IMG/VR virus record: IMGVR_UViG_3300027954_000002
Span: 1-27,382 of that record
Origin: a virus
Reading direction: 5' to 3' (one strand)
Length of the DNA stretch: 27,382 bases
In this document: positions 1 through 27,382 of the stretch, piece by piece
Numbering within the stretch: the stretch's first letter is position 1
Layout of the letters: the number at the start of each line of letters is the position of its first letter
Notes under the pieces: model-generated
What the model was told of the DNA's origin: nothing
The model's database searches: none
Seen by the model: the letters and a program-made list of their open reading frames with translations, nothing else
Position numbers and translations under genes: made by a program

Positions 1-231
1 CCAGGCTCAGCTACTGCGGAGGTTGCTATTGGTACGCTTGTACTGCCTATCGGTGCGGTAGTCGGCAAGCAGTATTACAAAAACGTCACGCCGTATAAGG
101 CTCTACCTGGTGGCGAGGTTGTAGTACAGGCGGCTGGCGCCTCTGCTACAGGCAACGCGCATATTGGTGTTAGCTACAGCAATGCCTGGGACGCCCCTCT
201 GAACAACGCCAACATGATCGCGAGCACGTAA
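1..231 (+). CDS. Phage head/structural protein, C-terminal part (cut by window edge)
   Basis: The window opens inside a gene read in frame 1 that ends with TAA at 229-231; 76 residues are visible. They are rich in Ala, Gly, Val and Asn with few charges, as in capsid or head-decoration proteins, and end NNANMIAST. The next gene starts on the last base of this stop codon (TAATG), so the two are probably translated together. Position before the head-tail adaptor genes fits a capsid-related role, but the visible part has no diagnostic motif and the start lies outside the window. Confidence 0.6.
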   Translation, partial: PGSATAEVAIGTLVLPIGAVVGKQYYKNVTPYKALPGGEVVVQAAGASATGNAHIGVSYSNAWDAPLNNANMIAST

Positions 232-548
232 TGGGCTTCAACTTATCAGGACTGTATCGTTATAAGCCAGGCCAGGGTCAGAGCGATCCTGACGAATTTT
301 CTTGGTCTTGGTTGTACGAGACTTCTGATAACCTATCCACTATTGGTGCGGCTAATTATTTTGTTGGAGCCCTTAAATCACTGAGACAGGGAGACCTTAT
401 GTTAGTGACGGCTGGGGATGGTTATGCCATAGGTGTAGTGGTAGATGCCTATCATGGGGCGGACAGCAGCGGGGATGTTGTAAGTGTCAACGTACTTCCT
501 ACTTCTGTGTGGGACCATACCTCATTAGGGCTCAGAAATGACTTTTAA
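231..548 (+). CDS. Small phage head/neck protein, hypothetical
   Basis: A 105-residue acidic protein with no signal peptide or membrane segment. The pattern of an aromatic N-terminal stretch, a segment like AANYFVGALKSLRQGDLM and a following beta-rich part resembles small structural proteins often found after the capsid gene in podoviruses and siphoviruses; this is a family impression, not a domain hit. The start abuts the previous stop (TAATG) and the end overlaps the next gene by 11 bases, which places it in the same late operon. Exact role unknown. Confidence 0.65.
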   Translation: MGFNLSGLYRYKPGQGQSDPDEFSWSWLYETSDNLSTIGAANYFVGALKSLRQGDLMLVTAGDGYAIGVVVDAYHGADSSGDVVSVNVLPTSVWDHTSLGLRNDF

Positions 549-807
549 CTTTCAGTCACACAATCCGATCATGCAAGAAGGTAACTTGGTAGGCTACCGA
601 GTTACCCCTTACATCTCCCTGGCTATTGGCGACGGTATTCTGCATGCGCAGAACGGCCAGTTCTGGGGCGGCGGCGGCGTTGCAATTGAGCCTGAAGATG
701 TGCCTTCAGTGTTCTGGGACGCTGTGGAAAAGTGGTCTGACGAAACTCGAAAGTCCGTAGGCTTCGACAAGGTGAAGCGGCCAGGGGCTAAGAAAGCTGC
801 GGCATGA
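538..807 (+). CDS. Hypothetical structural protein (89 aa)
   Basis: ATG at 538 is preceded by AGGG eight bases upstream, supporting this start inside the end of the previous gene. The protein has a Gly-rich patch (FWGGGGV) near its middle and a basic Lys/Ala-rich C-terminus ending KRPGAKKAAA. It ends in an ATGA overlap with the next gene. I do not recognise a domain; location between capsid-type and head-tail connector genes suggests a minor head or head-assembly protein. Confidence 0.6.
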   Translation: MTFNFQSHNPIMQEGNLVGYRVTPYISLAIGDGILHAQNGQFWGGGGVAIEPEDVPSVFWDAVEKWSDETRKSVGFDKVKRPGAKKAAA

Positions 808-1202
808 CAATTTTCAATGGTGAAGCTAGCCCACGCGAATGGGCCATCACGCACGCGCCAGCTGCAAATGCGCAGGCCACGATCTCGCGTGCTGCCGAAT
901 CTGGCAAGCGGCACATTTGTACCGGAATCTGCATTAAGGTTGTCGGCAATACGACGGCAGCAAACGCGACTGGCACGCTGGCCCATCTTCGAGACGGCGC
1001 AAGTGGTGCTGGCACGATCCTGCAAAGCTTCATCATGCTTTCAACTGCCGCAGGCGCCACAGACACCGTTACCCTGACCGGGCTCAACATTATTGGCAGC
1101 GTCAACGTGGCAATGACGCTTGAGCTAGCTGCCGCGCCTGGTGCAGCCATACAGGCTTCTGTTGCGCTCTCGGGCCACACAATAGACGCACTGTACGCTT
1201 AA
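804..1202 (+). CDS. Hypothetical beta-rich virion protein (132 aa)
   Basis: Small-residue-rich protein (Ala, Thr, Gly) with alternating hydrophobic strands, typical of beta-sandwich virion decoration or neck proteins. It begins in an ATGA overlap with the previous gene and has no strong Shine-Dalgarno of its own, so translation is probably coupled. Its style matches the 112-residue protein at 6914-7252, another small Thr/Ala-rich beta protein, but I see no clear homology between them. The opposite-strand frames here are compositional shadows. Confidence 0.6.
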   Translation: MTIFNGEASPREWAITHAPAANAQATISRAAESGKRHICTGICIKVVGNTTAANATGTLAHLRDGASGAGTILQSFIMLSTAAGATDTVTLTGLNIIGSVNVAMTLELAAAPGAAIQASVALSGHTIDALYA

Positions 1203-1206
1203 CACT

Positions 1207-1252
1207 GCATAGTGGCGCGCGTGGCCACGCCACGGAGGTCTGCGCACTATGT
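1207..1252 (+). promoter_or_regulatory. Nested stem-loop covering the start of the adaptor gene
   Basis: The only sizeable gap in the head genes can fold as a hairpin. Bases 1207-1218 (GCATAGTGGCGC) pair with 1242-1252 with a single bulged G at 1215 and one G-U pair; the right arm contains the whole AUG at 1249-1251. Inside lies a perfect 12-base palindrome at 1219-1230 (GCGTGGCCACGC). The SD sequence GGAGG (1234-1238) sits in the loop region. This would hide the start codon and could hold back translation; the function is inferred. Confidence 0.45.
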
Positions 1253-2193
1253 CATATGCAAATACGCATGAACTAAAAGAGGATGTGCTCTTTCGAGGCA
1301 GCGAAGACCTGTCAAGCTCAGGCTTTGAGAGCAAGGTTATTGACTACCTGAATCGCGTGTACCGTACGCTTTGCGCCGGCGCGAGTGAATTCCTCCCTGA
1401 ATACATCGAAGATTGGTGGTGGCTTCGTGCGCGCGATGTGTTGACGCTATTGCCTGTCACAACGGCAGGCACGGTTGCGGTGACTAATGGCAGCGACTCG
1501 ATCACTTTTAGTAGCGCCCCTGCGCTGAGTGTTGTTGGCTATAGGCTATCAATTGCCAATTGGCCCGAGCAGTTCCAGATTGCCACACATACGGCGGCGG
1601 CCACGGCGGCAACCCTTGACTCAGTTTATACCGGGCCGACTGGCTCGGTAAGTGCGTACAGTCTCATGAAGGTGACCTATACGTTAAGCGCCAGCGTCGC
1701 TAGCATAGTCGCGCCAATGGTCGGCTTCCGGGACAATCCGCGCATCATCGGACTTTCGCCCGAACGTATGGATGAGCTATACCCAATGCCTGAGCTGACG
1801 ACGGGCATTCCTGAAGCTTTTGCGCTCGAAAATACCCAGACGGTTCGCTTCTCGCATGGTGGCCGTACGGATGGCGCGTCCATGCGTGTTGAATATCGCT
1901 ATAGGCCAGTCGTGGCAGACCTTTATGACAGTGTGGCTAGCGTTCCCTTGGTGCCGCTGGAATGGCGGCATTTGCTTGCTGACATGGCACTAACGTACCT
2001 ACTGCTTGACAAGAACGATGATCGGAGCAACGCTATTGCGCTTAGCGCTCGAACTGGACTTGCCGCAATGCTCAAGGAAAATCGGCGCAGAATTCCTAAG
2101 ATGGATACACTGACGGGGCACATTTTTCCACGCGCCAGTACAATGAACACTAGGAGCCCGCTGCGCACGGAGAGCGGCCTAATCATAGGGTAA
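1249..2193 (+). CDS. Head-to-tail adaptor/connector protein
   Basis: A 314-residue protein. The N-terminal third is helical (segments such as VIDYLNRVYRTLCAGASEF and a WWWLRAR patch), the middle is Thr/Ala/Val-rich beta structure, and the C-terminus is helical and basic (around LLADMALTYLLLDKNDD). This layout and its place just before a gp10-like protein fit the adaptor proteins that sit under the portal in short-tailed phages. SD GGAGG lies 10 bases before the ATG, inside the stem-loop at 1207-1252. Assignment rests on layout and synteny, not on a firm motif. Confidence 0.6.
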   Translation: MSYANTHELKEDVLFRGSEDLSSSGFESKVIDYLNRVYRTLCAGASEFLPEYIEDWWWLRARDVLTLLPVTTAGTVAVTNGSDSITFSSAPALSVVGYRLSIANWPEQFQIATHTAAATAATLDSVYTGPTGSVSAYSLMKVTYTLSASVASIVAPMVGFRDNPRIIGLSPERMDELYPMPELTTGIPEAFALENTQTVRFSHGGRTDGASMRVEYRYRPVVADLYDSVASVPLVPLEWRHLLADMALTYLLLDKNDDRSNAIALSARTGLAAMLKENRRRIPKMDTLTGHIFPRASTMNTRSPLRTESGLIIG

Positions 2194-2197
2194 TGAG

Positions 2198-3790
2198 ATG
2201 GCCTATAGAGGCATTGTAGCAACGTTGCCCGTGGGTCTGACCGGGTTCAACGGCTCAAGGAATGCAAGTAAGCTCGCGCCAGGAGACTTCAGTTTTTGCG
2301 AAGGTACTGACGTTGACGGTCAAGTACTAATCAAAGATGGCGGCGCGACGAAGTTAAATAGCTCGGCGCTGGGCGCGCCTAGCAAAGTGCTTGCTGGCAC
2401 GAACTGGAGCCCCTCTGTTGGCAGCGACCACGATATTGTTGTGCTTGGCAACGGCCAGATTCGCAAAGACACTGGGGCGGGCACATGGCCCACACTGCTG
2501 AACACCATTAGTGCGCCGAGTGTATTTCCTCCATTCTTCGTCCGCGCTGGCGGTGAGTCGCTTGGTTCAACACGCAAGCTGTTCATTTTCACTGAGTCCG
2601 CGCAGGTTCAAATGCTCAGTGGCACGAACAATACTTGCGCTGCTATCACAACCCCGCCCGCTGATTGGGCGAGCAGCTTTCCGATTGGTGGTGTTCAGCA
2701 TGCCAACAGACTGTGGGGCTTTGGTAACGGCAGTGACCCTCACCGAATATACTACTCCACTACGGGCAACCATCAAGACTTTACAGGATCAGGCAGTGGT
2801 ACATTCAGCGTATACCCTGGCGAAGGCGAGCAGATAGTTGCAGCGCTTTCATTCCGGGGCCTGCTGATAGTAGCCAAGTATCCAAATGGTCTTTATGTAA
2901 TTGACACGCGCGATCCAGATTTTACACTTTGGCGTGTTGATAAATTGAATAGCGCCGTGGGTGCATGCTCTCCTTGGTGTATGCTCCAGATTAGCAATGA
3001 TATTCTGCTGCTTGATAATGGCGGCAATTTCCATATCATGTCCGCCGTCACTGACTTCAGTGACATCAGTACGAGCGACGTTGGCAGGGCGCAAAATCTT
3101 GGCCCGTTCATGCGTGCGAACGTGAGCCTTACGGCAATGCGCAAAGCCATGGGTATGTGGTACGCGGCCAAAAGCAAGGCTTGGTTCATGGTGCCGTTGT
3201 TGGGCTCAGTCGACAATAATTTGCGCATCGTGATAGACTTCAATGATGCCACGGCTGGACCAAGATTCTACTTGAGCCGCCGTGATATTGCCTGTTCGCT
3301 GTGGTCGCGCCCGGATGTTAGTAAGGTGCGCCGTCCAACGACGGGCGACGACGTGGGTTTTGTTCGAACGATGGACACCGAGACGCGCAATAAAGATGGC
3401 GCGCTGTATCGAATGGAGTTTGATACAGCAGAAATGGATTTCAGCTCGGTTGATCCGCAGCTTAGCGGACACGTTAAAAATGGCCAGTACCTAGAAATAA
3501 CGGCCGATCTTGTGCGTAACACCATGATTCAGGTCACGCCGACCTGGGATGGTTTTATCGGCACGCCTTTTTTTGTAATCGTTGGAAGTCTTGGCGCGGC
3601 GCTGGATAACTTTGTGCTCGACACGGATGCACTAAGTGCGTCAGGCACTGTAACGACGCATGATAGGCTGGTCGGTTCTGGCAGGCGCCTCAAACTTAGT
3701 ATGCTGAACACCGTGCTAGACGACGAGGTTCGGATTAGCGAAATCCGCGTAGGTTTCACCGTGTCAGATGAAAGGATTCGCAGTGCTTAA
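2198..3790 (+). CDS. P22 gp10-like packaged-DNA stabilisation / tail-hub protein
   Basis: A 530-residue protein opening with MAYRGIVATLPVGLTGFNG and continuing as repeated short beta strands with turns (phrases like DHDIVVLGNGQIRKDT, NRLWGFGNGSDPHRIYYS, GLLIVAKYPNGLYVIDTRDP). The regular spacing of such strands resembles the beta-propeller tail-hub proteins of P22-like phages, which close the head after packaging. AGGG lies about eight bases before the ATG. It follows the adaptor gene directly and precedes the fibres, the expected order. The length is typical for this family. Confidence 0.65.
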   Translation: MAYRGIVATLPVGLTGFNGSRNASKLAPGDFSFCEGTDVDGQVLIKDGGATKLNSSALGAPSKVLAGTNWSPSVGSDHDIVVLGNGQIRKDTGAGTWPTLLNTISAPSVFPPFFVRAGGESLGSTRKLFIFTESAQVQMLSGTNNTCAAITTPPADWASSFPIGGVQHANRLWGFGNGSDPHRIYYSTTGNHQDFTGSGSGTFSVYPGEGEQIVAALSFRGLLIVAKYPNGLYVIDTRDPDFTLWRVDKLNSAVGACSPWCMLQISNDILLLDNGGNFHIMSAVTDFSDISTSDVGRAQNLGPFMRANVSLTAMRKAMGMWYAAKSKAWFMVPLLGSVDNNLRIVIDFNDATAGPRFYLSRRDIACSLWSRPDVSKVRRPTTGDDVGFVRTMDTETRNKDGALYRMEFDTAEMDFSSVDPQLSGHVKNGQYLEITADLVRNTMIQVTPTWDGFIGTPFFVIVGSLGAALDNFVLDTDALSASGTVTTHDRLVGSGRRLKLSMLNTVLDDEVRISEIRVGFTVSDERIRSA

Positions 3791-4133
3791 TCTTGCACGT
3801 ACCAACTACGTAACAACTGATGAGCGCGGCGCAGTTGTGGAGATGTTCTGCAAAAACTGCGGTACGCAGATTGGGCTAGTCATTGGTGATAGGTTTTCTC
3901 GACTTGAGAACTACGCCGAGCTTAAACTGCGCTTTAGCGACGGCACATTTCATGTAACGAACATTTGTGCAGGCTGCATTGAACCCGTGACGGCCGATCC
4001 TGCGAGAATGCAGGCAATCCACGATGCGGATATTGACTACATGGCTCTAAGTATGCCCATTGTGGAAATTTACAAAAACCGATCTGACCCGCGCTGCGTC
4101 GGAGTTGATACGAAACAGAGAGGCATCACTTGA
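3783..4133 (+). CDS. Small protein with two CxxC pairs, probable zinc-binding
   Basis: Two cysteine pairs, CKNC and CAGC, about 45 residues apart, suggest a zinc ribbon or zinc-stabilised fold. An ATG at 3768 is in frame, but the GTG at 3783 has AAGGA about seven bases upstream and overlaps the previous stop by only eight bases, so I prefer GTG; the protein is then 116 residues. It ends in a TTGA overlap with the fibre gene. A role in tail or fibre assembly is suggested only by its neighbours. Confidence 0.6.
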   Translation: MLNLARTNYVTTDERGAVVEMFCKNCGTQIGLVIGDRFSRLENYAELKLRFSDGTFHVTNICAGCIEPVTADPARMQAIHDADIDYMALSMPIVEIYKNRSDPRCVGVDTKQRGIT

Positions 4134-5836
4134 CAGTCGTTGTAGCCCATACGACCAGGGCTGTAGGCACAATACTAACCGCCGCTATTTATAATTTTGA
4201 TCATAATATCCATGTTCAGAATGCGCTCGCGCTTGAGTCATTGTTCAATTCCAATAGTGGCACATTCAAGACCACACAGAGCCGTTGGGTTCCTGTTCAC
4301 GACATGCATCGCCAGGTAGCGGCAACTAACCCTCCACTAAACTTGGCTGACATGACGGGCAACCTGCCCACTATACTCAACTCAGCCGACTATGACACAA
4401 CGACGGAGGAATATCTCTACTTCTGGATTACTCTTGACCATAGCTGGGACCTGGGCCAGCTTAAGTTTCAACTTGTGTGGTCGCATCCGGCTACCACGAC
4501 CAACTTTGGCATCCATTACAATTTGTATGCACTGGCCTTTCCGGACAACAGTGCGCTGAATGCTAATGCTGGTTCGCCTGGGGCAGTTAGCGACACGGGC
4601 GGGACGACGAACAATAACTATATCACGCCCCTTAGTGCCTTCTTCACTGTAACAGGCTCCCTGGCTGCTGATGTTCCTATCCTATTCCGGCTAAACCGCG
4701 TGCCGGGCAACGCAAACGATACCCTAGCAGTTGATGCACGAGTGTTAGGCGTTATTATACAGTTTAATGCAGATGTACCGTCTGGGCCAACCGGGCCGAC
4801 CGGGCCTCGCGCACGACCTGTGCTGATGGAAGGCCAAAAGGGCGAAGACGGCGAAGTTGGGCCGCTTGTGCCGGGTCGGCGAGGGCTGCCTGGCGCTACT
4901 GGTCCGAGCGGTCCCAAGGGCCGTACACTGTCCGGCGTACAGGGCGACGAAGGCGACATTGGCGATAGGGGGCCGCCTGGTCGGATTGGCGTAGCTGGCC
5001 CGCAAGGTCCGCTTGGTCCCAGGGGCAAAGCCTTGCCAGGCTTCACTGGTCCTGAGGGCGACGAAGGCCCGATTGGACCGCAGGGCAAGCGCGGTCCTCT
5101 TGGCCCCACTGGCTCGCAAGGCCCAGCAGGGGCTCGGCGCACAGTAATTCAGGCGGCTGAAGATGGCGATGAAGGTCCGCGCGGCGTGCCTGGTAAGCGC
5201 GGCGCTGACGGCGTAGCGGGAGCTACGGGCCCCAGAAGCCGAGCACTATTTGGTGCTGAGGGCGAGCAAGGTGACAGCGGCGATATTGGGCCGCGCGGAC
5301 TTCGCGGATTGACCGGACCGGTCGGCTCAACCGGTGCGCAAGGACCGGCTGGCGCTAAGAGGGCCTTTCTGCTCTCTGGCAACGATGGCGATGATGGCGA
5401 GCGCGGGCCGCCAGGACGGCGCGGTGCAACTGGAGCGGCGGGCGGCGGCGGTGGTAGCGTAGCTACCGGCCAGACGACTGTCAACTTCGGCTCTCTGCCG
5501 GGCAAAACTGACGCCAGTGCTACGATCACTGGGCAAGCTTCTATACTCGGCACTTCGATTGTGAGCGCATGGGTCTATCCGGTCGCGACGGCAGACCATT
5601 CGATTGACGAGCACCTGCTAGAGATGCTTCGCGTGTACGCCCATACGATAGTAGCCGGAACTGGCTTTACAATAACGGCCTTGTATGATGACACGCGGAT
5701 ATTTCGTCAGGAACCGATTTCTACTTACACAAGCGTCGCCCTTAGCCGTGATAGACTTGGCGGCGCTATAAAAGACGTGCATAATGCAGGTCTTATGACA
5801 TACGGTCTTTGGAATGTGGCTTGGCAGTGGGTGTAA
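4130..5836 (+). CDS. Collagen-like tail fibre protein
   Basis: A 568-residue fibre starting at TTG, in a TTGA overlap with the previous stop and with an SD-like AGAGAGG before it. Residues 1-40 carry the pattern HTTRAxGTxLTAAIYNxDH, shared with the second fibre at 7265-8212, so this is probably the virion anchor. Residues about 40-215 form a beta-rich domain. Residues about 219-442 are Gly-X-Y triplets with six interruptions, a trimeric collagen-like shaft. After a Gly-rich hinge, residues 443-568 form a C-terminal domain ending YGLWNVAWQWV, the likely receptor-binding or trimerising head. Collagen-like fibres are known in many phages. Confidence 0.85.
   Translation: MTVVVAHTTRAVGTILTAAIYNFDHNIHVQNALALESLFNSNSGTFKTTQSRWVPVHDMHRQVAATNPPLNLADMTGNLPTILNSADYDTTTEEYLYFWITLDHSWDLGQLKFQLVWSHPATTTNFGIHYNLYALAFPDNSALNANAGSPGAVSDTGGTTNNNYITPLSAFFTVTGSLAADVPILFRLNRVPGNANDTLAVDARVLGVIIQFNADVPSGPTGPTGPRARPVLMEGQKGEDGEVGPLVPGRRGLPGATGPSGPKGRTLSGVQGDEGDIGDRGPPGRIGVAGPQGPLGPRGKALPGFTGPEGDEGPIGPQGKRGPLGPTGSQGPAGARRTVIQAAEDGDEGPRGVPGKRGADGVAGATGPRSRALFGAEGEQGDSGDIGPRGLRGLTGPVGSTGAQGPAGAKRAFLLSGNDGDDGERGPPGRRGATGAAGGGGGSVATGQTTVNFGSLPGKTDASATITGQASILGTSIVSAWVYPVATADHSIDEHLLEMLRVYAHTIVAGTGFTITALYDDTRIFRQEPISTYTSVALSRDRLGGAIKDVHNAGLMTYGLWNVAWQWV
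4784..5455 (+). repeat. Collagen-type Gly-X-Y repeat with periodic interruptions
   Basis: Gly-X-Y triplets run through residues 219-442 of the fibre. The triplet register is broken at residues 227, 265, 300, 336, 369 and 410, each time by a basic start (RAR, RT, KA, RR, SR, KR), a short hydrophobic run and then an acidic Gly-rich segment such as DGDEG. Spacings are 38, 35, 36, 33 and 41 residues. The DNA is not a perfect repeat: codons differ from unit to unit, so the pattern is kept at the protein level. Confidence 0.8.
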
Positions 5837-5839
5837 GTG

Positions 5840-6223
5840 ATGCGCGACATTAACGACTTTAACCTTGGCTTTGTTGAATACAACAGCACTACGCCGCAAG
5901 CCTGGGGGCTTTACACGGTGCTGCCAAACTCTGTGCTCCTATGCGACGGACGAGTTATAGCAACGCGCCTCTCTGACGGAGCTTGTAAAGCCTTCGGTGC
6001 TGAGGCTCTTATACGCAGGTATGCCGCTGGAATTGAGGTTCTTGAAGGTATTCCAGCTGCGATGAATGTGTGGGCTAGCGCGGCTGATGAAACGGCCCTT
6101 TCTGCTGTGACGGTTGCTCTTTACACAGATGCAACGCAGTTCGGCTTTTTGGCAACTGGCCTGGCTACGCCCATGACCTGGACCTTTAAGATGGCTATTC
6201 GCGGATTTACAGAGTCGGAGTAA
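5840..6223 (+). CDS. Hypothetical virion protein following the collagen fibre
   Basis: A 127-residue protein from the ATG at 5840; a GTG one codon upstream is also possible. It begins three bases after the fibre stop. N-terminal residues are MRDINDFNLGFVEY, followed by a mixed alpha/beta sequence with two Cys and an Ala/Thr-rich C-terminal half. No domain recognised. Its position suggests a fibre accessory protein, baseplate-like plug or chaperone, but nothing in the sequence decides this. Confidence 0.55.
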   Translation: MRDINDFNLGFVEYNSTTPQAWGLYTVLPNSVLLCDGRVIATRLSDGACKAFGAEALIRRYAAGIEVLEGIPAAMNVWASAADETALSAVTVALYTDATQFGFLATGLATPMTWTFKMAIRGFTESE

Positions 6224-6226
6224 GTC

Positions 6227-6904
6227 ATGGCCATTCAAATAATTGGAGCTGGTGCATCTGTCGCGGAGGTTGGAGCCTTCGCGGCAAAAGGCGTGCATAC
6301 TGTCAATAAGCCGCAGGACTATGGTTCGTTAGGGCACTACCAGGTTGCTGCTGCTACTGGTGTGATGGCTGCGGGTCTGGCAGCAAACGCGCCTATTTTC
6401 TCCGCACGCTGGGGTGATGCTACTCGCTTCGCGCTGATTCAAAAGCTGTCAATTACAGGATTGCGAACTACCCTAGCTTTTGCGGTGGGGGTTATCACAT
6501 TAGAGGCTTTTATTGCGCGAGCCTTTACCGTCAGTGATAGCTCAGGCACAGCTATTACCCTGACCGGCGATAACCAAAATATGCGCACGTCTATGGGCGC
6601 ATCGCTGTTCACGGATATGCGTATCGCCTCCACGGCAACGCTAACTGCTGGTACACGCACGCTCGACACGCAAGCCGTGGGCATGATTGTAACGCATTCC
6701 TCTGCTGGCACAGGCGGAGCAACTCCCATCATTGGCTCACAGTTTCTGCCTATTACCGACCTTTTTGAGTGCGATGTTACAGACGGTGAGCACCCAATTG
6801 TGCTTGCGCAGAATGAGGGCATCATTGTTCGGGCCACTGTTCCCGCAACTGGTACATGGAACATTGGCATTCAGATGAAGTGGGCCGAGGTGGCCGCATT
6901 TTAG
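6227..6904 (+). CDS. Hypothetical structural protein (225 aa)
   Basis: ATG preceded by GGAG eight bases upstream. The protein is Ala/Thr/Gly-rich with alternating hydrophobic strands, few charges and no membrane segment or signal peptide, typical of beta-structured virion proteins. The C-terminal end (GTWNIGIQMKWAEVAAF) has the amphipathic strand pattern of phage beta-sandwich proteins. It lies between the two fibre genes with its neighbours at 5840 and 6914, so a role in the tail tip or fibre attachment is plausible but inferred. Confidence 0.6.
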   Translation: MAIQIIGAGASVAEVGAFAAKGVHTVNKPQDYGSLGHYQVAAATGVMAAGLAANAPIFSARWGDATRFALIQKLSITGLRTTLAFAVGVITLEAFIARAFTVSDSSGTAITLTGDNQNMRTSMGASLFTDMRIASTATLTAGTRTLDTQAVGMIVTHSSAGTGGATPIIGSQFLPITDLFECDVTDGEHPIVLAQNEGIIVRATVPATGTWNIGIQMKWAEVAAF

Positions 6905-6913
6905 GAGGGCCAG

Positions 6914-7252
6914 ATGGCCGGAACTATCAAGAAAACTTTTGGGCCGCTGGCACTAACCACGACCCTTACGACAAACGTCTACAACCAGGGCAGCGCCCTG
7001 ATCTATGACGTGATTAAGCACATTCACATTGCCAACAAGACGGCTGGCACTGTGACGTTCACACTGTACCTCGGCGCGACCGGCGCCAACGCGGCAGGCA
7101 CTGAGCTATGGCTCGGAACGGCCATCGCGGCTAATGACTACTTCGATTGGTACGGCAACCTGAAAATGGTCTCGACAGACTTCCTGGTCGGTGGCTCAAA
7201 TACCACAACCGCACTGACCATCGTCGGCATGGGCGAGCAGTACGTCGTCTAA
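6914..7252 (+). CDS. Small beta-rich virion protein (112 aa)
   Basis: The ATG has a near-ideal SD, AGGAGG, eight bases upstream overlapping the previous stop (TTTTAGGAGG). The protein is rich in Thr, Ala and Gly with alternating strands (for example TVTFTLYLGATG) and no Cys, consistent with a small jelly-roll or beta-sandwich virion protein. The strong SD suggests high expression. Function not recognised; probably a structural component made in many copies. Confidence 0.6.
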   Translation: MAGTIKKTFGPLALTTTLTTNVYNQGSALIYDVIKHIHIANKTAGTVTFTLYLGATGANAAGTELWLGTAIAANDYFDWYGNLKMVSTDFLVGGSNTTTALTIVGMGEQYVV

Positions 7253-7264
7253 GGATAACGTTTG

Positions 7265-8212
7265 ATGACCACTATTAGCGGCCACACTACGCGGGCTAGT
7301 GGCACGGTGCTTACGGCGGCTATCTACAACGCCGATCACACGAACCACATTGCCAATGCGACAGCATTGAATGCGTCGAAGCTTGAGGGCGCAACGCCGC
7401 CTGTCGTTGATGGTCATGCAGTGGTATGGCTTGGCACCGGCGCGGCCTCGCTTAAGAGTGCTGGTTATGTACCAGCCAATGCGGCTCGCATACTTACGGC
7501 AGGTTCTGGACTTGCTGGCGGTGGCGATCTAACAGCGGATCGTACCTTTTCGGTCGACTTCGCTTCGCAGGCCGAGGCTGAGGCCGGCTCTAGCACCACT
7601 GACGTGATGAGCCCCCTACGAGTGGCCCAGCATATTACGTTTATACAGGCCAGCTTAGCAGAGGCCCAAGCTGGTACAAGCAATACAAAGTTGATGACAC
7701 CGCTGAGGTCGCAAGACTTCGTGACAGCAATACAGGCTTCACAGGCTGAAGCTGAGGCAGGTTCTAGCAACACAAAGCTTATGACGCCTCTGCGGTCGGC
7801 GCAAGCTATTGCCGCGCTGGCTTCCTCCATTGACATTGGCAGTGCCACAGTCTCTATCACCACTGGTGGGGTTGATATGGGAGTGACTGGGGGTACTATA
7901 AAGGCCGCTTACCTTATTGGCGGACTAGCTAACACCGTTACTACCCATGGAATGACTGTGTCGCTAAATGGTGGAACAAATTATTCTACAGTATACAGTT
8001 TTAACCCCGACGCTGAAGGTTCCTCTTGGTGCATTGTCTTTATAGAGGCTGGTGTAGTAGCTGCACTTGCTGTTACAAATGACCAAAATACTAGTGGCTC
8101 AGGAATACTCAACTCTATTGGTAACATACTCAGGGTTGTACCTACTGCTGGAGCAGGCAACCTATTCTTTAAGTCTACAGGTGTTAGCTTCACCGCTCTT
8201 AGGGTCATATAA
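7265..8212 (+). CDS. Second tail fibre, paralogous N-terminus
   Basis: A 315-residue fibre. ATG at 7265 has AGGA about nine bases upstream; an in-frame TTG one codon before is less likely. Residues 3-30 (GHTTRASGTVLTAAIYNADH) match the N-terminus of the collagen fibre, indicating a shared attachment domain. Then follow a phage-fibre motif (LTAGSGLAGGGDLTADRTF) and three 29-residue repeats of the type AEAxAGSSNTKLMTPLR, common in phage fibre shafts. The C-terminal 120 residues are a beta-rich Gly/Ser/Thr domain, presumably the receptor-binding tip. Confidence 0.8.
   Translation: MTTISGHTTRASGTVLTAAIYNADHTNHIANATALNASKLEGATPPVVDGHAVVWLGTGAASLKSAGYVPANAARILTAGSGLAGGGDLTADRTFSVDFASQAEAEAGSSTTDVMSPLRVAQHITFIQASLAEAQAGTSNTKLMTPLRSQDFVTAIQASQAEAEAGSSNTKLMTPLRSAQAIAALASSIDIGSATVSITTGGVDMGVTGGTIKAAYLIGGLANTVTTHGMTVSLNGGTNYSTVYSFNPDAEGSSWCIVFIEAGVVAALAVTNDQNTSGSGILNSIGNILRVVPTAGAGNLFFKSTGVSFTALRVI
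7562..7822 (+). repeat. Three 87-bp fibre repeats
   Basis: Units start at 7562, 7649 and 7736, exactly 87 bases (29 codons) apart. Each encodes a variant of AS-x-AEAxAG-(S/T)-S-xT-x-(V/L)-M-(S/T)-PLR. Units 2 and 3 are more alike in protein (TKLMTPLRS) than unit 1 (TDVMSPLRV). DNA identity is only partial, so the duplication is old or is kept at the protein level. Confidence 0.8.
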
Positions 8213-8213
8213 T

Positions 8214-8444
8214 ATGCCTCTTGTCACCATGAAACTTATATTGGGCCTACTGAGCCTAGCATCAACGCTTGCAACCTGGCTCAGAAACAAGCAGCAAATA
8301 GATGCTGGCTATGATAAGGCCATTGCGCAGGCTGCGACTGAAATCTTGTTTACCACTGAAGCAGGCAAAAAGCTTCGCGACCAGGTTCGCTCTGTTACTG
8401 ACGAGGATGCCGACAAACTGTGGAAGGACATGCTAAATGCTTGA
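8214..8444 (+). CDS. Small membrane protein, lysis-type candidate
   Basis: A 76-residue protein with one N-terminal hydrophobic segment (KLILGLLSLASTLATWL) followed by a charged, helical tail (about residues 25-76). This one-span plus helical-tail layout resembles inner-membrane spanin or small holin-like proteins of Gram-negative phages. It starts one base after the fibre stop, with AGGG about 11 bases upstream, and overlaps the next small gene by eight bases. The grouping of three such small proteins here supports a lysis role, but no single motif proves it. Confidence 0.5.
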   Translation: MPLVTMKLILGLLSLASTLATWLRNKQQIDAGYDKAIAQAATEILFTTEAGKKLRDQVRSVTDEDADKLWKDMLNA

Positions 8445-8673
8445 GCTTGCTGGCGTGACATGCTTCCTGATCTGCTTCGGCTCAATAGATGACACACCTC
8501 GCGCGCCTGTAAGCGATTTTTGCAAACGCTATGAGCGGCAGGTATTGACATGGCAAGAGTTAGAGCAGATAAGAAAACTGCCGCGAAATCTACGCGACCG
8601 AGTACAGGGCAACGACCTAGATTACCTGTGTCAATGCCTGAAATGGAAAAGTGCGAGATGCAGAACTGGTTAG
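8437..8673 (+). CDS. Small secreted Cys-containing protein, Rz1-like candidate
   Basis: A 78-residue protein with a short hydrophobic N-terminus containing Cys (LELAGVTCFLICFG), then a soluble part with PVSDFC and LDYLCQC. The order of a signal-like N-terminus, SDFC and a C-terminal Cys motif recalls small Rz1-type or secreted proteins in podovirus lysis modules. AAGGA lies about nine bases before the ATG. Its 3' end overlaps the next gene, a common arrangement for spanin pairs. A true lipobox is not clear, so the spanin assignment is tentative. Confidence 0.45.
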   Translation: MLELAGVTCFLICFGSIDDTPRAPVSDFCKRYERQVLTWQELEQIRKLPRNLRDRVQGNDLDYLCQCLKWKSARCRTG

Positions 8674-8897
8674 ACCCTAAAGTTATACTTGTAGCGCTTG
8701 GTATGGTCGGTGGTATAGTTGCAGCCTTCTATGCCGTTAAGACTGACCTAGCACAACACGAAACGCGAATCAAAGCCCTTGAGCAGGGTCTTGAGTGGCA
8801 ATGGAAGACAATTGATGCCCTTCGAAATGACCTAACTGAGGTACGACAAGACACAGCAGTCATCAAGAATATCCTTGAGCGGAATGGCAAAAGATGA
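8658..8897 (+). CDS. Membrane-anchored coiled-coil protein (holin or i-spanin candidate)
   Basis: From the ATG at 8658 this is a 79-residue protein: MQNW, a transmembrane helix (VILVALGMVGGIVAAFYAV), then a heptad-rich helix through the C-terminus (HETRIKALEQGLEWQW to TAVIKNILER). In-frame ATGs at 8550, 8634 and 8643 would add a basic N-terminal tail; 8658 is preferred because most of that tail overlaps the previous gene and the protein then starts directly before the membrane helix. No start has a strong SD. It resembles small phage lysis proteins in layout only. Confidence 0.5.
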   Translation: MQNWLDPKVILVALGMVGGIVAAFYAVKTDLAQHETRIKALEQGLEWQWKTIDALRNDLTEVRQDTAVIKNILERNGKR

Positions 8898-9328
8898 AAT
8901 TTCGCATCATCACAGAACCGGAAGAGTACGACGAGTGCCACGCGCTCTTGATGGCCGAGAAGTGGCTACCTGTAGAGCTGGGCCACCCAACTGTTACGGC
9001 GCGTGATGAGCAGGACGAGCTTATAGGCTTCGTCAGCACTGACCTTCAGGATGACTTGGTTGTCGCAGGGCCGCTAGTCCTTCGCCAAGAGAAGCTGCAT
9101 GCATTTACTGCGTTGAGTTTACTCCTAGCCTATGAAGAGATGATAGGCACCCTTGGCGTTAAGCGGTACATCTTCTATGTTGATCCTACGAAGACACCGG
9201 GACTTGTGCGCGGCATTAAGAAGTATTTTCCTGACTTGAAGCCTTACGCAACCCAGGGCACAAAAGAGTTTTATGTCCGCGCCCTTGATGAGGATCGGAA
9301 AAACGTCTTCCGAGCTGGGGTACACTAA
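8894..9328 (+). CDS. GNAT-like acetyltransferase-fold protein
   Basis: A 144-residue protein. It begins with KFRIITEPEEYDECHALL and has DELIGFVSTD, a central strand, then LHAFTALSLLLAYEEMIGTLGV and a late segment on YIFYVDPTKTPGLVRGIKKYF. This strand-helix-strand order with a helix after the central beta strand resembles the GNAT N-acetyltransferase fold found in several podoviruses beside internal virion genes. A clear acetyl-CoA P-loop (Q/RxxGxG/A) is not seen, so catalysis is uncertain. It overlaps both neighbours by one or a few bases. Confidence 0.45.
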   Translation: MKFRIITEPEEYDECHALLMAEKWLPVELGHPTVTARDEQDELIGFVSTDLQDDLVVAGPLVLRQEKLHAFTALSLLLAYEEMIGTLGVKRYIFYVDPTKTPGLVRGIKKYFPDLKPYATQGTKEFYVRALDEDRKNVFRAGVH

Positions 9329-10236
9329 TGGGTGGTGGTGTCAAAGTTCCTGGTCCGTCTGCTGAAGAACGGGACTTGCAAAAGAATCAGGCGGAGCTAC
9401 TAAAGCTCCAGCGTGAGATTATTGAACAGCAGCGGGCGCAAAGCGCCGTGCTGATTCCGTTCTTTGCGGAGCAAGAAGGCTTCCAAGTTACAACGGACAG
9501 CAAAGGCAATATCACTAGCATCCACAAGACGCCGACTGAACTGGAGACACTAAGCAAGACCCTCGAACTTGAGTTGACGAAGCGCAGCTTGGCCGCAGTT
9601 CGGGGTGAGTTGCCAGTATCGCCTGGGCTCGAAAAAGAACTGACTTCGCAGGAGCAGACGCTTCGTGAGCGCCTGAGCCAACAGCTTGGCCCTGGCTACG
9701 AGACGTCTAGCGCCGGCATTGAGAGCCTTGGCCGCTTCCAGACGACTGCCGACATCACGCGCGAAGGTGCTAGAACGGCGCAAATGACACTGGCTGAGCA
9801 GCTCGGCATTGCGCGAGAGCAGCAGAACCAATATCGCCAATCAAGTTCGCAGGATTTCCTGCGACAGTCCGCTGTCGGCGATCCGCTGACGTTAGCAGGC
9901 GCGTTTGGTCAGAATGCGGCCGGCTTTGGCAAGGCCCAAGAGCCTTACATTCAACAGCGCCAGATGCAGTTGCAGGCCAGTATTGCGAATTCGCAAAGCC
10001 GGGCTAGCATGTTCGGAGCTGGAATTGGCTTGATTGGCTCGCTCTTTAGCGACGAGCGGTTGAAGTCAAACGCCATCGTGATTGGCAAGCTGGCACCGTT
10101 CGACATTCCGATCTATGAATTCGAGTATGATGGCGATCGCTATGTCGGGGTGTTTGCCAGCGACGCGGAGCGTGTCGCGCCCGGAGTTGTTGGCGAGCGC
10201 TTTGGCTACAAGACTGTTCAGTACGAGGATTTGTAA
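9328..10236 (+). CDS. Coiled-coil virion protein with C-terminal S74-like domain
   Basis: A 302-residue protein. Residues about 12-180 are Gln/Glu-rich helix suited to coiled coils, followed by a Gly-rich hydrophobic stretch (ASMFGAGIGLIGSLF). From residue 241 the sequence reads SDERLKSN and then a pattern ending YKTVQYEDL. SDxRLK with the later GV and Y-x-V-x-Y-x-x-L signature is typical of Peptidase S74 intramolecular chaperones, where the Ser-Lys pair cleaves the domain off after trimer folding. Here it follows a helical protein rather than a fibre. The gene lies between the lysis-like genes and internal virion genes. Confidence 0.6.
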   Translation: MGGGVKVPGPSAEERDLQKNQAELLKLQREIIEQQRAQSAVLIPFFAEQEGFQVTTDSKGNITSIHKTPTELETLSKTLELELTKRSLAAVRGELPVSPGLEKELTSQEQTLRERLSQQLGPGYETSSAGIESLGRFQTTADITREGARTAQMTLAEQLGIAREQQNQYRQSSSQDFLRQSAVGDPLTLAGAFGQNAAGFGKAQEPYIQQRQMQLQASIANSQSRASMFGAGIGLIGSLFSDERLKSNAIVIGKLAPFDIPIYEFEYDGDRYVGVFASDAERVAPGVVGERFGYKTVQYEDL

Positions 10237-12158
10237 TGGCAACTCCCTCGCCCTTTGAGACGCAGAGTGCTGGGATCGGTATTGGTGATTTGCCTAGCGA
10301 TCATCCGGCATTTGAGCAGTACCGTAAGCTGAAGCAGGCGCAAACCTTAAGTATGCAGCAGCACCAGCAATATGCTGAGGGCTTGCAGCAGAAACAACAG
10401 ATGGTCAACATGAAGGCTGGCGATCTGAGCATAGCTGACCGGCTGTTGAAGATTCTTGATCCGAACGTCAACAAGGCGGCGCGCACGTTCTTGCTCCGAG
10501 AGCTTGCGCAGAACGTCAACGTCGACCCGAAGTCTGATAACTTCCGCGCCGTTAGCCAGATGATCACAGCGCTAGACCCTAATACGCTTGGCGGCGTCAA
10601 GGGCGTAATTATGGGCAACCTTCAGACTGCCGAGCCGGGCCAGGTGGCAGAGCTGGCTACTGGCATATTGAGCGGCCGCGTTCCGCTCAATGATCTTATG
10701 GGGGAGGTTTCTAAACTTACACGCGCGCAAGCGTTGACGCAGCCAATGCAGGCGGGTAGTGCTTCCCCAAATGCAGCGGCAGCTCCGCAGCAGGGGGGTG
10801 CCAGTCAGCAAGCAGGTTCGACTGGCACCCCCTCTCCTATGCAGGCCGTGCCCATGGGCGCTGAACAGCCAGCGCAAGCTGGTGGCGTAATGAGCTTCAA
10901 AGAGAAGCGCACGTTTCAGCCCCAGGCCGAGCGAATCAATCCACAGCTTCAGGCTGAGCTTGGACTTGATAGCAAGAAAGAGCTTCGCAACCAAGATTTG
11001 CTGAGCAATGGCTATACAATCCCGCTCGATCCGAAGCAGCAAGCAGAAGTAGCCTCAGAGCTTGCGCATCGCACGCCAGACATGGCACGAACGTTTCGTG
11101 ATGTAGGAAACCTGACCCAGGCTATTCGTGATACTGGCTCATCTGAGAGCTACCGCACTACGGGCCAGCGTGTTGTAGGCATGCTGTCGAGCCGGCCAGG
11201 TTTTGTAAATTCTAGCGGGTCGGGCTCTGAAGGTTGGGCAGCGGTTGAGCAGCTTGCACAGCAAAAAGCCACTACGCTCGTCAAGACTGGCGATCCGGAG
11301 GCCATTCGCAATACAACAAACACCCTGCTGAGCCTGAGCTACATGCAAGCGCTTGGCGGCAACATTCCGGGCAACAAGCTAACGAACGGCGTGCTGGCGC
11401 AAAACATCAATGGCATTAATAACCTGAGTGACATGTACGGCGCGGCACAAGGCTCTCTTGACGCCAGCTTGAGAGAATACGACCAATACACGCGCGCGAA
11501 TACTGGGCAGAGCGGCCTAACCGTTATGTTCAACAAGTCGCAAGATAAGATGACCTTGATGAGCGATCTGGCACAGAGCGCCGAGGTGCTGAGCCCTGAA
11601 ACTCGCCAAGAGGTTATAAGCATTGGCGAACGGTTGAAGGCTGGCCAGCCTATCAGCCCTGCAATTGAGCCTGCAAGCCCAACGATGGGTGAGGAACGCT
11701 CGACGCTGGGCGGCCTTGAGGTCACGGAGGAAAAGGGCCAAATTGCCGAGCGCGAACAGCGCATGGATTTGGGGCGCAAGGCAGATGTTCGCGCCGAGGA
11801 ATCCGGCAAGCGTGACCAAGAACGCCTTGACATGGCAACCGCTCGTGAAGAGCGGATGACTAAGGCGCAAGAGAGCAATGCTAGCCTTGAGCGTGAAAAG
11901 TTCAATTGGCAGAAACAGAAGTTCGCTGAGCAGCAGAGCGCGGAAAAGGGCGAGAAGATCGCCAAGGCGTTCCAGAACTTTGGCGCGGCAATTGCTGGCT
12001 CCGTCAAGGGCTTTAGCGTCGGCGGTGGCGGCTCCTCAGGTGGTGGGCAAAGTGTCGAGGCGTTCAAGATTACGCCCGCGCCACAGCGACAACCCCCACG
12101 TTCACAAATCACGCCAATTCCTATGGAGCTGGTCACTGGTAGCGGGAAAGGTAAATAA
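10236..12158 (+). CDS. Large internal virion / DNA-ejection protein (640 aa)
   Basis: A helical, Gln/Ala-rich protein with SD GAGGA overlapping the previous gene. It has a low-complexity Ala/Gln/Pro linker around residues 170-215, a folded middle region, and a strongly charged heptad-type helix near residues 480-580 (REERMTKAQESNASLEREKF) before a Gly/Ser-rich C-terminus. Such helical, repeat-poor proteins between fibre and transglycosylase genes are typical ejection proteins stored in the podovirus head. Opposite-strand frames across it are codon shadows. Confidence 0.6.
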   Translation: MATPSPFETQSAGIGIGDLPSDHPAFEQYRKLKQAQTLSMQQHQQYAEGLQQKQQMVNMKAGDLSIADRLLKILDPNVNKAARTFLLRELAQNVNVDPKSDNFRAVSQMITALDPNTLGGVKGVIMGNLQTAEPGQVAELATGILSGRVPLNDLMGEVSKLTRAQALTQPMQAGSASPNAAAAPQQGGASQQAGSTGTPSPMQAVPMGAEQPAQAGGVMSFKEKRTFQPQAERINPQLQAELGLDSKKELRNQDLLSNGYTIPLDPKQQAEVASELAHRTPDMARTFRDVGNLTQAIRDTGSSESYRTTGQRVVGMLSSRPGFVNSSGSGSEGWAAVEQLAQQKATTLVKTGDPEAIRNTTNTLLSLSYMQALGGNIPGNKLTNGVLAQNINGINNLSDMYGAAQGSLDASLREYDQYTRANTGQSGLTVMFNKSQDKMTLMSDLAQSAEVLSPETRQEVISIGERLKAGQPISPAIEPASPTMGEERSTLGGLEVTEEKGQIAEREQRMDLGRKADVRAEESGKRDQERLDMATAREERMTKAQESNASLEREKFNWQKQKFAEQQSAEKGEKIAKAFQNFGAAIAGSVKGFSVGGGGSSGGGQSVEAFKITPAPQRQPPRSQITPIPMELVTGSGKGK

Positions 12159-12160
12159 AT

Positions 12161-12541
12161 ATGCCCATGACAGACGATCCCGTGCGCATCATCGCATATG
12201 ATGCGATTTTTCCGCAGCTCGCAGCCCTTGAAGCAGGGCTAGATTTGGCGCAAGGTGGTGCGCCTGAAAACTTCGAAGCACTGCGCGGTCAGTATCAAGA
12301 GAAGATTGATGGCGCTAAAACTGGAAATCCACAGCTTGTTGAAGCTGTAACGAAGGCATTACCACAGCTTCAATCTGGCATGAACGGTGAGCCCACGAAG
12401 CCCGGCGCGGATGCTGGAGCAGAAGCTTGGAAAAGCTACCGTATGGAGCAAAACAAAAATGGCAAGTCCGCTAACACTGGACGAAGCGCTGGACCGGCTA
12501 AAACGAAGCCAGCAAGCGCCGCAGCCTACTCCAGAACCTAG
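12161..12541 (+). CDS. Small internal virion-type protein (126 aa)
   Basis: Starts two bases after the previous stop with AAAGG about nine bases upstream. The first 90 residues are helical; the C-terminal 40 are Lys/Ala/Pro-rich low complexity. Its last 83 bases overlap the next gene in another frame, an unusually long overlap for this genome. The low-complexity tail is just the part in the overlap, so the tail may be tolerated rather than selected. Role unknown; context suggests a minor ejection protein. Confidence 0.5.
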   Translation: MPMTDDPVRIIAYDAIFPQLAALEAGLDLAQGGAPENFEALRGQYQEKIDGAKTGNPQLVEAVTKALPQLQSGMNGEPTKPGADAGAEAWKSYRMEQNKNGKSANTGRSAGPAKTKPASAAAYSRT

Positions 12542-13499
12542 CATTGGGCCTATGGGTGCGCAGCCTTCGGCGATGCCAGGGCAGCAGCCTATGATGGGCG
12601 CGCAGCCTCAGGGTGCCGTCACTCAGCAGAGCGCACAGCCTACGCAATCGCAGGAGCCTGGTTGGCGCGAATACCCAGTTGATCCAAATGCTCTTGGCAA
12701 GCCACAAGAAGGCTTTGAGTTTCAGCTTGGTCCTGGCGGCATGCCGCAGTATCGCACGAAGGATGACGGCACCTTCATTACTGACGATCAGGGCCGCTGG
12801 ATTCCCAAGATGCGGAACCGGGAGCAGGAGGCCGCTGATATCAAGACGCAGGGTATCCAGACTGGCCGAGAAAATGCCTTTGACCGTGTTGAGCAGGTTC
12901 GCGAAGCTATCCAGCGTTTGCGAGACAATTCGTCATTGCATCGCGTGGTTGGGCTGGGTGGGCTTGGCGTTAAGGTTCCAATTCCTGGTACAGGCGGTTC
13001 GCAGGTCGAGGGTACTGTGGCTGATCTGACGGCCTGGGTCGGCCAGGTTCTTGGCATCGCGAACGAACCGGCTCGCAAAGCAGCCGAAGACATTAAGCAA
13101 GCTCAGGCTGACATGCAGTTCGTCAGGGGTTCGGGCGTCCTGACTGAGATGGCCAAGGCGCGGCAGGGTTCTGCGCAAGGTGCAACCGGCTTCGGCAACT
13201 TGACCGAGGGTGAGCGCCAGTTGTTGGAAAATGTTGGCTCGAATGGGCTAGATACGAAGGTCGGTCTTAGCAACTTCCGCGACCAACTTACCCGGCTTGA
13301 TAAGATTATGTCAAGCCAGGGCGAGCGGGTTAAGGGTGCTGGAAAGCTTCAGGCAAAAGATCAAGCTGGAAAAAATACGCCTGACGTGCTAGAAGCTGCT
13401 AAAGCAGAGCTTGCCAAGGGCAATGCGCCTGCGAAGGCAAAGCCTAAATCCGTTGAGGAACGACTTGACGCCATAGGTGAGGCGCTGGGCCTGTGGTAA
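12459..13499 (+). CDS. Internal virion protein (346 aa)
   Basis: The ATG at 12459 has GGAG about ten bases upstream and gives the N-terminus MASPLTLDEALDRLKRSQQ; upstream in-frame starts (from 12387) have no SD and lie deeper in the previous gene. Residues about 18-65 are Pro/Gln/Met low complexity, then a folded region with FQLGPGGMPQYRT and ITDDQGRWIPK, and a long helical C-terminal half. Its place before the transglycosylase suits an ejection protein. A sigma70-like promoter begins about six bases after its stop. Confidence 0.6.
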   Translation: MASPLTLDEALDRLKRSQQAPQPTPEPSIGPMGAQPSAMPGQQPMMGAQPQGAVTQQSAQPTQSQEPGWREYPVDPNALGKPQEGFEFQLGPGGMPQYRTKDDGTFITDDQGRWIPKMRNREQEAADIKTQGIQTGRENAFDRVEQVREAIQRLRDNSSLHRVVGLGGLGVKVPIPGTGGSQVEGTVADLTAWVGQVLGIANEPARKAAEDIKQAQADMQFVRGSGVLTEMAKARQGSAQGATGFGNLTEGERQLLENVGSNGLDTKVGLSNFRDQLTRLDKIMSSQGERVKGAGKLQAKDQAGKNTPDVLEAAKAELAKGNAPAKAKPKSVEERLDAIGEALGLW

Positions 13500-13504
13500 A
13501 AAAC

Positions 13505-13533
13505 TTGACTTTTGCAACTCCTGGTGGTAACAT
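13505..13533 (+). promoter_or_regulatory. Sigma70-like promoter upstream of the transglycosylase
   Basis: TTGACT at 13505-13510 and TAACAT at 13528-13533 are separated by exactly 17 bases. Expected transcription start is about 13540-13541, one or two bases before the ATG at 13542, so the message would be almost leaderless. It lies in the 42-base gap after the internal virion gene, one of the few gaps of this size on the late strand. The match to consensus is decent but short boxes occur by chance. Confidence 0.45.
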
Positions 13534-13541
13534 CCTGCTAA

Positions 13542-14804
13542 ATGCAGCGGGTATTACTAGCTGTGACAGTGTTTGTGGCACTGTTACTGCATACCAGCGA
13601 CGTTGAGGCAAAAAGGAGAAACCCCGTGTCGCGGGCCTCGGTGTCTCGAATCCTGGATAATGTGGCGCAGATGTTCAATCTGCCCAGAGAGCTTTTCCAC
13701 GCCTTCGCCAAGATCGAAAGCAACTATCGGCCGAACGCGCAAACGGGTCGGTACAAAGGCGTATTCCAGCTTAGCAGCAGCGAGTATAAACGGTATGGCG
13801 GTGAGAGAGGTAAGATCTTTGATCCGAAAAGTAACGCTGTAGCCTTTGCACGAAAGACCCAAGCAGAATCAGCCACCTTTGCACAGAGCTATGGTCGCGC
13901 GCCCACAATGGCCGACCTATACATGCGACATCAGCAGGGTATTGGTGGCTCGGCTGCTCATATGGCCAATCCACAGGAACTTGCTTGGAAAAACATGTAC
14001 TCAACCGCCGAGGGTCGGCAGAAAGGCCCTGGCTGGTCTAAAAAGGCTATTTGGGGCAACCTGACACCTGAGGCTAAAAAGCAGTTTGGTAACGTGAACA
14101 ATGTTACCAGCGCTGACTTTATGCAGTTTTGGGGCAACCGTGTGGAGCAGCTTGGCGGCAAGCAGCCTGACGCTTCGCGCCCTCGTATGCGTGCGCCAGA
14201 CGTTGACACTAGGCGTTATGCTGAGGCAGTCACACCGAGCTGGCACGCAGATAAGAAGCTGATTCAGGACCGCTTACCTGAGAACGCGCCTGATAAGACA
14301 ACCTTTGGCAAGGACATAGGCCAGCATTCGTATCGCACGCTTGCACAGGAAATCAAGCCTGATGGTGGCGCAGTTGAGCCGCCGAGCGCTGGTGGCGGAA
14401 TCTTGCAGAAAGGGTTTCCGCCGCAGGCAGCTCCCGGTGTCGCACCCCCGATGCCAGGACGTAATGAAATGCCACTACCAGGCCGTAATGAAATGCCAAT
14501 GCCCGAGCATCGTCCAGAGATGGAAGGGCTTAAGCCTGGCTTTAGCGGCTCTTACGGAGCAAGCGCTATGGAACAGCCCGGTGCGCCCACAACCATGTCT
14601 GGAAGCCCTGCGCCTACTGAAACGTTCTTCACGCAAGATAAATTGAATCAGGTATTTGGCCAACCCTTTGGCGACTTGTTCAAGGGACCCTCAGGCACGA
14701 ACGTTAACGCTCCGCCGCCACCTCCGCCAATGCAAAAGGACTTCCTGTTTCCAATGTTCAGCGGAGGCGGTAGGGGCTTCTTTGGCAGGTTTGGCGGCTT
14801 TTAA
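13542..14804 (+). CDS. Lytic transglycosylase (SLT-type) with signal peptide and internal GTG start
   Basis: A 420-residue enzyme predicted to cut peptidoglycan glycan strands. SLT features are the catalytic Glu59 in AKIESNYRP and the later GVFQLS at residues 73-78. The long form starts with MQR, a hydrophobic run (VLLAVTVFVALLL) and HTSDVEA, a credible signal peptide. An in-frame GTG at 13626 has AAGGAG seven bases upstream and would give a 392-residue form without it. C-terminal 170 residues are Pro/Gly/Met-rich with a small repeat. It converges with the - strand genes, overlapping by four bases at a shared TTAA. Confidence 0.75.
   Translation: MQRVLLAVTVFVALLLHTSDVEAKRRNPVSRASVSRILDNVAQMFNLPRELFHAFAKIESNYRPNAQTGRYKGVFQLSSSEYKRYGGERGKIFDPKSNAVAFARKTQAESATFAQSYGRAPTMADLYMRHQQGIGGSAAHMANPQELAWKNMYSTAEGRQKGPGWSKKAIWGNLTPEAKKQFGNVNNVTSADFMQFWGNRVEQLGGKQPDASRPRMRAPDVDTRRYAEAVTPSWHADKKLIQDRLPENAPDKTTFGKDIGQHSYRTLAQEIKPDGGAVEPPSAGGGILQKGFPPQAAPGVAPPMPGRNEMPLPGRNEMPMPEHRPEMEGLKPGFSGSYGASAMEQPGAPTTMSGSPAPTETFFTQDKLNQVFGQPFGDLFKGPSGTNVNAPPPPPPMQKDFLFPMFSGGGRGFFGRFGGF
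13613..13628 (+). promoter_or_regulatory. Internal SD and GTG start for a shorter transglycosylase
   Basis: AAGGAG at 13613-13618 lies seven bases before GTG at 13626-13628, in frame with the transglycosylase and just after its signal peptide. The SD is formed by the codons AAA AGG AGA for Lys-Arg-Arg. The ATG at 13542 has no SD at a usable distance. This makes the short form the better-supported product by ribosome signals and the long form the better by signal-peptide content. Confidence 0.55.
14454..14501 (+). repeat. Imperfect 24-bp tandem repeat in the transglycosylase tail
   Basis: Two adjacent 24-base units (14454-14477 and 14478-14501) encode PGRNEMPL and PGRNEMPM. The first 21 bases differ at a single position (A to C at the sixth base of the unit). 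It lies in the Pro/Met-rich C-terminal region outside the catalytic domain, so it probably affects only linker length. Confidence 0.75.
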
Positions 14805-15256
14805 CACGCTTTAAGATGATCTAGGGCCTTCATCTTTAAGTAATTGTCTCGACCAAGGCGCCATATACCGCCATTCTGGTTGATGACCTTCATCACGCTT
14901 GGCGTGAAGTATTTTCGTGCTATGGCTTCAATCCTACGTCGCTCAGCAGGACCGTAATTTGGTAAGCTCGGTGTATGTGTCCAAAGCTCACCGCCTTTGA
15001 TTGCGCAGGCATTGGGCAATCTCATGTAGAACATGCAGGCTGAGATGCACTGGCCCGCAATACGTACTTGGATTTCACGCGCGCGCAGGATAGCCGCGTT
15101 TCGCTCAAAGCGGTAAATGTCTCCACCAAGGTCTTTCATGATGATGACAGTCTTGGTATCCGGCTTTAAGTACTCCTCAATATTATAGTTATCCCCATCA
15201 CTGATGGTAACTGTTCCAGCGATTGCAATCGCTGCAACAAGTGTAGCTATTCCCAT
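14801..15256 (-). CDS. Secreted ClpP-like (COG3904-type) protein
   Basis: A 151-residue protein with a hydrophobic signal-like N-terminus (MGIATLVAAIAIAGTVTI). Then GG at residues 44-45 in DLGGDIYRF, a CISAC motif with Ser72, and H94 in LWTHTP. The order of Gly-Gly, C-x-SAC and a following His is typical of ClpP-fold periplasmic proteins (COG3904 group), where the Ser and His are catalytic. Four cysteines may form disulfides. Its ATG overlaps the polymerase palm gene by ten bases with AAAGG upstream, so it is the last gene of the leftward operon. Target unknown; host-envelope processing or lysis is a guess. Confidence 0.55.
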   Translation of the reverse strand: MGIATLVAAIAIAGTVTISDGDNYNIEEYLKPDTKTVIIMKDLGGDIYRFERNAAILRAREIQVRIAGQCISACMFYMRLPNACAIKGGELWTHTPSLPNYGPAERRRIEAIARKYFTPSVMKVINQNGGIWRLGRDNYLKMKALDHLKAC

Positions 15257-16071
15257 GGTGGTATACCTTTCATATTGCCCCAGTTGGGGCCGCCCTTCAC
15301 ATCAACGCCCAACGTGAACTTGCGCCCTTTTGCCTCCAACTCCACTGTCATGTAGCCCTTCATCAGTTTGATGAACTCGCGCAGGCGATCTAAGGGCTTT
15401 TCAGGATAATCTAGCAAGATTGAATCGTGAACGGGCGCAAGCAAGAACATCGGTTTGGCCAGCTCAGAGTAATCCCGATAGATCGCTATCAATGCGCGGC
15501 GAATAATGTCAGCCACTGTGCTTTGTGGATTGTACGCTGTAATAGCATTCCATAGGTCCGGCCCAGGCTTGTCAAGTAGCCGCACGCCTTTGCCAAGCAA
15601 GTTCCAAATGAAGCGCTTGTTTTCACGAAACTCCTTCTGCAAGTCCTTGCGCCACTGCGGCAAGCTTGGGTAGGCTACTGTATTGTACAGCTCAATCATT
15701 CTGATGGCGTCAGGCTCGCTAATCTCATTCACGAGCGCGAAGGTGCGATACTTAACGTTGTAGTTCATGCCATGGTTCGACTTCTTGCCCATCTGGCGCA
15801 CGGTCATATTGCGGGGCAGGAACCTAGCAAACAGATCAAATATCTCGGGTACGTGCTCCCTGCGCAGCTCACGGATCGTGTCGGGATCGGTCGCGCTTTG
15901 TAGGTATTTTTGCTCCGCCTCAATGATATCTTTTGGCAGCCCTGTCATCAAAGCGGCTGTATTGACGTGTGGTGATTCGCCAGATTCTACGACCTTAATC
16001 ATGTTTTCGTCGCCCGATAGGTAGGCTACAATCACCCACTCCGCGCCGGCTAGGTCGAATTCCAGCAGCAT
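15247..16071 (-). CDS. polA: Family A DNA polymerase, palm/fingers part (C-terminal half)
   Basis: A 274-residue protein that holds only the catalytic core. Motif A is D6-LAGA-E11 (catalytic Asp and the steric-gate Glu), motif B is R92-x3-K96-x7-Y104, motif C is H215-D216-S217. Spacing in motif B matches Taq (R659, K663, Y671), but Taq F667 is replaced by H100 and the Glu of HDE by S217. There is no thumb, exonuclease or glycosylase part; those are encoded at 19204-20862. The ATG lies just before motif A and has GGA upstream. Alone it would lack primer-template grip, so it should need the other half. Confidence 0.85.
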   Translation of the reverse strand: MLLEFDLAGAEWVIVAYLSGDENMIKVVESGESPHVNTAALMTGLPKDIIEAEQKYLQSATDPDTIRELRREHVPEIFDLFARFLPRNMTVRQMGKKSNHGMNYNVKYRTFALVNEISEPDAIRMIELYNTVAYPSLPQWRKDLQKEFRENKRFIWNLLGKGVRLLDKPGPDLWNAITAYNPQSTVADIIRRALIAIYRDYSELAKPMFLLAPVHDSILLDYPEKPLDRLREFIKLMKGYMTVELEAKGRKFTLGVDVKGGPNWGNMKGIPPWE

Positions 16072-16189
16072 TCTCGCGTTCCTTTTTGACTTTGCGCCAA
16101 GCTCTGCGGCGCGCGTTGATCTTGTCTTTGTTAAGCTCGACCCAGCGCTTCAGGTATTCCTTGCGAACCTCAGGAAGCTTGTGCGGCAT
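15995..16189 (-). CDS. Short basic protein resembling an HNH-endonuclease leader
   Basis: A 64-residue, strongly basic protein. The segment EYLKRWVELNKDKINARRR resembles the N-terminal helical repeats seen before the HNH core in phage HNH/endonuclease VII-like proteins, but no HNH His/Asn or zinc cysteines follow. Its last 77 bases overlap the polymerase palm gene in another frame, and its message carries that gene's SD. It may be a remnant of a homing endonuclease that helped break the polymerase gene, or simply a small DNA-binding protein. SD is weak. Confidence 0.4.
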   Translation of the reverse strand: MPHKLPEVRKEYLKRWVELNKDKINARRRAWRKVKKERENAAGIRPSRRGVGDCSLPIGRRKHD

Positions 16190-16194
16190 AGCTG

Positions 16195-16401
16195 CTATCC
16201 ATGATCGCTGGCCTTCACGAAGTATTCAGTTTCGCTGCCATCAGGATGCAGCACTATATGCTTGCACAACGTGCAGCCATTACTTTGCGCCTCAACAGCA
16301 TCACAGCCCGAAAGGGCGCATATTGGCTTACCAGCGCAGACCACAATCTCATCAAGATTGCCAGGATTATTTATCTGGCGCGCTCTTTCCCAGGCGTCCA
16401 T
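16195..16401 (-). CDS. Small Cys-rich protein (68 aa)
   Basis: From the ATG at 16401 (AGGGA eight bases upstream) the protein is 68 residues; an ATG at 16446 would add 15 but has poorer SD spacing. Five cysteines (VVCAGKPICALSGC, CTLC) suggest metal binding. It overlaps the upstream zinc-finger gene by 35 bases. No family recognised; it belongs to the run of small genes between the polymerase halves. Confidence 0.5.
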   Translation of the reverse strand: MDAWERARQINNPGNLDEIVVCAGKPICALSGCDAVEAQSNGCTLCKHIVLHPDGSETEYFVKASDHG

Positions 16402-16615
16402 AAACGTTTTCCCTATAGAGACGTAGGTCCTCTTCACGACTATCATTCCAAATCCAGCGCATCACCATTTCGTTAAGCTCTACATCGCACTTTGCACAAA
16501 GTGGGCGAAAGACATTCCCATCAGAACACATTTGCCATTGGTAAGTGGCGCGCTCCCCACAGCGCACACACTTCTTCCGACGAACACCAATCTCTGTGTA
16601 GGGCTTGCGCCTCAT
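16367..16615 (-). CDS. Zinc-finger-like phage protein (82 aa)
   Basis: Two CxxC pairs (CVRC and CAKC) frame QMCSDGNVFRPLC, and the C-terminal half is a charged helix (ELNEMVMRWIWND). The pattern CxxC - W-x-x-C-x-DGN-x-x-RPLC-x-x-C-D-x-x-LN is one I associate with small conserved phage proteins near nucleotide-metabolism genes. It overlaps the MazG-like gene upstream by four bases, so it is probably coexpressed. Likely binds one zinc; partner unknown. Confidence 0.6.
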   Translation of the reverse strand: MRRKPYTEIGVRRKKCVRCGERATYQWQMCSDGNVFRPLCAKCDVELNEMVMRWIWNDSREEDLRLYRENVYGRLGKSAPDK

Positions 16616-16968
16616 AGCTTATACTGACTGCCAAGCTCCTCCGACTTGCGGTTGAAAACTCGAATGACTGCCTCTTCGAGCGTAAAGCCTTGGGAGGCTG
16701 CTAATAGGTCCAAGTAAACCAGCGTGTCGCCGATCTCATCTTGCAGCTTTTCAGCAAGTTCCTGGGGGCCTTCCTTGTTACCTCGAATCCCATCACGAAA
16801 GCGGTTAAGCTTCTTGGCAATATTGGCCGCCTCGCCCAGCTCGCCTAAGGTAGCAACCATCCAATCAGATAAACTCCAGTCATGTATTGGATGCCCAAAG
16901 CCTTTTGGGGATTTGCATCGCTGGGTATTGATGTGGCGCAGACGTGCGAATGTTAGAGGCTCGGTCAT
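16612..16968 (-). CDS. MazG-like NTP pyrophosphohydrolase
   Basis: A 118-residue protein from ATG 16968, chosen because AGGAGA lies just upstream; the longer reading from 16995 lacks an SD. Metal-binding acidic residues appear as GELGEAANIAKK and, one helix later, LQDEIGDTLVYLD, matching the E-x-x-E ... E-x-x-D layout of all-alpha MazG-type enzymes that hydrolyse nucleoside triphosphates to monophosphates. Its position beside ThyX suggests a role in dNTP balance, for example lowering dUTP or supplying dUMP. Substrate is not readable from sequence. Confidence 0.75.
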   Translation of the reverse strand: MTEPLTFARLRHINTQRCKSPKGFGHPIHDWSLSDWMVATLGELGEAANIAKKLNRFRDGIRGNKEGPQELAEKLQDEIGDTLVYLDLLAASQGFTLEEAVIRVFNRKSEELGSQYKL

Positions 16969-16969
16969 G

Positions 16970-17353
16970 CTACTTCTCCTTAGGTGTGCAAACACCCTTT
17001 AGGCGTACAGCCCATCTATTGAACTGAACCCTAAAAAGGTTGAATGCATCTTGATAGTTCATTGTTGTATCAAGGAAGGGCACCTCAGAGAGCACCTTCA
17101 GCACCTCCATAGTGAGTGCGTTGGTTTTTTTGTAACTTGCTATATTGAAGCCATAAACCTTGATGCGCATGCCCCTAACATGATATTGATTGATTGGTTC
17201 AGTATCTGTGGTTAGCTGACCACTAAACTTCTGCGCTACTTGCTCATCGTCCCAGCCTTCTTTGTAGGCTTTGCGGTCCGGCGTCAGGGCATGCTCTTCC
17301 ATGAAGCGGCTAAGTTGGATGGTTTCTAGTACCGAAAGTACGCGCTTCGTCAT
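16970..17353 (-). CDS. Hypothetical protein, possible HTH-type DNA-binding
   Basis: A 127-residue protein with AAGGTG eight bases before the ATG. The segment YKEGWDDEQVAQKF followed by INQYHVRGMRIKVYG resembles helix-turn-helix repeats in small phage DNA-binding proteins, though the match is loose. The C-terminal half is helical with many aromatics. It ends one base before the MazG-like gene's start. Function not assigned with confidence. Confidence 0.5.
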   Translation of the reverse strand: MTKRVLSVLETIQLSRFMEEHALTPDRKAYKEGWDDEQVAQKFSGQLTTDTEPINQYHVRGMRIKVYGFNIASYKKTNALTMEVLKVLSEVPFLDTTMNYQDAFNLFRVQFNRWAVRLKGVCTPKEK

Positions 17354-17370
17354 TTGCAGGCACCTTTGCG

Positions 17371-18033
17371 TTAGTCTATAAAGAAATCCAGTGCGGCTCC
17401 CGACACTATAGGAAACAGCTTCGCAAACAGCTTGCGCAGTAACTTGGCTACTTGCCTGTGCTCAAGCTGTACGTCATCGCCTGTACGAGACTTTAGGTAG
17501 TGTATCCAGTTTCTCAGCGTCCCGTTCACGTATAGTCTTGTGGGCGTCATGCCTTCGGGCAGCACGGCGCGGGAGACTTCGTAAGCTATGCCCTTCTCAT
17601 GGGCATAGGTTGTAGCGTCTTCGACTGCCGCAATGACGGCTAGTTGCTTATCCAGCCAGCCATCAGATATCTTTGTATCAAGGCAATCAATAGAGAGCTG
17701 TCGATTAGTAGGGTGACGCATGCGAGCCTTGCGCCGTACAAGCTTGCCCAGCTTCTCGCTCGGCGCGTAGCGTTGGCTAAACTCCTGAAAATGGTTATCA
17801 TGACGAAGGAGCTGTCTCCCTATGTCGCGAGTTGTATCTATGGCTGCGCACCAGTTTGCCATTTCGAAGGGCGACCAGTGCTCCTTTTTGATCATGTAGC
17901 GCAGCAGCTTAATATCGCCACTATCCTGCTTGTCAGGGTTACTGACCCGCGCCATAAACATGATGTGTTGCTCAGCCTCAGGTGTGGCCCAGACGGACCA
18001 CACCGAGTTGAAGAGCCAAGGTTTCTCCAGCAC
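17371..18033 (-). CDS. thyX: Flavin-dependent thymidylate synthase ThyX, variant motif
   Basis: A 220-residue protein that should methylate dUMP to dTMP using FAD. It starts at GTG, sharing one base with the previous stop (TAGTG). N-terminal ATPEAEQHIMFMARVSNP is typical of ThyX. The signature region reads RHDNHFQEFSQRY (residues 77-89): the E-x-S-x-R part is intact (E84, S86, R88), but the usual RHR is RHD and the loop is one residue shorter than in the RHR-x7-S consensus. Later MTPTRLYVNGTLRNW also fits. Activity is likely but the variant is worth testing. Cotranscribed with MazG-like and lysis genes. Confidence 0.85.
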   Translation of the reverse strand: MLEKPWLFNSVWSVWATPEAEQHIMFMARVSNPDKQDSGDIKLLRYMIKKEHWSPFEMANWCAAIDTTRDIGRQLLRHDNHFQEFSQRYAPSEKLGKLVRRKARMRHPTNRQLSIDCLDTKISDGWLDKQLAVIAAVEDATTYAHEKGIAYEVSRAVLPEGMTPTRLYVNGTLRNWIHYLKSRTGDDVQLEHRQVAKLLRKLFAKLFPIVSGAALDFFID

Positions 18034-18197
18034 TAAGGTTTAACAGGCTCAACCAGCGCTGGCGCTGGCGTAGGTGAAACCGGCTGTTCAATGACGACGG
18101 GCGTTGGTGTTGGTGCTGGTTTCTTGCCCGAGTTATAGAACGTCAGGAACGCAATCAAGGCTACTGCCCCCGCGCCCAAGATAAAGATTAGAGGCAT
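18033..18197 (-). CDS. Small membrane protein with Pro-rich tail (54 aa), lysis candidate
   Basis: Translated directly from the sequence: MPLIFILGAGAVALIAFLTF is one transmembrane helix, followed by a Pro-rich tail of PTPTP and PTPAPA type. AGGAG lies eight bases before the ATG and overlaps the endolysin stop. It directly follows the endolysin gene and overlaps ThyX by one base. The layout (inner-membrane anchor and extended Pro-rich stalk) suits a spanin-like or holin-related role, but it has no Cys lipobox and the assignment is positional. Confidence 0.55.
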   Translation of the reverse strand: MPLIFILGAGAVALIAFLTFYNSGKKPAPTPTPVVIEQPVSPTPAPALVEPVKP

Positions 18198-18208
18198 ACG
18201 TTATACTC

Positions 18209-18952
18209 CTAGAGCCTCGCAAACTGGTAATGCATCCAATCGAAGTCCGCATCACGGCCGAGGCTTACCGCGCCGGTTTCTTCGATAATCTCCCAATACT
18301 TCAGATACTCAGGATCGGACATCCTGGCATGCATATGGAACTTGCCATCGCTGCTTGTGTAAGGAGCTTTCCTTGTTGAGTGCAGGTCGTTACGCACCGG
18401 GTCGATGTCTACAGCTATGCCCCAGGCATGCATAGACCACGCGGAGCCCCCGCGCATCTTGCGGACGTTCAGGCAGCCGCCGTAAAGGTCCAAGCCCAGG
18501 TCAGTTCTTGATACCTTGTCATAAGCCTTCATCACTTCTGAAAAGATGTGCTCGATTGGCTCGCGCACCTTCATATGGCATGAAAACTTATTAACCGTTT
18601 GCGATTTGCTCCAGGCTATGCGCATCGGAAATGGCAGGGTGGCCATGGTTTGGTTAGAGCCGACCGCGCCATAAAACGGCTCACAGTTAGCCTGCGTGGG
18701 CCACTTACTGCTTGGATGAGTCACGGGTGCAGGCGTAGCAATCCGCATATCGTCGCGGTCGATGGGCAAGCCTGCTGACGTTGGCCATAGCGCTGCCTTG
18801 GTCTTCGGACCTACTACGCCATCAACCTTCAGATTGTTGATACGCTGGAAGGCGCGAACGGCGACCTTAAAATCGTTTGCGCTGGTCTGCCAAATTCCCA
18901 GCTCCCGTAAGCGCTCGGATATTTCGGCGATTTCCTTGTCAGACAGTGCCAT
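18209..18952 (-). CDS. Endolysin: PG-binding domain plus M15-type peptidase
   Basis: A 246-residue protein; ATG 18952 is chosen for GGGAGA five bases upstream. Residues about 5-57 form a peptidoglycan-binding domain (AVRAFQRINNLKVDG, then VVGPKTKAALW). The catalytic part carries SMHAWGIAVDID with H175 and D182, and DWMHYQF with H240, the three zinc ligands of M15 D-Ala-D-Ala/L-Ala-D-Glu peptidases. No signal peptide, so it needs a holin to reach the cell wall. It is flanked by a 26-residue and a 54-residue membrane protein, forming a lysis cassette on the strand opposite the virion genes. Confidence 0.85.
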   Translation of the reverse strand: MALSDKEIAEISERLRELGIWQTSANDFKVAVRAFQRINNLKVDGVVGPKTKAALWPTSAGLPIDRDDMRIATPAPVTHPSSKWPTQANCEPFYGAVGSNQTMATLPFPMRIAWSKSQTVNKFSCHMKVREPIEHIFSEVMKAYDKVSRTDLGLDLYGGCLNVRKMRGGSAWSMHAWGIAVDIDPVRNDLHSTRKAPYTSSDGKFHMHARMSDPEYLKYWEIIEETGAVSLGRDADFDWMHYQFARL

Positions 18953-18953
18953 G

Positions 18954-19034
18954 TTAATCTCCCAATAACGCGAACAAGAGCATAAGCACAATAAGCGTCA
19001 GTGCTCCCATCATCATCCATTCAATTGGGGTCAT
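18954..19034 (-). CDS. Tiny membrane protein (26 aa), holin candidate
   Basis: Translated directly: MTPIEWMMMG, then a hydrophobic run (ALTLIVLMLLFALLGD) that can span the membrane once. AGGAG precedes the ATG, which overlaps the previous stop as ATGA; the stop lies one base before the endolysin ATG. Both signals make it a real gene despite its size. A single-span peptide directly before an endolysin is a good holin or pinholin candidate, though 26 residues is very short for known holins. Confidence 0.65.
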   Translation of the reverse strand: MTPIEWMMMGALTLIVLMLLFALLGD

Positions 19035-19207
19035 TCCAAATCTCCTGAAGCGTGAATGCACCCCGCAACAAACTTTTGTCTGTTGAACCTAGGATAGTGC
19101 ATTGAGAAGTGCGTTGCCAACTTAAAGATTAGGTTAGTACGTTGGTCAGCATCCATCCTAGTGCTTGCTATTGCCTCGGCAATAGCTTCAAAATCGGGCT
19201 TAGTCAT
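19031..19207 (-). CDS. Small conserved-type phage protein (58 aa)
   Basis: Starts at the ATG overlapping the stop of the polymerase N-half (ATGA at 19207-19204); its SD AGGAGG lies inside that gene's last codons. The segments MTKPDFEAIAEAI and YPRFNRQKFVAGC match a short pattern (DFEAIA... NPRFDR-x-x-F-x-x-AC) I recognise from small proteins in many phages and bacteria. No function is known for them. It is coupled on its other side to the 26-residue membrane gene. Confidence 0.65.
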   Translation of the reverse strand: MTKPDFEAIAEAIASTRMDADQRTNLIFKLATHFSMHYPRFNRQKFVAGCIHASGDLE

Positions 19208-20862
19208 CGGTCCTCCTGCACGATAAAGCGCTTGAAGCGCGGGTCTACGTTTTGAAGGTTCATCCCCGTGCCAGCGATCGTCTTGCTGCTGCTGAAACGC
19301 CGGGTCCATGTACCGATAGTATTCCACGAACATCGTAATCTTCCATCGCTATCGAACTCAACTTCCATGTACGTCGATTTTAGCTTCTTCTTATTGCGAA
19401 TGTCCTGGACGTACTTGGCTTCTGGCAGGCCAGTCTTACGATAAATGCGAGAAAGCGCCATGTCGTCGGTCGTGATATTTCCTGTCTTATGGTTAATGTA
19501 GGGCTTGATTTTCTTCAGGCCATAAAAATATTCCGCACATTGCTTCGTGCTATTCGGATTGAATTTCTTCTCTGAGCAGGCGTCTAGTTCAGCTTCCAAC
19601 TGCTCAATCTCATTATTCAGGTCATAGTTTGCTGCGGTGATCTCGTCTCGCGAGACGTGCAACCCAAGCGCAGTCATAAACAATATTGGCGCCATTGTGT
19701 CAATGGCTTCTTGATACTGCGGCCAAAAGCCAACCTGTTTCAGCTCCTCTTCGATAGGATACCAACATTCCAGCGCAACGCAGCCGTCTTTACCATTGTA
19801 GCGCCAAAATACTCGGTAGTCATCAGTCTTGTCCCCCGTCGCATCGCCGATGGTTTTCCACAGCTTTCCTTCGTCCTTCCAGAACGGCTCGCGAGTATAG
19901 ATACTTCCTAGAAAGCCCAAGTCCTTTGGAAATTCGGGATAGAGCATCCCATAACCAATCATTGTGTCGCCAATGGGCCCCCTGGTCATTACACTGGCTT
20001 TGAGTAGTAAGAATGGCGCATCGAAGCCTACGAGGTTCTGATTTACCTTCATGATCTCGCGGTCGTACATGGTACGGGCGTATTCGAGCCATATAAGCTT
20101 CTCCTCCTCAAGGGACCAATAATCGCCTGCGTCGTCCACGAACGGCACGACGAGCCCTTTGCTTGGGCTCGTGCAAAGGCAAAAACACGAGACTTGCTGG
20201 TTGACGCCTTCGAGATCGGTGGCAACTACACCTTCACTTCGTACCAACGCAAAAGCATCCATCACTTCGTCAAACGTAGGCTCGATCAGGATGTCACGCT
20301 GTGGCAGGAGTAAAACACGCGCTACGGACTCATCAAGGGCCTTTTTCAGATCGTTGATAATGAGGTATTTCCATATATACTGTCCATGAATGACAGCCGC
20401 AGGATGTACCGTGGCAATTACCTTGCGCTCATAGGTATCGCTCCATAGGATGGAGCCACGCCATTTCATGATCTCTTTGTGCTTGCCGGTCACAAGCTCA
20501 AGGGCTTGCTGACCGAGCGCAAGGATTACGTTCGCGCCAGACTCACGAATGCGCTTCATGGCCGGCATTGCAAGTTCACGGCCCAGGTCCGTAAGCCGGT
20601 TGCCCCAGAGTAAGGGGCCGCCATCAAATTGGTAAATCTTACCCGTTCGCCTGTCTGTGTAGACTGGCTCTTCCCAAAGGTTCACAACGTAGCAGGATCG
20701 CCGCGCGAGGCCGACCTTAGCCAAGCACTCATTGAAAATCGTTCCGGCTGGGCCAACTAGCGGTTCGCCTTGTCGGACTTCCATAAAACTGGGTGCTTGA
20801 CCGAGGATCAGGATACGGCTCTCAGGATCACCTGCGGTATGCTGACTTTTAGGAAACGTCAT
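19204..20862 (-). CDS. polA: UDG-like domain + 3'-5' exonuclease + N-terminal half of family A DNA polymerase
   Basis: A 552-residue protein. Residues about 15-175 are UDG superfamily (family 4-like): GQAPS at 21-25, GEPLVGPAG near 32-40, HPA at 153-155; the usual GEAPG Glu is Gln and the Fe-S cysteines are not seen. Residues about 205-365 form the proofreading exonuclease: D216/E218 (ATDLEG), N284 with D291 (VNQNLVGFD), Y355/D359 (YNGKD). The rest is thumb and first fingers part, with RRFSSS at 521-526 and NLQN at 535-538. It stops at FIVQEDR, just where Pol I motif A should begin; motif A continues at 16071. Confidence 0.85.
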   Translation of the reverse strand: MTFPKSQHTAGDPESRILILGQAPSFMEVRQGEPLVGPAGTIFNECLAKVGLARRSCYVVNLWEEPVYTDRRTGKIYQFDGGPLLWGNRLTDLGRELAMPAMKRIRESGANVILALGQQALELVTGKHKEIMKWRGSILWSDTYERKVIATVHPAAVIHGQYIWKYLIINDLKKALDESVARVLLLPQRDILIEPTFDEVMDAFALVRSEGVVATDLEGVNQQVSCFCLCTSPSKGLVVPFVDDAGDYWSLEEEKLIWLEYARTMYDREIMKVNQNLVGFDAPFLLLKASVMTRGPIGDTMIGYGMLYPEFPKDLGFLGSIYTREPFWKDEGKLWKTIGDATGDKTDDYRVFWRYNGKDGCVALECWYPIEEELKQVGFWPQYQEAIDTMAPILFMTALGLHVSRDEITAANYDLNNEIEQLEAELDACSEKKFNPNSTKQCAEYFYGLKKIKPYINHKTGNITTDDMALSRIYRKTGLPEAKYVQDIRNKKKLKSTYMEVEFDSDGRLRCSWNTIGTWTRRFSSSKTIAGTGMNLQNVDPRFKRFIVQEDR

Positions 20863-21289
20863 AGAATTCCGCCTTGTAGCCGTAACGGCGCATGAGTTTC
20901 TGAGCTATGATCTTGAGCCAATCGATTTGCTTCTGCGTGAGCGTCTTGCCACGGTCGAACTGCGCAGTGACACTTTCAATGAATTCCTTCTCGCGGGGCA
21001 GGAGCTTTTCACGCATACCATAGGCATATCTTACTGCATCGCCGACTGTATCAATGGTATGTTCGCGCTTAGGTTCGGGCTTCGGCGGCGGAACGTTCGC
21101 GCCGCTGTTGACCATTGCGATGATCTTGGGCAGCTGCTCAAGTACGTTGCCAAGGTCGCTCAAGTTCATGCCGCTTTTTGCAAGCGCCCGTGTCATCATC
21201 TTGGCAGCGGTAACGACCTCCTGATCGTTGTCGCTACCTAGCAGCCGAACGAACTTAGCTATCTTCTTTGCGTCCTCCTCGCTCAACAT
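20849..21289 (-). CDS. Hypothetical helical protein (146 aa), DUF2786-like N-terminus
   Basis: ATG 21289 has GGGAGG a few bases upstream; the longer reading from 21436 is not needed. N-terminal residues (EEDAKKIAKFVRLLGSDNDQ then EVVTAAKMMTRALAKSG) resemble the DUF2786-type helical repeat; the C-terminal part has LTQKQIDWLKIIAQKL, a helix also seen in phage DNA-binding and primase-type proteins. It overlaps the UDG-polymerase start by 14 bases, so it may be a replisome accessory. Not assigned. Confidence 0.55.
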   Translation of the reverse strand: MLSEEDAKKIAKFVRLLGSDNDQEVVTAAKMMTRALAKSGMNLSDLGNVLEQLPKIIAMVNSGANVPPPKPEPKREHTIDTVGDAVRYAYGMREKLLPREKEFIESVTAQFDRGKTLTQKQIDWLKIIAQKLMRRYGYKAEFYDVS

Positions 21290-21443
21290 AATAGTCCTCC
21301 CAGATTGGTTCTTCATCGAACCATGCTTCGAGTTGGTTTTCGAATTCCCACATTCCCTGGGAAGAATCCACAACATCAGGTCCGCTATGGGACCAAAAAA
21401 AGCGTGCAACGCGATAGCGGATAACAGCCCACGCATATCTCAT
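21255..21443 (-). CDS. Hypothetical protein (62 aa)
   Basis: The ATG overlaps the stop of the ParB-methyltransferase gene as ATGA, with GGAAAGAG upstream, and its end overlaps the next gene by 35 bases. It has an aromatic basic N-terminus (MRYAWAVIRYRVARFFW) and an acidic C-terminus (QLEAWFDEEPIWEDYYVE), giving strong charge asymmetry. No membrane helix is convincing. The coupling to its neighbours makes it likely a real gene. Confidence 0.5.
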   Translation of the reverse strand: MRYAWAVIRYRVARFFWSHSGPDVVDSSQGMWEFENQLEAWFDEEPIWEDYYVERGGRKEDS

Positions 21444-22777
21444 TTACCAAACTCTTTCCGTACTGCGTCTAGGAACTTCTCTCGGTTCTTCTCGCTTAGG
21501 TCCCAGCCCGTGCCGGTCATCTGAAGCTTGTATGCGGCAATCAGTGTAACGCCGCTTCCAAGAAAGGGCACCAAGACGCGGTTGCCCGGTCGGCAGATTG
21601 TATTAAGAATGTCCTCCATCAACGCAAGCGGTTTCTGCGTCGGATGGCGCTTAGTTGAAGCCGCAAGTGGATGATAATCAAAAACATTCGAGTGACCAGC
21701 CACGTTGAACTTGGGCTTGCCCTTACGTACTAGGAAGAATGGTTCATAGCATGAACTGAAGGCCACGTCTGGTTGATCTGCTTGGCCGCTCTGGCCTTTA
21801 TACCAGATTGCGTTTACTGGGTTGACCGCGAAGCCCGCGCCGACAAGCAGATTATACGTCAAGCAATGGTGGCGCGTGCCGTACCAAAAAATACCGAAGG
21901 TGTTCTGCTTCATCACCCTGTAACAGTTGTCTGCCACAAGCTGCATATTATTTGCGTAAGCCTCCACCGTCCATTCAGTATAGGCTTCAGCCTTTTCCAT
22001 GTTGCGGCTGTCCTTGCGTGTCACAAGATCAACTGCGTATGGTGGGTCAACTTCCACAAAATCGAACATCTCTGGCTCTTGACTTGGCAAAAACTCCAGC
22101 GTGTTGCCTATCCGATAGTGATCTTCGGCCCATTTGGGCGCGCTTTTGAATTCGGGTGACAGTTTACTGCGCTTGGATTTGAGTGCGCTCTCTTCTTCGA
22201 GGCGCTTCAATGCCTTCCAAGCTGCGTCCTCAGACTCACAGTTCTCAAGGTCTTTGAGGGTTTCTAGGGCCTCGCCCATTTGGACAATACGACCCATTCG
22301 ACCCTCCATAAAGGCTTCTGCAAGTTGGACTTTCTGAGCAATCTTGGTACGATCTAGCCCTTGTTCCTCTGCCTGCTTTTCATAAGTCCACTTAGGATCG
22401 TACTTAAGCCTTAGGTCATAAAGCTTCTTGGCAGCTTTGCATTTATCAGGCCAGGTAAAGTTAAGACGAGCCTCGTTTTCATCAAACTCAACCTGGAGGC
22501 GTTTTAGGTCGTTAAGTTCACCCTCACTATCAATTACTATTGAGGGAATCTCTGTGCGCTTCAGTCTTTGATGTGCCATAATCCTGCGCTCACCGGCGAG
22601 CAGTTTGCCCTGCCTATCAAGCACAACTGGATGTATCAGGCCGACTATTGAAATGCTCTCAGCTAAAATGTCCATCTCAGCCTCGAATGCAGCTACATCC
22701 TTAGTAGTTTGAGGCTTCGACCGTTGGCGCGGCTCAATCTTGATGGAGCTGATAGGTGTAAGCTTAACTTCTCTCAT
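21440..22777 (-). CDS. ParB-like domain fused to DNA methyltransferase
   Basis: A 445-residue protein. The N-terminal 90 residues are ParB/Spo0J-nuclease-like, with GLIHPVVLD and AGERR at 61-65. A helical linker follows to about residue 225. The methyltransferase has DPPY at 244-247 (motif IV), HPTQKP at 378-383 and FLGSG at 405-409 (AdoMet-binding motif I), the permuted order of beta-class N6-adenine/N4-cytosine enzymes. ParB-MTase fusions are common in phages and plasmids. No partner restriction enzyme is in the window, so self-protection or regulation is likelier than restriction. Coupled by ATGA to genes on both sides. Confidence 0.8.
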   Translation of the reverse strand: MREVKLTPISSIKIEPRQRSKPQTTKDVAAFEAEMDILAESISIVGLIHPVVLDRQGKLLAGERRIMAHQRLKRTEIPSIVIDSEGELNDLKRLQVEFDENEARLNFTWPDKCKAAKKLYDLRLKYDPKWTYEKQAEEQGLDRTKIAQKVQLAEAFMEGRMGRIVQMGEALETLKDLENCESEDAAWKALKRLEEESALKSKRSKLSPEFKSAPKWAEDHYRIGNTLEFLPSQEPEMFDFVEVDPPYAVDLVTRKDSRNMEKAEAYTEWTVEAYANNMQLVADNCYRVMKQNTFGIFWYGTRHHCLTYNLLVGAGFAVNPVNAIWYKGQSGQADQPDVAFSSCYEPFFLVRKGKPKFNVAGHSNVFDYHPLAASTKRHPTQKPLALMEDILNTICRPGNRVLVPFLGSGVTLIAAYKLQMTGTGWDLSEKNREKFLDAVRKEFGK

Positions 22778-23007
22778 TCCTCAAGGTCCTTCAAAAGAGC
22801 TGCCATATCTTCTTCTGACATGCTCGCCATCAACGCTTTAGCCTTTTCAGAGAGCTTGACGGACTCTTTTTTGACCTTGCTGGCTTTCTTCCTATAGCTG
22901 CGGCGCTCAGTGCGAATTTCCTTAATTCGCTCGTCAAGCTCCTCAGGCGTCATATCCTGCTGATACTTGAACAGCGGGTTAATGCGATCAGGTTCCTCTG
23001 TCATCAT
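22774..23007 (-). CDS. Charged coiled-coil protein (77 aa)
   Basis: Nearly the whole protein is charged helix (ELDERIKEIRTERRSYRKK followed by KASKVKKESVKLSEKAK), highly basic in the middle and acidic at the C-terminus (SEEDMAALLKDLEE). It overlaps the methyltransferase gene by four bases (ATGA) and the upstream gene by 20. No domain recognised; a DNA- or partner-binding accessory is plausible. Confidence 0.55.
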   Translation of the reverse strand: MMTEEPDRINPLFKYQQDMTPEELDERIKEIRTERRSYRKKASKVKKESVKLSEKAKALMASMSEEDMAALLKDLEE

Positions 23008-23194
23008 CCCTCACCAGCTTATATTGACCGGATAGGATATAGCCGACTATCTGCTCACCATCCCGATCAATGGCGTCAAGCAGCAAGTCCATCACTGCGT
23101 TTACCAAGGGACTGCGCAGGCCATAGCGAACGGATCGGTTCACCCGGGCCAGCCGCGCATCTCCCACGATGATAGTCATGCGCCGTTCTGACAC
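22988..23194 (-). CDS. Hypothetical protein (68 aa), possible ribbon-helix-helix
   Basis: Starts at GTG 23194 or ATG 23179; neither has a strong SD. The core TIIVGDARLARVNRSVRYG then RSPLVNAVMDLLLDAI has the strand-helix-helix rhythm of small ribbon-helix-helix DNA-binding proteins. The gene lies in the recombination/modification module and may be a regulator. The similarity is weak. Confidence 0.45.
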   Translation of the reverse strand: MSERRMTIIVGDARLARVNRSVRYGLRSPLVNAVMDLLLDAIDRDGEQIVGYILSGQYKLVRDDDRGT

Positions 23195-23201
23195 AAAGGA
23201 C

Positions 23202-23297
23202 TCACTTTCCGCGCAGTTGGTGAAACATCCAGGATGCTATCCATCTGAGCATTATAAACAACCAGACTGCTATCAGAATTGTAAGTAGTGTTTCCAT
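23202..23297 (-). CDS. Tiny membrane peptide (31 aa)
   Basis: Read directly from the sequence: METLLTILIAVWLFIML is a single hydrophobic span, followed by RWIASWMFHQLRGK with a basic end. AGGGAGAC precedes the ATG at good spacing, and the gene fills the gap between the ssDNA-binding gene and the 68-residue gene. The basic C-terminus suggests an N-out or N-in orientation set by the positive-inside rule. Function unknown. Confidence 0.55.
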   Translation of the reverse strand: METLLTILIAVWLFIMLRWIASWMFHQLRGK

Positions 23298-23312
23298 TTT
23301 AGTCTCCCTAGA

Positions 23313-23342
23313 CGGACGGGATGGAGGTAATCACCCCGTCCG
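23313..23342 (-). promoter_or_regulatory. 8-bp perfect stem-loop after the ssDNA-binding gene
   Basis: Bases 23313-23320 (CGGACGGG on the + strand) pair perfectly with 23335-23342, with a 14-base loop. It lies about 18 bases past the end of the ssDNA-binding gene and before the SD of the 31-residue membrane gene. No T-run follows on either strand, so it is not a classical terminator; it could slow transcription, protect the mRNA 3' end or bind a protein. Confidence 0.4.
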
Positions 23343-23360
23343 CCCCAGGCTTGCCGCTGC

Positions 23361-23744
23361 TTACCGGAGCTTTGGCAGCCTTAACCGATTGTAGGTGTTG
23401 TTGTCGTTGCCCTCTTCTTGGATCACAAGGCAGCGACCACTGTTGCCGACCCAATCCTCCGCCTCGCTGTCCTCGGCGAGGTGGAAGCACGCGCAAAAGC
23501 GTTTGTACTCACGCTTACGCGAAATGACCTGGTCGGCTGGCGTGTCGTGGTCCCACTTCATGACATAGTGCCTAATTGGAAAGGCGTCAATGCTGGGATC
23601 ATCGAAGCGGATGAAGACTTCGGCCATGGGATTGCCGGACTTAGATTCCTTCTCCTCGACCTTGAAAATCGTAAGGTCGTACTCGGCCTCGGGCGCGGCC
23701 TTTGGTTCCGTTACGTCGTCCAAACTTTCGCTGATAAAAGGCAT
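23361..23744 (-). CDS. DUF669-like ssDNA-binding protein
   Basis: A 127-residue acidic protein with the start MPFISESLDD. The segment YDLTIFKVEEKESKSGNP and then MAEVFIRF is characteristic of DUF669-type phage proteins, an OB-fold group thought to act as single-strand DNA-binding proteins. It lies directly after the Sak4-like ATPase gene, a pairing seen in many phages, and the two probably work together in recombination or replication. An acidic tail is not prominent; the protein ends LRLPKLR. Confidence 0.65.
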   Translation of the reverse strand: MPFISESLDDVTEPKAAPEAEYDLTIFKVEEKESKSGNPMAEVFIRFDDPSIDAFPIRHYVMKWDHDTPADQVISRKREYKRFCACFHLAEDSEAEDWVGNSGRCLVIQEEGNDNNTYNRLRLPKLR

Positions 23745-23745
23745 G

Positions 23746-24603
23746 CTACTTTTTACCCTTCTTCAGAAGTGCGCCAATGCCGTAATCTGTGGCGCGGTTA
23801 AAATCCTTGATAGTCACGTCTTCGACAGGCTGCAAGCCGCGAATATTCGTGCGCAAGTCTCGCAAGTTGGCTGTGCCGCCCTGTGGTACCGTACGCAGCA
23901 GATATTTGCCATTATCACAGCTAGCCTCTGCTACAGTGGTAAAGCTCAGCGGCAGCATTACACGGCTATTGCCGGGTGTGGCTATCGCAGTCGTAATGCG
24001 CGAGGTTTTTTCATCTTGCCAGGTTTGCATATGCGCGGTCAGGAACATGTTGACTTTCAAGCCTGACATCTTGCCAAAAACGTCGCTCAGTTTGTCGCCG
24101 ACTTGTCGGTAATCACTCCTATCAGTTATATCGCCGTAGCGATTGTTGATGTAAAGGACGCGATCCATCATAGCTTTGACAAAGAAGGTTGCGCTGTCAA
24201 AGCAAAGCCAGGCATACTCAGAGTATGCGCCGCTGTCGATCAAGGCATTGAAATGCGTGCGCCAATTGTTGAATAGCACAGGTTCAATGACTTCTTGCGG
24301 TTTGTCGCCCTTGTACGTATGGCCGGTCTTAGGGTCCTTGTTGAAGCCCTTCAACGTGGCGTCAAGCTCCTGAAACTCTGGCAAGAATTCTGCAAAGTCA
24401 CAGTCAGGCGTGCCGAAAATGGTTGGCATAGTGTTAGGGTCGAAGATGTATACGAGCTTGCGCCCTGGCAGTGTGCGAATAAGGCCGCTCTTGCCTTGGC
24501 CAGTCGGGCCAATAATAAGGAAGCGGTGGTATGGAGACACCACTGCTTCCTTCATGCTCTTGACCAGTGGAGCGGCCACAGCCGCCTTAGGTTGCAATGC
24601 CAT
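23746..24603 (-). CDS. Sak4-like RecA-fold ATPase (recombination)
   Basis: A 285-residue ATPase with Walker A GPTGQGKS at 32-39 and Walker B AWLCFDSAT at 131-139 (Asp136). A later segment, LKVNMFLTAHMQTW, with Asn/Gln and His after the third strand, fits the AAA_24/Sak4 family of RecA-core proteins, which phages use for single-strand annealing or replication-linked recombination. It is followed by a DUF669-like ssDNA-binding gene and preceded at some distance by a Cas4/RecB-type nuclease. Its SD (GGAG, ten bases before ATG) lies partly in the hairpin at 24605-24631. Confidence 0.75.
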   Translation of the reverse strand: MALQPKAAVAAPLVKSMKEAVVSPYHRFLIIGPTGQGKSGLIRTLPGRKLVYIFDPNTMPTIFGTPDCDFAEFLPEFQELDATLKGFNKDPKTGHTYKGDKPQEVIEPVLFNNWRTHFNALIDSGAYSEYAWLCFDSATFFVKAMMDRVLYINNRYGDITDRSDYRQVGDKLSDVFGKMSGLKVNMFLTAHMQTWQDEKTSRITTAIATPGNSRVMLPLSFTTVAEASCDNGKYLLRTVPQGGTANLRDLRTNIRGLQPVEDVTIKDFNRATDYGIGALLKKGKK

Positions 24604-24604
24604 A

Positions 24605-24631
24605 ATGTGCTCCGAGTGACTAGAAGCACAT
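24605..24631 (-). promoter_or_regulatory. Hairpin overlapping the Sak4 ribosome-binding site
   Basis: A 7-bp perfect inverted repeat (ATGTGCT at 24605-24611, AGCACAT at 24625-24631 on the + strand) with a 13-base loop lies directly before the Sak4 ATG at 24603. On the coding strand the right arm includes the last two bases of the GGAG SD. Pairing would partly hide the ribosome site, suggesting a translational operator or a DNA operator. The function is inferred. Confidence 0.4.
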
Positions 24632-24640
24632 CATAGCAGC

Positions 24641-25393
24641 TTATTTGTCGCCAGTCAAGTCATTTGTTGATGGCGCGGCGACGTTTTCGACAGGCACAGT
24701 TGACGAACTGGGAGCGGCGGCGTCTTGCAGGTTATGCAGCGGGTCAGGAACGCTGCCTATCGACGCTGTAACATAGCCATAATTCTCTGCATGCCTCCGA
24801 ATTTTGGCGTCGGGCATGCTTGAGGGGGCTTCAATGCCCTGCTCATTGTAGGACTTCTCCGGTTCCGGCTTCGTGATAGGCTCGCTTTGGCCGTAGTCAG
24901 TGCTTTTGTAGCTTTCGGCCCTTGGCGGGTCTACAACCTGCGTTGCCAGTGGCACGGCCGGATGTTTCCAGCTTTTTATTTTGGCTGTTGTGGCCTGTCC
25001 CCCCAAACCTAGTAGGTAATTGAGCTTGGCAGCGGCTAGGTCGGAGTCGGGCTCCTCCGCAGGGCCCTGGTCGACTTGCGTCTCTTTGGGCTCGGAGCCA
25101 GCTACGTTGGACTGCGGAACGGGCTCGCGCCAGTCTTGTGCCGAGCCCGAAGGATCAACCAACGTTGCGCGATAGCAAATCGAGCCCTTTGGAATATAAA
25201 GGGAAAATATTGTGCGATCCTCATAGAATTGTTCGGCGAAGGCCGACCTAATCTCTAAGAATAGCGAGTCTTCGCTGATAACCCAGCCTACCGCCTGCGC
25301 AATTGTTGGGGCTGGCTGGAAGTAGGGCCGACCGCCTTGCGAAAGCGCAAAGACGACTGTATCGTACCACATCACATGAACTAGCTCAGTCAT
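24641..25393 (-). CDS. Hypothetical protein with disordered tail (250 aa)
   Basis: AGGAG lies six bases before the ATG. The first 85 residues look folded (aromatic, mixed alpha/beta: MWYDTVVFALSQGGRPYF and later LEIRSAFAEQFYEDRTIFSL). Residues about 85-250 are Pro/Ser/Glu/Gln-rich and probably disordered, with repeated PEP, SEP and APSS patches. Located between the nuclease module and the Sak4 gene. No family recognised; possibly a recombination accessory. Confidence 0.55.
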   Translation of the reverse strand: MTELVHVMWYDTVVFALSQGGRPYFQPAPTIAQAVGWVISEDSLFLEIRSAFAEQFYEDRTIFSLYIPKGSICYRATLVDPSGSAQDWREPVPQSNVAGSEPKETQVDQGPAEEPDSDLAAAKLNYLLGLGGQATTAKIKSWKHPAVPLATQVVDPPRAESYKSTDYGQSEPITKPEPEKSYNEQGIEAPSSMPDAKIRRHAENYGYVTASIGSVPDPLHNLQDAAAPSSSTVPVENVAAPSTNDLTGDK

Positions 25394-25434
25394 AGTAACT
25401 CCTAAGGTTGAATGGCTGCATAGTCCCGCTTTTT

Positions 25435-25749
25435 CTAGTTTGGCACCTCCGCATCTTTACACATTGCATCGGCAGTCGCAAGAATGCGACCGATTAAAAC
25501 CTCAGTCATACGGCTAATGTTGGCCCTTGTAAAGGATATGCGGCTGCTGTCGCCCAACGTTACAAGGCTGATAACTGCTAACATGGTTGCCATGGTCTCA
25601 ATCTCCATGACTTGGCTGGGCCCAATCTTACGCGCAAGAACTTTTACAAGCTCTCCTTGAATCTCCATGACCAAATCTGACTTGCCCGTTAGGTCGAACA
25701 GTCCTTCTGGCGGTTCGACTATTCTTAGGTCCCTGAAATCGATTGTCAT
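25435..25749 (-). CDS. Hypothetical helical protein (104 aa)
   Basis: The ATG overlaps the nuclease stop by one base (TAATG), with GGAG eight bases upstream. After a short N-terminal beta part (MTIDFRDLRIVEPPEGLFDL) the protein is all helix with hydrophobic runs (METMATMLAVISLVTLG type segments), but without a clear membrane span. Coupled translation with the nuclease suggests a partner or regulator of it. Function unknown. Confidence 0.5.
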   Translation of the reverse strand: MTIDFRDLRIVEPPEGLFDLTGKSDLVMEIQGELVKVLARKIGPSQVMEIETMATMLAVISLVTLGDSSRISFTRANISRMTEVLIGRILATADAMCKDAEVPN

Positions 25750-26726
25750 TACAGCAGCTCCTTTGGTGTTCCGACATGTTCGAGAGGGTCCCAGCGATCA
25801 ACTTTGTAACCAGGCGGTGCTTCTTCCCATGTCAGCGGGTTGGCCCGGCTTTTGCAGAGAGGCAAAAACGGGCAGGCGGTGTTAAAGTCAAAACAACTGC
25901 GAGTATCTTGCGGGAAGGCACGAAGATAGGGGTCGTTAGGAGAATCCTGCAAAAGCTGGCGATTGTTATCTTCAACTTCTTGTACCTTCTTATGCGTCGT
26001 ATAGAGCCAGGCATCTAGCATCGGGCCGATGCGCTCAACTGGAATGAATGCGAAGTCCTGCTTAGTAGCGTGGACCATCGCAGCATCAACCCAAACATCG
26101 GTTTCTGGCGCGTCATATAGGATCGCTAGCGCGAACAGGTAGCCATCAACTTGCGAATTTGGCGAGAAGCTCTCCATAAAGAGAGGTCGAATTCTCGTCT
26201 CCTTGCCAATCGCTTTTGTGGCAGTCGTGGTCTTATGCTCGATACCCCGTATTCGCCTACTGTCCACTCGAACAATCTTGTCAATTCGGCCAACATAGAA
26301 CAAAGTCGGATCATCCGGCGTGAGGGGTACTGCGAACGGTCGTTCAATCTCCAGGATTTCGACGCTGCGAATGAAGCGCTGACGTGCCTCATGGTATTCC
26401 CATAGCATTTCATGCGCAGTGCTAGGGAGGCGTGGCGACCAGAATTTGCGGTCATCTTCATCCATCTCTTCTTCGAAAGGCATTCCGGCCAAGTACCAAA
26501 ACAGCTTGAACGCTTTGAAGGCATCTTCAATGCACTCGTCGCGAGGCTTTCCGGCTGCAATGCTGGCCCATAGGATATCCATTGCTGCATGCCATGCACC
26601 GCCAAACGCTAGCGGAGCTGAGGGGCCGCTATCGCGGCTCCAATGTTTGACGTGCCGGAAAAAGTAGTACCGAGCACAGCGACGAAAATCTTGCAGGCGC
26701 GTGTTGTCAAAGAGCCTTAGGGCCAT
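25749..26726 (-). CDS. Cas4/RecB-type PD-(D/E)XK nuclease with Fe-S cysteines
   Basis: A 325-residue protein from ATG 26726 (AGGA seven bases upstream; a TTG one codon earlier is possible). Motif H46/D50 (GGAWHAAMD), D149 (VGRIDKI), E163-x-K165 (EHKTT) and QVDGY form the PDDEXK_1 active site. Four cysteines, C17 and three in CFDFNTACPFLPLC near the C-terminus, match the Fe-S cluster layout of Cas4/AddB nucleases. It likely processes DNA ends for the Sak4/DUF669 recombination pair. It is the first large gene of the leftward operon. Confidence 0.8.
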   Translation of the reverse strand: MALRLFDNTRLQDFRRCARYYFFRHVKHWSRDSGPSAPLAFGGAWHAAMDILWASIAAGKPRDECIEDAFKAFKLFWYLAGMPFEEEMDEDDRKFWSPRLPSTAHEMLWEYHEARQRFIRSVEILEIERPFAVPLTPDDPTLFYVGRIDKIVRVDSRRIRGIEHKTTTATKAIGKETRIRPLFMESFSPNSQVDGYLFALAILYDAPETDVWVDAAMVHATKQDFAFIPVERIGPMLDAWLYTTHKKVQEVEDNNRQLLQDSPNDPYLRAFPQDTRSCFDFNTACPFLPLCKSRANPLTWEEAPPGYKVDRWDPLEHVGTPKELL

Positions 26727-26736
26727 CAAGACTTCC

Positions 26737-26907
26737 TTAGTTGTCGTTGCCTACCGTCATTCGCTCAAGCAGGTCGTGTATCTCTTGCAAGGCTACGACT
26801 GTAGTTAGCCGCATCTTTTCGACATGGGCTTCAAACAGCTTTTGCCGGTCTTCAAACATTTTTACCCGGTCTTCTAGCGCTGTGATACGGTTGCTATACT
26901 CTATCAT
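26737..26907 (-). CDS. Coiled-coil protein (56 aa)
   Basis: ATG 26907 overlaps the previous stop (ATGA), so translation is likely coupled; an in-frame GTG at 26928 is an alternative. The whole protein is heptad-like helix (ITALEDRVKMFEDRQKLFEA, then EKMRLTTVVALQEIHDLLE), expected to dimerise or bind a partner helix. No DNA-binding or enzyme motif. Located before the nuclease gene. Confidence 0.55.
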   Translation of the reverse strand: MIEYSNRITALEDRVKMFEDRQKLFEAHVEKMRLTTVVALQEIHDLLERMTVGNDN

Positions 26908-27074
26908 TTGGCTGGAACACCTTCCCACGGACGAGCCTTGAGCTTGGCGCTAATCTCAGGTGGTATAAGTAAATGCTGCTTGAGTAGTTTGATGGCTCCC
27001 TCAGCGCTGTCGGACTCAAAAATGCCATAGTTGCGCTGGTGGCCTTCGTGCTCATAGTAAATTAGGAATCGCAT
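26904..27074 (-). CDS. Hypothetical small protein (56 aa)
   Basis: Translated directly: it starts MRFLIYYEHEGHQRNYGIFE and ends ARPWEGVPAK. SD is weak (AGGTAG about 14 bases upstream). It sits in the 12-base-spaced run between the regulator and the coiled-coil gene, ending in an ATGA overlap, which supports it as real. The sequence looks like a small alpha/beta protein; no family recognised. Confidence 0.5.
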   Translation of the reverse strand: MRFLIYYEHEGHQRNYGIFESDSAEGAIKLLKQHLLIPPEISAKLKARPWEGVPAK

Positions 27075-27086
27075 TTTGGGGGCTTT

Positions 27087-27335
27087 CTACCTATAGGTTA
27101 GCTTGACATCCAGGGCTTCCATAAGCTTGAACACGGTACGGAAGACTGGGCGTTTGGTTTCGCCACAGGCAAACTTGGAGATCGTGCCAGGGTGAAGCGT
27201 TGAAACCTCACTTATAACTTTCCAAGTAAGCTTGCGGTCTTTCCAACTGTTTCGAACCATGCCGCGCAGGTCTTCCAAGAAAATCATGTCCGTTTCGAAG
27301 CCACGGTAAATAATAATGCGTGCAGGCGCTTTCAT
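27087..27335 (-). CDS. Cro/C1-type HTH regulator (82 aa)
   Basis: AGGAG lies eight bases before the ATG. The C-terminal half (LTWKVISEVSTLHPGTISKF then PVFRTVFKLMEALD) is a helix-turn-helix of the Cro/C1/XRE type. An N-terminal basic strand (MKAPARIIIYRGFETD) precedes it. As the first gene read leftward in the window, it could control the early/replication operon, but its promoter and operators lie beyond the window edge. Confidence 0.65.
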   Translation of the reverse strand: MKAPARIIIYRGFETDMIFLEDLRGMVRNSWKDRKLTWKVISEVSTLHPGTISKFACGETKRPVFRTVFKLMEALDVKLTYR

Positions 27336-27382
27336 GTTGCAGACTCCTAGCGGGGGGCATCACTCCCGTTACCTATCGAACA
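27336..27382. other. Short region upstream of the HTH gene, no gene seen
   Basis: Forty-seven bases to the window end hold the SD AGGAG of the regulator and a C/G-rich patch. I see no -10/-35 pair and no complete gene; a continuing gene outside the window cannot be excluded. Confidence 0.4.

Follow-up and report, generated by a model that had tools for sequence, protein, structure and literature searches.

The window, the whole stretch of 27,382 bp analysed here, carries two open reading frames (ORFs) on the minus strand that together contain a family A DNA polymerase (PolA). The N-half (19204..20862, minus strand, 552 aa) comprises a family-4-like UDG domain (residues 1 to ~183), a 3'-5' exonuclease, the thumb and the first palm strand, and it matches the Pfam profiles for UDG (PF03167, E 8e-14) and for the first third of DNA_pol_A (profile positions 3-133). 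The C-half (15247..16071, minus strand, 274 aa) starts with MLLEFD, runs from motif A to the C-terminus through the palm and fingers, and matches the remaining part of DNA_pol_A (PF00476, profile positions 205-380, plus 149-206). Only when both ORFs are taken together is a DNA_pol_A domain with motifs A, B and C complete. UDG and exonuclease are joined to just the first part of the polymerase, with palm and fingers separate, so the arrangement differs from the single chain of the PaBG type. The N-half ends in FIVQEDR (at greater length, NLQNVDPRFKRFIVQEDR, followed by the stop), and its TGA stop codon shares bases with the ATG of the next ORF (ATGA). The C-half begins with an ATG, behind an AAGGA-like ribosome site, and continues with MLLEFDLAGAEW. 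The UDG fold and the HP motif of family 4 UDGs are both present, with His153-Pro154 invariant; for the [4Fe-4S] cysteines, a check at the level of the motif showed no N-terminal CxxC in the N-half sequence. The initial annotation had described the two-ORF split with the same coordinates, sequences and strand.

The break lies between NLQN and the motif A Asp, as in the split polymerase of phage MEP401. Joining FIVQEDR to MLLEFD gives 13 residues from the Phe to the motif A Asp, the same spacing as in E. coli (FIAPEDYVIVSAD), and no residue is lost, as the initial annotation had reckoned. The corresponding spacing is 13-14 in unsplit relatives, which at the equivalent place read, for example, FRRFLVADDDYVIYELDLEQAD. 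In most members of the clade described below, the N-half stops just past F(I/L)(V/I)xx, and a correctly placed ATG, GTG or TTG opens the C-half a few residues ahead of the motif A Asp. The halves were modelled separately with AF2 from their unchanged sequences (pLDDT 92.5 for the N-half and 96.4 for the C-half) and compared with the Klenow structure 1kfs. Among UDGs, the N-half model resembles those of the family 4/UdgX type (1vk2, Z 21.2, rmsd 2.2 over 164 residues) and also matches 1kfs_A 324..698 (Z 20.6, rmsd 3.5, 342 residues), while the C-half model matches 1kfs_A 700..928 (Z 20.4, rmsd 2.2, 220 residues). The two separate models tile the Klenow fold end to end and together cover the whole domain. 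Because the N-half covers Klenow residues 324-698 and the C-half 700-928, the models place the break in the beta-turn that precedes the strand of motif A, equivalent to E697-D698-Y699 of E. coli Pol I, and not exactly at motif A as had initially been proposed.

The catalytic residues checked for both activities are retained. The exonuclease motifs (D216/E218, D281 and Y355/D359), the polymerase residues D705, E710, R754, K758, Y766, H881 and D882 (E. coli numbering) and the NxQ of the N-half are all present and invariant among the aligned split relatives, which bears out the initial reading of complete exonuclease motifs and motifs A, B and C. Comparison of the window with its nearest relative, a 48-kb contig, gave pS values of 0.71 for the N-half and 0.76 for the C-half and pN values of 0.14 and 0.10, although near-saturation of synonymous sites makes dN/dS imprecise. 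Since synonymous sites are near-saturated while pN remains at 0.14 and 0.10, this pattern indicates purifying selection on each of the separated halves. A full polymerase encoded elsewhere had been named as an observation that would speak against a two-chain enzyme. The clade was surveyed in 18 virus records, of which eleven measure 40-48 kb: the only PF00476 matches were the two halves, and neither PolB (PF00136) nor PolIII alpha (PF07733) was matched. The window itself spans 27 kb only and thus gives an incomplete survey of its own genome for other polymerases.

The split is shared well beyond the window, too widely to be due to chance. The 48-kb relative is split at the identical residue, with amino acid identities of 79% (N-half) and 87% (C-half), a gap of 3.4 kb and a C-half that starts with GTG behind AGGAG. 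A profile search of IMG/VR with the N-half yielded 80 loci: those with at least 42% identity and both ends present are all split here, whereas those at 38% or below are all single ORFs. About 60 further loci came from a search with the C-half, and one more, in a contig assigned by binning to a Bacteroidetes MAG, from a search of genome contigs. After removal of near-duplicates, 31 sequences split at the motif A turn, from uncultivated-phage lineages, form one clade among unsplit UDG-exo-pol fusions (FastTree SH 99; a mixture-model IQ-TREE analysis gives SH-aLRT 99 and a single change of state). The unsplit homologues that the initial annotation had suggested seeking were found, as UDG-exo-pol fusions (loci L045-L105). 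Nearest to the split clade are two unsplit sequences (L047 and L171), together with a clade whose break separates exonuclease from polymerase; Kuura and about 27 other sequences have this break. Two fragments of loci with that exonuclease/polymerase break (L147 and L165) are marked 'U' in the 125-row tree and were omitted from the 53-row tree. Additional splits occur nearby in L009 and L174. Because the 31 split sequences form one clade, the motif-A-turn split appears to be one ancient event inherited by divergent phages, and not a fresh one in the window genome. An apparent terminal duplication of the N-half as two genes in L004, L005 and L008 was rejected as the end overlap of near-circular contigs with strain variation.

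The halves in the window are separated by a block of unrelated genes (16072..19203, minus strand), which at 3132 bp and about ten ORFs agrees with the gap of about 3.1 kb and ten genes noted initially. All of these ORFs lie on the minus strand. A 58-aa ORF (19031..19207) overlaps the N-half stop at the ATGA and is accompanied by an endolysin with peptidoglycan-binding and M15 peptidase parts (18209..18952; phrog_17001, E 3e-72), a 54-aa ORF with a hydrophobic N-terminus (18033..18197), a ThyX thymidylate synthase (17371..18033; PF02511, E 1.7e-29) and a 127-aa protein conserved in the 48-kb relative (16970..17353). The block also holds a MazG-like pyrophosphohydrolase (16612..16995; phrog_229, E 1.7e-5, under the Pfam cut-off), an 82-aa ORF with Cys pairs, likewise conserved in the 48-kb relative (16367..16615), and an 83-aa ORF (16195..16446). 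A basic 64-aa ORF (15995..16189) runs in another frame over the C-half start, and its weak likeness to the N-termini of phage HNH proteins (phrog_7091, E 0.11) is not significant. Across the clade the gap ranges from none, with overlapping ORFs, to 3.4 kb. For one set of members it usually amounts to 161-528 bp and holds one or two small genes, whose start and stop codons often overlap both halves, and a DUF3987-type primase lies directly next, an arrangement shared by several unsplit relatives. The subclade of the window has gaps of 0.4-3.4 kb that contain MazG-like genes, endolysins of the M15 or GH25 type and, in some cases, ThyX; no primase follows within the stretch searched. The basal member L170 lacks an insert altogether, its two ORFs sharing 20 bases. 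Inserts differ from member to member whereas the split is constant, so it does not depend on them.

We consider it very probable that the products of the two ORFs are separate chains that assemble, without a covalent link, into one family A DNA polymerase. That two polypeptides rebuild one enzyme had been proposed initially, and it is well supported by the conserved split, purifying selection, invariant residues, complementary Klenow folds, the lack of another polymerase in near-complete relatives and isolated phages with the same break. A division of labour, with the N-half as a UDG-exonuclease repair factor and the C-half as a stand-alone minimal polymerase, would fit the confident folding of the C-half model alone as palm and fingers, and other lineages do part UDG-exo from a whole polymerase domain. 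We nevertheless regard it as improbable, for the N-half retains the thumb and first palm strand to the exact break, including the invariant NxQ, and a thumbless C-half would hold DNA poorly, as established Pol I structure indicates. Removal of the intervening DNA, by a group I/II intron or trans-splicing, or joining of the chains by a split intein is less probable still. Group I introns do occur in phage polA genes, the authors describing MEP401 suspected an intron (PMC10580990), and the record of Vibrio phage ICP2 annotates a two-piece join. However, a search of the window, nine relatives and six reference-phage loci with Rfam found no group I/II intron or other RNA element, although divergent introns could escape such a search; the removal of DNA that had been named initially as evidence against a two-chain enzyme is thus not indicated. 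The gap is unconserved overall (0-3.4 kb) yet holds conserved genes, and in L170 and Alcaligenes phage QDWS535 the overlapping ORFs leave nothing to remove. The chain ends abut the homologous turn with no extra sequence; because in most lineages the chains end and start within a few residues of it, there is no room for intein halves, and the C-halves have their own start codons.

Two readings that deny a working split enzyme can be given very little weight. An interrupted gene might be a dying pseudogene broken in two, but this is hardly credible given the clade-wide conservation, purifying selection, invariant catalytic residues in both halves and the lack of a replacement polymerase in near-complete genomes. 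The contig is metagenomic, which could raise suspicion of an assembly artefact; its occurrence in isolated phages, as well as in dozens of assemblies made independently, makes this explanation of the split practically negligible.

Under the preferred two-chain reading, the first chain would supply the UDG, exonuclease, thumb and first palm strand, and the second the motif A strand, fingers and remaining palm. The chains would be made separately and dock as in Klenow, rebuilding the palm sheet and active site, comparable to split nrdA (PMC2988022), and the two-chain enzyme would serve as the replicase of this phage. The split may have originated in one ancient break at the turn, by gene insertion or by a frameshift to an internal start, and may have become fixed because the hairpin tolerates it; genes would later have gathered between the halves, small ones in one subclade and nucleotide-metabolism and lysis genes in that of the window. 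By analogy, both the insertion of a homing endonuclease, since lost, into the conserved core of polA (suggested by ICP2) and a frameshift onto an internal start (suggested by L170) are plausible. The origin is argued by analogy because the clade of the window yielded no homing endonuclease: HNH (PF01844) and HNH_3 (PF13392) had no match in the window or 18 virus relatives, so the endonuclease at the break that characterises genes in pieces is not seen there. A weak signal of a co-conversion tract at the C-half start of L004 (GC 0.42 in the first 20 codons vs 0.60 in the window) was not relied on. A bolder reading, possible but rather doubtful, is that family A polymerases have broken naturally and repeatedly at the beta-turn preceding motif A, giving rise to several independent obligate two-chain replicases. 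The two chains in the lineage of the window would then form an old and stable class of enzyme, the genes between the halves perhaps controlling its supply and an intervening product possibly acting as partner subunit.

Textbooks and biotechnology treat family A polymerases as single chains. Here, a phage clade keeps its apparent only polymerase as two chains, cut within the palm a few residues from the catalytic Asp. The identical cut in unrelated cultured phages offers naturally tested split-polymerase designs, and the origin and persistence of genes in pieces become directly testable. For annotation, such halves are easily mistaken for defective polymerases or introns.

The initial description of the break as unusual was only partly right, since a split PolA has been published for MEP401/402 (PMC10580990) and splits also occur in ICP2, QDWS535 and other lineages. 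The isolated OM43 phages MEP401 and MEP402 (Zobellviridae), reported in 2023 without analysis of the site (PMC10580990), are viable phages with PolA in two ORFs (FLSRYGE and stop / MILNAD), separated in MEP401 by a small unrelated ORF. When the MEP401 ORFs were translated, gp13 was found to end in LFLSRYGE and gp15 to start with MILNADAKALEW, at the same residue as in the window. However, these polymerases lack a UDG domain and belong to another PolA lineage, whereas the gap in the window is 3.1 kb with about ten genes. In QDWS535 the two ORFs meet as TAATG at the same turn and the same residue. The halves are also separate in two Manatee Spring phages: a 3.6-kb gene block lies between them in MW202796 and an R67-type DHFR gene in MW202697. 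In ICP2 (HQ641345), the halves end in NLQNISN and start with MSDIKRC, with an HNH-like gene between (Pfam E 0.008, below the cut-off); in ICP2_2013_A_Haiti (NC_024791), the same halves are separated by 9 bases and the HNH-like ORF is absent. As in the window, the ICP2 split lies between NLQN and motif A, and it is kept in both strains, but the break is ~15-20 residues upstream and there is no UDG domain. UDG-exo-PolA fusions are known from phage PaBG and its relatives (PMC7412058); these and the unsplit relatives L045-L105 share the domain order UDG-exo-pol with the window but consist of one unbroken gene, with a DUF3987-type primase directly downstream in L046 and others. Furthermore, family B polymerase is split as 43A/43B in Aeromonas T4-like phages, and in phage Aeh1 nrdA is split by mobE, a homing endonuclease, the two chains having been shown to function together (PMC2988022). 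In these systems, too, two polypeptides rebuild one enzyme, although the enzyme families differ and the window's clade has no detected endonuclease. Split PolA is not discussed in the searched passages of two PolA surveys (PMC11348598, PMC6302109). The polymerase of the window belongs to an already known kind, the split phage replicases, of which it is a widespread new form and not a new category; what is new about it lies above all in the inheritance of the split by a whole clade, its exact position at the turn before motif A and the recurrence of that site in a separate PolA lineage.

The same polymerase family was found to contain a second recurrent split, in which the UDG-exonuclease is encoded apart from the whole polymerase domain. 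This arrangement was observed at loci L119, L122, L130, L131, L137-L146, L149, L151, L153-L155, L157-L160, L162-L164, L168, L169, and L172, which mostly form one clade, with Kuura (L012) as an additional case. At L170, the basal member of the clade split at the motif A turn, nothing is inserted between the two half-polymerase ORFs, which share 20 bases (L170:4992-5011) and are read in different frames. This is either a split of an intermediate-like kind or the result of a sequencing indel.

ThyX lies inside the gap between the polA halves in the window and in the split lineages L029, L004, and L174. Given that L174 represents a separate split, this distribution suggests convergent placement of nucleotide-metabolism genes in the gap. 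Short, very basic ORFs are located at the break in the window (15995-16189, minus strand) and in L031 (L031:5422-5730), and their faint likeness to the N-termini of phage HNH proteins is not significant. Additionally, an AT-richer 182-aa gene is placed immediately ahead of the C-half in L004 (L004:2890-3700), with degenerate ~27-nt repeat families (AGTATAG/TTAGCG units) on either side; this gene gave no Pfam match and has no counterpart in the window.

Residue 100 of the C-half (window 15247-16071, minus strand) corresponds to position 762 in E. coli numbering, which is His throughout the clade and the aligned unsplit relatives and usually Phe, Tyr, or Leu in phage PolA. In motif C, the clade as a whole has HDS in place of HDE. 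Because an N-terminal CxxC is absent from the UDG domain (residues 1-180 of the N-half; window 19204-20862, minus strand), this domain may lack the iron-sulfur cluster that family 4 UDGs carry.

In Vibrio phage ICP2, an HNH-like ORF (L191:2958-3467) separates the polA halves. Strain ICP2_2013_A_Haiti lacks this ORF at L187:3653-3661 and still carries the polA split, and the two offer a natural presence/absence pair for the study of gene splitting.
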